DNA of 50,873 nucleotides from the NCBI GenBank assembly GCA_021738065.1, contig JAIPCT010000016.1, positions 1 to 50,873 of the forward strand. The letters run 5' to 3'. The notes beneath the pieces are model-generated. The model saw only the letters and a program-made list of their open reading frames with translations. It was not told where the DNA came from and searched no databases. Position numbers and translations under genes: made by a program. Shown piece after piece: positions 1-50,873 of the stretch. The number at the start of each line of letters is the position of its first letter. The first letter of the stretch is position 1. This stretch comes from Burkholderiaceae bacterium. GTDB taxonomy: Bacteria > Pseudomonadota > Gammaproteobacteria > Burkholderiales > Rhodocyclaceae.

Positions 1-1083
1 CTTGATGCCGGGGTTCCAGAAGGGTTGCAGCATCAGGCCCTGCGCGCCGGGCGGTACGGTGGCGATCAGTTCGTCGAACAGGCTTTCGGCCGAGACGCCC
101 TGCTCTTTCGCTTGAATCTGTTCGTGCAGGCCAAACTGTTCCTTGAACCAGTTCACCATCCAGAAGCCGCGCGTGATCTGGATCTCGGTGTTGTAGTGGC
201 CGGGAATCGCCGCCTGATAGGGCGGGATGAAGCGCGTGGCTTCGAGGTATTTCGGCGTGGTGGTGTTGATGGTCGCCGCCGTGCCGTAGGACAGGCAGGC
301 AATCTCCGGCGTCAGGCAGCCGGCGCCGATGACTTCGCAGGCCTTGTCGGCGGCGCCGGCGATCAGCGGCAGGCCTTCCGGGATGCCGGTGTCGCGCGCG
401 GCGGCGGCGCTCACCGTGCCGATCGGCGTGCCGCCCGGCACCAGCTCGGGCAGCATCTCGCGCGTGATCGGCAGCGCCTGCCATTTCCAGTCGAAGGCCG
501 GCGCCCAGCAGCCCTGCTTGTAGTCGAAGGGAATGTAGCCGACCTGGCTGCCGACCGAATCGACGAAGCGGCCGGTGAAGCGATGGTTGAGATAGCCCGA
601 GAGCAGCAGGTATTTGTCGGTGCGCGCCCAGATTTCGGGCTGGTGCTCGGCGATCCAGCAGGCTTCGGCTTCGTGGCCGAAGAATTTGATGGTGTCGCTC
701 ATGCCGATGGCACGGAAGGCGGCATTCCACCACCACGGCAGCTTCGGCTTGGCGTCGGCGCGACGCTGATCGAGCCAGATGATGGCCGGACGCAGCGGCT
801 GGCCGTCTTTGTCGAGATTGATCATCGTCGCCCGTTGCGTGGTGATGACCAGGCCGCGTATCGCCGCCTTCGGCACCTGCGTGTTGCTCCACAACTGTTG
901 ACAGGCCTGGCACAGGGCGCGCCAGAATTCCTCGGGATCGTTTTCGACCCAGCCGGGCTGCGGCGACTGGTAGCTGTCGATCATCACCTGCGACTTGGCC
1001 ACCAGATTGCCGCGCAGATCGAAAAGCAGCGCGCGTACGCTCTGAGTGCCGTTGTCGATGGCCAGCAGGTAATCGTCGCTCAT
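1..1083 (-). CDS. FGGY-family carbohydrate kinase (partial, C-terminus off the left edge)
   Basis: Predicted cytoplasmic kinase that phosphorylates a sugar or polyol with ATP. Only the N-terminal 361 codons are present and the frame is open to the window edge; FGGY kinases are usually about 500 residues. The ATG at 1081-1083 is followed by DNGTQSVRALLFD from residue 10, the phosphate-binding start of the FGGY N domain, and further on by AGAADKACEVIGAG. The last residues seen are GLMLQPFWNPGIK. It begins 5 bases after the stop codon of the glycerol-3-phosphate dehydrogenase, so the two are almost certainly co-transcribed. The substrate cannot be told from the sequence; the neighbours suggest glycerol, dihydroxyacetone or a related polyol, which is inference only. 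Confidence 0.9.
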   Translation of the reverse strand, partial: MSDDYLLAIDNGTQSVRALLFDLRGNLVAKSQVMIDSYQSPQPGWVENDPEEFWRALCQACQQLWSNTQVPKAAIRGLVITTQRATMINLDKDGQPLRPAIIWLDQRRADAKPKLPWWWNAAFRAIGMSDTIKFFGHEAEACWIAEHQPEIWARTDKYLLLSGYLNHRFTGRFVDSVGSQVGYIPFDYKQGCWAPAFDWKWQALPITREMLPELVPGGTPIGTVSAAAARDTGIPEGLPLIAGAADKACEVIGAGCLTPEIACLSYGTAATINTTTPKYLEATRFIPPYQAAIPGHYNTEIQITRGFWMVNWFKEQFGLHEQIQAKEQGVSAESLFDELIATVPPGAQGLMLQPFWNPGIK

Positions 1084-1088
1084 CTCGG

Positions 1089-2699
1089 TCAGGGCCTCAG
1101 GTAGGCATGCCAGTCGGGAATCTCCGCCGGCGGCGGCAGGCTGTAATGTGCCGCTATGATTTTCAGGTAGCGTTCCAGTTCCTGCTGCCAGCGCGCATCG
1201 TCCCAGCCCAGCGCCGGCTGGCACAGGCTACGGATGCGCGGCTCGTGGTCCAGCCCGCCGCGTGGCAGCAGGATGCCGAGCCGCGTGCGGCGCAGCAGCA
1301 GGTCGTCGAGATGGACGACGGCTTCGTTGGTCGCGGCGACGTTGAGTTCCAGCCAGAGCGTGTGGGTGCCGGGAATCGCCCCCCTGTCCTCGGCCGTGGC
1401 ATCGCAGCACAGCTGACCGGCGCTGGCGCCGTAGCGCGCGGCCAGCCGATGGCGCACCACCGCCGGCCAGCGCGGATTGATCGTTGAGGCGGGCGCAAAA
1501 ATGGCGGCATCGCTGCGATGAAAGGGCTTGCCGGCATGGGGCGCCGCCAGCGCCAGGGGGTCCTGCGCCATGAGGCGGAAAGTGGTCAGCTTGCCGCTGG
1601 TGAGCGTGACCATGCCCATTTCATCGAGCACAACATGATCGCGCCCGGCGCTCGACGGATCGCCGCCGCCTTCATCGACCACCGGGCGCACGCCGGCGTA
1701 GCAGGCGGCGACATCGGCGGGGCCGAGATTCAGCCCGGGAAACTGGTCGTTCACGGCGGCCAGCAGGTAGGCCACTTCCGCGCCGGTGATGGAGGCTTCG
1801 CGATCCGGGTCGGCGTGATGGTCGAGGTCGGTGGTGCCGATCAGCGTCGCGCCTTCCCAGGGATAGAAGAACACCGGCCGGCCGTCGCGCGGGTGCATCA
1901 GGCTGATCGCCTGCGCCACCGGCAGGCGCCAGAACGGAACCATCAGGTGGCTGCCGCGCAGGGGCCGCAGCATCGGCTTGCCGCCGACTTGCGCGCGCAG
2001 CTGGTCGGCCCAGACGCCGGTGGCGTTGATCACGGCGCGCGCCTTGATGGTGTAGCTCACGCCGCTTGCCACATCTTCCACGGTCATGCCGACGACCCGC
2101 TTGCCATCAAGCACGGGTGAGCGCGCCGCGACGTAGTTCAGCGCGACGCCGCCATCGGCTTCGGCTTCCGCCAGCACGCGCCAGACCAGGCGCGCGTCGT
2201 CTGTCTTGGCGTCCATGAATACCGTCGCCCCTTTCAATCCGGGCGGCGCCAGGCCGGGCGCCATCATGCGCGCGCCTTCGGCGTCGTAATACACCCGGCT
2301 GCTGTGCCCGGCCATCATGTCGTAGATCGTCAGGCCGAGCTGGAACAGGCGCCGCCCCGGCTTGCGCCCGGTGCAATCGGCGAACAGGAAGCTTTGCGGC
2401 TCGATGAACTCGGGTGCCTCGCGCATCAGGCGCTGGCGCTCGCGCACCGAGTGCAGCGTCATGCCCAACTGGCCTTCCTTGAGGTAGCGCAGGCCGCCGT
2501 GCACCAGCTTGGACGAACGGCTCGACGTGCCCCAGGCGAAGTCGTGCTGCTCGATCAGCAGGGCGCGCCAGCCCAGCCGCGCCGCTTCACGCAGCACCCC
2601 CGCCCCACTGATGCCGCCGCCGATGACCAGCAAGTCCCAGTCCTCGGCGGCCAGCCGCGCGAGCTTTTCGGCACGTTGCATGGTGGGGTCGTGATTCAT
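1089..2699 (-). CDS. glpD: Glycerol-3-phosphate dehydrogenase, FAD-dependent (GlpD family)
   Basis: Predicted to oxidise sn-glycerol 3-phosphate to dihydroxyacetone phosphate and pass electrons to the quinone pool at the inner face of the membrane. The protein is 536 residues. The FAD dinucleotide-binding motif VIGGGISGAG lies near residue 25, followed by GTSSRSSKLVHGGLRYL, which is typical of GlpD, and by GTTDLDHHADP in the middle. The ATG at 2697-2699 overlaps the upstream stop codon as ATGA, which decides the start against longer in-frame options. It lies between an alkylglycerone-phosphate-synthase-like gene and an FGGY kinase, so it may serve a specialised glycerol or glycerolipid route and need not be the main glycerol catabolic enzyme of the cell. 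Confidence 0.93.
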   Translation of the reverse strand: MNHDPTMQRAEKLARLAAEDWDLLVIGGGISGAGVLREAARLGWRALLIEQHDFAWGTSSRSSKLVHGGLRYLKEGQLGMTLHSVRERQRLMREAPEFIEPQSFLFADCTGRKPGRRLFQLGLTIYDMMAGHSSRVYYDAEGARMMAPGLAPPGLKGATVFMDAKTDDARLVWRVLAEAEADGGVALNYVAARSPVLDGKRVVGMTVEDVASGVSYTIKARAVINATGVWADQLRAQVGGKPMLRPLRGSHLMVPFWRLPVAQAISLMHPRDGRPVFFYPWEGATLIGTTDLDHHADPDREASITGAEVAYLLAAVNDQFPGLNLGPADVAACYAGVRPVVDEGGGDPSSAGRDHVVLDEMGMVTLTSGKLTTFRLMAQDPLALAAPHAGKPFHRSDAAIFAPASTINPRWPAVVRHRLAARYGASAGQLCCDATAEDRGAIPGTHTLWLELNVAATNEAVVHLDDLLLRRTRLGILLPRGGLDHEPRIRSLCQPALGWDDARWQQELERYLKIIAAHYSLPPPAEIPDWHAYLRP

Positions 2700-4330
2700 T
2701 TCGGCTCGCGATCCCAACTCAACTCGCCACCGCCGTCCTGCAGCAGCTTGCCCGGATTCATGATGCCCTTTGGATCGAAGTGGCGGCACAACTCGGCCAG
2801 CGTCGCCATGCCCAGCTGCCCTTTTTCCAGCGCCAGGTTTGGCGCGTGGTCGCGCCCCACTCCGTGCTGGTGGCTGACGGTACCGCCATGCGCGGCAATC
2901 GCTGCCGCGACGCGCGCCTTGTAGTTCTGCCAGCGTTTCAGGTTTTCTGCGAAGCCGCCGGGCGCGGTGGCCCAGACGAAGGTCGAGTAAATGCTGCTGC
3001 CCTGCGGGTACAGATGCGACAAGTGGGTGAAAGCGTGCACCTTCTGGCCGAACTCGGCGAAGGCCTCATGTGCGGCCGCCTCCATGGCATGCATGGTGTT
3101 CTTGACCTGCGGCCAGTCCACCGCAGTTTCGATGGTATCGGCCGAGTAACCGTGCTCCCACAGACTGTTGCGCAGGTAGGGGCCCTTGTAGCGGTTCTCC
3201 AGCCACTTGTTGCCCATGGCGCGACCGATGTACACGGCGCCATGACGTTTGAGCAGCCGCCTCGCCGTCGCCAGCGCCTGCCTTGCGGTGACGGCATCGG
3301 CCGTCACACCCAACATCAACATGCATTTGCCATCGGCGCAGCCGCGCCAGCCCAGATAGCGCTCCAGCCATTTGATCTGGCCGGCATGGCCGGCGAGCAG
3401 CAGATTGGTTCGCGTTTCGATGGCGTTGGACAGGCGCAGCATGGACAGCGGCAACTTCAACTGCGCCAGCGCGCGCACGGCGGCTTCGGCGCTATCCCAG
3501 TCGGGAAAAAACAAGGCGTGAAAACTTTCGTGTGCGGGCATGGGGCTGACGCGCATCGTGGCTTCGGTCAGCACGCCGAAGCGGCCTTCGGAGCCGAGCA
3601 CCAATTCACGCATATCCGGCCCGGCGCTCGACGCCGGAAAGGTCGGAATCGTCAATGTGCCCACCGGCGTTTCCAGGCGGCCGCCGGCGAACATCTGCTC
3701 GATGCGGCCATAGCGCATCGACTGCTGGCCGCTGGAACGCGTGACCACCCAGCCGCCGAGCGTGGAATATTCGAAAGACTGCGGAAAGTGGCCCAGCGTA
3801 TAACCCTGCGCCCGCAGCTGCGCTTCCAGCACCGGCCCGGTGGCACCCGCGCCAAAGGTCGCCAGTTGGCTCTTGCGATCCAGGTGCAGCAGCTGGTTCA
3901 TGCGGCCGAGGCTGATCGACAGCACCGGTCGCGGACTTTGCGGGCAATCCAGATGGCCGACCACACTGGTGCCGCCGGCGTAGGGAATCACGATCCAGTG
4001 CTGCGCCTGCGCCAGATCGAGCAGTTTGCGCACCTCGCCGCTCGACTCGGGGAAGGCGACGCCGTCGGGCACCGTCGGCAAGGCGCCAAAGCGCCGGCGT
4101 ATCCAGTCCGGGTAGCTTTCGCCCAGCGCCACCTTGAAGCGCTCGGCGGCATCGGTCGAGATCAATGCATGGGGTGGCAGGCGCGACGCCGGGATGCCGG
4201 CCAGCAGGGCATCGAGCGTGGCATCTTGGGTCGGCTGCGCCGTGCCGGCAAGCTCCGCCAGCATGGCGAGCGCCGATGCGTTCAGCTTCATCTCGGTTGC
4301 GCTATCGCCCCAGCCGTTCCAGCGTCTCAT
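2696..4330 (-). CDS. FAD-binding oxidase, alkylglycerone-phosphate-synthase-like
   Basis: 544-residue flavoprotein of the FAD_binding_4 / VAO fold. The N-terminus MRRWNGWGD and the FAD loop PYAGGTSVVGH (about residues 116-126) resemble alkyldihydroxyacetonephosphate synthase, the ether-bond-forming enzyme of ether lipid synthesis. The C-terminal HFDPKGIMNPGKL is general to the superfamily. The HHH motif of that synthase is HQH here (residues 487-489, in SHQHGVGRDH), so the chemistry may differ and an oxidase or dehydrogenase role is possible. The start ATG at 4328-4330 has GAAGGAG 8 bases upstream; a longer frame from 4357 lacks a ribosome site. Its stop codon overlaps the glpD start. Family assignment is firm, exact reaction unknown. 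Confidence 0.87.
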   Translation of the reverse strand: MRRWNGWGDSATEMKLNASALAMLAELAGTAQPTQDATLDALLAGIPASRLPPHALISTDAAERFKVALGESYPDWIRRRFGALPTVPDGVAFPESSGEVRKLLDLAQAQHWIVIPYAGGTSVVGHLDCPQSPRPVLSISLGRMNQLLHLDRKSQLATFGAGATGPVLEAQLRAQGYTLGHFPQSFEYSTLGGWVVTRSSGQQSMRYGRIEQMFAGGRLETPVGTLTIPTFPASSAGPDMRELVLGSEGRFGVLTEATMRVSPMPAHESFHALFFPDWDSAEAAVRALAQLKLPLSMLRLSNAIETRTNLLLAGHAGQIKWLERYLGWRGCADGKCMLMLGVTADAVTARQALATARRLLKRHGAVYIGRAMGNKWLENRYKGPYLRNSLWEHGYSADTIETAVDWPQVKNTMHAMEAAAHEAFAEFGQKVHAFTHLSHLYPQGSSIYSTFVWATAPGGFAENLKRWQNYKARVAAAIAAHGGTVSHQHGVGRDHAPNLALEKGQLGMATLAELCRHFDPKGIMNPGKLLQDGGGELSWDREPK

Positions 4331-4372
4331 TGCGCCTGCTCCTTCGATTTCGTGCATCGATTAGGCGAACGG

Positions 4373-4397
4373 CGCCGTGTCGCCATCGCCGAGTTTC
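4373..4397. repeat. Copy A of a short dispersed motif
   Basis: A stretch beginning CGCCGTGTCGCC and ending CGCCGAGTTT lies in the 94-base gap between the M28-like gene and the flavoprotein gene. Near-identical stretches occur at 43970-43995 and 48106-48131 in other gaps and at 12625-12649 inside a gene. Function unknown. Confidence 0.4.
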
Positions 4398-4424
4398 TAC
4401 AGTAGCCGTAGAGTCCCCGACATT

Positions 4425-5888
4425 TCAATACACCGGCCGAGTGCCGAATTTTGTCGTTTTCCAGTTGACCAGGTACTTGATCAGTTTCATCTTGAGTTTG
4501 TACAACGGAAAATCGACGGCGCCAATGGCGGATTTCGACAGGTGTTCCGTCGCCTCGACGATTCCCGCGACGGCGCCGGCCACCTTGGCCAGCCGTGGCT
4601 GATCGACCCAATCAAAATCATCTTCAGCGTTGAGCAGATAGACCGGATTCGAAATGAAATTCACCAGCGGCACGCCCGACAGATACCAGTCGCCGCCGTC
4701 GGTCGGCGGATAGGGGCCGAGTGGGCCTTCGGGCGGCAGCAGAAAGGCGCGGTCGACGCCGTTGTCCTTGAGATTGACCAGCACGGCATCGACCATTGCC
4801 TGATTGAAGGGCAGGAACACGCCCGTACCTTCGCTACGGCCACTTTCGACCAGTTCGCCCGCCTCATTCTCGACGGCTTCCTTGGCGATGTGTTCGACGG
4901 TGATCTCAAGCGCGACCTTGGGCACCACATCGACGGCATGCGTCTCGATGAAAGTTCGCGTGCCGATCGAGCCATAAAAGTGCCCAGCCGTGAATAGCAC
5001 GATGACTTTCCGGCACGGCTTCGCACCCTGCGCGAAGTGTCGCGCCAGCGCCAGGATCACCGCACAGCCCGAGGCGTCCTCGACTGGCGAGACAAAAGGC
5101 GAATCGTGATGACAATGCAGGATCACGGCTTCGTCGATCTCGCCCGGAATCTCGCCGACGATGTTGTGCGTCACCGCTGGCGCGCGTTCACCGGTCAGCG
5201 TCAGGCGCACTTTCGCCCCGTCTTCGGCCAGCTTGCGGATCTGTGCGCCGTCGTTGCGGCTGACCCAGAATCCGGGCAGAGGCTTATCGAGGATGTCTTT
5301 TTCCTTGAATCCGTACGGCGCATACATTTGATAGGAGCCGCCGGGCTGGTCCTTGAGGATGCCGATGAAACCGACCGCGCCGCGTTCGATCGCCTTGCGA
5401 TACAAGTGCCAGCCCAGACGCACCCAGGTGGCCGGGTGCTTGACGTCCTTCAGGTTGTCATCCGGATCATGCTTGCCCATGGAAAACTTGCCAATCAGCG
5501 CGACATCGAGCACGGGAAATTCGATCTCGGTCACCACCACCTTGCCGGTCCAGTCGCCGGCGTGGCTGAGCGCACCGGAGTCGGCAAACACCAGTTGCGC
5601 CTCGATTCCGGCGGCGGGCGTGAAGCGGCAGTAGGGGATCCATTGGGCATTGAAGGGCTGGAACCCGGCGCCGGCATCGATCTCCACCCGCGAGCTGTCG
5701 GGCCGATAGTGCTCGACCGGAATCGGCTCCTTGCGGACATTGGCGAGACCGAACTCGGTGAGTTTGGCAGCGAGATAGTCCTCATTCGCCAACCCGGCCG
5801 GCGAGCCGGCACGGCGGGCACCGAAGGCCGCCATCTCGCGTATCCACCCCATCATCTCGTCGCTTGAAAACGCCGCTTGCTTGTCCAC
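4425..5888 (-). CDS. M28-family metallopeptidase homologue with altered active site
   Basis: 487-residue protein with the M28 (aminopeptidase/glutamate carboxypeptidase) fold and no evident signal peptide. The metal motif HxD is present (H260, D262 in HCHHDSPF), as is the bridging aspartate (D271 in EDASG). The usual Glu-Glu pair, general base plus metal ligand, is Gly302-His303 in FTAGHFYGS. The later aspartate is Glu328 in ALEITVEH, and the last metal histidine appears to be Leu419 in YLLNAEDDFDWVD. The protein may therefore be a non-peptidase or use a different metal site. The start is GTG with GGGAGGG 6 bases upstream. It sits between the ABC exporter genes and the glycerolipid-type genes on the same strand. 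Confidence 0.85.
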   Translation of the reverse strand: MDKQAAFSSDEMMGWIREMAAFGARRAGSPAGLANEDYLAAKLTEFGLANVRKEPIPVEHYRPDSSRVEIDAGAGFQPFNAQWIPYCRFTPAAGIEAQLVFADSGALSHAGDWTGKVVVTEIEFPVLDVALIGKFSMGKHDPDDNLKDVKHPATWVRLGWHLYRKAIERGAVGFIGILKDQPGGSYQMYAPYGFKEKDILDKPLPGFWVSRNDGAQIRKLAEDGAKVRLTLTGERAPAVTHNIVGEIPGEIDEAVILHCHHDSPFVSPVEDASGCAVILALARHFAQGAKPCRKVIVLFTAGHFYGSIGTRTFIETHAVDVVPKVALEITVEHIAKEAVENEAGELVESGRSEGTGVFLPFNQAMVDAVLVNLKDNGVDRAFLLPPEGPLGPYPPTDGGDWYLSGVPLVNFISNPVYLLNAEDDFDWVDQPRLAKVAGAVAGIVEATEHLSKSAIGAVDFPLYKLKMKLIKYLVNWKTTKFGTRPVY

Positions 5889-5969
5889 TACAGGCCCTCC
5901 CGCTGGTCAGTCTGTCGAGTCGATTCTGCGGCCATCATTCATGCATGGCTCACGCTCTATTGCTCCACC

Positions 5970-7172
5970 CTATTCCGTTCGCAGCGCCTCCACCGGATCC
6001 AGTTGCGCGGCGCGCCGCGCCGGCAGCACGCCGGCAGCGAGGCCGATGGCGGCCGCCAGCGCTTCGGCCAGCAAGACGAACGACAAGGGCGTATGCACCG
6101 GCAATGCCGGCACGAAGAAGCTGATCAGTTGCGCCAGGCCCATGCCCAGCAGCAGGCCGACCAGGCCGCCGATCGCGGCAAGTGCCACGGCCTCACCGAG
6201 AAACAGGCCGAGGATGGTCTGCTGCCGCGCACCCAGCGCCTTCAGCAGGCCGATCTCGTTGGTGCGCTCGGTCACCGCGATGGTCATGATGGTGACAATG
6301 CCGACACCACCCACCAGCAGGGAAATGCCGCCCAAGGCGCCGACCGCCATGGTCAGCACGTCGAGAATGCCGCCCAGGGTCTCGAGCATTTCTTCCTGGC
6401 TGACAATGGTGACGTCCTCGCTGCCGTGGCGCGCCTTCATCACTTCCTTGACCGCCGCCACCACGCTGGCCGAGGCGATGCCCTCGGCGGCGGCGACGTT
6501 GATTTCATTGAGGCCCGCGCGATTGAACATTTCCAGCGCACGCGCCGCCGGCACGAAGGCCGTGTCGTCGAGATCAATGCCGAGAAACTGGCCTTTGGGT
6601 TCCATGATACCGATCACCCGAAAGCGCAAGCCGCCGATGAGAACTCGCGCGCCCAGCGCGTTCTCGCTGCCGAACAGTTCATTTTTCAGCTTGGGGCCGA
6701 GCACCACCTGTGCACGCGCGCTGCCGACTTCATCCGCCGGCAGAAACTGGCCGCTGCGTACCTTGCCCTTGAATACGGTGAGCATGCCCGGCCCGACGCC
6801 ATAGACGGAAACGCGCCGCAGGCGTCCATTGGCATTGACTTCGGCGTTGCCCCAAACGCTGGGCGTTACCGCAATCACATTGGGCAGGCGCGCCAGCGCC
6901 TCGGCGTCTTCCAGCGAGAGCGGCTTGGCGCTGCTCGGCAGGCCGGACATCGAGGCGCCACCGGTCTTGGTGCGCCCCGGATGGATGCCGACAACATTGG
7001 TGCCGAACTGGGTGAATTCGGCCAGCACGTAGCGGTGGATGCCCTCGCCGATCGAGGTCAGCAGGATCACCGCGGCGATGCCGACGGCGATGCCGAGCAA
7101 GGTCAAAAAACTGCGCAGGCGCTGGGCGCTGATGGCGCGCAGTGCGAGTGTCAGCGAATCCGTCAGCAGCAT
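5970..7172 (-). CDS. MacB/FtsX-type ABC transporter permease (second of two)
   Basis: 400-residue inner-membrane permease. It has one N-terminal membrane segment near residues 20-45, a large periplasmic MacB_PCD domain, and three C-terminal segments of the FtsX domain (TNEIGLLKALGA, then ILGLFLGEAVAL). It ends in the characteristic PARRAAQLDPVEALR. Together with the separate ATPase and the MacA-like adaptor upstream it should form a tripartite export machine of the MacAB/LolCDE superfamily. The ATG at 7170-7172 is preferred over GTG at 7181 because AGGTGG lies 6 bases before it. The substrate is unknown. It is separated from the sister permease by a 225-base gap that holds an inverted repeat. 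Confidence 0.93.
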   Translation of the reverse strand: MLLTDSLTLALRAISAQRLRSFLTLLGIAVGIAAVILLTSIGEGIHRYVLAEFTQFGTNVVGIHPGRTKTGGASMSGLPSSAKPLSLEDAEALARLPNVIAVTPSVWGNAEVNANGRLRRVSVYGVGPGMLTVFKGKVRSGQFLPADEVGSARAQVVLGPKLKNELFGSENALGARVLIGGLRFRVIGIMEPKGQFLGIDLDDTAFVPAARALEMFNRAGLNEINVAAAEGIASASVVAAVKEVMKARHGSEDVTIVSQEEMLETLGGILDVLTMAVGALGGISLLVGGVGIVTIMTIAVTERTNEIGLLKALGARQQTILGLFLGEAVALAAIGGLVGLLLGMGLAQLISFFVPALPVHTPLSFVLLAEALAAAIGLAAGVLPARRAAQLDPVEALRTE

Positions 7173-7250
7173 GGCGACCACCTGATCGAATTCGCAGGCG
7201 GGACAGGGTCGGCGAACAGGCCTTCCCTGTCGGGTAAACCGAAACGGCTC

Positions 7251-7379
7251 ACCACGGCGACACGGCGAACAGGGCGCGATGAAGGCTGGGCGTAAATGCT
7301 TGCGACATGGCTCGCCGGGCCGGCAAGCCGCACCCAGAAAATCAAGGCCTTTCCGCCGTGTCGCAGTGCCCGCCGTGGT
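7251..7379. repeat. Inverted repeat, member 1 of an ACCAC-CACRGMGA hairpin family
   Basis: The left arm ACCACGGCGACACGGCG (7251-7267) is the reverse complement of CGCCGTGTCG plus GCCGTGGT in the right arm (7354-7379), which carries an 8-base insertion. It fills the gap between the two permease genes. The arm has the same layout as the elements at 15939-16073 and 38930-39017, with A replaced by G or C at regular positions. Confidence 0.6.
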
Positions 7380-7397
7380 TTGATTGAGCGAATCATC

Positions 7398-8606
7398 TCA
7401 ATGCTTCATCAAGGCTTCGACCGGATCCATCCGGGCCGCGCGGCGTGCCGGCATGATGCCGAACAGCAAGCCGGTCGATAGCGCCGTCACCAGCGCGGCG
7501 ACCACCGCCCAATCCGGCGGATAGGCAGGGAACACCGGATACATCTGGCGCAGCACGAATGCGCCGAACAGGCCGAGGCCGTAGCCGGTCAGGGCGCCGA
7601 CCAGCGACAGCATGGCGGCTTCGGCCATGAAGGCATTGCGTATCGTGTCACCACGCGCGCCCAGCGCCTTGAGCAGGCCGATCTCGCCGGTGCGCTGGGT
7701 CACCGCCACCAGCATCACGTTCATCACCAGGATGCCGGCCACCGCGAGACTGATCGCGGCAATGCCGGCCACGGCGGCGGTGAGTGCGCGCAGCAGTTTG
7801 TCGAAGGTGGCGAGCACGGCATCCTGGGTGATCACCGTGACATCTTCCTCGTCGCCGTGGCGAGACTTGAGCACGCCGGCCACTTCGCGCTTGACGGCAT
7901 CGATGTGGTCGCGGCTTCTGGCCTCGATCAGAATGCGAAACAGCGTGTTGGTGTTGAACATGGCCTGGGCGATGCCGACGGGGACGAACACCACTTCATC
8001 GGTGTTCATGCCGAGGCCAGTGCCGGTCGACTTGAGGACGCCGACAATCCGCAGACGCCGGTCGCCGAGGCGGATCAGCTCGCCCACCGCCGAACCGCCG
8101 GGGAAAATTTCCTGCTGGATCTTGGCACCGATCACCGCCACCGGCGCGCCGCGGTTCCAGTCGGCAACGGGCAGAAACTGGCCCTGCGCCATCTTGAAAC
8201 TGCGAATCTCGAGATAGGTCGACGTGGTGCCGGCGACCAGCGCTTCACGCAGGCGTCCGTTCGCATTGATTTCGGAGGTGCCGGCCGCCAGCGGCGCCAC
8301 GCGCCGCACCGAGGGCAGGCGCTGCAAGGCCGCGGCATCGTCGACCGTCAGGTCGCGCGGCGTGGTGGTCACCGCATTGGCCGGGTTGAAACCGCCGGTG
8401 GCGGAACGTCCCGGCAGGACAATCACCAGATTGCTGCCCAGCGAGGAGAACTGCTCGACCACATAGCGCCGGGCACCGTCGCCCAGCGAGGTCAACACCA
8501 CCACGGCGGCGACGCCGATGGCCATGGCCAGCACCGATAGCGCGGTGCGCAAGGGATAGCCGGCCGCCGCATCGCGGGCGAAACGCAGGACATCGGCGTT
8601 GCGCAC
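7398..8606 (-). CDS. MacB/FtsX-type ABC transporter permease (first of two)
   Basis: 402-residue inner-membrane permease with an N-terminal membrane segment (ALSVLAMAIGVAAVVVLTS), a MacB_PCD periplasmic domain and three C-terminal FtsX segments, ending PARRAARMDPVEALMKH. It is clearly related to the permease at 5970-7172 but not identical, so the transporter is probably a heterodimer. The start is GTG at 8604-8606, two codons after the TAG stop of the ATPase gene and in the same frame, with AGGA 7 bases upstream, which suggests tight translational coupling. The longest gap of the set, 225 bases, follows this gene. Confidence 0.92.
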   Translation of the reverse strand: MRNADVLRFARDAAAGYPLRTALSVLAMAIGVAAVVVLTSLGDGARRYVVEQFSSLGSNLVIVLPGRSATGGFNPANAVTTTPRDLTVDDAAALQRLPSVRRVAPLAAGTSEINANGRLREALVAGTTSTYLEIRSFKMAQGQFLPVADWNRGAPVAVIGAKIQQEIFPGGSAVGELIRLGDRRLRIVGVLKSTGTGLGMNTDEVVFVPVGIAQAMFNTNTLFRILIEARSRDHIDAVKREVAGVLKSRHGDEEDVTVITQDAVLATFDKLLRALTAAVAGIAAISLAVAGILVMNVMLVAVTQRTGEIGLLKALGARGDTIRNAFMAEAAMLSLVGALTGYGLGLFGAFVLRQMYPVFPAYPPDWAVVAALVTALSTGLLFGIMPARRAARMDPVEALMKH

Positions 8607-8609
8607 GCG

Positions 8610-9311
<702 letters not shown>

Positions 9312-9360
9312 GCGCTCAATCCATCCGAACGCCGCGCAGCGGCGCAAACATTGCCACCCC

Positions 9361-9445
9361 CTTGCCCGGCAAGAGGGGCGTAGGTGGGATTTCGCAAAGC
9401 ACTGCTTTGCGCCACCGTAACCGGACTGCTGTGCAAAGCAGTCCG
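9361..9445. repeat. Three consecutive small stem-loops
   Basis: In the 154-base gap between the adaptor and ATPase genes there are three palindromes in a row: CTTGCC/GGCAAG (9361-9373), CGCAAAGCA/TGCTTTGCG (9393-9411) and CGGACTGCT/AGCAGTCCG (9422-9430 with 9437-9445). The second and third share the word GCAAAGCA. No T-run follows, so these are not typical Rho-independent terminators; RNA processing or stability elements, or remnants of a repeat, are possible. Confidence 0.5.
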
Positions 9446-9465
9446 TGGAACGGGGGGGAATGCCG

Positions 9466-10629
9466 TCATTTGGCGGGGGCGTCTGCCGCCGCCGTGGCGC
9501 GGGCGCCGACTTTCACGCCCTCGCGCTCCAGCGAAATGACGATGCGCTCGCCCTCGGTCAAGCCTTCGACAATCTCAGTAAACTCCCAGTTTGCGATGCC
9601 GGTCTTGACGATGCGCTCTTCAAGCAATCCGCTGTCGGCATTCAAGACCATGACCCGTCCGCCCTGGATCAGCGCCGAGGTCGGTACCCGCACCACGTTC
9701 TGGTTGCCACTGAGCACGATCTCGACGTCGGCGCTGTAGCCGACCAGCATATTCACGCCGGCCGGCCTCTCGAAATCGACCTCGACATCGACGGTGCGAG
9801 CCTGTTTCTCCACTGCCAGCACGTAGGGTGCGACGCGACGCACCTTACCGTTCAGGGACTGCTTCGGCAAAGCATCAAGCGAAACACGCACCGGCAGGCC
9901 GACAGTGATCTTGGGCGCATCGACTTCATCCATCGGCGCCTTGATGTAGAGACAGGATTCGTCGATCAGATCGATCGCCGGCGGTGTCGGCACTCCCGGC
10001 GGCGAAGGCGTCGAATACTCGCCCAGTTCGCCGACGATCTTTGCCACCGTGCCGTCGAACGGCGCATAAAGCGTCGTGCGGGTCTGCTCGACTCGGGTCA
10101 CACCCACCCGTGCAGCGGCCTGCGCCACGTCGGCACGGGCCGTCTCGCAGGCGGCGGCGCGGGCCACGGCCTCGCTGCGCGCGGCGTCTTCCCGCGCTTC
10201 GGAAACGTAGCCCTTGACCCGCAGCGAGGTCTGTCGCTCGGCCTCGCGCAAGGCGCTGGCGGCCGTGGAACACACCTCCTTGACCCTTTGCGCCGACACG
10301 GTGCGCTGGGCTTCGGCCAGCGATTGTTGCGCCTTCTGGTCGTCGTTCCACAATTTCATCAGCAACTGACCCTTCTTCACGCGGTCGCCTTCCTTGACGC
10401 CGAGGTACTCGATGCGGCCGCCCATGATGGTCGACAGGCGCGTACGCTGGCAGGCCTCCACCGTGCCGGCGCGGGTATTGACGACGGTTGACTCGACAGT
10501 GCCGCGATCTATGGTCTTGAGCACCACCACCACCGGTTTGGTGCGCGTGGTCCAGTAGAAAGCGCCAATCAGCAGGGCGACAAGGAAAACGGCCGGCAGG
10601 ATGCGGCGCAAAAAGATGGATGTATTCAT
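9466..10629 (-). CDS. HlyD/MacA-type periplasmic adaptor protein
   Basis: 387-residue membrane fusion protein. A single N-terminal membrane anchor (residues 10-26, LPAVFLVALLIGAFYW) is followed by a barrel-sandwich half containing GGRIEYLGVKEGDRVKKGQLL, a long alanine-rich helical hairpin (about 95-175), the second lipoyl half LYAPFDGTVAKI, and beta-barrel/membrane-proximal domains ending in EGLTEGERIVISLEREGVKVG. This is the order of the MacA and RND adaptors. It would link the permease pair to an outer-membrane TolC-like channel, which is not in the window. It is the first gene of the minus-strand directon; the divergent ArsC-like gene starts 128 bases away. Confidence 0.92.
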   Translation of the reverse strand: MNTSIFLRRILPAVFLVALLIGAFYWTTRTKPVVVVLKTIDRGTVESTVVNTRAGTVEACQRTRLSTIMGGRIEYLGVKEGDRVKKGQLLMKLWNDDQKAQQSLAEAQRTVSAQRVKEVCSTAASALREAERQTSLRVKGYVSEAREDAARSEAVARAAACETARADVAQAAARVGVTRVEQTRTTLYAPFDGTVAKIVGELGEYSTPSPPGVPTPPAIDLIDESCLYIKAPMDEVDAPKITVGLPVRVSLDALPKQSLNGKVRRVAPYVLAVEKQARTVDVEVDFERPAGVNMLVGYSADVEIVLSGNQNVVRVPTSALIQGGRVMVLNADSGLLEERIVKTGIANWEFTEIVEGLTEGERIVISLEREGVKVGARATAAADAPAK

Positions 10630-10695
10630 GGCGAGTAATTATGCCGTGTTTGAGGCCTGTTCGCGCGGCCCCCGCCGGGAGCTTGAGGCCGTGTT

Positions 10696-10704
10696 TGTTA
10701 TGAT
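10696..10704 (+). promoter_or_regulatory. Putative extended -10 promoter for the ArsC-like/hslO genes
   Basis: TGTTATGAT fits the extended -10 pattern TGnTATAAT with one mismatch and lies 53 bases before the ATG at 10758. No convincing -35 box is visible at the right distance. Confidence 0.35.
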
Positions 10705-10757
10705 TCGGGCGTGCTTTCCTCCCCAACCGCCCCGCCGATTTCCGTCCGCGCATCGCC

Positions 10758-11105
10758 ATGATCAAAATCCACGGCATCAAGAACTGCGACACCATGAAGA
10801 AGGTGTTTGCCTGGTGCGACGCCAACGGCGTGCGCTACGAGTTTCACGACTACAAGAAGCTGGGCGTGCCGCGCGAAGCCCTGCTGCAATGGTGCCGTGC
10901 CCTGGGCTGGCAGACGCTGATCAATCGCAAGGGCCCGACCTGGCGCAAGCTGAACCCCGAGCAGCAGGCGGTCAGCACCCAGAGCCAGGCCGTGACCCTG
11001 ATGATGGAACACTCCAGCCTGATTCGCCGCCCGCTGACGGAAAACGACGCCGGGCAGTATCTGATCGGCTTCGATCCGACCGTGTTCGACAGTTTTGTGC
11101 GCTGA
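10758..11105 (+). CDS. ArsC/Spx-like family protein (YffB type)
   Basis: 115-residue thioredoxin-fold protein of the arsenate-reductase-like family. The N-terminal IKIHGIKNCDTMKKVFAWC carries the single active-site-type cysteine followed by DTMKK, the YffB pattern, not CxxC. WRKLNPEQQ and the C-terminal RRPLTENDAG.YLIGF match the family, including the conserved RP segment near the end. The biological role of YffB proteins is not settled; reductase activity with glutathione has been proposed from structure. The stop codon overlaps the hslO start by one base (TGATG), so it is translationally coupled to a redox-chaperone gene. Confidence 0.88.
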   Translation: MIKIHGIKNCDTMKKVFAWCDANGVRYEFHDYKKLGVPREALLQWCRALGWQTLINRKGPTWRKLNPEQQAVSTQSQAVTLMMEHSSLIRRPLTENDAGQYLIGFDPTVFDSFVR

Positions 11106-11965
11106 TGGATGCCGTTCATCGCTTCTTGCTGGAAGACCTGGATATCCGCGGCGCGCTGGTGCAACTCGGCCCGTCCTGGGCGGCGATGACCGCACGTCGC
11201 AGCTACGCGACGCCGGTACGCGATCTGCTGGGCGAACTGGCGGCCGTGACGGCCCTGATGGGCAGCAACCTGAAGACGCCGGGGCGCTTGAGCTTCCAGT
11301 TGCAGGGCCACGGCCCGGTGTCGATGCTGCTGATGGAATGCAACGAAAACCTGCAGATGCGCGGTACCGCCAAAAGCAAACTGGCGCCGGATGCCGAAAC
11401 CCATATCGCCGGCGTCGGCGACCTGCTGGGCGACGGCCGCCTGGTGCTGACGCTGCACCCCGATACCGCGCCGCAGCCCTACCAGAGCGTGGTGCCGATC
11501 ACCGGAGATACGCTGGCGACTATCTTCGAACACTATCTGGCACAGTCGGAACAGCAGCCCGCGAGGCTGTGGCTGGCAGCAAGCGCCGAGACCGCCTGCG
11601 GCCTGTTCCTGCAAAAACTGCCTGACGCCGATACGCGCGACGCCGACGGCTGGAATCGCATCGAAACCCTGGCCTCGACGGTACGCCCCGAGGAACTCGC
11701 GCTGCCGCCGGAAACTCTGCTCACGCGCTTGTTTGCCACGGAAAACGTGCGCCTGTTCGCGCCTCGCCCGGCGACCTGGCACTGCCCGCGCGACGAAGAG
11801 AAAGTGCGCAACATGCTGCTTTCGCTGGGTCGCGAGGAGCTTGAAAGCATGCTCGCCGATGCCGAAATCATCGCCATCGAGGACGAGATCTGCGGCCATG
11901 AATACCGCTTCGGCCCGGACATCATCGATGAGCTGTTTCCGCCCGACGGGCGGTTGCTGCATTGA
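11105..11965 (+). CDS. hslO: Hsp33 chaperonin (HslO) with incomplete zinc-cysteine switch
   Basis: 286-residue cytoplasmic holdase chaperone. The N-terminal region (FLLEDLDIRGALVQL, then GSNLKTPGRLSFQLQG) and the middle (VPITGDTLATIFEHYLAQSEQ) match Hsp33 along its length. Family members hold zinc with four cysteines arranged CxC and CxxC near the C-terminus and are activated by oxidation. Here the first pair reads Cys227-Pro-Arg229 and the second Asp260-Glu-Ile-Cys263, so only two of the four cysteines remain, although the surrounding motif (GREELESMLAD, CGHEYRF) is intact. Zinc binding and redox control are probably changed. Start ATG overlaps the previous stop as TGATG. Confidence 0.93.
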   Translation: MDAVHRFLLEDLDIRGALVQLGPSWAAMTARRSYATPVRDLLGELAAVTALMGSNLKTPGRLSFQLQGHGPVSMLLMECNENLQMRGTAKSKLAPDAETHIAGVGDLLGDGRLVLTLHPDTAPQPYQSVVPITGDTLATIFEHYLAQSEQQPARLWLAASAETACGLFLQKLPDADTRDADGWNRIETLASTVRPEELALPPETLLTRLFATENVRLFAPRPATWHCPRDEEKVRNMLLSLGREELESMLADAEIIAIEDEICGHEYRFGPDIIDELFPPDGRLLH

Positions 11966-12009
11966 TGAAAATCCTGTTTCAGGTTTCCGCTTTGCCATTG
12001 GCTTGCTGA
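11965..12009 (+). CDS. Possible 14-codon coupling mini-ORF
   Basis: A short frame opens with an ATG overlapping the hslO stop (TGATG at 11963-11967), encodes MKILFQVSALPLAC and stops with TGA at 12007-12009, one base before the TTG start of the next gene. The position would let ribosomes leaving hslO reach the weak TTG start. No ribosome site or homology supports it as a functional peptide. Confidence 0.25.
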   Translation: MKILFQVSALPLAC

Positions 12010-12010
12010 C

Positions 12011-12766
12011 TTGAACATCGACATCAGCGAGGAAGCGGGCGTCCGCTACCTGCATTTCGGATCGAGCTGGATTCAGGGCGCGATGCGCATGGCGCGACCC
12101 TATGCGCTGGAACTCGAATACACCCGCGAGATGATGGTGCCGCTGCTGTTGCAGGCCGAAGACTGGCCGCGACGTGTGTTGCAGATCGGGCTGGGGGCCG
12201 GCTCGCTGACCAAGTTTCTCTATCGCTACCGGCCGCAGGCCAAGCTCACCGTGGTCGAAATCGAGCCGCGCGTGGAGGCCGCCGCACGGCAATTTTTCAA
12301 GCTGCCGGACGATCCCGCCCGCATCGAGATTCGCCATGGCGACGGCGCCGATTTCATGGCCCGCTCGAAGAAACGCTATGACCTGATTCTGGTCGACGGC
12401 TTCGATGCCGACGCCCGAACCGGCCGGCTCGATACGCTGCCCTTCTACCTCGACTGCCGCGCCCGGCTGGCCGACGACGGACTGCTGTGCGTCAACCTGC
12501 TCTCGCGACGCAAGGATTTCAGCAAGAGCGTGGCGCGCCTGAACGACGCCTTCGACGGTCGTGCCATCGCCTTCCCCTCCTGCGACAGCGGCAATGCCAT
12601 CGCGCTGGGTGCACCGGGCAAACTCGCCGTCTCGCCAGCGCCGACTTTTGAGGAATTGAAGGCCGCTGCCAAAAGTCTGAAGCAGGCCAGCAACCTCAAC
12701 CTGTTGCCGACCCTGACCCGGCTCGCGCAATCGCGCCATTTTGCCGGCGGCGTCCTCTGTCTGTGA
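12011..12766 (+). CDS. Spermidine-synthase-like / class I SAM-dependent enzyme
   Basis: 251-residue protein of the polyamine aminopropyltransferase fold. Visible are YALELEYTREMM, the nucleotide-binding strand RVLQIGLGAGSLTKFL, the acidic end VVEIEPRVE, the HGDGADFM segment and YDLILVDGFDADA. True spermidine synthases have GGGDG where this has GLGAGS, and the catalytic aspartate region is not canonical, so it is more likely a spermidine-synthase-like protein of unknown substrate. A stop at 11966-11968 in the same frame and no in-frame ATG or GTG before 12011 make TTG at 12011 the earliest start. It follows hslO closely and precedes a DMT transporter gene by 7 bases. Confidence 0.83.
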   Translation: MNIDISEEAGVRYLHFGSSWIQGAMRMARPYALELEYTREMMVPLLLQAEDWPRRVLQIGLGAGSLTKFLYRYRPQAKLTVVEIEPRVEAAARQFFKLPDDPARIEIRHGDGADFMARSKKRYDLILVDGFDADARTGRLDTLPFYLDCRARLADDGLLCVNLLSRRKDFSKSVARLNDAFDGRAIAFPSCDSGNAIALGAPGKLAVSPAPTFEELKAAAKSLKQASNLNLLPTLTRLAQSRHFAGGVLCL

Positions 12767-12773
12767 TTCTGCC

Positions 12774-13721
12774 ATGAACCCCTCCGCCATTGATCATCGC
12801 CGCGGCAGCCTGTACATGCTGCTGGTCATTGTCATCTGGGGCGGCCTGCCGCCGGCCGGCAAATCGGCATTGCATATGGTCGATCCCTACTGGATAACGG
12901 CCATGCGTTTCGGCTTCGCCGCCTGCGTCTTCCTTGCCCTGTTATGGCTTCGCGAGGGCCGCGGCGCAATCAGCACGGACGGACAACTGAAGAAGATCGC
13001 GCTGTTCGGCGCGCTCGGCTTTGCCGGATTCGGCATCACGCTGTTCGAAGGCCTGCGACTGACGCGTCCCGAGATTGCGGCCATGATTCTTGCCCTGGGA
13101 CCGATTCAGGTGGCAATTTTCCAGTGGTGGCGAAGCCGCCGGCGACCCGACAACTTCACGCTTGCCGCGATTGCCTTCGCGCTACTGGGTGAAGGCCTGG
13201 TGCTCACCGCCGGCGATGTCACGCGCCTCAGCGGCGGCGATGCGCTGGGCAACGGCCTGGTGTTCGCCGCTTCCCTGTTCTGGACCGCATATACGCTGGG
13301 CGGTCAGCAGTTTCCCGGCTGGTCGCCGGTGCGCTATACGGCGCTGTCATGCTCGCTGGGCTGGATCGCGATCGCGATGGTGCTCGGCATCGCCACGCTT
13401 GCCGGCCACAGCAAGCCGCCGCAAGCGGAACAACTGTTGGCCGTCTGGCCGCAGCTGACCTACATCATCCTCTGCGTCTCGGTGCTCGCGATACTCATGT
13501 GGAACATGGCCGTTGCAAAAATCGGCCCGCTGAATGCCGGCTTGTTCGCCAACTTCGCGCCGGTGATCACGTATCTGATCGCCATCGTCCAGGGGCGCCT
13601 GCCGGCGAATCTCGAGTTGATGGGTGCGGCGATCGTGCTGCTTGCCCTGATTGCCAACAACCGCCACCAAAGCCGCAAGGCAGGCCGACTGGTCCGACCC
13701 GTTACGCCGCCATTTGAGTGA
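12774..13721 (+). CDS. DMT-superfamily (EamA) transporter
   Basis: 315-residue inner-membrane protein with about ten hydrophobic helices in two EamA repeats. The first repeat starts SLYMLLVIVIWGGLPPAGKSAL and the second is around GLVFAASLFWTAYTLGGQQF. This family exports metabolites such as amino acids or nucleosides; no substrate can be assigned. The ATG at 12774-12776 lies 7 bases after the upstream stop. Its 3' end overlaps the 3' end of the convergent nagZ by 20 bases. Confidence 0.88.
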   Translation: MNPSAIDHRRGSLYMLLVIVIWGGLPPAGKSALHMVDPYWITAMRFGFAACVFLALLWLREGRGAISTDGQLKKIALFGALGFAGFGITLFEGLRLTRPEIAAMILALGPIQVAIFQWWRSRRRPDNFTLAAIAFALLGEGLVLTAGDVTRLSGGDALGNGLVFAASLFWTAYTLGGQQFPGWSPVRYTALSCSLGWIAIAMVLGIATLAGHSKPPQAEQLLAVWPQLTYIILCVSVLAILMWNMAVAKIGPLNAGLFANFAPVITYLIAIVQGRLPANLELMGAAIVLLALIANNRHQSRKAGRLVRPVTPPFE

Positions 13722-14721
13722 TGGCCGCCTTCGCCGCGGCGCAACGCGGCGCATCTGCCCGCCATCCGGTTGCGGGCAGCAGGCGCTCCAGGCGCGCCGC
13801 GCGCACCGGATCGTGCGCCGGCTTCCAGTTCGTCAGTACGCTGGCCACCGCATCCGGGGCGTTGCACACCAGCAGTACATCGCAACCCGCATTCCAGGCG
13901 GCTTCCGCGCGGTGAACCATGTCGCCGGCGAAACTGGCGCCTTCCATCGACAGGTCGTCGCTGAAAATCACGCCATCAAACTTGAACTCCTTGCGCAGCA
14001 TGTCCAGCCACACAGGTGAAAAGCCGGCGGGCCGCGCATCAACCTGAGGGTAGATGACATGCGCCGGCATCACCGCATCGAGCTTGAGATGCCGGTAAGG
14101 TTCCAGGTCCGGCGCCATGTCGGCCAGGCTGCGCTCATCGACCGGAATCGTCAAATGGGAGTCCGCCGCGACCCAGCCGTGACCGGGAAAGTGCTTGCCG
14201 CAACAGCCCATGTCCGCTGCCCGCAAGCCTTCGATCAAGGCCCCGGCCAATGCCGCGACTGCCGCTGGATCACGGTGAAATGCCCGATCGCCGATCACGC
14301 CGCTGGGGCCCCAGTCGAGATCGAGCACCGGCGTGAAGGAGAGATCGACACCGCACGCCCGCAGCTCTGCCGCCAGGAGATAGCCAATATCGGCGGCGGC
14401 GGCCCGTGCGGCGACCGGGTCCCGATCCCAGAGTTCGCCCAGTCGGCGCATTGGTGGCAGATGTGTAAAGCCGGTTCGGCAGCGCTGGACGCGCCCGCCT
14501 TCGTGATCGATGGCAATCGGCAGCATCGGCGAACGCAGCGCATGAATCGAAGCACACAGCGCGGTCAATTGCTCTGTGTCGCGGTAGTTGCGGGCGAACA
14601 GGATGACGCCACCGATCAGCGGATGAAGCAGGCGTTCGCGATCAAGCTCGGACAGTTCAAGACCGACGATGTCGATCATCAGCGGACCCAAGGGGCGTGC
14701 ACCGGCAGGTATGGAGTTCAT
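13702..14721 (-). CDS. nagZ: Beta-N-acetylhexosaminidase NagZ
   Basis: 339-residue cytoplasmic glycoside hydrolase of family 3. It removes N-acetylglucosamine from anhydromuropeptides during peptidoglycan recycling. The motifs AIDHEGGRVQR, GKHFPGHG, the ADSH histidine of the flexible loop and the nucleophile segment FSDDLSMEG are all present, and length is as expected. The ATG overlaps the acpS stop codon (ATGA at 14718-14721). It is the last gene of the lepA-to-nagZ run on the minus strand and meets the DMT transporter gene tail to tail. Confidence 0.95.
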   Translation of the reverse strand: MNSIPAGARPLGPLMIDIVGLELSELDRERLLHPLIGGVILFARNYRDTEQLTALCASIHALRSPMLPIAIDHEGGRVQRCRTGFTHLPPMRRLGELWDRDPVAARAAAADIGYLLAAELRACGVDLSFTPVLDLDWGPSGVIGDRAFHRDPAAVAALAGALIEGLRAADMGCCGKHFPGHGWVAADSHLTIPVDERSLADMAPDLEPYRHLKLDAVMPAHVIYPQVDARPAGFSPVWLDMLRKEFKFDGVIFSDDLSMEGASFAGDMVHRAEAAWNAGCDVLLVCNAPDAVASVLTNWKPAHDPVRAARLERLLPATGWRADAPRCAAAKAAITQMAA

Positions 14722-15095
14722 TGGGTTTCCAGAACGACAAACGCGACGGCGTAATCCTGCTCGTCGCTGATTGAAAGATGGGCGATCAGCCCGCGCTCGG
14801 CGATATGGGCTGCCAGGGCGGGAGCGAGCGTAAAACCGGGCTTGCCCAGTGCATCGTGGCTGACCGCAATGTCGGGCAACAGCAAAGGTGCGCGAATACC
14901 GGTGCCAAAGGCTTTGCCCAGCGCCTCTTTGGCGGCAAAGCGCTTGGCCAGGAAGCGTGCCGGGTCCTTGCTGCTACGGCAGGGCTCACGCTCGTCCGGC
15001 GCGAGCATTTTTTCCAGTCCGCGTTCGCCGTGGCGCGTCCAGTAGTCAGCCATCCGTGCGACTGCAACGATGTCGGTGCCGATGCCGAAAATCAT
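14718..15095 (-). CDS. acpS: Holo-[acyl-carrier-protein] synthase AcpS
   Basis: 125-residue enzyme that moves 4'-phosphopantetheine from CoA to the serine of acyl carrier protein. The N-terminal GIGTDIVAVAR supplies the magnesium-binding aspartate and FLAKRFAAKEALGKAFGTG the second signature with its glutamate. The ATG at 15093-15095 has GGAGG 5 bases upstream. It lies 37 bases after pdxJ and overlaps nagZ. Its substrate, AcpP, is encoded about 14 kb away at 29303-29542. Confidence 0.96.
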   Translation of the reverse strand: MIFGIGTDIVAVARMADYWTRHGERGLEKMLAPDEREPCRSSKDPARFLAKRFAAKEALGKAFGTGIRAPLLLPDIAVSHDALGKPGFTLAPALAAHIAERGLIAHLSISDEQDYAVAFVVLETQ

Positions 15096-15132
15096 TCAGC
15101 CTCCGTCAAAAAGGGAAGTGGAAGGCAAACGC

Positions 15133-15879
15133 TCAGCATTGCGCCTCGCGCATCAGGCGTTTCATTTCGGCCACCGCCTCACGCATGCCGACGAAGATGG
15201 CGCGGCTGACGACTGCATGTCCGATGTGCAGTTCGCGAATGCCGGGCAAGGCCGCCACCGGCTGCACATTGAAGTAGTTGAGCGCGTGGCCGGCGTTGAA
15301 GCGCATGCCGGCGGCGCGAACCGCGACGCCGGCGATGCGGATCTTCTCCAGTTCGGCTTGCACCGGGGGGCTTTCGATATCGCGCCCGCGACTGTAAAAG
15401 GTATGAGCATAGGGTCCGGTGTGGATTTCGCAAACGCGCACCCCGATACGGGCGGCCGCTTCCACCTGTGGCAGTTCGGCGTCGATGAATACGCTGGTGA
15501 GGATGCCTGCACCGGCAAGGCGCGCCACTACTTCGCGCAAGCGCGCTTCCTGCCCCGCCACATCCAGCCCGCCTTCGGTGGTGATCTCGTGCCGGCCTTC
15601 CGGCACCAGCATCGCCATTTCGGGCTTGACCAGACAGGCAATGCCGACCATCTCGTCGGTCGCCGCCATTTCCAGATTGAGCTTGATGTGCGTCAGTTCG
15701 CGCAAACGCCGCACGTCGTGATCCTGGATGTGGCGACGGTCCTCGCGCAGGTGCACCGTGATTCCGTCGGCCCCACCCAGATGCGCCTCGACGGCCGCCC
15801 AGACGGGATCCGGTTCGTGTGTCTTTCTCGCCTCGCGAACTGTTGCCACGTGGTCGATATTCACGCCTAGTTCAATCAT
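15133..15879 (-). CDS. pdxJ: Pyridoxine 5'-phosphate synthase PdxJ
   Basis: 248-residue TIM-barrel enzyme that condenses 1-deoxy-D-xylulose 5-phosphate with 3-amino-2-oxopropyl phosphate in the DXP-dependent vitamin B6 pathway. The N-terminus ELGVNIDHVATVREAR is the family signature; TVHLREDRRHIQD, LEMAATDEMV and FNAGHALNYFNV follow in the usual order. The ATG at 15877-15879 has GGAG close upstream. The gap to recO upstream is 207 bases and holds a large inverted repeat; downstream acpS follows at 37 bases, the usual pdxJ-acpS pairing. Confidence 0.96.
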   Translation of the reverse strand: MIELGVNIDHVATVREARKTHEPDPVWAAVEAHLGGADGITVHLREDRRHIQDHDVRRLRELTHIKLNLEMAATDEMVGIACLVKPEMAMLVPEGRHEITTEGGLDVAGQEARLREVVARLAGAGILTSVFIDAELPQVEAAARIGVRVCEIHTGPYAHTFYSRGRDIESPPVQAELEKIRIAGVAVRAAGMRFNAGHALNYFNVQPVAALPGIRELHIGHAVVSRAIFVGMREAVAEMKRLMREAQC

Positions 15880-15938
15880 GTCTTCTCCGTCCTGCCACCA
15901 ATAAATCGAGAAATGCTAATCCTGAAAAAATCAGTTGA

Positions 15939-16073
15939 ACCACAGAGACACAGAGAACACAGAGGAAAAATAAAGCTCTGCGCGGTAACGCCGGATCACC
16001 CAATGGGTGAGAGGCCACCGACCCATAACGCGTTGATTCACCGTCTTTCTCTGTGCCTCTGTGTCTCTGTGGT
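15939..16073. repeat. Inverted repeat, member 2 of the ACCAC-CACRGMGA hairpin family
   Basis: ACCACAGAGACACAGAG at 15939-15955 is perfectly inverted at 16057-16073, and similarity extends further inwards (another CACAGAG unit on each side), with about 75 bases between. It lies between recO and pdxJ. A 72-codon frame across it reads as low-complexity HRGTEKDG and FLCVLCVSVV, which is a by-product of the repeat. Confidence 0.75.
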
Positions 16074-16086
16074 GAGGTTTTTAGGT

Positions 16087-16860
16087 TCATAGTTCCTGCA
16101 ACTCCATGAAAACCCGCCGCGATTGAAGCGACTTTCCGCCCATGTGATGCGTGATCAACTGCCGCATCAACTGCCGGCTTTCCAGGCGTGTTCGCGGGTC
16201 GGAATAATCATCGGCAACCATGTCGAGCAGTGTCTTGCCGCACAGGCTGGACGCTTCACCCGCGAGGCTATCACCAGTGCCGGCGCCATAACGGATATTC
16301 ATTTCCCCGGGTTTGCTGCCAGGGACCTTCGCCACCGGGCCGCGCTCGACCAGATAGGTGTATTCCCTTTCGGGCACGACGGGCCGCCCGGTCTCCAATT
16401 CGACATCGAGCGTCAGGCCGTAACCCAGTTCCTTCAACAGCGTTTTCTCGAAGCGACGCAGCTCCGGCGCATCGGCCGCACCGGCGGCCAAGGCATGCAG
16501 GGCCGCCGCGTAGGCATCGAACAGCGCACCGTGAGGATCCTCCCGCGGCAGCATTTTCAGCAGCAGCTCGTTCAGATAATAGCCGAGCAACAAGCAACGA
16601 CCGCCGAGCAGGGGCATGCCGCCAAGCCACTCGGCCTTGGCCAGAGTCTTGACCTCGCCACCGCCAAACCAGCCCAGTTCGAGCGGTTGAAACGACATCA
16701 GGACTCCCCGCATCGCGGAACGAGGCCGCCGTGCGCCGCGCGCCACCAGGGGTACGCGACCGTGATTGCGCGTAAAAATGTCGACCACGAGACTGGTCTC
16801 GCTGTAGGGATGCATATGCAGAACAAAGGCCGACTCGCCGTCGACACGCTTGGCGCTCAC
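16087..16860 (-). CDS. recO: DNA repair protein RecO
   Basis: 257-residue recombination mediator that helps load RecA onto single-stranded DNA with RecF and RecR. The N-terminal OB fold reads AFVLHMHPYSETSLVVDIFTR and GRVPLVARGARRPRS. The central helical part contains GYYLNELLLKMLPREDP, which is characteristic of RecO, and LLKELGYGLTLD follows. The start is GTG at 16858-16860; no better ATG is available close by. It begins 44 bases after the era stop codon. Confidence 0.93.
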   Translation of the reverse strand: MSAKRVDGESAFVLHMHPYSETSLVVDIFTRNHGRVPLVARGARRPRSAMRGVLMSFQPLELGWFGGGEVKTLAKAEWLGGMPLLGGRCLLLGYYLNELLLKMLPREDPHGALFDAYAAALHALAAGAADAPELRRFEKTLLKELGYGLTLDVELETGRPVVPEREYTYLVERGPVAKVPGSKPGEMNIRYGAGTGDSLAGEASSLCGKTLLDMVADDYSDPRTRLESRQLMRQLITHHMGGKSLQSRRVFMELQEL

Positions 16861-16904
16861 GATGTCAGGTCCGGTCGCAACGCAAGACAGTCATATGCGG
16901 CCGC

Positions 16905-17792
16905 CTAATCGTAGCCCAGGCTCTTCAGGGCGCGCTCATCGTCGGCCCAGCCGCCTTTGACCTTGACCCAGGTTTCGAGCCAGACCTTGCCGCCAAACAG
17001 GGTTTCCATTTCCTTGCGGGCATCCGTCGAGATTCGCTTCATTCGCTCACCGGCTTTGCCGATGACTATGGCGCGGTGCCCTGCCCGATCGACGATCACC
17101 GCGGCATGAATCCGCCGCAACTCGCCTTCCTGTTCGAACTTCTCGATTTCCACCGCAATGCCATAGGGCAGTTCCTCGCCAAGGTTGCGGAACAGTTTCT
17201 CGCGCAGGATCTCCGACGCCATGAACCGTTCGGAGCGATCGGTAATGTCGTCCGCATCGAATACCGGCGGCGATTGCGGCAAATAGCGCGCGACGGCCGT
17301 GAGCAGCTCCTTTGTTCCGATGCCCTTTTCAGCCGAAAGCGGCACCAGTTCGGCAAACTCGTGCAGTACCGAGATCTTGGCGATGAACGGCAGCAGCTCG
17401 GCCTTGTTGGCGAGCCGGTCTATCTTGTTGATCACCAGCACCACCGGCGTGTCGGCGGGCAGCATGCGCAGGATCTCGGCTTCGCCGGCACCCCAGTTGC
17501 CGGCTTCCACCACCAGCAGAATCACGTCGACGTCGGCGAACGTCGAGGTCACGCTGCGGTTCATCAGCCGGTTGAGCGCGTTCTTGTGCGTCATCTGAAA
17601 ACCGGGGGTATCGACAAAAATAAACTGGGCATCATCGGTGGTCAGTACCCCGTGAATACGATGCCGTGTGGTCTGCGCCTTCTTCGAGGTGATGCTGACC
17701 TTGGCGCCTACCAGACGATTGGTCAAGGTCGACTTGCCGACATTCGGACGGCCGATGACGGCCAGGTAGCCGGTGCGGAATTCAGGATTCAT
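16905..17792 (-). CDS. era: GTPase Era
   Basis: 295-residue GTPase that binds 16S rRNA near its 3' end and assists 30S subunit maturation. G1 [10 protein letters not shown]3 DTPGFQ, G4 NKIDR and the effector region TTRHRIHGV are clear, and the C-terminal KH domain contains [13 protein letters not shown]. The ATG at 17790-17792 has GGAG 8 bases upstream and overlaps the rnc stop as ATGA, which rules out a longer frame reaching 17894. The rnc-era pairing is conserved in proteobacteria and couples rRNA processing with ribosome assembly. Confidence 0.97.
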
Positions 17793-18457
17793 GGCTTGAT
17801 CTCCACCATGGCGCGCTGCGCCGCCTGCTGCTCGGCAATGCGTCGACTCCCGCCCCTGCCAGTGCAGCGAATGTCCAAATCCGGAATCACGCACTCAACC
17901 TCGAATTCCTGGGCATGCGCTTCTCCGTATGTGGCAAGCAAGTCATAACGCGGCAAGGGCAAATGCCGGCCCTGCAAAACTTCCTGCAGAGCGGTTTTTG
18001 GATCCTTGCCGGCGTCGTCGGGATCGATTCTGGCCATGGCCGGTCCGTACAATCGCTCGATAACGGCGCGCGCAGCATCGAAACCGGCATCGATATGAAT
18101 CGCACCGAAAATTGCCTCAAGTGCGTCGGCGAGAATCGAAGGACGCCCGGTACCGCCGCTTTTCAGTTCCCCTTCACCCAAATGCAAAAGCGCACCCAGA
18201 TTGAGGCCCAGCGCAATGTTCGCCAGTGTTTCCTGGCGCACCAGGCTGGCCCGCAAGCGGGACAGTTCGCCTTCTTTCAGGTCTGCAAAGCTGGAATAAA
18301 GCGCGGCGGCGACAACGCAGTTGAGTACTGAATCGCCAAGAAACTCAAGGCGTTCATTGTTCGGGGAACCGAAACTGCGATGCGTGAGCGCCTGACGCAG
18401 CAACTCCGGTCGGCCAAATCGATGCCCGAGCGCTGCCTCCAGACGCTGCGATTTCAT
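17789..18457 (-). CDS. rnc: Ribonuclease III
   Basis: 222-residue double-strand-specific endoribonuclease that processes rRNA precursors and some mRNAs. The signature [12 protein letters not shown] carries the catalytic acidic residues, [15 protein letters not shown] supplies the second pair, and a double-stranded RNA-binding domain covers about the last 70 residues ([18 protein letters not shown] to the end). Start and stop overlap the neighbours by four bases on each side (ATGA), so DUF4845, rnc and era are translationally coupled. Confidence 0.97.
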
Positions 18458-18813
18458 TGTTTGGCGCTGCTGCCCTCGAAATCGAACACCAGACTGACAT
18501 TGGCAAACAAGGGGACCTTCTTGGTATAGGCAAAGGTGATCACCAGTTCGCCACCCTCTTTGGTGATTTCCAGATCTTCCGGAGCGACGCTCTTCACATC
18601 ATCCATGTCGGCACGCCGGCCAAACGCCGAGCGAACCTGTGCCAGCGAGGCCTCTTTGAGGGCGCTGTCGGTCGCGGTTCCCTTGACTGCCTTGTTGAGG
18701 TTTCCATACTCAATCCAGGGCGGCAAAGCCTTCATTGCCAGAAGTGCCACCAAGGCAAGAACCGCCCCGCCGATCAAGAGGCCATTCAGACTCAAGCCAC
18801 GCTGAAATTTCAT
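18454..18813 (-). CDS. DUF4845 family membrane-anchored protein
   Basis: 119-residue protein with a short basic N-terminus (MKFQRGLS), one membrane segment (about residues 9-30, [22 protein letters not shown]) and a small periplasmic domain. The ATG at 18811-18813 is set by a near-perfect ribosome site AGGAGGTGAT; longer frames into lepB are not supported. This family regularly sits between lepB and rnc in betaproteobacteria and its function is unknown. The stop overlaps the rnc start. Confidence 0.9.
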
Positions 18814-18821
18814 ATCACCTC

Positions 18822-19606
18822 CTAGTGAAACGAACCGATCCGCTTCAGATCGGAAAAATTGAACCAGATGAAGAAAGCCTTGCCGACGAGATTTTCGTCC
18901 GGAACGAAACCCCAGAAGCGGCTGTCTTGCGAATTGTCCCGATTGTCGCCCATCATGAAATAGTGCCCCGGCGGAACTTCGCAACTCACCCCTTCACTAT
19001 TGTAGATGCATTTGTCGGCATGAGGAAAGCGGACAACCTGGCGGATGAAGGGCGGCGCCTCGGGTTCGATCAGGATGTCATGCTCGATGCTGCCCAGGGT
19101 TTCAACAAATCTCGGCGTATAGAACAATCGGTCAAGGTCAAGATAGTCTTCGCCTTTCTTTTGCGAGACCTCCTGGCCATTGATTGTCAGCCTTTTATTG
19201 TGATAGACAACTTTGTCGCCCGGCAGGCCGACCACGCGCTTGATGTAGTCAAGCGTCGGATCAGGCGGATAGCGGAACACCACCACATCGCCGCGTTGCG
19301 GTGTGTTCAGCTCCACGATCTTCTTGTTGATGACCGGCAGACGTACGCCGTAGGTGTACTTGTTCACCAATATGAAATCGCCGATCAACAGCGTCGGAAT
19401 CATGGATCCGGAAGGTATCTTGAAGGGCTCGACCAGAAACGAGCGCAACAGGAAAACGGCAAGAATGACGGGGAAAAAACTGCCGCCATACTCGACCCAC
19501 CACGGATCCCTTGCGTCTGCAGGACGCTTCTTGCTCGCCCAGAAAACGTCGAAACACCAAATCAGCCCGGTGGCGACAACGAGGGAAAAAAGGATCAGGG
19601 CAAAGT

Positions 19607-19610
<4 letters not shown>
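18822..19610 (-). CDS. lepB: Signal peptidase I (LepB)
   Basis: 262-residue inner-membrane protease that removes signal peptides from exported proteins. Two N-terminal membrane segments (about 3-20 and 44-60) precede PSGSMIPTL with the catalytic Ser69, and [11 protein letters not shown] supplies the catalytic Lys124. [17 protein letters not shown] is the conserved box E. The ATG overlaps the lepA stop as ATGA. The operon order lepA-lepB is the classical one. Confidence 0.97.
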
Positions 19611-21400
<1,790 letters not shown>

Positions 21401-21406
21401 GGAGGC

Positions 21407-21440
21407 AAAAAAAAGGTGCTCGTTCAAGCCGTTGAGCACC
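21407..21440 (-). terminator. Intrinsic terminator or attenuator directly before lepA
   Basis: On the minus strand GGTGCTC (21440-21434), a 12-base loop, GAGCACC (21421-21415) and then TTTTTTTT (21414-21407). A seven-pair stem followed by eight T residues fits a Rho-independent terminator. It ends 7 bases upstream of the lepA ATG, an unusual place that suggests attenuation or translational control. Confidence 0.65.
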
Positions 21441-21466
21441 TCGTAGACCAAAAAAGCAAGGGGCGG

Positions 21467-21472
21467 ATATTA
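21467..21472 (-). promoter_or_regulatory. Possible -10 box of a lepA promoter
   Basis: TAATAT (minus strand) stands about 25 bases before the hairpin at 21440-21407. A -35 box is not convincing. If real, the transcript would meet the terminator within its first 50 bases. Confidence 0.22.
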
Positions 21473-21536
21473 CCGGAAAACGCTGTTTCAGTGCAGGCTT
21501 GCGCGAGTCCCGCGAGAGTTTTAAGCACAAGTACGG

Positions 21537-21559
21537 CAAAAAGCGCGCTTCAATGAAGC
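21537..21559 (-). terminator. Weak intrinsic terminator after the glutaredoxin-like gene
   Basis: Minus strand GCTTC-ATT-GAAGC (21559-21547) followed by CGC and a run of six T residues (21542-21537), 22 bases after the end of the sigma-E operon. The stem is only five pairs. Confidence 0.4.
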
Positions 21560-21581
21560 CGAATGCACGCGAATGCGGTCT

Positions 21582-21860
21582 CTATATCGAATTCAAAGAG
21601 GCCAGATACTCACGCACTTTCGCGACATCGAGAAAGTAGTGACACAGCTCGCGACCTTCGCGATCGACCAGAACCGGCACCAGTTCATCGTACTTGGCAA
21701 GCAACAACGGATCGGCATCGACGTCCGTCACCGCAATGTCGAAGTACGCTATATCCGGCTCGCCGCGCAGGGCTTCCAGCGCGGCGAGCATGTCATGACA
21801 TAAATGACAATAGTCTCGACTGAAAAGCTGCAAGCTCGGCGAAGGCCGTTCGGTGGGCAT
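21582..21860 (-). CDS. Glutaredoxin family protein
   Basis: 92-residue thioredoxin-fold protein with the redox motif Cys18-His-Leu-Cys21 near the N-terminus (FSRDYCHLCHDM) and VPVLVDREGREL containing the cis-proline region. It belongs to the DUF836-like glutaredoxin group. The ATG comes one base after the mucD stop codon, so it is the last gene of the rpoE operon. A role in thiol homeostasis during envelope stress is inferred from position only. Confidence 0.88.
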   Translation of the reverse strand: MPTERPSPSLQLFSRDYCHLCHDMLAALEALRGEPDIAYFDIAVTDVDADPLLLAKYDELVPVLVDREGRELCHYFLDVAKVREYLASLNSI

Positions 21861-21861
21861 T

Positions 21862-23295
21862 TTATTTATCGGCTAGGCCTTTGATGGTAACGAAGGTCTG
21901 CGAATTGCCACGCCGCACCAGCAGGGTAATCGTCGCGCTCTTGTCGACACTCTGCAGCAAGTCATTGAATTGCTGAACGGATTTGACGTCGGTCTGGCTA
22001 CCCTTGTTGATCAGAGACAGGATAATGTCACCGGATCGCAGCTCCGTGCGCGTGCCGGCATTTCTGACTTCCTCAACGATCAATCCATGTCGAATGCCAA
22101 GGACACGCTTCTGCTCGGCCGTCGGCGGGGTCAAAACCAGGCCGAGCCGATTGGCCGCTGCCGCCTCATTCGGCTTTTGGCCGGGTCCGTTGCTGCGTGG
22201 CGCTTCCTCATCATCGGGTATCGCACCCACGGTCACGCTCAGGTCCCGACTTCCGCCATTTCGCCAGACCTGAACGAGGACCTTGGTGCCTGGTCGCGTT
22301 GATCCCACCATGCGCGGCAGGTCGCTGGACTCTGAGACGGCTTTGCCATCAAATTTGAGAATGATGTCGCCGATTTCTATTCCTGCCTTGTCAGCCGCTG
22401 TTCCTTTCTCCACCGAGGCAACCAGCGCGCCCTGCGGTTTGGCCAGCTTGAAAGACTCTGCCAGTTCCTTGCTGACTTCCTGGATGCCGATGCCCAGGCG
22501 CCCGCGGCTGACCTTGCCCTTGTCCTTCAACTGGCTCTGGATGTCCATGGCCAGATCAATGGGAATCGCGAAAGACAGGCCCATGGAGCCGCCGGAACGC
22601 GAATAGATCTGCGAGTTGATGCCGATGACCTCGCCTTTCATGTTGAACAGCGGACCGCCGGAGTTGCCCGGATTGATTGCCACATCGGTCTGGATGAAAG
22701 GCACGTAGTTCTCGTGGGTCAATGAACGTCCCGTGGCACTGACGATGCCGGCGGTGACCGTATTTTCAAAGCCGAAGGGAGAACCGATAGCCACCACCCA
22801 TTCGCCGACCTTGATTTTGGTCGAGTCGCCCAGCTTGGCAACCTGCAATTTGCTCGCGTCTATCTTGATCAACGCCACGTCGGAACGCTTGTCCGCACCC
22901 AGTACCTTGGCCTTGAACTCGCGTTTGTCGGACAGCTTGACCAGCACCTCGTCGGCGCCGTCGACCACGTGCGCGTTCGTTAGAATATGACCTTCCGCAC
23001 TGACGATGAATCCGGAGCCCAGCGAACGATTCTTGAACTCCTGAGGTACCCCGGGGATATTCGGAATCTGCCCGGGGAAAAAACGCCGCAGCAACTCCTG
23101 GGCTGCATCGTCGCCATCAAACGGAAACGCGTGTCCACCACGACGGCCCTTGATGACCTGGGTCGTGCTGATATTGACCACAGCCGCACCTTGCTGCTCG
23201 ACCAATTCGGTGAAGTCGGGCAGATCGCGCGCCTGGGACTGGAATGAGATCAGGGTAGAAAGGGCAACTACCAGAGCAACGAGAATTCTTTTCAT
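21862..23295 (-). CDS. mucD: Periplasmic serine protease DegP/MucD
   Basis: 477-residue HtrA-family protease-chaperone. A signal peptide (about 1-22, ending FQSQA) is followed by a trypsin-like domain with His109 (TNAHVV), Asp139 (SDVALIKI) and Ser212 (GNSGGPL), then two PDZ domains (GRLGIGIQEVS and the last 90 residues). It degrades or refolds misfolded periplasmic proteins and in the AlgU/MucA system damps sigma-E signalling. The start overlaps the rseC stop as ATGA, in an operon with rpoE, rseA, mucB and rseC. Confidence 0.95.
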   Translation of the reverse strand: MKRILVALVVALSTLISFQSQARDLPDFTELVEQQGAAVVNISTTQVIKGRRGGHAFPFDGDDAAQELLRRFFPGQIPNIPGVPQEFKNRSLGSGFIVSAEGHILTNAHVVDGADEVLVKLSDKREFKAKVLGADKRSDVALIKIDASKLQVAKLGDSTKIKVGEWVVAIGSPFGFENTVTAGIVSATGRSLTHENYVPFIQTDVAINPGNSGGPLFNMKGEVIGINSQIYSRSGGSMGLSFAIPIDLAMDIQSQLKDKGKVSRGRLGIGIQEVSKELAESFKLAKPQGALVASVEKGTAADKAGIEIGDIILKFDGKAVSESSDLPRMVGSTRPGTKVLVQVWRNGGSRDLSVTVGAIPDDEEAPRSNGPGQKPNEAAAANRLGLVLTPPTAEQKRVLGIRHGLIVEEVRNAGTRTELRSGDIILSLINKGSQTDVKSVQQFNDLLQSVDKSATITLLVRRGNSQTFVTIKGLADK

Positions 23296-23738
23296 GATTG
23301 TTCCTTGAAACTTGTTGTATTGGTTTGGATTTGCAACGAATAGGGATTGGCAACGTAGCGCGCCCGCATCTCATTGATGCGCAATAGCGCAAGGCCGCAA
23401 CCGAGTCCGGCAAGGGTTCCCAGCGCGGCATACAGATCGCCTGCGATCGACTGGCCGATGGCAGCGCCGATGATCGCAAGCAAAACCGGCATCACATAAG
23501 ACGCCAAGGAAGCGCGCCACAGCGTGCCTTCGGCAACCGTGAGATGAACCCGGTCACCGACCTGCGCGCCGATGACATTCTCCAACCGGTAACGGCGAGG
23601 CCCGGTGCGCAAACCGAGCAGGCCGTCCTGACAAGCCTCCGGGGTCTGGCAATTTTCACAGGCCGACTCGCGCTTCGGAACTTCAACCCAGACTTGATTG
23701 CCGCTCGCCTCAACGACAACCGCATCACATTGACTCAT
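23292..23738 (-). CDS. rseC: RseC/MucC family protein (SoxR-reducing-system type)
   Basis: 148-residue inner-membrane protein. A cytoplasmic N-terminal part carries four cysteines (Cys4, then CENCQTPEAC at 27-36), and two membrane helices follow (YVMPVLLAIIGAAIGQ and LYAALGTLAGLGCGLALL). RseC homologues modulate the sigma-E pathway and, as RsxC partners, affect SoxR reduction. The ATG at 23736-23738 has GGAGGT 5 bases upstream and overlaps the mucB stop (ATGA), which excludes the longer frame reaching 24026. Confidence 0.9.
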   Translation of the reverse strand: MSQCDAVVVEASGNQVWVEVPKRESACENCQTPEACQDGLLGLRTGPRRYRLENVIGAQVGDRVHLTVAEGTLWRASLASYVMPVLLAIIGAAIGQSIAGDLYAALGTLAGLGCGLALLRINEMRARYVANPYSLQIQTNTTSFKEQS

Positions 23739-24694
23739 CTCGACCTCCGTTCGATGCCATCGCCCAGCCGTTTGACTGCCAACGCTGGGACTTCGCCCAT
23801 CACCACCAGCCTGTAATCTCCCAACTGACGCCGGTACACGTTCACCGGACCGACGGTCGTCAGATTTTCCACGTCGCCAAGCGCGCCACCGGATTCGATG
23901 AACACCGATATCGACGCCAATCCATCCGAGAACACCACATGCAGGCTTTCCGGCTTTTCCGGGGCGGTCTGCCGCTTCATGGCCGCCACTTTGCGAAACC
24001 CGGGCAACAGGGCACGAAAACTCCAACCCATGTCATCCGTCTTCACCTCCGTGGCATGCACCTGTTGCACTCGCACGCGTTCGCTATCAAAGCGCGCTTT
24101 CAATGCTCCGCTATCAAGCAGTCCGCCAATCTTGACCTGGGTGAACGCAAAAGATTCCAGTATCTCGCCGCGATCGCCAAGGAGGTTCGCCTTCAGCAGC
24201 AATCCGCTGGCGGCATCCATCCAGAATTGATGCCCATAGCGCAAGGCATCGCGGGGTTCAAGCAGTACAGTTCGAGTGGTCAAGCCGGCAACACGCCCTG
24301 GCCCACTGCTGCGAATCGCATAGTGTTCCGGCAAACTGCCAAGACCGACCGGAAGCAATGAAGGAAATCCGCGCTGGCTTGATCGATTCTCTATTATCAG
24401 GAGCTGTTCCTCGGGGAAAAAACACCTGACCTGATTGCCGACACGGAGCACCTCGCGCGGGCTTCCGTCGAGTGCCTCGATACGCTCCATCTCGACACCG
24501 TCAATCAACGAATACGCGATCCGCGAGGTATCCACCTTGCCGCCACTACGATAGACAAAGACGCCGCTATAGGTCAATTGCCGGGAGTCCTGTGCGATGC
24601 GCTGCAGCAAAGCCAGCCCGTCTTCCGCCGCCGCCGGGATGGGTATCAGCAGCGCAGCCAACAAGACCAAACGAAAGGTGCCAACACCGTTCAT
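23735..24694 (-). CDS. mucB: Sigma-E regulatory protein RseB/MucB
   Basis: 319-residue periplasmic protein with a signal peptide (about 1-24, ending PIPAAA). The N-terminal lipid-sensing domain includes QLTYSGVFVYRSGG and MERIEALDGSPREV, and the C-terminal domain includes MGWSFRALLPGF and SVFIE. It binds the anti-sigma factor and shields it from proteolysis until lipoprotein or LPS intermediates are sensed. ATG at 24692-24694 overlaps the anti-sigma stop by one base (TGATG) and has GAGGG 7 bases upstream; an adjacent TTG is less likely. Confidence 0.93.
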   Translation of the reverse strand: MNGVGTFRLVLLAALLIPIPAAAEDGLALLQRIAQDSRQLTYSGVFVYRSGGKVDTSRIAYSLIDGVEMERIEALDGSPREVLRVGNQVRCFFPEEQLLIIENRSSQRGFPSLLPVGLGSLPEHYAIRSSGPGRVAGLTTRTVLLEPRDALRYGHQFWMDAASGLLLKANLLGDRGEILESFAFTQVKIGGLLDSGALKARFDSERVRVQQVHATEVKTDDMGWSFRALLPGFRKVAAMKRQTAPEKPESLHVVFSDGLASISVFIESGGALGDVENLTTVGPVNVYRRQLGDYRLVVMGEVPALAVKRLGDGIERRSR

Positions 24695-25200
24695 CAACGG
24701 CCCTCGCCAGACGCGGCAACCGTACGTATATTGCGCGCCCCGCCAACCATTGCACCGGCAGGCGCGTATGCCTGATGCGCCACCAAATATTCCTGCAGAC
24801 GTGGTGTCGACATCGACTTCGCAATCGTGGTTCCCTGGCTCGAATCAGCCAGTCTCTGGCCCCCGGCCGGCATTCCGGTATCGCCAGGAGTCAGCGCCAG
24901 CCAGACCACCAGCGCAACACCGGCTGCGGACGCCGCCAGCGCAAGCGCCGGCCGTCGCCATTCCGCGACGCGTACGACGCGCTGCGGTGCCATCACAGTA
25001 GGCTCGAGATCAATCGCCGACATTACGCGCGAGACGACATCAACATGGAGCCCACCCTCGCCACGCAGGGCCGCACCTATCAACTGGCAATCGCACCATT
25101 GGCCACGCAATTCCTCACCGCGTCGCAAGGCCTGCAATGTCTCCGCAACTTCGTGATCTTCGAGTTCGCCATCCATCAGGGCTGATATTTGCGTCTTCAT
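24694..25200 (-). CDS. rseA: Anti-sigma-E factor RseA/MucA
   Basis: 168-residue single-pass inner-membrane protein. The N-terminal cytoplasmic domain (KTQISALMDGELEDHE, LRGQWCDCQLIGAALRGE) binds the sigma factor. One membrane helix lies near residues 84-104 (PALALAASAAGVALVVWLAL), and the periplasmic tail contains STPRLQEYLVAHQAYAP, a typical MucA/RseA segment. The ATG at 25198-25200 follows rpoE by four bases. It is the direct negative regulator of the sigma factor encoded just upstream. Confidence 0.92.
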   Translation of the reverse strand: MKTQISALMDGELEDHEVAETLQALRRGEELRGQWCDCQLIGAALRGEGGLHVDVVSRVMSAIDLEPTVMAPQRVVRVAEWRRPALALAASAAGVALVVWLALTPGDTGMPAGGQRLADSSQGTTIAKSMSTPRLQEYLVAHQAYAPAGAMVGGARNIRTVAASGEGR

Positions 25201-25204
25201 ATCG

Positions 25205-25804
25205 TCACCACCTTTTATCCGGGGCCGCATCGAGCAGTGGCCTCAATTTCGCCGAAATCGCGTCACGCGCGCGGAAAATCCGCGACCGCACGGTGCCAAT
25301 CGGGCAATCCATGACTTGAGCGATTTCTTCATACGACAAGCCCTCAATTTCACGCAAAGCAATCGCGCTGCGCAATTCATCGGGCAGAGCTTCCATGGCG
25401 TTATTGACCGCCTCCCCGATCTGTTTCGTCATCAACAACCGCTCAGGGGTATCGTTGTCGCGCAACAGTTCGGCTTCGTCGTACGCTTCCGCTTCCTGGT
25501 TGTCCGCCGCGATGGTGGCCGCACCGCGCCGGCCATGGGTCACCAGCCAATTCTTGGCGGTATTGACGCCGATCCGATAGAGCCATGTGTAAAAAGCGCT
25601 GTCATTGCGAAAGCCCGGCATCGCTCGATAAGCCCGAATGAAACTGTCTTGAACGATATCTTCCACCTCAGCTGAATCACGCACCATGCGCGAAACGAGA
25701 CGCGCGAGTTTGCGCTGGTACTTGGCAACAAGTAGGCCAAACGCCTGCTTGTCACCAGCCTGCACTCGCTCGACCAGTATCCGGTCTGTTTCGCGATCTC
25801 CCAT
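25205..25804 (-). CDS. rpoE: ECF RNA polymerase sigma factor RpoE/AlgU
   Basis: 199-residue extracytoplasmic-function sigma factor. Region 2 reads DIVQDSFIRAYRAMPGFRNDSAFYTWLYRIGVN and region 4 ALREIEGLSYEEIAQVMDCPIGTVRSRI; both fit the RpoE/AlgU group. The ATG at 25802-25804 gives MGDRETDRILVERV; the frame is open further to 25951 but lacks family similarity there. It heads the operon rpoE-rseA-mucB-rseC-mucD-glutaredoxin. A TATACT hexamer at 25869-25864 could be a housekeeping -10 box, and no convincing sigma-E autoregulatory promoter was recognised. Confidence 0.95.
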   Translation of the reverse strand: MGDRETDRILVERVQAGDKQAFGLLVAKYQRKLARLVSRMVRDSAEVEDIVQDSFIRAYRAMPGFRNDSAFYTWLYRIGVNTAKNWLVTHGRRGAATIAADNQEAEAYDEAELLRDNDTPERLLMTKQIGEAVNNAMEALPDELRSAIALREIEGLSYEEIAQVMDCPIGTVRSRIFRARDAISAKLRPLLDAAPDKRW

Positions 25805-25989
25805 GGGCTTTGGTGTTTGTTCTCGCCTGCAAAAAAAGTGCGGTTCCAATGTGACCGCAAGCGAGTATAACAAGCCTCTCCGCCCACTTTTCTCACCGTT
25901 CCAGCCACTACAACATCCGGCTGTTGCTCTTACTGACCCGGTGCTCGCCAATTAGTTCCACACTCCGAGCAGTGATATAGTCCCGCCCC

Positions 25990-27582
25990 ATGGATCCGGC
26001 CGCCGTTCAGCAATTTGACGTAATCATCATTGGCAGCGGCCTGGCCGGTCAGTCCCTGGCTCTGAGACTCGCCGATACCCGACGCGTGGTACTCGTCACC
26101 AAGAAAGCGTTGACCGATTCCGCATCTGCCTGGGCTCAGGGCGGCATCGCCGCCGTACTCGATCCGGCCGATTCGATCGAAGCCCATATCAACGATACGT
26201 TCGCGGCGGGTGCCGGACTGTGCGACCCGACAGTGACCCGTTTTGTCGTCGAACATGGCCGTGAGGCCATCGAATGGCTGATTTCACGAGGAGTCCCGTT
26301 CACCGCGGACGACTCCCCCCTGGGCTTCCATCTGACGCGCGAAGGCGGGCATGGCCAGCGACGCATCATCCATGTCGCCGACGCGACCGGGAATGCAGTT
26401 CAGCAGACATTAACCGAACAAGTCAGAAACCACCCCAACATCACGGTTCTGGAACGTCACATTGCTGTCGACCTGATTACAGCCGCCAAACTCGGTCTTC
26501 CGCGCAACCGATGTCTCGGTGCCTATGTACTCGACATCGCTCACGATCGAGTGCTGACGCTTGGTGCCGGTCATACGGCGCTGGCCACCGGCGGCGCCGG
26601 CAAGGTCTATCTCTACACGACCAACCCCGACACGGCCACCGGAGACGGCGTCGCCATGGCCTGGCGCGCCGGTTGTCGGGTGGCGAATATGGAGTTCATC
26701 CAGTTCCACCCGACCTGTCTGTATCACCCGCACGCCAAGTCCTTCCTGATTTCAGAAGCGCTTCGTGGCGAAGGTGGCTTGTTGCGCTTGCCTGACGGGA
26801 CGCGTTTCATGCCAGCCCATGACAGCCGCGCCGAACTCGCGCCACGCGACATCGTCGCCCGCGCCATCGACTTTGAAATGAAGCGTCATGGACTCGACTG
26901 CGTATTCCTCGACATGACGCACAAGTCGGCGGCATTCCTGAACGAGCACTTCCCGACCATTCTGGCCCGCTGCCTGCAACTGGGCATCGACATCACCCGC
27001 GAACCCATCCCGGTTGTACCGGCGGCGCACTATACCTGCGGTGGCGTAGTCACCGATCTGGCGGCCCGCACGGATTTAAGCGGGCTGTATGCCCTGGGCG
27101 AAACCAGTTTTACCGGCCTGCACGGCGCCAACCGCCTGGCATCGAATTCACTGCTCGAATGCGTGGTTTTTGCCGCCTCAGCGGCGCAGAACATTCTGGC
27201 TGCTCCAGTGGAGCCGGTGCCTCATTTGCCACAGTGGGACGAGAGTCGGGTACGCGACGCCGACGAAGAAATTGTTATCTCCCACAACTGGGCGGAACTG
27301 CGCCGCTTCATGTGGGACTATGTCGGCATCGTACGCACCAGCAAGCGCCTGGAACGCGCATTGCATCGAATTCGTCTGCTGGAAAAGGAGATCGACGAGT
27401 ACTACGCCAATTACCGCGTCGGCAACGACCTTATCGAGCTACGCAATCTGGTTCAGACCGCCCATCTCATCGTCAAGAGTGCGCAACGTCGTCATGAAAG
27501 TCGCGGCCTTCACTTCAGTCGCGACTACCCGGAAACTCTCCCGCGCGCACTGGAAACCGTGCTGCATCCGCGACAGATCTGA
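25990..27582 (+). CDS. nadB: L-aspartate oxidase NadB
   Basis: 530-residue FAD enzyme that oxidises L-aspartate to iminoaspartate, the first step of de novo NAD synthesis. The FAD motif [13 protein letters not shown] is near residue 14, followed by the active-site regions [25 protein letters not shown] and [13 protein letters not shown], and [14 protein letters not shown] near the C-terminal third. It is divergent from rpoE across 185 bases and convergent with the YgfX-like gene. nadB next to rpoE is a common arrangement in gamma- and betaproteobacteria. Confidence 0.96.
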
Positions 27583-27594
27583 GCGGAGAACGAA

Positions 27595-28017
27595 TCACAG
27601 CGGGCGCGAAGCGGTGGCCCGCCAACGCAACCAGAGCCGCAACTGACGAAAATCTTCCGCTGCAAGACTGTCAGCGAGCAAGGTAATTGATCGCAAGCTG
27701 CTGCTTTGCCGAAACAGCAATACCACCAGAAACGACAAGACCAGCGTGTGAGAATGAATCTGGGCTTCGCTCGCCGTTCCGTCAGCGCCGACTATTTCCA
27801 TTTGCCCGTCGCTTCGCAGCACCAGACCTGGGGCCGGCGATACCCGACGTAAATTCACCAGGGAAATGCCAATAGCCGCCAGCAAAGCAACCGTCAGCCA
27901 TGCAGGTAGCGCGGCAGCCAATACAGCGCCGGCCGCGACGATATGCGCGATGGAGAGGATCAGAAGCAGGCGATGCGACGGCCTGGTGGGAATAAACAGA
28001 GAGGTGACCGGCTTCAT
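27595..28017 (-). CDS. YgfX-like small membrane protein
   Basis: 140-residue protein with two closely spaced membrane helices near the N-terminus (LLLILSIAHIVAAGAVLAAAL and LTVALLAAIGISLVNL) followed by a small soluble domain (GLVLRSDGQMEIVGADG, and SITLLADSLAAEDFRQLRLWLRW). This layout and the tail fit the YgfX/CptA family, whose members are inner-membrane proteins often found near nadB. The name as a toxin in E. coli should not be transferred without data. It starts 12 bases after the fabF stop. Confidence 0.75.
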   Translation of the reverse strand: MKPVTSLFIPTRPSHRLLLILSIAHIVAAGAVLAAALPAWLTVALLAAIGISLVNLRRVSPAPGLVLRSDGQMEIVGADGTASEAQIHSHTLVLSFLVVLLFRQSSSLRSITLLADSLAAEDFRQLRLWLRWRATASRPL

Positions 28018-28029
28018 CGCCGCACCAAT

Positions 28030-29265
28030 CTAGACGCGACGGAAAACCAGTGATCCGTTGGTACCGCCAAAACCGAAGTTGTTCTTCAGTGCGGCGTCGA
28101 TCTTCATCGGCCGTGCCGTGTTGGCGCAGTAGTCAAGATCGCACTCAGGATCCTGATTGAAGATGTTGATGGTGGGTGGCGACACCTGATGATGGACGGC
28201 AAGCACCGTTACCACGGACTCCAGCCCGCCCGCGCCTCCAAGCAGATGACCGGTCATCGACTTGGTCGAATTCACCACCAGCGTCTTGGCCGTGTCGACT
28301 CCGAAAGCCAGCTTGATTGCTTCGGTCTCGTTCTTGTCGCCAAGCGGAGTCGATGTGCCATGCGCATTGACATACTGAATTTCATCGGGGTTCACACCGG
28401 CATTCTTGAGGGCATTGACCATACTGCGCCGCGGACCGTCCGTGTCCGGCGCTGTCATGTGAAATGCATCGCCGCTCATGCCGAAACCGGCCAGTTCGGC
28501 GTAGATTCTCGCACCGCGCGCCTTGGCATGTTCGTATTCTTCAAGCACCAATACTCCGGCGCCCTCACCGAGCACGAAACCATCCCGGTCCTTGTCCCAC
28601 GGTCGGCTGGCGGTCGCGGGATCGTCGTTCCGCGTCGACAAGGCTTTGGCCGAGGCGAAGCCGCCGACCGCCAAAGGCGTTGTCGTGGCTTCGGCACCAC
28701 CGCATACCATTACATCCGCATCGCCGTATTCGATCATGCGCGCACTGATTCCAATTGCATGCAATCCGGTGGTACAGGCCGTGACTACGGAAATGTTCGG
28801 GCCTTTCAATCCCAACATGATCGAAAGATTGCCCGAGATCATGTTGATGATGGTGCCAGGAATGAAAAACGGCGAAATCTTGCGTGGACCACCGCCCAGA
28901 TAGTCGTTGTGCGTCTCTTCGATCATCGGCAGGCCACCGATACCTGAGCCGATATTCACCCCGATTCGGTCGGAGTTTCTTTCGTCAACCTCGATGCCCG
29001 AATCACGGAATGCCTGAATCCCAGCCGCCATACCGAAATGGATGAAGGTATCCATTCGGCGAGCCTCCTTGGCCGACAGGTAGGCAGCAACATCAAATCC
29101 CTTCACCTCACCCGCGATGCGCGCCGAAAAAGCCGATGCATCAAAGCGGGTGATGGGCCCGATACCGCTTTTGCCGGCAATCAGGTTGTCCCAGGCTTCA
29201 GGAACGCTATTGCCAACCGGCGAGACGAGACCCAGTCCGGTGACGACCACACGGCGTCGTGACAC
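28030..29265 (-). CDS. fabF: Beta-ketoacyl-ACP synthase II (FabF)
   Basis: 411-residue condensing enzyme of fatty acid elongation. The catalytic triad is visible: Cys in [11 protein letters not shown], His in [11 protein letters not shown] and His in [12 protein letters not shown]. The start is GTG at 29263-29265, giving [15 protein letters not shown], with GGAG 7 bases upstream; a longer frame to 29334 would overlap the gap after acpP and has no family similarity. It lies 37 bases after acpP, as in many proteobacteria. Confidence 0.96.
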
Positions 29266-29302
29266 GATGAACTCCGAAAGAATGGTGGAACAGGTGAGCG
29301 GC

Positions 29303-29542
29303 TTACTTCTTGATATTGGCGTTGACGTAGTCAATCGCCTGCTGCACGGTAGTGATCTTTTCCGCGTCTTCGTCAGGGATTTCGCACTCGAACTCCTCTT
29401 CCAGCGCCATCACGAGTTCTACGGTGTCGAGCGAATCGGCACCCAGATCGTCCACGAAGCTGGACTCGTTCTTGATGTCGGCTTCATTGACGCCCAATTG
29501 CTCGGCGACGATCTTTTTGACGCGTTGTTCGATGTTCTCCAT
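29303..29542 (-). CDS. acpP: Acyl carrier protein AcpP
   Basis: 79-residue acidic carrier of growing acyl chains. The phosphopantetheine attachment serine is in [13 protein letters not shown] and the protein has the usual [15 protein letters not shown] start. The ATG at 29540-29542 has AAGGAG at good distance. A hairpin after fabG and an extended -10 box at 29588-29596 suggest that acpP has its own strong promoter in addition to readthrough. Confidence 0.98.
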
Positions 29543-29587
29543 CTTGAAACTCCTTCCCTGTATTTATCGGGTGATGCAAACCTGCCT

Positions 29588-29596
29588 ATTTTAGCA
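29588..29596 (-). promoter_or_regulatory. Putative extended -10 promoter of acpP
   Basis: TGCTAAAAT on the minus strand matches TGnTATAAT with one mismatch, about 45 bases before the acpP ATG. No clear -35 box, as is common for extended -10 promoters. Confidence 0.42.
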
Positions 29597-29631
29597 AAAA
29601 CGCCGGATGCCCTCGCGGCTTTGATGTCCGG
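29596..29631 (-). terminator. Partial terminator between fabG and acpP
   Basis: Starting right after the fabG stop codon the minus strand has CCGGA (29631-29627) pairing with TCCGG (29607-29603), an inner GCC/GGC pairing, and then CG plus five T residues (29600-29596). The stem is short, so partial termination or an mRNA-processing site is more likely than full termination. Confidence 0.38.
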
Positions 29632-30378
29632 TCAAGCCATATACATTCCGCCATTGACATTCAGTGTCGTGCCCGTGATGTACCCGGCCTGCCTGGACGC
29701 CAGGAAGGCCACTGCGGCTGCGATCTCGTCGGGCTGCCCGAGGCGACCCAGGGGAATTTTCGCCAGCAAGGCATCGCGCTGCGCGTCGGCCAGGGCCTTG
29801 GTCATATCCGTATCGATAAAACCCGGTGCCACGCAATTGACGGTAATGTTGCGACTGCCAAGCTCCTGGGCCAGGGCTCGACTCATGCCGGCGACACCGG
29901 CCTTGGCCGCTGCATAGTTGGCCTGGCCGGGATTGCCGGCTTCGCCGACCACCGAAGTAATATTGATAATGCGGCCGAAACGGCCTTTCATCATGCCGCG
30001 CATGACCAGTTTCGACAGACGAAACACCGCCTTGAGATTGGTTTCCATGACGAGATCCCATTCATCGTCTTTCATGCGCATGGCCAGATTGTCACGGGTG
30101 ATGCCGGCATTATTCACCAGCACCGAAACAGCGCCAAACTTCTTTTCGATATCTGCGATCAGCGCTTCGCAACCACTTGCCTCGGTAACATTCACCGCCG
30201 CGCCCCAACCGGTGACCCCGACCGAATCAAGTGCTTTTTGAATCTCGATCGCGCCGGCATCGGTAGTGGCCGTCCCGATGACCGTGGCGCCTTGCGCCCC
30301 AAGCTCCATGGCAATGGCACGACCCAAACCGCGCGAAGCGCCGGTGACCAAAGCGACCTGCCCCTTCAAATTTGTCAT
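29632..30378 (-). CDS. fabG: 3-oxoacyl-ACP reductase FabG
   Basis: 248-residue short-chain dehydrogenase that reduces 3-oxoacyl-ACP with NADPH. The cofactor motif TGASRGLG is near the N-terminus, NNAGITRDN follows, and the catalytic set is Ser in NITSVVGEAG and Tyr/Lys in YAAAKAG. The C-terminal ASRQAGYITGTTLNVNGGMYMA is typical. The start lies one base after the fabD stop, with GGGAG upstream. Confidence 0.97.
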   Translation of the reverse strand: MTNLKGQVALVTGASRGLGRAIAMELGAQGATVIGTATTDAGAIEIQKALDSVGVTGWGAAVNVTEASGCEALIADIEKKFGAVSVLVNNAGITRDNLAMRMKDDEWDLVMETNLKAVFRLSKLVMRGMMKGRFGRIINITSVVGEAGNPGQANYAAAKAGVAGMSRALAQELGSRNITVNCVAPGFIDTDMTKALADAQRDALLAKIPLGRLGQPDEIAAAVAFLASRQAGYITGTTLNVNGGMYMA

Positions 30379-30379
30379 G

Positions 30380-31315
30380 TCAGTCTCCCTTGGTCTTTAA
30401 TAGCGCGACTTCCAGTCCGGCCAGATCATTCATGGCGGTAGCCTCGATCCCTTCGACGCAGCGCTTGACCAGTCCCGACAAGACTTTGCCGGGGCCGCAT
30501 TCCAATACCTGATTCACTCCCGCAGACTCAATCGCCTGCATGGTCTCGACCCAGCGGACGGGCGAGGCCGCTTGACGGACCAGCGCATCCTTGATCGCGG
30601 CCGGATCGGAGACCGATACCACGTCGACATTGTTGATCACCGGAAACTGTGGCACTTTCAGCGTGAGCTCGGCCAGCCGGGCCTTCAAGGCTTCCGCCGC
30701 CGGTTGCATCAGGGAACAATGGAATGGCGCCGAGACAGGCAACAGCAAAGCACGTTTGGCGCCTTTCGCCTTGACCAGCTCGGCCGCACGCTCGACCGCC
30801 GCCTTGTGGCCGGCAATGACGGTCTGTTTCGGTTCGTTGAAATTGACGGCCTGGACGACTTGCCCCTGCGCCGCTTCGGCGCAGGCGTCGATCACGCTCG
30901 CCGCATCAAGCCCCATCACTGCCGCCATCGCGCCCTCACCAGCGGGCACCGCCGCTTGCATCGCCTTGGCGCGCAGTTCCACCAGCGGCACGGCATCTTT
31001 CAATTGCAGCACCCCTGCGGCCACCAGAGCCGAGTACTCGCCAAGACTGTGGCCGGCCACCAGCACCGGCGGCACCCCGCCTTTTTCAAGCCATAGCCGA
31101 TACACGGCAACGCCGGCGGTCAGCATCAAGGGCTGGGTATTGACCGTTTGATTCAAGGCCTCGGCCGGGCCTTCCGCGACCAACTGCCACAAATCGCGAC
31201 CCAGTGCGGCGGAAGCCTCATCGAAAGTTGCGCGTATCACCGGCGAGTCGCCGTAGGCTGCCATCATGCCCAGCGACTGCGATCCCTGACCGGGAAAGAC
31301 GATTGCAAATGTCAT
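30380..31315 (-). CDS. fabD: Malonyl-CoA:ACP transacylase FabD
   Basis: 311-residue enzyme that loads malonyl groups onto ACP. FPGQGSQSLGM opens the protein, the catalytic serine is in GHSLGEYSALVAAG and the histidine in PVSAPFHCSLM. The ATG at 31313-31315 is preceded by AGGA. A 103-base gap separates it from fabH and holds a small inverted repeat. Confidence 0.97.
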   Translation of the reverse strand: MTFAIVFPGQGSQSLGMMAAYGDSPVIRATFDEASAALGRDLWQLVAEGPAEALNQTVNTQPLMLTAGVAVYRLWLEKGGVPPVLVAGHSLGEYSALVAAGVLQLKDAVPLVELRAKAMQAAVPAGEGAMAAVMGLDAASVIDACAEAAQGQVVQAVNFNEPKQTVIAGHKAAVERAAELVKAKGAKRALLLPVSAPFHCSLMQPAAEALKARLAELTLKVPQFPVINNVDVVSVSDPAAIKDALVRQAASPVRWVETMQAIESAGVNQVLECGPGKVLSGLVKRCVEGIEATAMNDLAGLEVALLKTKGD

Positions 31316-31331
31316 TTCATTCCTTTCGCAA

Positions 31332-31386
31332 GTCTTCAGTGACGGCCAATGCCTGCTACAACAAGCGCTATGCCGGGGCTGAAGAC
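31332..31386. repeat. 8-base inverted repeat between fabH and fabD
   Basis: GTCTTCAG (31332-31339) is inverted as CTGAAGAC (31379-31386) with 39 bases between. It could be a regulatory or mRNA-folding element; chance is also possible. Confidence 0.3.
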
Positions 31387-31418
31387 GAACGCAAATTTCA
31401 TATTGGATTTTTCAGAGT

Positions 31419-32384
31419 TCAAAACCGGAGCAGCGTCGCACCCCAGGTGAAACCGCCGCCCACGCCCTCCAGCAGCAAATTCTGGCCACGCCGGACGCGG
31501 CCGGAGCGCACCGCCTCATCGAGCGCCAGCGGGATCGACGCCGCTGAGGTGTTGCCGTGATGCGCTACGGTAATGATGCATTTCTCCGGCGGCAGATGGA
31601 GTCGCTTTGCCGTCGCCTGCAGAATGCGAACGTTGGCCTGGTGCGGAATCAGCCAATCGACCTGCGCTGCCGTCAGGCCCGCCGCCGCCAGAACTTCGTT
31701 GGCAACTTCGGCCAGGACCTTTACCGCAAACTTGAACACGGCCTGCCCGTCCATGCGCAGGAAGGGATCGCCAGTCGCCATCCCGCCACATAATTGACCG
31801 GGAACCGAGAGTATTCCATGGTGACTGCCGTCGGCATGCAGCGCGCTGGCCAACAAGCCCGGCTCGTCCGAGGCCTCCAGAACTACCGCACCGGCACCGT
31901 CACCGAACAGCACGCAGGTACCACGATCAGTCCAGTCGAGAATGCGCGAGAAGACTTCCGCGCCAACCACGAGGGCGCATTTGTGCGATCCGGAAAGAAT
32001 GAATTTTTCCGCAATCGTCAGCCCATACACGAATCCGCTGCATACGGCCTGCACGTCGAAAGCCGCAGCACCATTGGTGATGCCCAACTTGTTTTGCAGC
32101 AAGGCCGCGGAACTCGGGAACACGAAATCGGGTGTCGAGGTCGCGACGATGATGAGATCGACATCCTCGGGCTTGCGTCCAGCCGCCGCCAACGCACGCA
32201 GGCTGGCTTCCAGCGCCAGATCGCTGCTTGACACGCCAACTGCCGCCAGATGCCGGTTGCGTATTCCGGTACGCTCGACAATCCACTCGTCGGACGACTC
32301 AAGTCCATGCGCCGCGATCAGGGCTGCATTGCTTACGGGCTCGCCGGGCAGGTAGCTGCCGGTACCGCTGATTCGTGCATGCAT
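31419..32384 (-). CDS. fabH: Beta-ketoacyl-ACP synthase III (FabH)
   Basis: 321-residue initiating condensing enzyme that joins acetyl-CoA with malonyl-ACP. Catalytic Cys in DVQAVCSGF, His in [10 protein letters not shown] and Asn in [10 protein letters not shown] are present. The ATG at 32382-32384 gives [18 protein letters not shown] is about 11 bases upstream, and an in-frame GTG two codons earlier is an alternative. It follows plsX by 16 bases. Confidence 0.96.
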
Positions 32385-32400
32385 CGTCACACTGCCTCCA

Positions 32401-33426
32401 TCAATCACAGAGAGTCGGCGCTGGTGATACGGCGGCCATACGCGCGGCGATGGCTTCCGGCAGGCGCTGACGCGCTTCCTCGGCGGCCTTTTCCAGCGCG
32501 TAGCGAAACGCCAACTGGTCCGCCGATCCGTGACTCTTTACCACGATACCCTTGAGACCCAGCAGACTCGCCCCGTTGTAGCGACGGGGATCAAAGCGCT
32601 GCCGGAAGGATTTCAGGATGGGCATCGCCACCACGGCTGCCAGTTTGGTAAATACGCTACGCGAAAACTCTTCCTTGAGCGCACCGCCGATCATGTGGGC
32701 CAGGCCTTCGGCGGCTTTCAAGGTGACATTGCCGACAAAGCCGTCGCACACCACGACATCGGCGGTACCCTTGAAAATATCGTTGCCTTCGACGTTACCG
32801 ATGAAATTCAGGTCCGTCAGGCGCAGGAGTTCCGCGGCCCGCTTGACCGCATCGTTACCCTTGATGGCTTCTTCGCCGATATTGAGCAAGCCCACGGTGG
32901 GCCGCTCCTTGTGTTCCAGCGCCGAGACCAGCAAGGAACCCATGATGCCGAACTGAAGCAGGTGCTCAGGACTGCAATCGACGTTGGCACCGAGATCCAG
33001 CACATAGGTGCTGCCGCGTTGCGATGGCAGGATGGAACAAATCGCCGGCCGATCGATGCCTGGCAAGGTCTTCAGAACAAATCGCGACACCGCCATCAGG
33101 GCGCCGGTATTGCCTGCCGATACAGCCGCGCTGGCCGCGCCTTCCTTGACCAGATCGACGGCGACGCGCATCGATGAATCCTTCTTGCCGCGCAATGCGC
33201 TGGCCACCGCCTCGTCCATTTCGACCACTTCCGAGGCATGACGAATCGACAGGCGGTTGCCGAATTCCGTCAATGCGCGTTGCGCCAGAGGACGCAACTC
33301 TTCCTCGCGACCGACCAGAATGGCGGCGCAATCGATGTCATGACGCAGGAATTCGACAACAGCAGGCAGCGTTACCGACGGGCCGTAGTCACCGCCCATA
33401 CAGTCCACCGCGAGGGTGATCGCCAT
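32401..33426 (-). CDS. plsX: Phosphate acyltransferase PlsX
   Basis: 341-residue enzyme that converts acyl-ACP to acyl-phosphate for phosphatidic acid synthesis with PlsY. The N-terminus [21 protein letters not shown] and the internal [28 protein letters not shown] and [16 protein letters not shown] match the family throughout. It links the ribosomal protein gene rpmF to the fab genes, the widespread rpmF-plsX-fab arrangement. Confidence 0.97.
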
Positions 33427-33506
33427 CGCTCAGTGACCTTCCGGGGCTCTTAATTGAGAAACAGCCAGACGCGCGATATGCATCCGGCCGGATTCAACAA
33501 AGTAAA

Positions 33507-33686
33507 TTACTCGCCCTTGGCCTTGACGACTTTCTTGCCGCGATACACGCCGGAAGGCGTGATGTGGTGACGCAGATGAACCTCGCCGGTGGTCGGCTCA
33601 ACCGCCAAGGGCGGGTTGGTCAGAAAATCATGCGCGCGACGCATGCCGCGTTTGGAAGGCGATTTCTTGTTCTGTTGCACAGCCAT
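33507..33686 (-). CDS. rpmF: 50S ribosomal protein L32
   Basis: 59-residue basic ribosomal protein: [19 protein letters not shown] at the N-terminus and [17 protein letters not shown] in the second half. No zinc-binding cysteines are present, so this is the C-minus form. The ATG is at 33684-33686 and TAA at 33507-33509. It lies between yceD and plsX, the conserved position. Confidence 0.97.
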
Positions 33687-33705
33687 TTTGCTACTCCTTG
33701 TTTCA

Positions 33706-34200
33706 CTACTTCTTCAAAGCGGCCAACGCCGCAAACGGCGATGATCCATGTCCACTTGCCCTCGCCGATGGCGAATCGCACTGTTCGTGCCGCGGCGCAA
33801 TGGGCAGCGCCAGCAACACCTCATCCTCAATCAAAGACAAAACGGCGAGTGCCGGATCCGCCTCGACCGCGTCGGCGCCATCATCGACCAGATCGTCATC
33901 TGGCCAACTCTCGCCGGGCGCTATCAGTTGCAAGCGACTGCCGATGCTCAGCGGAAACTTCACGCCGCCCAGGCAACGCTGACAACAAAGAACCGGTTCG
34001 CCCGCCACATCCAGTTGCAACCACGACTTGCCCTCGCCATCCCGCCAACCTTCGAGCCGAATCGACAAGCAACCCGCCGTTGTACTTAATACTTCCGCCA
34101 GACGCGGCAACTCATCCAAATCGACACGTCGTTCCAGCAATCCGCCATTACGCGCAAACTCAAGAGAGTCAATGACGGGCCCGACTGTTGAATCCGACAC
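33706..34200 (-). CDS. yceD: YceD / DUF177 family protein
   Basis: 164-residue protein of the YceD family, which in plants and bacteria is linked to 23S rRNA accumulation. The conserved part is [24 protein letters not shown] and the acidic stretch [10 protein letters not shown] to ALPIAPRH. The start is GTG at 34198-34200; no ATG is available nearby and the ribosome site is weak. It heads the rpmF-plsX-fab run and is divergent from maf. Confidence 0.9.
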
Positions 34201-34230
34201 GGACAGATACCCACGCGACGCAAACGGCGA

Positions 34231-34260
34231 ATGTTATCATGCCCGGCTCCCCTTTTTCAA
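34231..34260 (-). promoter_or_regulatory. Putative promoter of yceD-rpmF-plsX-fab
   Basis: Minus strand TTGAAA (34260-34255), an 18-base spacer and TAACAT (34236-34231), about 24 bases from an expected start site to the GTG. The -10 box overlaps the extended -10 box proposed for maf on the other strand. Confidence 0.38.
34232..34240 (+). promoter_or_regulatory. Putative extended -10 promoter of maf
   Basis: TGTTATCAT matches the extended -10 pattern with one mismatch, 30 bases before the maf ATG at 34270. It overlaps the yceD -10 box, so the two promoters may compete for RNA polymerase. Confidence 0.35.
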
Positions 34261-34269
34261 GTCAGCAAC

Positions 34270-34851
34270 ATGCCCCGCGACGTCGTTCTAGCATCAACTT
34301 CACCCTTTCGCCGTGATCTGCTGGCCCGCTTGCAGGTCCCGTTCCAAACCGTCTCGCCGGAAACCGACGAAACGCCATTGCCCGGCGAAGCACCTGTAGC
34401 GACGGCTCAACGACTCGCCGAGGCCAAAGCCCGTGCCGTTGCCACGCGCTTTCCCGACGCGCTGATTATCGGATCGGACCAGGTTGCCGCCAACGATAGC
34501 CAGCGCTTCGGCAAACCGGGGACGCGGGAGAATGCCATTGCCCAGTTGCGCCTGATGCGGGGAAAAGAGGTCGTCTTCCATACCGGCCTATGCCTTCTCA
34601 ACAGCGCAACCGACCGGGCGCAGGTGTGCTGCGTTGACACGCATGTCGGTTTTCGCGACCTAACCGAGGACGAAATCGAGGCTTACCTGAACAAGGAAGA
34701 TGCGCTGAACTGCGCCGGCAGTGCGAAGTCCGAGGGTTTGGGCATTTCCCTGCTCTCATACATGCGCGGGGACGATCCCAACGCGCTGGTGGGTCTGCCA
34801 CTGATTGCCTTGTGCGACATGTTGCGGGCCGAGGGCCTGCAGATTCCATGA
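34270..34851 (+). CDS. maf: Maf family nucleotide pyrophosphatase (YceF type)
   Basis: 193-residue house-cleaning pyrophosphatase. The N-terminal [12 protein letters not shown] loop, [10 protein letters not shown], the catalytic IIGSDQVA and the C-terminal [12 protein letters not shown] are typical. The YceF subgroup, which prefers 7-methyl-GTP, is suggested by SDQVA and by the position next to the divergent yceD-rpmF genes. The ATG at 34270 gives [10 protein letters not shown]; an upstream frame to 34231 is not supported. Confidence 0.92.
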
Positions 34852-34883
34852 CCGCGCTGTTCTGACGACAAAAACCTCAACTT

Positions 34884-35597
34884 ATGTCCGGGTCTCTCTG
34901 GCTGCTGCCCGTTGCCCTTGGCGAAACGCCCTGGCAGCAATACCTGCCGGCCGCCACTCGCGACGCCGCCTGCCGCCTGACCCATTTTGTCGCTGAAAAT
35001 GCCAAATCGGCCCGTGCCGAGCTCAAGCGCATCGCCCATCCGACTCCCCTGCGCGAGCTTGCAATCGAGCAGTTGCCCAAAAGCCCCAGCGTGGCCGATA
35101 TCGAGCGCCTGCTGGCGCCGTTGCACTCCGGACACGACCTGGGCCTGATGTCGGAAGCCGGCTGTCCGGCAGTGGCCGATCCCGGCGCCTTGCTGGTGCG
35201 GCGCGCGCATGAACTGGATCTCGTCGTCAGGCCGCTGGTCGGACCTTCTTCGCTGCTGCTTGCCTTGATGGCCTCAGGCCTCGATGGCCAGCGTTTCGCC
35301 TTTCACGGCTATCTGCCTGCACGCGAGCCTGAGCGCAGCCGCCGCATCGTGGAATTGGAGAAAGAATCCGCCCGCGAGCGGCAGACCCAGCTCTTTATCG
35401 AAACGCCTTACCGAAATCCGGCGCTGCTCGATGCGCTGCTCCTGACCTGCCGACCCGAGACCCGGCTTTGCCTTGCAAGGGATTTGACATCGGGCACGGA
35501 GAGTATCCGCACCCGCAGTGTCGCCCAATGGAAGTCCACACAGTTGCCCAATCTGGACAAGCACCCCACGGTTTTTCTGCTTCTGGCCGACCGGTAG
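34884..35597 (+). CDS. RsmI-like SAM-dependent methyltransferase (tetrapyrrole methylase fold)
   Basis: 237-residue protein of COG0313. LWLLPVALGE opens the protein, LGLMSEAGCPAVADPGALLVRRAH is the SAM-binding region of the family, and PLVGPSSLLLALMASGLDGQRFAFHGYLP follows the RsmI pattern. It is shorter than RsmI (about 280) and looks like the common second paralogue found beside maf/yceD. The RNA or other target is unknown. It converges with the selD-type gene at 35649. Confidence 0.87.
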   Translation: MSGSLWLLPVALGETPWQQYLPAATRDAACRLTHFVAENAKSARAELKRIAHPTPLRELAIEQLPKSPSVADIERLLAPLHSGHDLGLMSEAGCPAVADPGALLVRRAHELDLVVRPLVGPSSLLLALMASGLDGQRFAFHGYLPAREPERSRRIVELEKESARERQTQLFIETPYRNPALLDALLLTCRPETRLCLARDLTSGTESIRTRSVAQWKSTQLPNLDKHPTVFLLLADR

Positions 35598-35648
35598 TCA
35601 GGCCGAAAACGCCAAAGTCAGTTCCGGGCGATACCGCCGACGAGCGCC

Positions 35649-36713
35649 TCAGGCACTCACGCTCACCTTGGCTGACCCGGATTCCAGGCGTCCAACCACT
35701 GCAGCCTGCGCAAAACCATCCGCACGAAACACCGCCAGTACGTCATCGACTGCCGCCGGATCACATGCCACCAACAAGCCTCCGCTGGTTTGCGGATCGG
35801 TCAGCAAAGCCCGTTGCATGGTCGTGATGGCGGCATCAAGCACGACATCCTCTCCGTAGGCCATCCAGTTGCGCGCCGAAGCGCCGGTGATATAGCCTGC
35901 GGTCGCGAGCGTTTCGACATTCTCCAGCAAGGGTATCTGCCTCATGTCGAGCGAAGCCGCTAGTCCTGCCCCGCGACATACCTCCAGCAAATGCCCCAAC
36001 AAGCCGAAACCGGTGATATCGGTCAGGGCATGCACCGTCTCGAGTTGCGCCAGGCTTTTGCCCGGAGTATTGAGCTTGGTGGTGCTGGCTATCATGACGT
36101 CATAGCCGGCGGCATCCAGCGCCCCCTTCTTCAGCGCGGCCGACAGGACACCGACACCCAAGGGTTTGCCCAGGATCAGCACGTCCCCCGAACGCGCGCC
36201 GGCGTTGGTTTTCACCTTGTCGGGATGCACCAGTCCCATCACCACCAGACCGTAGATCGGCTCCACCGAGTCGATGGTATGGCCTCCGGCTATCGGGATG
36301 CCGGCAGCGGCGCAGATGCTTTCGCCGCCTTCGAGTATTTTGCCGATGATGTCCAGCGGCAACTTGTCGATCGGCATGCCGACCAGGGCCAGCGCCATGA
36401 TCGGGGTGCCGCCCATGGCGTACACGTCGCTGATGGCGTTGGTCGCGGCAATGCGGCCGAAGTCGAAGGGATCGTCGACGATGGGCATGAAAAAATCCGT
36501 GGTGGCTATCAGCGCCTGCTCGTCATTGAGGCGATACACGGCGGCATCGTCGCTGGTCGCGATGCCGACCATCAGTTCCTTGGGCACCGGCCAGCCGCGC
36601 GCGCTGCCCAGAATCTCGGACAGCACGCCGGGAGCGATCTTGCAGCCGCAACCGCCGCCATGGCTGAATGACGTAAGCCGAACGGGCTTGGAGGTTGACT
36701 TGCTTGAGTTCAT
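35649..36713 (-). CDS. selD: Selenide, water dikinase (SelD), probable SenC of selenoneine synthesis
   Basis: 354-residue enzyme that makes selenophosphate from selenide and ATP. The N-terminal glycine-rich loop SHGGGCGCKIAPG carries the catalytic Cys22 and Lys25; the codon is a normal cysteine codon, so this is not a selenocysteine form. ATTDFFMPIVDDPFDFGRIAA and GFGLLGHLLEVC follow as in all SelD proteins. ATG at 36711-36713 with AGGTG 9 bases upstream; it begins 8 bases after the glycosyltransferase stop. Next to senB and senA homologues it is best read as senC. It could also serve selenocysteine or tRNA selenation if those genes exist elsewhere. Confidence 0.94.
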   Translation of the reverse strand: MNSSKSTSKPVRLTSFSHGGGCGCKIAPGVLSEILGSARGWPVPKELMVGIATSDDAAVYRLNDEQALIATTDFFMPIVDDPFDFGRIAATNAISDVYAMGGTPIMALALVGMPIDKLPLDIIGKILEGGESICAAAGIPIAGGHTIDSVEPIYGLVVMGLVHPDKVKTNAGARSGDVLILGKPLGVGVLSAALKKGALDAAGYDVMIASTTKLNTPGKSLAQLETVHALTDITGFGLLGHLLEVCRGAGLAASLDMRQIPLLENVETLATAGYITGASARNWMAYGEDVVLDAAITTMQRALLTDPQTSGGLLVACDPAAVDDVLAVFRADGFAQAAVVGRLESGSAKVSVSA

Positions 36714-36721
36714 TGATTGAT

Positions 36722-37684
36722 TCACCTGATCATGTCTAGAAGACTGCAAACGCCAGAGCATTCACTTGCCGGAGAGAACAAGGATACCCGCTCGGCGCAG
36801 CGACCGGCCAAAGCCGCGTAGTAATCCGGATCACGCACCGCCGTCTGGATCAGTTTCGCCAGTGCCGCGGCATCGCCCACTGAAAACCAGCCGGGATAGT
36901 CGGCGCCGAGCATGCCACGATTGCCCGCGATGTTGCTGCCCAGCACCGGGACGCCGCTGGTGACGGCCTCGATCAGGACATTGGCGCCACCCTCCATCAG
37001 CGAAGGCAGCAGCAGCACTCGGCAACGCTTGATGCGCTGCCGAGTGGCTGCCTGAGGCAAGGCGCCCAGCCAATGATAGCGCTTGTCTCCATCGCCCAGC
37101 GCCGCCACTTTTGCCGCGAGATGGGTGTCGAGTGCCGCACCCACATGAAACAAACGTACCGGCAGATCAGGAGGCAGGAGCCGCAACGCACGCACGGCCG
37201 TCAGCGGGTCCTTTTCCGGCCGCTGATGCCCGACCAAGGCCAGATCGAAGTAACGAGTGCTGTGTCGGCCTGGTCGCAATGATCGCGCCGACTGATGTAT
37301 CACCACGGCTTTCGCCGCGTGCCCGGGCGTCAGTTCGAGTACGCCCTCCTGTTGCAGCAGTATCAAACGGTCGGCGAGTGCCAACGAGCGCTGCGCCTGC
37401 GCATCTACCCGAATATCGCGGTATAGATCGGTTCCCGTCAGAACCACCGCCAGCGGCCGCCCGGGATGGCGTGCCGCAAAGTCGGCAATTGAGGGGGCCG
37501 AACGACGCGCATGCAGCGCTATCATCATCCGGTCGTCGCCTCCGCTCCATTGGCACTCGATACGCACCCGGGCATGGAGTGCCAGACATTGCGCCCAGCG
37601 CCTGGCCGTATGCCAGTTGCCGTTGTTGGCACCGGCCAGTGCCGGGCTGATAATGACGACGGAGGGACGGGTCGAAATGGACAT
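36722..37684 (-). CDS. senB: Selenosugar synthase SenB (TIGR04348-type glycosyltransferase)
   Basis: 320-residue family-4-like glycosyltransferase. The N-terminus VVIISPALAGANNGNWHTARRW, the GTDLYRDI segment (residues 84-91) and the donor-site region EGGANVLIEAVTSGVPVLGS (231-250) match the family described as SenB, which joins selenophosphate to a UDP-sugar to form a 1-seleno-sugar. The start at 37682-37684 is the last Met that keeps the first beta strand, and it overlaps by 8 bases the opposite-strand start of the EgtB-like gene. Function assigned by family plus co-location with selD and senA; not tested here. Confidence 0.88.
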   Translation of the reverse strand: MSISTRPSVVIISPALAGANNGNWHTARRWAQCLALHARVRIECQWSGGDDRMMIALHARRSAPSIADFAARHPGRPLAVVLTGTDLYRDIRVDAQAQRSLALADRLILLQQEGVLELTPGHAAKAVVIHQSARSLRPGRHSTRYFDLALVGHQRPEKDPLTAVRALRLLPPDLPVRLFHVGAALDTHLAAKVAALGDGDKRYHWLGALPQAATRQRIKRCRVLLLPSLMEGGANVLIEAVTSGVPVLGSNIAGNRGMLGADYPGWFSVGDAAALAKLIQTAVRDPDYYAALAGRCAERVSLFSPASECSGVCSLLDMIR

Positions 37685-38879
37685 ACCGAATATTAGAACC
37701 GCTGACAAAACGCTGCTGGCCGAGGCAATGCAGGAAGCGCGCAACAACTCGATTCACCTGCTTGACGACCTTGCGGGCTGGAACGAGCGCACCAAAGCGG
37801 ATACTACACGGGCCTCCCACCCCTTACATGTCCCCTGCCTGGACATCATCAATCCGCCACTATGGGAACTGGGGCACGTTGCCTGGTTCACGGAGTACTG
37901 GTGCCGGCGCTACCAAGGCGAAAATTCGCCTCTCCGCGCGTCGCTCCTGAAGGATGCCGACCGCTGGTATGACTCGCGCAATGTCGCGCATGACAGTCGC
38001 TGGCAGCTCGACCTTCCCGATTGGACCGGCACCCGACGCTATCTCGAAAACACGCTCGCTGACGCCCTCGATTCGCTGCTGGAGCTTCCGGATACCGACG
38101 CCGCGCTTTACTTTCATCGGCTGGCCCTGCTGCACGAAGACATGCACGACGAGGCGTTTCGTTACACGCGACAAACCCTGTCCTGGCCGTCGACGGACGA
38201 GTTGTACGCCCTGCCACCGCTTGCCGATATCGAACTGGCCGGCGGCGAATTCCTGATGGGCTCCGCGCCCGCAAAACCGGGATTTGTCTTCGACAATGAA
38301 AAATGGGCGCATCCGCGACACGTTGAGCGCTTCGCCATTTCTGCCTCGCCGACAAAAAATTCGGAGTACCTCGCTTTCGTCGAGGCGGACGGCTATCAAG
38401 ACCGTCGATGGTGGTCAGACGCGGGCCGCGCGTGGCTCCTCGCCAGCGGCCAGACCATGCCCCGCTACTGGCGATGCGAGAACGGTCGCTGGCAGCAACG
38501 GCGCTTTGCCGACTGGATCGAACTGGCGCCTGATCAAGCCGTAATTCACCTTACGGCGCACGAGGCCGACGCCTGGTGTCGTTGGGCCGGCCGTCGCCTG
38601 CCGAGTGAGTCCGAGTGGGAGTTCGCCGCATTGCAGGCCGGCCCTTTCGATTGGGGCAGCCAGGTCTGGGAATGGACGGCCAGCGCGTTTGCACCCTATC
38701 CGGGGTTCAGCCCCGACCCCTACGCCGAATATGCCGCGCCGTTTTTCCACAGCCATCGCAGCGTGCGCGGCGGCTCCTTTGCCACCCGCGAACGCATGCG
38801 CAACCCGCGCTATCGCAACTACTACGAAGCGCATCGTGACGATATTTTCATTGGCTTTCGCAGCTGTAGGAACGATTGA
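37677..38879 (+). CDS. senA: Selenoneine synthase SenA (EgtB-like non-haem iron enzyme)
   Basis: 400-residue EgtB/FGE-fold enzyme expected to couple hercynine with a selenosugar, giving selenoneine. The N-terminal DinB-like part has GHVAWF (His67) and the iron triad motif HEDMHDE (His153, His157). The C-terminal formylglycine-enzyme-like domain runs from GGEFLMGSAPA through CRWAGRRLPSESEWEFAAL and VRGGSFATRERMRNPRYRN to IGFRSC. EgtB of ergothioneine synthesis is the alternative, but the neighbours SelD and SenB favour SenA. The ATG at 37677 is preferred; ATG at 37728 (preceded by GAGG) would remove 17 residues and the overlap with senB. Confidence 0.87.
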   Translation: MDIPNIRTADKTLLAEAMQEARNNSIHLLDDLAGWNERTKADTTRASHPLHVPCLDIINPPLWELGHVAWFTEYWCRRYQGENSPLRASLLKDADRWYDSRNVAHDSRWQLDLPDWTGTRRYLENTLADALDSLLELPDTDAALYFHRLALLHEDMHDEAFRYTRQTLSWPSTDELYALPPLADIELAGGEFLMGSAPAKPGFVFDNEKWAHPRHVERFAISASPTKNSEYLAFVEADGYQDRRWWSDAGRAWLLASGQTMPRYWRCENGRWQQRRFADWIELAPDQAVIHLTAHEADAWCRWAGRRLPSESEWEFAALQAGPFDWGSQVWEWTASAFAPYPGFSPDPYAEYAAPFFHSHRSVRGGSFATRERMRNPRYRNYYEAHRDDIFIGFRSCRND

Positions 38880-38929
38880 CGTGCTGCCAACCGGTCGGGA
38901 TATTGGAATCGAAAAAAATCGAAATGATC

Positions 38930-39017
38930 ACCACGGAGAACACGGAGGGCACGGAGAAAGACAAGCCCTTGAAAAAGCGCTCTGAGTGTTCTCCGTGTTC
39001 TCCGTGTTCTCCGTGGT
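38930..39017. repeat. Inverted repeat, member 3 of the ACCAC-CACRGMGA hairpin family
   Basis: The left arm (38930-38958), starting ACCACGGAGAACACGGAG, is the inverse of 38989-39017 with two mismatches over 29 bases; the loop is 30 bases. Each arm is made of three tandem CACGGAG-type units. It lies between the convergent ends of senA and azlD and could end transcription from both sides. A frame across it reads HGEHGEHGEH and is not a gene. Confidence 0.75.
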
Positions 39018-39038
39018 AAAGCTTTTCAGCTTGCCTGA

Positions 39039-39353
39039 CTACCCGGACTGCTGCAGCACAAAAAGCGCTAGAAAGCCACAGCCGATGGTGAGCAAGGTAT
39101 TGCGCCACACGGCCGCAACGGCAATTGCGACCATGCCGGCCCAGAGGCGCGGATTGTCTCCGCCAAGAAGGATCTCGCCTTGCACCAGCAGCAGTTCAGG
39201 CATGGTCAGCGCGGTCAATGCGGCAATGGGGACGAAGGGCAGCAAGCGGCGGAACCAGGACGGCGGCTGAAAGTGCCCTTCCGCCGCGATGAAGGAATAG
39301 CGAATCAGAAAAGTCACCAGGCCGCAGAGGATCATCAGCCACCAGATGTTCAT
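39039..39353 (-). CDS. azlD: AzlD-type branched-chain amino acid transport subunit
   Basis: 104-residue hydrophobic protein with about four membrane helices (MNIWWLMILCGLVTFLIRYSF, then RLLPFVPIAALTALTMPELLL and two more). With AzlC it forms a LIV-E-type exporter for branched-chain amino acids. The ATG at 39351-39353 overlaps the azlC stop as ATGA; a longer frame to 39626 is the shadow of azlC. Confidence 0.9.
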   Translation of the reverse strand: MNIWWLMILCGLVTFLIRYSFIAAEGHFQPPSWFRRLLPFVPIAALTALTMPELLLVQGEILLGGDNPRLWAGMVAIAVAAVWRNTLLTIGCGFLALFVLQQSG

Positions 39354-40057
39354 TTGCGCTTGCTCCGCATCGCCTCTGACAGAACAGCACCGACCACCAG
39401 CCCGGCAAGGGCGCCGACGAACAGGCCCACTTTGTAGGGCAGCGCAGCCAGGGCCACGGCAGTGGCGCCCGCCGCCAGCGCCGCCAGCAATAGCGCGGGG
39501 CTTTGAATCATCGGCACCACGATGGCGATGAAGGTCAGCGGCAGCGCAAAATCTAGTCCGAGATTCGGCGGCAATTGTGTCCCGATCAGCACACCGGCCA
39601 GGGTCGCCAACTGCCAACTGGCCCACAAGCCGATACCGGAGCCGAACAGTATCCAGTGCGCCGGCGCGGATTTCGAAGAATCCGACCCGGCCGCGAGCAG
39701 GTGAGGAATCGCCGCGGCATAGGCTTCATCCGTGAGCAAATAGGCCAGCAGGACTTTCCAGCGCTGCGGCAGATGCGCCAGCATCGGCGCTACTGAAGCG
39801 CTATACAACGCATGTCGCAAATTCACCAGTCCCACCGCACCGGCGCTGAGCAGCAGCGGCGCCCCGGCACCCACCAGTTGCGCCAGCAGAAACTGGGCTG
39901 ATCCGGCGAAAACGATTGAAGACATGGCCATCGCGGCGAGCGGCGGAATCCCGCTTTGCAATGCGACCACACCGTAAATCAGGCCAAACGGCGCAACGCC
40001 CAGCAGTATCGGTGCGACCGATCGCAGACCCAGGGAAAACGCTGCACCCGCTTTCAT
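39350..40057 (-). CDS. azlC: AzlC family branched-chain amino acid exporter, large subunit
   Basis: 235-residue inner-membrane protein. GVAPFGLIYGVVALQSGIPP, SSIVFAGSAQFLLAQL and VNLRHALYSASVAP are the family hallmarks, followed by YLLTDEAYA. It works with AzlD encoded downstream. The ATG at 40055-40057 overlaps the stop codon of the upstream DMT transporter gene (ATGA), so the three transporter genes are coupled. Confidence 0.92.
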   Translation of the reverse strand: MKAGAAFSLGLRSVAPILLGVAPFGLIYGVVALQSGIPPLAAMAMSSIVFAGSAQFLLAQLVGAGAPLLLSAGAVGLVNLRHALYSASVAPMLAHLPQRWKVLLAYLLTDEAYAAAIPHLLAAGSDSSKSAPAHWILFGSGIGLWASWQLATLAGVLIGTQLPPNLGLDFALPLTFIAIVVPMIQSPALLLAALAAGATAVALAALPYKVGLFVGALAGLVVGAVLSEAMRSKRK

Positions 40058-40938
40058 TTGCGTGCCGGCAGATTGACCAGCAAGATGCCGCCCACCACCA
40101 TCGCCGCGGCGACAAAAAAATGCAGGCTGGGCTGGTCGTTCATCAACAGCATGCCGAACAGCACACCAAACAGCGGCGTCAGGAAGGAGAACACCAACAG
40201 GCGGCCAGCCAGATAGCGCGTCAGCAGCCAGAACCACGCCAGATAGCTGATGAAGGCAACGATCACGATCTGATAGGCCATGGCCCATAAAGTCGGCGCT
40301 GACAGGACGCCGATGCCGCTTTCCCCGAACAGCCAGGACAGCGGAAACATCATCGCCGCGGAGATCACCAGTTGATAGAGCAGGACCTTGGTGGCGGTCA
40401 CCCGCGCCAAACCCGTCGCGCGTATCACCACCGTTGTTGCCGCCCAGAACAGCGCCGCGAGCACGCCAAACGCGTCGCCCAGAAAACTGCCGCCCGATGC
40501 CTTGTCGACGAAAGCCACCACCAGCCCGGCAAACGCCAGCAGCACGCCCGCCCATTGCCGGACACCCATGCGCTCGCCCGGCACAAAGAAGTGCAAACCC
40601 AGCACCGTGAAGCAGGGCGCGGTATAGAGAAACACCACCAGCCGCGATACCGTGGTGTGGTCGACACCGACGAAGATGAAGAGAAACTCCAGCCCGAACA
40701 GCAGGCCGGCCAGCAAACCCGGCCGCAACGACGCATCATTGCCAAAGAGCGGGATTCCGCGCCAGCGCGCCCAGACAAACACCAGGATGGCGGCCCCGGC
40801 TGAACGCAACCCGGCTTGCAGGATGGGACTGATGTCGGCGCCGGCAATTTTTATCGCCACCTGCTGCAGGCCCCAACAAGCGCACAACAGCACCATCAGC
40901 CCGAAGGCCGCCGGCCCGGGCGCAATGCGGCTATTCAT
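40054..40938 (-). CDS. DMT-superfamily (EamA) transporter
   Basis: 294-residue inner-membrane protein with two EamA repeats and about ten helices. GLMVLLCACWGLQQVAIKIAG starts the first repeat and FGVLAALFWAATTVVIRATG the second. Export of an amino acid or other small metabolite is likely because it is coupled to azlCD, but the substrate is not known. It starts 6 bases after the pit stop codon. Confidence 0.9.
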   Translation of the reverse strand: MNSRIAPGPAAFGLMVLLCACWGLQQVAIKIAGADISPILQAGLRSAGAAILVFVWARWRGIPLFGNDASLRPGLLAGLLFGLEFLFIFVGVDHTTVSRLVVFLYTAPCFTVLGLHFFVPGERMGVRQWAGVLLAFAGLVVAFVDKASGGSFLGDAFGVLAALFWAATTVVIRATGLARVTATKVLLYQLVISAAMMFPLSWLFGESGIGVLSAPTLWAMAYQIVIVAFISYLAWFWLLTRYLAGRLLVFSFLTPLFGVLFGMLLMNDQPSLHFFVAAAMVVGGILLVNLPARK

Positions 40939-40944
40939 GACAAA

Positions 40945-41952
40945 TCACAACAGCAGCTGCGCCAGCCACCAGGCGAGAGCGGCAATCAGCGCGCTCGCCG
41001 GAATGGTCAGGATCCATGCCCAGACAATGCCGCCGGCGATACCCCAGCGCACATTGCTGGCGCCTTTGGCGGTGCCGACACCGACAATCGCGCCGGTAAT
41101 GGTATGCGTGGTCGACACGGGAATACCCAGGCCGGTGGCCAGAAACAGCGTAATTGCGCCGCCCGTCTCGGCGCAGAAGCCGCCGACCGGCCGCAACTTG
41201 GTGATGCGTTGGCCCATGGTCTTGACGATGCGCCAGCCGCCGAACATGGTGCCCAGGCCCATCGCTGCGTAGCAGGAAAAGACAACCCACATCGGCACCG
41301 ACTCGGCGGTCTTCGAAACACCGGCCGCGACCAGCAGCATCCAGATGATGCCGATGGTTTTCTGCGCATCATTGCCGCCGTGGCCGAGGCTGTAAAGCGC
41401 CGCCGAGACCAGCTGCAAGCGTCGGAACCTCTTGTCCACCTTGCGCGGCGTGCTGCCATTCATCAACCAGGCAATCCCCACCATCATCAAACCGCCCAGC
41501 AGCAAACCGAGCAGTGGCGCCACCAGAATGAAGGCCAGCACCTTGCCGATGCCGGACCAGATCAGGGAACCGGCGCCGGCCTTGGCCATTGCCGCGCCGG
41601 CCAGGCCGCCGATAAGCGCATGGGACGAACTTGAAGGAATGCCGTAATACCAGGTGATGATGTTCCAGGCGATGGCGCCGATCAGGGCGCCGAAAATCAC
41701 GTAGTGATCGACGATCGCGGGGTCGATCGTGCCCTTGCCTATGGTGGAGGCGACCTTGAGCTGAAACACCGCGATTGCCGCGACATTGAAGAAGGCCGCC
41801 CAGGCAACCGCATGATGTGGCTTCAAGACTCCGGTAGACACCACGGTGGCGATCGAATTGGCCGCATCGTGAAATCCGTTCATGAAGTCGAAGACGAGCG
41901 CCAGCAGCACCAACACGACCAGCACCGTCAGACTCATCTCGACCGCTTGCAT
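40945..41952 (-). CDS. Inorganic phosphate transporter, Pit family
   Basis: 335-residue low-affinity phosphate symporter. The duplicated signatures FDFMNGFHDAANSIATVVSTGV near the N-terminus and HGGNDAQKTIGI plus GIPVSTTHTITGAIVG in the second half are diagnostic, as is GIPSSSSHALIGGL. It is paired with a DUF47/PhoU-like gene 9 bases upstream. ATG at 41952 is used; ATG at 41937 (MSLTVL) is also possible. Confidence 0.95.
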   Translation of the reverse strand: MQAVEMSLTVLVVLVLLALVFDFMNGFHDAANSIATVVSTGVLKPHHAVAWAAFFNVAAIAVFQLKVASTIGKGTIDPAIVDHYVIFGALIGAIAWNIITWYYGIPSSSSHALIGGLAGAAMAKAGAGSLIWSGIGKVLAFILVAPLLGLLLGGLMMVGIAWLMNGSTPRKVDKRFRRLQLVSAALYSLGHGGNDAQKTIGIIWMLLVAAGVSKTAESVPMWVVFSCYAAMGLGTMFGGWRIVKTMGQRITKLRPVGGFCAETGGAITLFLATGLGIPVSTTHTITGAIVGVGTAKGASNVRWGIAGGIVWAWILTIPASALIAALAWWLAQLLL

Positions 41953-41961
41953 GGCGATCGC

Positions 41962-42600
41962 TCAGGAATTCTCGAGGATGATGCCCTCGATGATGTTCGC
42001 GACATCTCCGGAGCGGTCGGTGACGGACTCGAGCAATTCGTAGATGCCCTTCATCTTGATCAACTGACGCACGTCCTCTTCTTCGCGAAACAGCTTGGTA
42101 ATGCCCGTGCGCATGACGCGGTCGGCATCCGATTCAAGCTGATCGATTTCACGGCACAGCTTGAGCATGGCCGGTGCGTTGTCCATCTTGTGCAACAGTG
42201 CCACCACCAATTTCACCCGCTCGCAACCCGAGGCAACGATGTCCGAAAGCTGCCTGGCTTCCGGCGTCAGCTTGCGAATGTCATAGAGATACATGGCCTC
42301 GGCGAAATCCTGGATCAAATCGAGGATATCGTCCAGGCGCATGATCAATCGATGTATCTCGTCACGATCCAGCGGTGTGTTGAACGAGGTATGCAGCAAG
42401 GCGATGGTTTCATGAGTGATCCTGTCCGCCGCCCGCTCGATCTCGTCGATGTTTTGAACATGCTGGGCGAGCACTTCGGGGCCTTTCTCCAACTCATCCA
42501 CCAATATCACCAACTGCCGTCCGCCCTTGACGATCAGATCCGCATGGGCATTGAACAGATCGAAGAATTTTGCTTCTTTGGGCATCAATCGGGAAAACAT
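41962..42600 (-). CDS. DUF47 / PhoU-like Pit accessory protein
   Basis: 212-residue all-helical cytoplasmic protein. LMPKEAKFFDLFNAHADLIV, the metal-binding type acidic repeats (DEIERAADRITHETI and REIDQLESDADRVMR) and LMRLDDILDLIQDFAEAMYLYD fit the DUF47 family that is encoded next to Pit transporters and is thought to modulate them. ATG at 42598-42600 gives MFSRLMPKEAKFF; frames upstream of it are unsupported. Confidence 0.93.
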   Translation of the reverse strand: MFSRLMPKEAKFFDLFNAHADLIVKGGRQLVILVDELEKGPEVLAQHVQNIDEIERAADRITHETIALLHTSFNTPLDRDEIHRLIMRLDDILDLIQDFAEAMYLYDIRKLTPEARQLSDIVASGCERVKLVVALLHKMDNAPAMLKLCREIDQLESDADRVMRTGITKLFREEEDVRQLIKMKGIYELLESVTDRSGDVANIIEGIILENS

Positions 42601-42671
42601 CGGACACCGCCGCAGGGTTGAAAAACACGCGGAGTTTATCAGCGCACGGCGCGATCCGGTGTTCGCGCTAC

Positions 42672-42680
42672 TGGTAGAAT
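42672..42680 (+). promoter_or_regulatory. Putative extended -10 promoter of the DUF2863 gene
   Basis: TGGTAGAAT fits TGnTATAAT with one mismatch, about 50 bases before the ATG at 42730. No -35 box seen. Confidence 0.33.
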
Positions 42681-42729
42681 TCCTCCTCATCAGCTTTGCC
42701 GGTTCTCGTCGTTCGGCCCCTTTTTGACC

Positions 42730-43902
42730 ATGAAACGCAACCGCCCTCCACGGCGCTCCCGACAGACGCCGGACTCGGTGTTACTCGAGCGCCTCACCAC
42801 TCGACTCAGCCAGTCATCGAACCGAATCGAGGATGCCTATTGGGAAATCCGCCTGGCGACTCACATCGATCGCCTGCTTGCCGATGACAGCGAGGAGCCC
42901 CTGATCACGGTGCTGGACCAGCTGTATACCGGCGGTTCGCGGGCGTATGACGAGCTGGCCGATATGATTGAATCCTGTGCCGAAACCCGGCGCGCCACGA
43001 CGGACAGCGAACTTGAGGTAGTGATGATCGCCGTGCCGCTGCTGGCCTGGTCGCGCTTCAAGATTCCCTCCGGCGCCATCCCCGGCGCGCAACTGGATGC
43101 GGTGCGGGTTCACCTGCAGGCTCATGTCCTCGCCGCCGAGGCAAAACTCGGCCTCTGCGACATTCTTTACAGCCCGGACCAGTTGCCGCAAAACTACGTC
43201 GACACCGCCGCGCTGACGGGCAAACTGGCCAAGGCCGCGGTTCATGGCCGCAACCTGAAAATCGATCCCGCGCAATTGCAGGAGACCATGAGTTTCCTCT
43301 CCGACACCCGCTACCTGCTGGGCGCCGTGGCGGCACCGCGCGGCGCGGCGCTGTTTCGCTGGCAGGAAGACGACGGCGACCCGGCGGAGGTGCTCCGCCA
43401 ATGGACGCAACAGGGCGGCGACGCCTTGCGTCCCCTGCTTCCCGCCTGTGCGGTGGAGTTCCTGCCGGTACTGGCCTATCACGCGGCGGTACGCGATGCC
43501 GATCGCGCCTCGCGTCCCTGGTCACTGCGGGCCGCGGTCGCCTTTTTGCAAACCGTGCTGAATCGCCCGGCCAGCGAGTTGCTCGCCGTGGTCGCGCCCT
43601 TTCACGATCGCCAGCTCGAAGAGTTCCGCATTGGTTTCACCCAGCGCGGTGACAGCAGTGTCGTCCATGGCGTGGTCTGGCCCTTGCTGGACAACGAGGA
43701 CGAAAACCACGAGGCGCCGGCACAGATCGAAGCCGCACTGCGGGAAGCCGGCGTCAGCAACGTGCTGATGCTCGAGCAGCGCTTCCCTCTGGAATTCTGC
43801 GACGACTGTGGCGCCCCGCTCTACCCCAATCCCGAGGGCGAGCCGGTGCACGCCGAACTACCCGAAGACCAGGCGGAAGCCGCCCCCCGTCACCTGCACT
43901 GA
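42730..43902 (+). CDS. DUF2863 family protein
   Basis: 390-residue soluble protein of a family restricted, as far as is known, mainly to betaproteobacteria. Features: a basic proline-rich N-terminus (KRNRPPRRSRQTP), a helical N-terminal third, a central region with AVPLLAWSRFKIPSGAIP, and a C-terminal CDDCGAPLYPNPEGEPVHAELP that looks like half of a zinc ribbon (CxxC) with an acidic tail. Function unknown. The ATG at 42730 is chosen; a TTG two codons earlier is possible. No partner gene is obvious, since both flanking units are divergent or convergent. Confidence 0.87.
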   Translation: MKRNRPPRRSRQTPDSVLLERLTTRLSQSSNRIEDAYWEIRLATHIDRLLADDSEEPLITVLDQLYTGGSRAYDELADMIESCAETRRATTDSELEVVMIAVPLLAWSRFKIPSGAIPGAQLDAVRVHLQAHVLAAEAKLGLCDILYSPDQLPQNYVDTAALTGKLAKAAVHGRNLKIDPAQLQETMSFLSDTRYLLGAVAAPRGAALFRWQEDDGDPAEVLRQWTQQGGDALRPLLPACAVEFLPVLAYHAAVRDADRASRPWSLRAAVAFLQTVLNRPASELLAVVAPFHDRQLEEFRIGFTQRGDSSVVHGVVWPLLDNEDENHEAPAQIEAALREAGVSNVLMLEQRFPLEFCDDCGAPLYPNPEGEPVHAELPEDQAEAAPRHLH

Positions 43903-43969
43903 TCGTGCAGCGCTGCCGGCTGTGCAACGCCGGCGCGGTGGCAAACCGCAGGATCGCGTTGCCACCCGT

Positions 43970-43995
43970 CGCCGTATCACCAGCGCCGACTTTTC
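43970..43995. repeat. Copy B of a short dispersed motif
   Basis: CGCCGTATCACC followed by AGCGCCGACTTTTC in the 244-base gap between the DUF2863 gene and dadA; it differs from copy C (48106-48131) at 4 of 26 positions. Nothing else was recognised in this gap. Confidence 0.4.
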
Positions 43996-44146
43996 GACGC
44001 GATATCACGCGCTCAAACGACGGGTGATCGTCGAGCGAAGCGCGCAATCAATCGTCTTCCCCGTGAGCGGGAGTTTCAGTCGGATTGGCTCTTCCTGCAG
44101 CGTTTACCCTGCTTCTTCAGGGATCTCGCCATTCACCGCAGCAACG

Positions 44147-45400
44147 TCAAAGACGATAGGGCGCCGGATCAAGACCCGGATCACGGCCTGCCACCAGATC
44201 GGCGAGCAGGCGCGCCGAACCGCAGGCGAGCGTCCAGCCCAGGGTGCCATGCCCCGTGTTGAGCCAGAGCCCGGCCAACCCGGCAGCGCTCAGGTCACCG
44301 ACCAAGGGTACATTGCCGGGCGTGGCCGGGCGCAGCCCGGCCCAGTAGTCGATGTTGTTCACCGCGGCCAAAGCGGGAAAGATTTCGTGGATGCGGCGCA
44401 CCAGAACCTGGCAGCGAGGCATGTTGAGCGAGGTATCGTAGCCGGTGAACTCGGCGGTGCCCGCCACCCGCAGGGATTGCCCGAGTCGCGAAATGACGAT
44501 CTTCGAACCGTCGTCGGTGAGGCTCACCGTCGGCGCCAGCACGCCGGCGGGCAACGCCAGCGTCGCCGAATAGCCCTTGGCCGGATACACCGGCAAACGC
44601 AGGCCCAATGGTTGCAGGAGCAAGGGCGAATAGCTGCCCATGGCCAGCACCGTCATGTCGGCGTCAACACGCTCACCCGAGGCCAGATGCACGCTGCTCA
44701 GCCGGCCGCCTTCGCGCTGCAAGGCACGCACCGTCTCGCCGAAGCGGAACCGCACGCCACGCGCCGCAGCATGACGCGCCAGCGCCTCGGTGAAGCGTCG
44801 CGCGTCGCCCGATTCGTCGCGGGCGGTATACGTGCCACCCACCACCGGAATTCGTGATCCAGCCAATGCGGGCTCGATGGCTAGGCATTCCGCCGCGGTT
44901 TTCGGCAGCCGCTCGCAGCCGAATTCGCGCATCAATGCAGCCTGTGGCAGCGCCTGGTCGAATTCGCGGGGGTCGGTGTAGAAATGCAGAATGCCGCGTT
45001 CCAGATGATCGTATTCCAGCGCCAACTGATGGCGCAAGGACTGCAGCGCGGTGCGACTGGCCAGGCCCAAACCCACGATGGCGCCGATGTTGGCCCGCAC
45101 CCGCGCGGCGGTGCATTGGCGCAGAAAACGCAGGCCCCAGAGCCATTGCGCCGGATCTGCACGCATGCGCCAGAGCAAGGGGGCATCTTCGCGCCCCAGC
45201 CATTTCAGCGCCAACCGGGGCGCCCGCGGGCTGGCCCAGGGCTCGGCGTGGCTCACCGAAATCTGGCCACCATTGGCGCAACTGGTTTCCTGCGCGGGCT
45301 CCGGCTGCCGATCGAAAACCGTGACCTCGTGGCCATCCGCCGCCAGATACCAGGCGCTGGTCACGCCGACCACGCCGGCGCCGAGCACGCTCACGCGCAT
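44147..45400 (-). CDS. dadA: D-amino acid dehydrogenase small subunit (DadA)
   Basis: 417-residue FAD enzyme that deaminates D-amino acids oxidatively and feeds electrons into the respiratory chain. [29 protein letters not shown] is the N-terminal FAD fold, [20 protein letters not shown] the family motif, and [15 protein letters not shown] and [23 protein letters not shown] the C-terminal part. It is a stand-alone gene, divergent from msrB; no alanine racemase is adjacent. Confidence 0.94.
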
Positions 45401-45480
45401 CGCATCGTCCTGAACTTTTTCACCTGTCGCGCGCTCTTACACCCCATGCAGCGGATTATAGTCAGCGTCCGGAGGTGCCA

Positions 45481-45921
45481 ATGAGCAATAAACCCAAGAT
45501 CAGCAAGACCGAAGCCGAATGGCGCGCGCAACTCACGCCGATGCAGTACCAGGTCACGCGCCAGAAAGCTACCGAGCGCGCCTTCAGCGGCGAATACTGG
45601 GACTGCAAGGAGCCCGGTACCTATCGCTGCATCGGTTGCGGCGAGCCCCTGTTCGAATCCGCGGCGAAATTCGATTCCGGCTGCGGCTGGCCCAGTTTCA
45701 CCGCACCCGTGGCCGGCCAGGGGATTACCGAAGTCGACGACTACAGCCACTTGATGGTGCGTACCGAGGTCGTTTGCAGCAACTGCGGCGCCCACCTCGG
45801 CCATGTCTTTGGCGACGGACCGGCGCCGACCGGTCAGCGTTATTGCATCAATTCGGCTTCGCTGGATTTATCCCTTGCAGAGCCATCCCCCAAGCCCCTT
45901 CCCGGCGAAGGGGGCGACTGA
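45481..45921 (+). CDS. msrB: Peptide-methionine (R)-S-oxide reductase MsrB
   Basis: 146-residue repair enzyme for methionine-R-sulfoxide. Zinc cysteines are in CIGCGEPLF and [21 protein letters not shown] is conserved and the catalytic cysteine is in RYCINSASL. Families normally end soon after that point; here a tail [16 protein letters not shown] follows, encoded by a hairpin-forming repeat-like sequence. ATG at 45481 with GGAGGT 6 bases upstream. Divergent from dadA. Confidence 0.95.
45895..45913. repeat. Hairpin inside the 3' end of msrB
   Basis: CCCCTTC (45895-45901) pairs with GAAGGGG (45907-45913) over a five-base loop, just before the msrB stop codon. The encoded [10 protein letters not shown] resembles tails made by dispersed palindromic repeats in other genomes, as far as I recall. 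Confidence 0.45.
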
Positions 45922-45972
45922 TTTGCTCGCCGTGCTCGATGGGTACCCGGCCGCCGCCTTATAATTCCACTC

Positions 45973-46545
45973 ATGAAATTTCTATTCGACCTCTTCCCGG
46001 TCATCCTCTTCTTCGTCGCGTTCAAGATCTTCGACATCTACATCGCCACCGGCGTGGTCATTGTCGCCACGATGGTGCAGATCGCCTGGGTCTGGCATCG
46101 TCACGGCAAGGTGGACACCATGCTCTGGGTCAGCCTGGGGCTGGTCGTTGTATTCGGCGGCGCGACACTGATCCTGCATGACGAAACCTTCATCAAATGG
46201 AAGCCGACCATCCTTTACTGGCTGTTCGCGGTGAGCCTGTTCGCATCGGCGCGTTTCTTCGGCAAGAACCTGATCACCGCCATGCTGGCCAAGCAACTGG
46301 AGCTCCCCGACGCCCTCTGGACTCGGCTCAACTACGCCTGGATCGGCTTTTTCACTGTCATGGGCGTGATCAACCTCTACGTCGCCTTCAATTTCAGCAC
46401 CGACACCTGGGTCAGCTTCAAGCTGTTCGGCGGCATGGGTTTGATGTTCGCTTTCATCATCATTCAAGGCATGGTGCTCGCCAAATACCTTCCCGAAGAA
46501 GCGGAGCAGCCCGCTCCCCAACCGCCGCCGCCGGGAAAGGGCTGA
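45973..46545 (+). CDS. yciB: Septation protein A family membrane protein (YciB)
   Basis: 190-residue inner-membrane protein with about five helices. [40 protein letters not shown] and [21 protein letters not shown] match YciB/IspZ, which affects cell envelope synthesis and septation. The C-terminus ends with a proline-rich [13 protein letters not shown]. It starts 51 bases after msrB and precedes the YciI-like gene, the usual yciB-yciI-bolA-ppi order of betaproteobacteria. Confidence 0.94.
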
Positions 46546-46612
46546 GCATGATTCGTCGCGCGCCCCAATGCAATGCCGCCGCAGGTCGAGGCGGATTTTC
46601 GGAGAATATCTG

Positions 46613-46918
46613 ATGCTCTATGCCATCGTCGGCGAAGACGTGCCGAACAGCCTCGAGCAGCGCCTTGCCAGCCGCCCGACCCATTTGGCCCGCCTGCTTG
46701 AGTTGGAGGCCGCCGGGCGCATGGTGCTGGCGGGGCCGTTTCCCGCCATCGACAGCCCCGATCCGGGGCCGGCCGGCTACTCCGGAAGCCTGATCGTCGC
46801 CGAATTCGACTCACTGGCGGAAGCGCAAGCCTGGGCGGATGCCGACCCCTATTTGGCCGCCGGCGTGTATGCCCGCGTCACGGTGCGTCCCTTTCGCCAG
46901 GCGCTGCCAAAATCATGA
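46613..46918 (+). CDS. YciI-like protein
   Basis: 101-residue ferredoxin-like-fold protein. [22 protein letters not shown] and [32 protein letters not shown] are the family hallmarks, including the conserved His-Asp pair proposed as active-site residues. The biochemical role is unknown. ATG at 46613 with GGAGA 8 bases upstream; the stop overlaps the bolA start (ATGA). Confidence 0.92.
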
Positions 46919-47178
46919 GCATCATCGAAACCATGCGTACCCAGCTTGCCGTGCTCGACCCGGTCAGCATTGAAATAATCGATGACTCGGCCAGGCATGC
47001 CGGCCACGCCGGGGCCAAAAGCGGCGGCGGACACTTTCGCCTGCATATTGTCTCGCCGCGCTTTGCCGGTTTCAAGACAATGGCACGACATCGCCTGGTG
47101 TATGATGCCCTCGGCCCGTTGATGAAGCGGGAGATTCATGCCCTCAGCATTACCGCAAGAACCCAAGAAGAAAACTAG
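46915..47178 (+). CDS. bolA: BolA family protein
   Basis: 87-residue stress morphogene / iron-sulfur-handling protein. [19 protein letters not shown] and [21 protein letters not shown] contain the conserved histidine pattern used with monothiol glutaredoxins. Translationally coupled to the YciI-like gene and 41 bases before the parvulin gene. Confidence 0.94.
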
Positions 47179-47219
47179 CCGTCTCCGTTTATCCACCTCC
47201 AGACAACACAGGAACCAAG

Positions 47220-48029
47220 ATGAATCGCACTCTCCGTCATGCCCTCCTGCTTGCCTTTGCCGTATCGGCCAGCTCCGCTCCCGCCTTTGCCCAGAAGATG
47301 GCTGACAAGGCAGCGTCCACGACGTTTGTCACCGTCAATGGCAAGGCCGTGCCAAACAGCCATGCCGAGGCACTGATCGCCGGTCAGGCGGCAAAAGGCC
47401 AGCCCGACTCCCCGGAACTGCGCCAGAGCGTCAAGGAAGAACTTGTTCGTCGCGAAGTCCTGACCCAGGAAGCGCTCAAGAAGGGCTTCGACAAGAAGTC
47501 TGAGGTCCGCGGCCAGGTCGAGCTTGCCCGCCAGGGCGTGCTGATCGGCGCTTACTTGAACGAATATGTGCGCACCCATCCGGTCACGGATGAACAGGTC
47601 AAGCAGGAATACGATCAGATCACCGCCAAGCTCGGCAACAAGGAATACAAGGCGCGCCACATCCTGGTCGAAAAGGAAGATGAAGCCAAGGCCATCATCG
47701 AGAAATTGAAGAAAGGCGAAAAATTCGCCGACCTGGCCAAGGCCTCCAAGGACCCGGGCTCCAAGGAACGCGGCGGCGATCTCGACTGGGCCAATCCGGG
47801 CTCTTTCGTCCCGCCGTTCTCCGCTGCCATGATCAAACTCGAAAAAGGCAAATTCACCGAAGCTCCGGTGAAGAGCGACTTCGGCTGGCACGTCATCCAG
47901 CTCGACGACACGCGCGAACTCAAGCTGCCGCCGTTCGAGGAAGCCAAGCCGCAGATCGGTCAGCAACTGATACAACGCAACGTGCAAAAGCATATTGACG
48001 ACTTGCGCGCCAAGGCCAAGGTCGAGTAA
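47220..48029 (+). CDS. Periplasmic parvulin-type peptidyl-prolyl isomerase
   Basis: 269-residue secreted foldase. A signal peptide (about 1-25, ending SSAPAFA) is followed by a SurA_N-like helical region and a PpiC domain (about residues 140-235) with ARHILVEKEDEAKAII, GSKERGGDLDWANPGSFVPPF and FGWHVIQLDD. It would assist folding of exported proteins. ATG at 47220 with GGAA upstream. A strong terminator follows 20 bases after the stop codon. Confidence 0.94.
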   Translation: MNRTLRHALLLAFAVSASSAPAFAQKMADKAASTTFVTVNGKAVPNSHAEALIAGQAAKGQPDSPELRQSVKEELVRREVLTQEALKKGFDKKSEVRGQVELARQGVLIGAYLNEYVRTHPVTDEQVKQEYDQITAKLGNKEYKARHILVEKEDEAKAIIEKLKKGEKFADLAKASKDPGSKERGGDLDWANPGSFVPPFSAAMIKLEKGKFTEAPVKSDFGWHVIQLDDTRELKLPPFEEAKPQIGQQLIQRNVQKHIDDLRAKAKVE

Positions 48030-48048
48030 CACGCACGTTCGACCCAAT

Positions 48049-48076
48049 AAAAACGGGAGCCGAGGCTCCCGTTTTT
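48049..48076. terminator. Bidirectional intrinsic terminator
   Basis: ACGGGAGC, loop CGAG, GCTCCCGT, flanked by five A on the left and five T on the right. The T-run on each strand lets it end transcription of the parvulin gene and of the convergent purL. Confidence 0.88.
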
Positions 48077-48105
48077 ATTTTCATTGCGTCCTGTCGACGC
48101 ATCGT

Positions 48106-48131
48106 CGCCGTGTCGCCGGCGCCGAGTTTTC
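48106..48131. repeat. Copy C of a short dispersed motif
   Basis: CGCCGTGTCGCC followed by GGCGCCGAGTTTTC between the terminator and the end of purL. Differs from copy A (4373-4397) at two positions over the first 24 bases. Confidence 0.4.
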
Positions 48132-48134
48132 AGC

Positions 48135-50873
48135 CTACCCCAGCCAGCGTCGCGCGTTGTGGAACAGGGCCAGCCACGGCGAATCCTCACCCTGATTGGC
48201 GGCATGCCATGACATCTGCACGGTGCGAAAAGTCCGCTCCGGATGCGGCATCATGATGGTGAAGCGACCATCGGCCGTGGTCACGCCGGCCAGGCCGTGC
48301 GGCGATCCGTTCGGGTTGAACGGATAAGTGCTCGCCACCGCGCCACGATTGTCGATATAGCGCAAGGCCGTCAATACCCGGCCCTCCTGGCCGGAAGCAA
48401 ACTCGGCCCGGCCTTCGCCGTGGCTGACCACCATCGGCAGCCGGGAGCCGGCCATGCCGGCAAACAGAATCGACGCCGATGACGGGATCTCGACCATCAC
48501 CACGCGCGCCTCGTATTGTTCGCTGCGGTTGCGCTGAAAGCTCGGCCAGTCTTGCGCGCCGGGAATGATGGGCGCCAGATGCGCCATCATCTGGCAACCG
48601 TTGCAAACGCCCAGCGCAAAGCTGTCCTCTCGCGCAAAAAAGGCTGAGAACTCATCGCGCAAAGCACTGTTGAACAACACCGACTTGGCCCAGCCCTGCC
48701 CGGCACCGAGCACGTCGCCGTAGGAAAAACCGCCGCAGGCCGCCAACCCCTTGAAGTCCGCCAGGTGCACGCGTCCGGATTGCAGATCGGACATATGCAC
48801 GTCGTAAGGCGCAAAGCCGGCGCGCTCGAAGGCGGCGGCCATTTCGACCTGGCCATTGACGCCCTGCTCGCGCAGCACTGCGATTTTCGGACGCGCACCT
48901 GTAAGGACGGCGGGGGCGACCGGATCAAAGTTCAGTTGCAGCGAGAGCCCGGGATTGTCAGCGTCAAGCAGCGCGTCAAATTCCTCTTGCGCGCACACCG
49001 GGTCATCGCGCAAACGGGCGATCTGGAAACTGACTTCGCTCCAGGTGCGCTGCAATTCGCTGCGTTTGGCACTGAACGCCAGCTTCGCGTTGCGCCAGAC
49101 GCGCACTTCGTCAGCCGTGTTGGTGCTGCCGATGAGGTGCGAGCAAGCGCCCAGGCCGGCATCGCGCAGTGTCTGCATCACCGCGGAACGATCCTCGCGG
49201 CGAATCTGCAGCACGGCACCGAGTTCTTCGTTGAACAAGGCGGTGATCAGACGATCTTGCAGCCTGCCATCGACGATCTGCGGAAAGCGTTCGATGCCGT
49301 CGACATCGTTCATCAAGGGGTCGTAGCACAGCCCGTCAAGATTGAGCGAAACACCGACGTGCGAAGCAAAACTCATCTCGCACACCGTCGCCCACAAGCC
49401 ACCATCGGAACGATCGTGGTAGGCGAGAATCCTTCCGGCGCGATTGAGCGTCTGGATCGCACCGAAGAATGCCTTGAGCGAAGCCGCCTCCGCATCCGGC
49501 GCCAGGTCGCCCAATTGACCCGACTGCGCGCCGTAAACCTGGGCCAGCGCCGAGCCGCCGAGACGGTTGCGGCCCTGCCCGAGGTCGATCAGCAACAACT
49601 CCGTTTCACCGACCTCGGCGTCCGGTCGCAGTTCGGGCGTCAGCGTGCGACGCACGTCGTCAACCTGGGCGAACGCCGTCACGATCAGCGACAAGGGTGC
49701 GGTCACCTGTTTGGCTCCGCCTTCATCTTCCCAGCGCGTGCGCATCGACAGCGAATCCTTGCCCACCGGAATCGAGACACCGAGTGCCGGGCAGAACTCG
49801 ACACCCACTGCTTTCACCGTATCGAACAAGGCGGCATCTTCATGGCCGTGACCGGCGGCGGCCATCCAGTTGGCCGACAACTTGATCCGGCCGATATCGC
49901 CGACATCGGCCCCGGCCAGGTTGGTGATCGCCTCGCCGACCGCCATGCGCCCCGAAGCCGGCGCATTGAGCAGCGCCAGCGGCGTGCGCTCGCCCATGGC
50001 GAAACACTCGCCGCGCAGCGTGTCGTAGCCCATGGTGGTCACCGCGACATCGGCCACCGGCGCTTGCCAGGGCCCGACCATCTGGTCGCGCGCGGTGAAC
50101 CCGCCGACGCTGCGATCGCCGATGGTGATCAGGAAATTCTTGGATGCCACGGCAGGCAGGCGCAGCACGCGCAGGGCCGCTTCTTTCAAGTCGATATCGG
50201 CGATGGCCAGCGGCGGCATGGTGACTTCTTGTCGCCGCGCATCGCGATGCAGCTTGGGCGCCTTGCCCAGCAGCACTTCCATCGGCATATCCACCGGCAG
50301 GTTGCCGAAATGATCGTCCTTGACCGTGAGCTGGCCGTCGTCGGTGGCGACGCCAAGCACGGCAAAGGGGCAGCGCTCGCGTTCGCACATAGCCCGGAAC
50401 TCGGGCAGGCGCTCGGGCGCGATGGCCAGCACATAGCGCTCCTGCGCCTCGTTGCTCCAGATTTCGCGCGGGCTCATGCCCGGCTCCTCGCTCGGCAGCG
50501 CGCGCAAATCGAAGGCCGCGCCGCAGCCTGCGTCATGCGCCAGTTCGGGCATGGCGTTCGATATGCCGCCGGCACCGACATCATGGATCGCCAGTATGGG
50601 ATTGCCCGCGCCCTGCTGCCAGCAGCGGTCGATGACCTCCTGGGCGCGCCGCTGAATTTCCGGGTTGCCGCGCTGTACCGAAGCAAAATCCAGATCCGCG
50701 GTATTCGAACCGGTCGCCATCGACGAAGCCGCGCCGCCGCCAAGACCGATCAACATGCCGGGACCGCCCAGCTGGATCAGCAGGCTGCCGGCGGGGAATC
50801 GAATCTTGAATGAATCTTCGGCGGCGATATTGCCGAGGCCACCGGCGATCATGATCGGCTTGTGGTAGCCGCG
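48135..50873 (-). CDS. purL: Phosphoribosylformylglycinamidine synthase PurL (partial, N-terminus off the right edge)
   Basis: C-terminal 912 residues of the large single-chain FGAM synthase, which makes formylglycinamidine ribonucleotide from FGAR, glutamine and ATP in purine synthesis. Full-length proteins are about 1300 residues; the frame is open to the window edge, where [15 protein letters not shown] is read. [17 protein letters not shown] and [17 protein letters not shown] are the two AIRS-like halves, and the C-terminal glutaminase domain has the nucleophile in [10 protein letters not shown] and the histidine in MMPHPERTF. The TAG or TGA end lies near the bidirectional terminator. Confidence 0.97.

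Follow-up and report, generated by a model that had tools for sequence, protein, structure and literature searches.

Probable hercynine source of a putative selenoneine biosynthesis locus in a lineage near Sulfuritalea

In the draft genome of a Rhodocyclaceae bacterium, the genes senA, senB, and selD lie contiguously at positions 35649 to 38879 of a 50,873-nucleotide stretch (the window, i.e., the whole stretch of DNA that was analyzed), and no gene separates them in its list of open reading frames (ORFs). This locus is very probably a selenoneine set of a known kind, supplied with hercynine made by the host itself, with EgtD shared by a sulfur and a selenium branch and SelD shared with a tRNA-modifying enzyme. 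A sequence-only reading of the window had pointed out a SelD, a TIGR04348-type glycosyltransferase, and an EgtB-like enzyme lying together with nothing unrelated between them; the ORF list agrees, and it contains all four motifs that were quoted (GGGCGCK in SelD, EGGANVLIEA in SenB, and HEDMHDE and GHVAWF in SenA). The trio is a correct find, well supported and mostly an ordinary case of a known system, reportedly described by Kayrouz et al. in 2022 as the sen cluster (senA, senB, senC) of Variovorax paradoxus DSM 30034. The nearest named relatives of the host lineage are Rhodocyclales and Sulfuritalea records, and the analysis adds a selenoneine locus in a lineage near Sulfuritalea together with a hercynine source for the host.

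Family membership was called from profile scores against NCBI curated cut-offs, and all three proteins scored above them. SenA reached 498.9 against NF041186 (cut-off 420; equivalog) and 81.5 against TIGR04373, the "EgtB-related enzyme signature" (cut-off 71), SenB reached 390.6 against TIGR04348 (cut-off 300; equivalog), and SelD reached 434.2 against TIGR00476 (cut-off 125). The closest solved structures were those of SenA (8ryz, 3.7e-97; 8k5i, 4.2e-97), SenB (8fbx, 2.1e-78), and SelD (3u0o, 3.4e-97), and the earlier naming of the three as sen genes is thus upheld. At gathering score, Rfam gave no matches in the window.

Features of the sen locus and its surroundings (positions in the window)
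Feature	Position	Strand	Basis
senA, selenoneine synthase, 400 aa	37677..38879	+	NF041186, TIGR04373, 8ryz/8k5i, tree, 15/15 columns
senB, selenosugar synthase, 320 aa, ATG at 37684	36722..37684	-	TIGR04348, 8fbx, catalytic and donor-binding residues
selD, selenophosphate synthase ("senC" role)	35649..36713	-	TIGR00476
senA/senB start regions, 8-bp head-to-head overlap	37677..37684	unstranded	Own start rule
Sigma-70-like site TTGGCA-17-GATAAT, 10/12, candidate for senA, within senB coding sequence	37626..37654	+	Consensus match only
GGAGGG, likely senA ribosome-binding site, 10 bases 5' of ATG	37661..37666	+	Inferred; similar purine run in relatives
51-bp gap, RsmI-like gene to selD; egtD here in many genus relatives	35598..35648	unstranded	ORF list, neighborhoods
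RsmI-like ORF	34884-35597		Profile matches below cut-offs

In the known pathway, SelD (SenC) produces selenophosphate, SenB uses it to make a selenosugar, and SenA couples the selenosugar to hercynine, after which the selenoxide eliminates and reduction yields selenoneine (PMC9814287); the same steps are given in PMC10702425 and PMC10903977. By membership of the same families, the chemistry of the host can be carried over from V. paradoxus. SelD would convert selenide and ATP to selenophosphate, which SenB would combine with a UDP-sugar to give a 1-selenosugar. SenA, as an iron enzyme, would then oxidatively couple the selenosugar to hercynine, and breakdown of the selenoxide followed by reduction would release selenoneine. 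The hercynine would come from the single EgtD of the host, encoded on contig 56 beside EgtB, and the single SelD would serve both SenB and the tRNA selenouridine enzyme. We infer that the organism channels selenium into selenoneine. Like the V. paradoxus cluster, the window encodes the same three protein families, with a SenA that groups with its counterpart and a SenB that retains the catalytic residues, whereas the V. paradoxus SenB carries EGGAHV in place of EGGANV. The single selD and the head-to-head start overlap of the host may or may not set it apart from V. paradoxus.

The host assembly is a draft (3,395,880 bases in 148 contigs, 87.57% complete), and a second selD or egtD could therefore be missed. 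The sequence-only reading had noted that the window contains no egtD, and indeed the single match in the genome at an E value of 0.1 or better lies on contig 56 (372.7; cut-off 290.9). There, egtD is followed directly by egtB (560.8; cut-off 360; no internal stops) and preceded by an ORF resembling glutathione-disulfide reductase (460.5 against a cut-off of 480, with a partial gene scored). Hercynine had been expected to come from elsewhere or from outside. The first part stands, with elsewhere being the contig 56 egtD; the second is unneeded, as the host carries its own egtD, with egtB beside it, away from the sen contig. One EgtD probably feeds both the ergothioneine (sulfur) and selenoneine (selenium) branches. 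As egtD and the sen genes are on separate contigs, there is no physical link between them here.

That egtD stands directly before egtB, and on a different contig from sen, would also suit a host that imports its hercynine for selenoneine and whose EgtD serves EgtB only. We consider this unlikely in light of a survey of 41 genomes (25 of the genus and 16 of the order). EgtB was over the cut-off in five of the 41 and in one of the 25 genus members, the host; in the other 24 it was under the cut-off or absent, yet 22 of these have egtD. Two of these relatives (G001 and G015) retain the host type of egtD with no egtB seen nearby, and in a third (G003) it lies beside a broken egtB, which fits egtD serving SenA. 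Across the survey, SenA was over the cut-off in 28/41 genomes, and egtD was found in all 28. Only four genomes had egtD without SenA: G031, G032, and G034, all with EgtB, and G020, which is 70% complete and has senB near a contig end. SenA and EgtB were both over the cut-off in two of the 41 genomes (the host, G000, and G029), and four loci from named records also hold both (L055, L077, L081, and L084); the combination is therefore not unique to the host.

Returning to a home-made hercynine supply, its genetic arrangement differs within the genus. Of the 25 genus genomes, 15 carry a sen-linked egtD, i.e., one on the sen contig or beside the RsmI-like gene in the sen neighborhood, and in G013 about 3 kb separates egtD from a selD. 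In four others (G006, G008, G009, and G018), the sen locus resembles that of V. paradoxus, two have no egtD (G016 and G021), and the remaining four (the host, G001, G003, and G015) carry egtD on a contig separate from that of sen. Between the RsmI-like gene and selD, the window has 51 bp, and this spacing is also short in G001, G003, and G015. In a tree of flanking genes (PlsX, Maf, RsmI-like, SelD, EamA, and Pit; 21 rows), the window joined G003 and G001 joined G015 as two clades (both 100/100). A single loss of the sen-linked egtD was ruled out, as one clade of the four genomes was rejected (AU p 9e-8). An EgtD tree of 48 distinct rows (at least about 240 aa and 150 bits, of 96 matches) placed the unlinked egtDs of these four genomes in one clade (100/100) and 17 sen-linked egtDs in a separate clade (100/100). 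The simplest reading is that two lineages each exchanged their sen-linked egtD for one from a different line, through gene transfer or because an old second copy was retained.

The fate of egtB beside the unlinked egtD also varies. G003 has the same reductase-egtD order as the host, with an egtB that contains two in-frame stops and lacks an inner part (query residues about 282 to 411). G003 is a draft, and the stops could partly be sequencing errors; such errors would account less readily for the lost inner part. In the 9 to 9.5 kb around each egtD of G001 and G015, egtB searches gave chance-level matches only. We speculate, with rather more doubt than confidence, that the hercynine supply was swapped in two lineages for an egtD of the type paired with egtB and that egtB was then kept (host), decaying (G003), or absent (G001 and G015), giving a natural progression from a sulfur antioxidant to a selenium one; a senA promoter buried in the start of senB might further lock the two genes head-to-head. 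The genus offers a natural comparison among genomes whose sen locus has its own egtD, genomes in which sen is accompanied by a different egtD and an intact, broken, or unseen egtB, and genomes with no senA, and this comparison could show when cells prefer the selenium over the sulfur form.

The selD of the window is the sole selD over the cut-off found in the host draft genome. The tRNA selenouridine gene mnmH/selU is also present, and the single selD would therefore be shared with SenB; selB was not found in this 87.57% complete assembly at 1e-40. In G021 and G016, both of which have neither SenA nor egtD, the RsmI-like gene, selD, EamA, and Pit occur in the same order with no senA, senB, or egtD alongside, and G016 has a senB elsewhere in its genome. 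Because selD stands at this site without its three companions in both genomes, it appears to be a housekeeping gene with the sen genes placed next to it; alternatively, the sen genes were lost in G016 and G021. As part of the best explanation taken as a whole, in which we have high confidence, senA, senB, and often egtD form a module around selD in this genus.

The EgtB-like protein could in principle be an additional sulfoxide synthase for ergothioneine (or a different sulfur compound) whose adjacency to senB and selD is incidental. The two enzymes are homologous, hercynine, the product of EgtD, is common to both pathways, and the EgtB model TIGR03440 also matches the window protein, at 228.6 bits. 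Several histidines are likewise common to the SenA and EgtB groups, including His67, His153, and His157 of SenA, the presumed iron ligands by analogy with EgtB. However, the 228.6 bits fall below the EgtB cut-off of 360, and the genome carries a separate EgtB (560.8 bits), which itself scored only 24.8 against TIGR04373, far under the cut-off of 71. A quick maximum-likelihood tree (SH-aLRT support only) of 108 distinct SenA/EgtB-like rows, of 186 passing 250 aa and 100 bits, plus four solved anchors grouped the SenAs of the window and of V. paradoxus (8ryz) among 71 rows (support 99). A separate EgtB clade of 10 rows (support 100) included C. thermophilum EgtB (6qki) and the EgtB of the host; the EgtB of M. 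thermoresistibile (4x8b) sat on a long branch, and its placement is unsure.

Comparison of 99 SenA-type with 10 EgtB rows, leaving aside OvsA, the M. thermoresistibile EgtB, and the OvsA-like row L185, gave 15 alignment columns that split the two types at ≥90%. The window SenA has the SenA-type letter in 15/15 and the EgtB-type letter in 0/15, V. paradoxus SenA agrees with the SenA type at 13 of its 14 occupied columns, and the EgtB of the host has the SenA-type letter in 0/15; the test is partly circular, because its groups were drawn from the tree. Adjacency of senA and senB is also kept across many other genera. A second sulfoxide synthase of the EgtB kind is therefore highly improbable, and the expectation that the protein would fall outside the ergothioneine EgtB clade was borne out by both tree and columns. 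That the locus yields an ovoselenol-type or other selenium-histidine compound is scarcely credible either: OvsA (8ux5) of the ovoselenol pathway is a close relative in the same superfamily, belongs to a selenium-using branch, and has the SenA-type letter in 12/15 columns, but it falls with 26 other rows, mostly SenA-like too, in a third group (27 rows, support 97) distinct from that of the window and V. paradoxus SenAs, the sole methyltransferase-like neighbor seen is the RsmI-like ORF, which adjoins selD also in the sen-less loci of G016 and G021, and every SenA genome of the survey has egtD.

With the locus taken as a selenoneine set, the starts of senA and senB deserve attention. The gene senA is transcribed divergently from senB-selD, and the probable start of selD, at 36713, lies 8 bp past the senB stop on the same strand. 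The listed senB ORF begins at TTG 37747; the SenB model matches only from residue 30, making the ATG at 37684 the likelier start. For senA, the ATG at 37677 is the most likely start, chosen by homology and the upstream GGAGGG. Start codons elsewhere were anchored by homology under our own rule, which favors starts near those of the window; of 87 loci, 61 had both starts assigned (co-directional L064 has no row). The two genes are divergent in 60 of these 61 loci and co-directional in one. Their starts overlap in 36 loci, are 0 to 50 bp apart in 22, and are 53 and 79 bp apart in two. Within the SenA clade of the window, overlap occurs in 20/20 loci, by 8 bp (11 loci) or 2 bp (9 loci). Overlapping starts leave no intergenic DNA for promoters, and their conservation is a simple clue to joint control.

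A candidate promoter for senA may instead be embedded in senB. TTGGCA-17-GATAAT is the better of two sigma-70-like sites in 2.5 kb (shuffles gave a mean of 0.5), and at the same position 17 of the 20 clade loci match it exactly, L137 differs by one letter, and L017 and L019 carry degraded versions. Under the -10 element, ATT encodes the first Ile in 18/20 loci; elsewhere in senB, ATC prevails (157/232 Ile codons). Synonymous change is lowered at the senB start (ratio 0.61, the lowest of 260 stretches, with 0/20,000 shuffles as low; 0.569 when compared with control genes). FabH and EgtDsen yielded no value as controls. Among the eight flanking control genes with a result, AzlC (0.569) and Pit (0.575) were equally low, p was likewise under 0.05 for PlsX (0.675) and Maf (0.797), and SelD, RsmI-like, EamA, and AzlD were not low; lowered synonymous change was therefore ruled out as proof of an embedded promoter, the signal being unspecific. 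At the start of senA itself, synonymous change was not lowered (p about 0.13). We keep the senA promoter within senB as a putative feature because the rows compared are related, part of the sequence is dictated by the protein motif, and the synonymous-site test lacks specificity. A search of the literature on selenoneine and ovoselenol genes, with most subscription journals outside its scope, found no title dealing with overlapping senA and senB starts or with the replacement of egtD, which weakly suggests that both are unpublished.

The glycosyltransferase is SenB, as had been proposed, by its residues as well as its score. Against V. paradoxus SenB as reference, 81 distinct SenBs (of 173 matches, chosen by length and score) were aligned at positions whose importance is indicated by mutants and structures in PMC10891094 and PMC10702425. 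N20, T23, H58, R155, K158, E231, and E239 were identical in 81/81, the window included; N20, T23, and E231 among them bind the donor. At position 235, where the V. paradoxus His (H235) contacts the sugar, the window has N. This substitution was ruled out as a sign of an unusual SenB, as N is the commonest letter at position 235 (67/81, with H in 12, Q in 1, and T in 1), and the EGGANV motif is therefore ordinary in this set; conservation of EGGAHV, as given in PMC10891094, covers homologues with >55% similarity.

SenB alone is no proof of selenoneine, since it is also over the cut-off in genomes without SenA: 20 of 118 genomes with SenB had no SenA-like match at a threshold of 1e-60. The SenB neighborhoods of these 20 genomes and of G016 were compared (21 loci; in 4/21, ORF picking left the SenB ORF unlabeled). 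A common selenium gene beside SenA-less SenB was ruled out, a SelD-like ORF being near it in only 3/21 loci (G067, G093, and G387). Such SenB genes hint at other uses of selenosugars, and in one group of these loci, the shared neighbors are mostly flagellar-motor, HDOD, and rRNA-methyltransferase-like genes, as named from their translations.

Across the order, SenB, the selenosugar synthase, exceeded its cut-off in 118 of 399 genomes and SenA, the selenoneine synthase, in 88, with only the best candidates scored in each genome. When the two hit lists were compared by reading, no SenA-like match at 1e-60 was present in 20 of the 118 SenB-positive genomes. Among the loci gathered for genomes with SenB and without SenA (L263-L281 and L215), three have a SelD-like ORF close to senB. 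Roughly half of the 20 SenA-less genomes carry senB in one common gene setting, together with flagellar-motor-like, HDOD-like, and rRNA-methyltransferase-like genes.

Within the window's genus, senB also occurs in G016, a 99% complete genome that lacks SenA, egtD, and EgtB. A SAM methyltransferase gene follows this senB; its product scored 60.7 against the NCBIfam TehB model, which is under the cut-off, but 48.6 against the Pfam TehB model, which is over it. An HPP membrane protein gene and selB lie nearby, as do selA and formate dehydrogenase genes identified from translations read by eye. The product may perhaps be a methylated selenosugar.

Four other genomes of the genus (G006, G008, G009, and G018) encode a SenA that is Variovorax paradoxus-like in the SenA/EgtB tree, and each has a long ORF containing a selD domain near senB. 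Three of these genomes have egtD and senA in convergent orientation; in G009, egtD is located at the end of another contig. A separate SenA clade of five rows (L027, L031, L035, L044, and L054; support, 100) has senA directly after egtD, and senB was not seen in the fetched flanks of these loci. All three members scanned (L031, L044, and L054) exceeded the SenA cut-off.

An exact TATAAT oriented toward senB, at about codon 20 of senA, is the top-scoring -10 element within senA in 12 of 13 relatives tested, and its -35 partner there is weak. The same does not hold for the window's senA.

Coordinates of features in the fetched loci
Locus	Genome	Positions	Feature
L214	G016	8070-9682	senB (421 bits) region
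L217	G003	4045-4863	egtB relic; two in-frame stops, inner part missing
L219	G000, contig 56	1998-3083	glutathione-disulfide-reductase-like ORF

In G003, of the same genus, the egtB relic adjoins an intact egtD. The reductase-like ORF stands immediately before egtD on contig 56 of the window's own genome, and this order is shared with G003. The encoded protein could aid the final reduction or recycling of the selenium or sulfur betaine.
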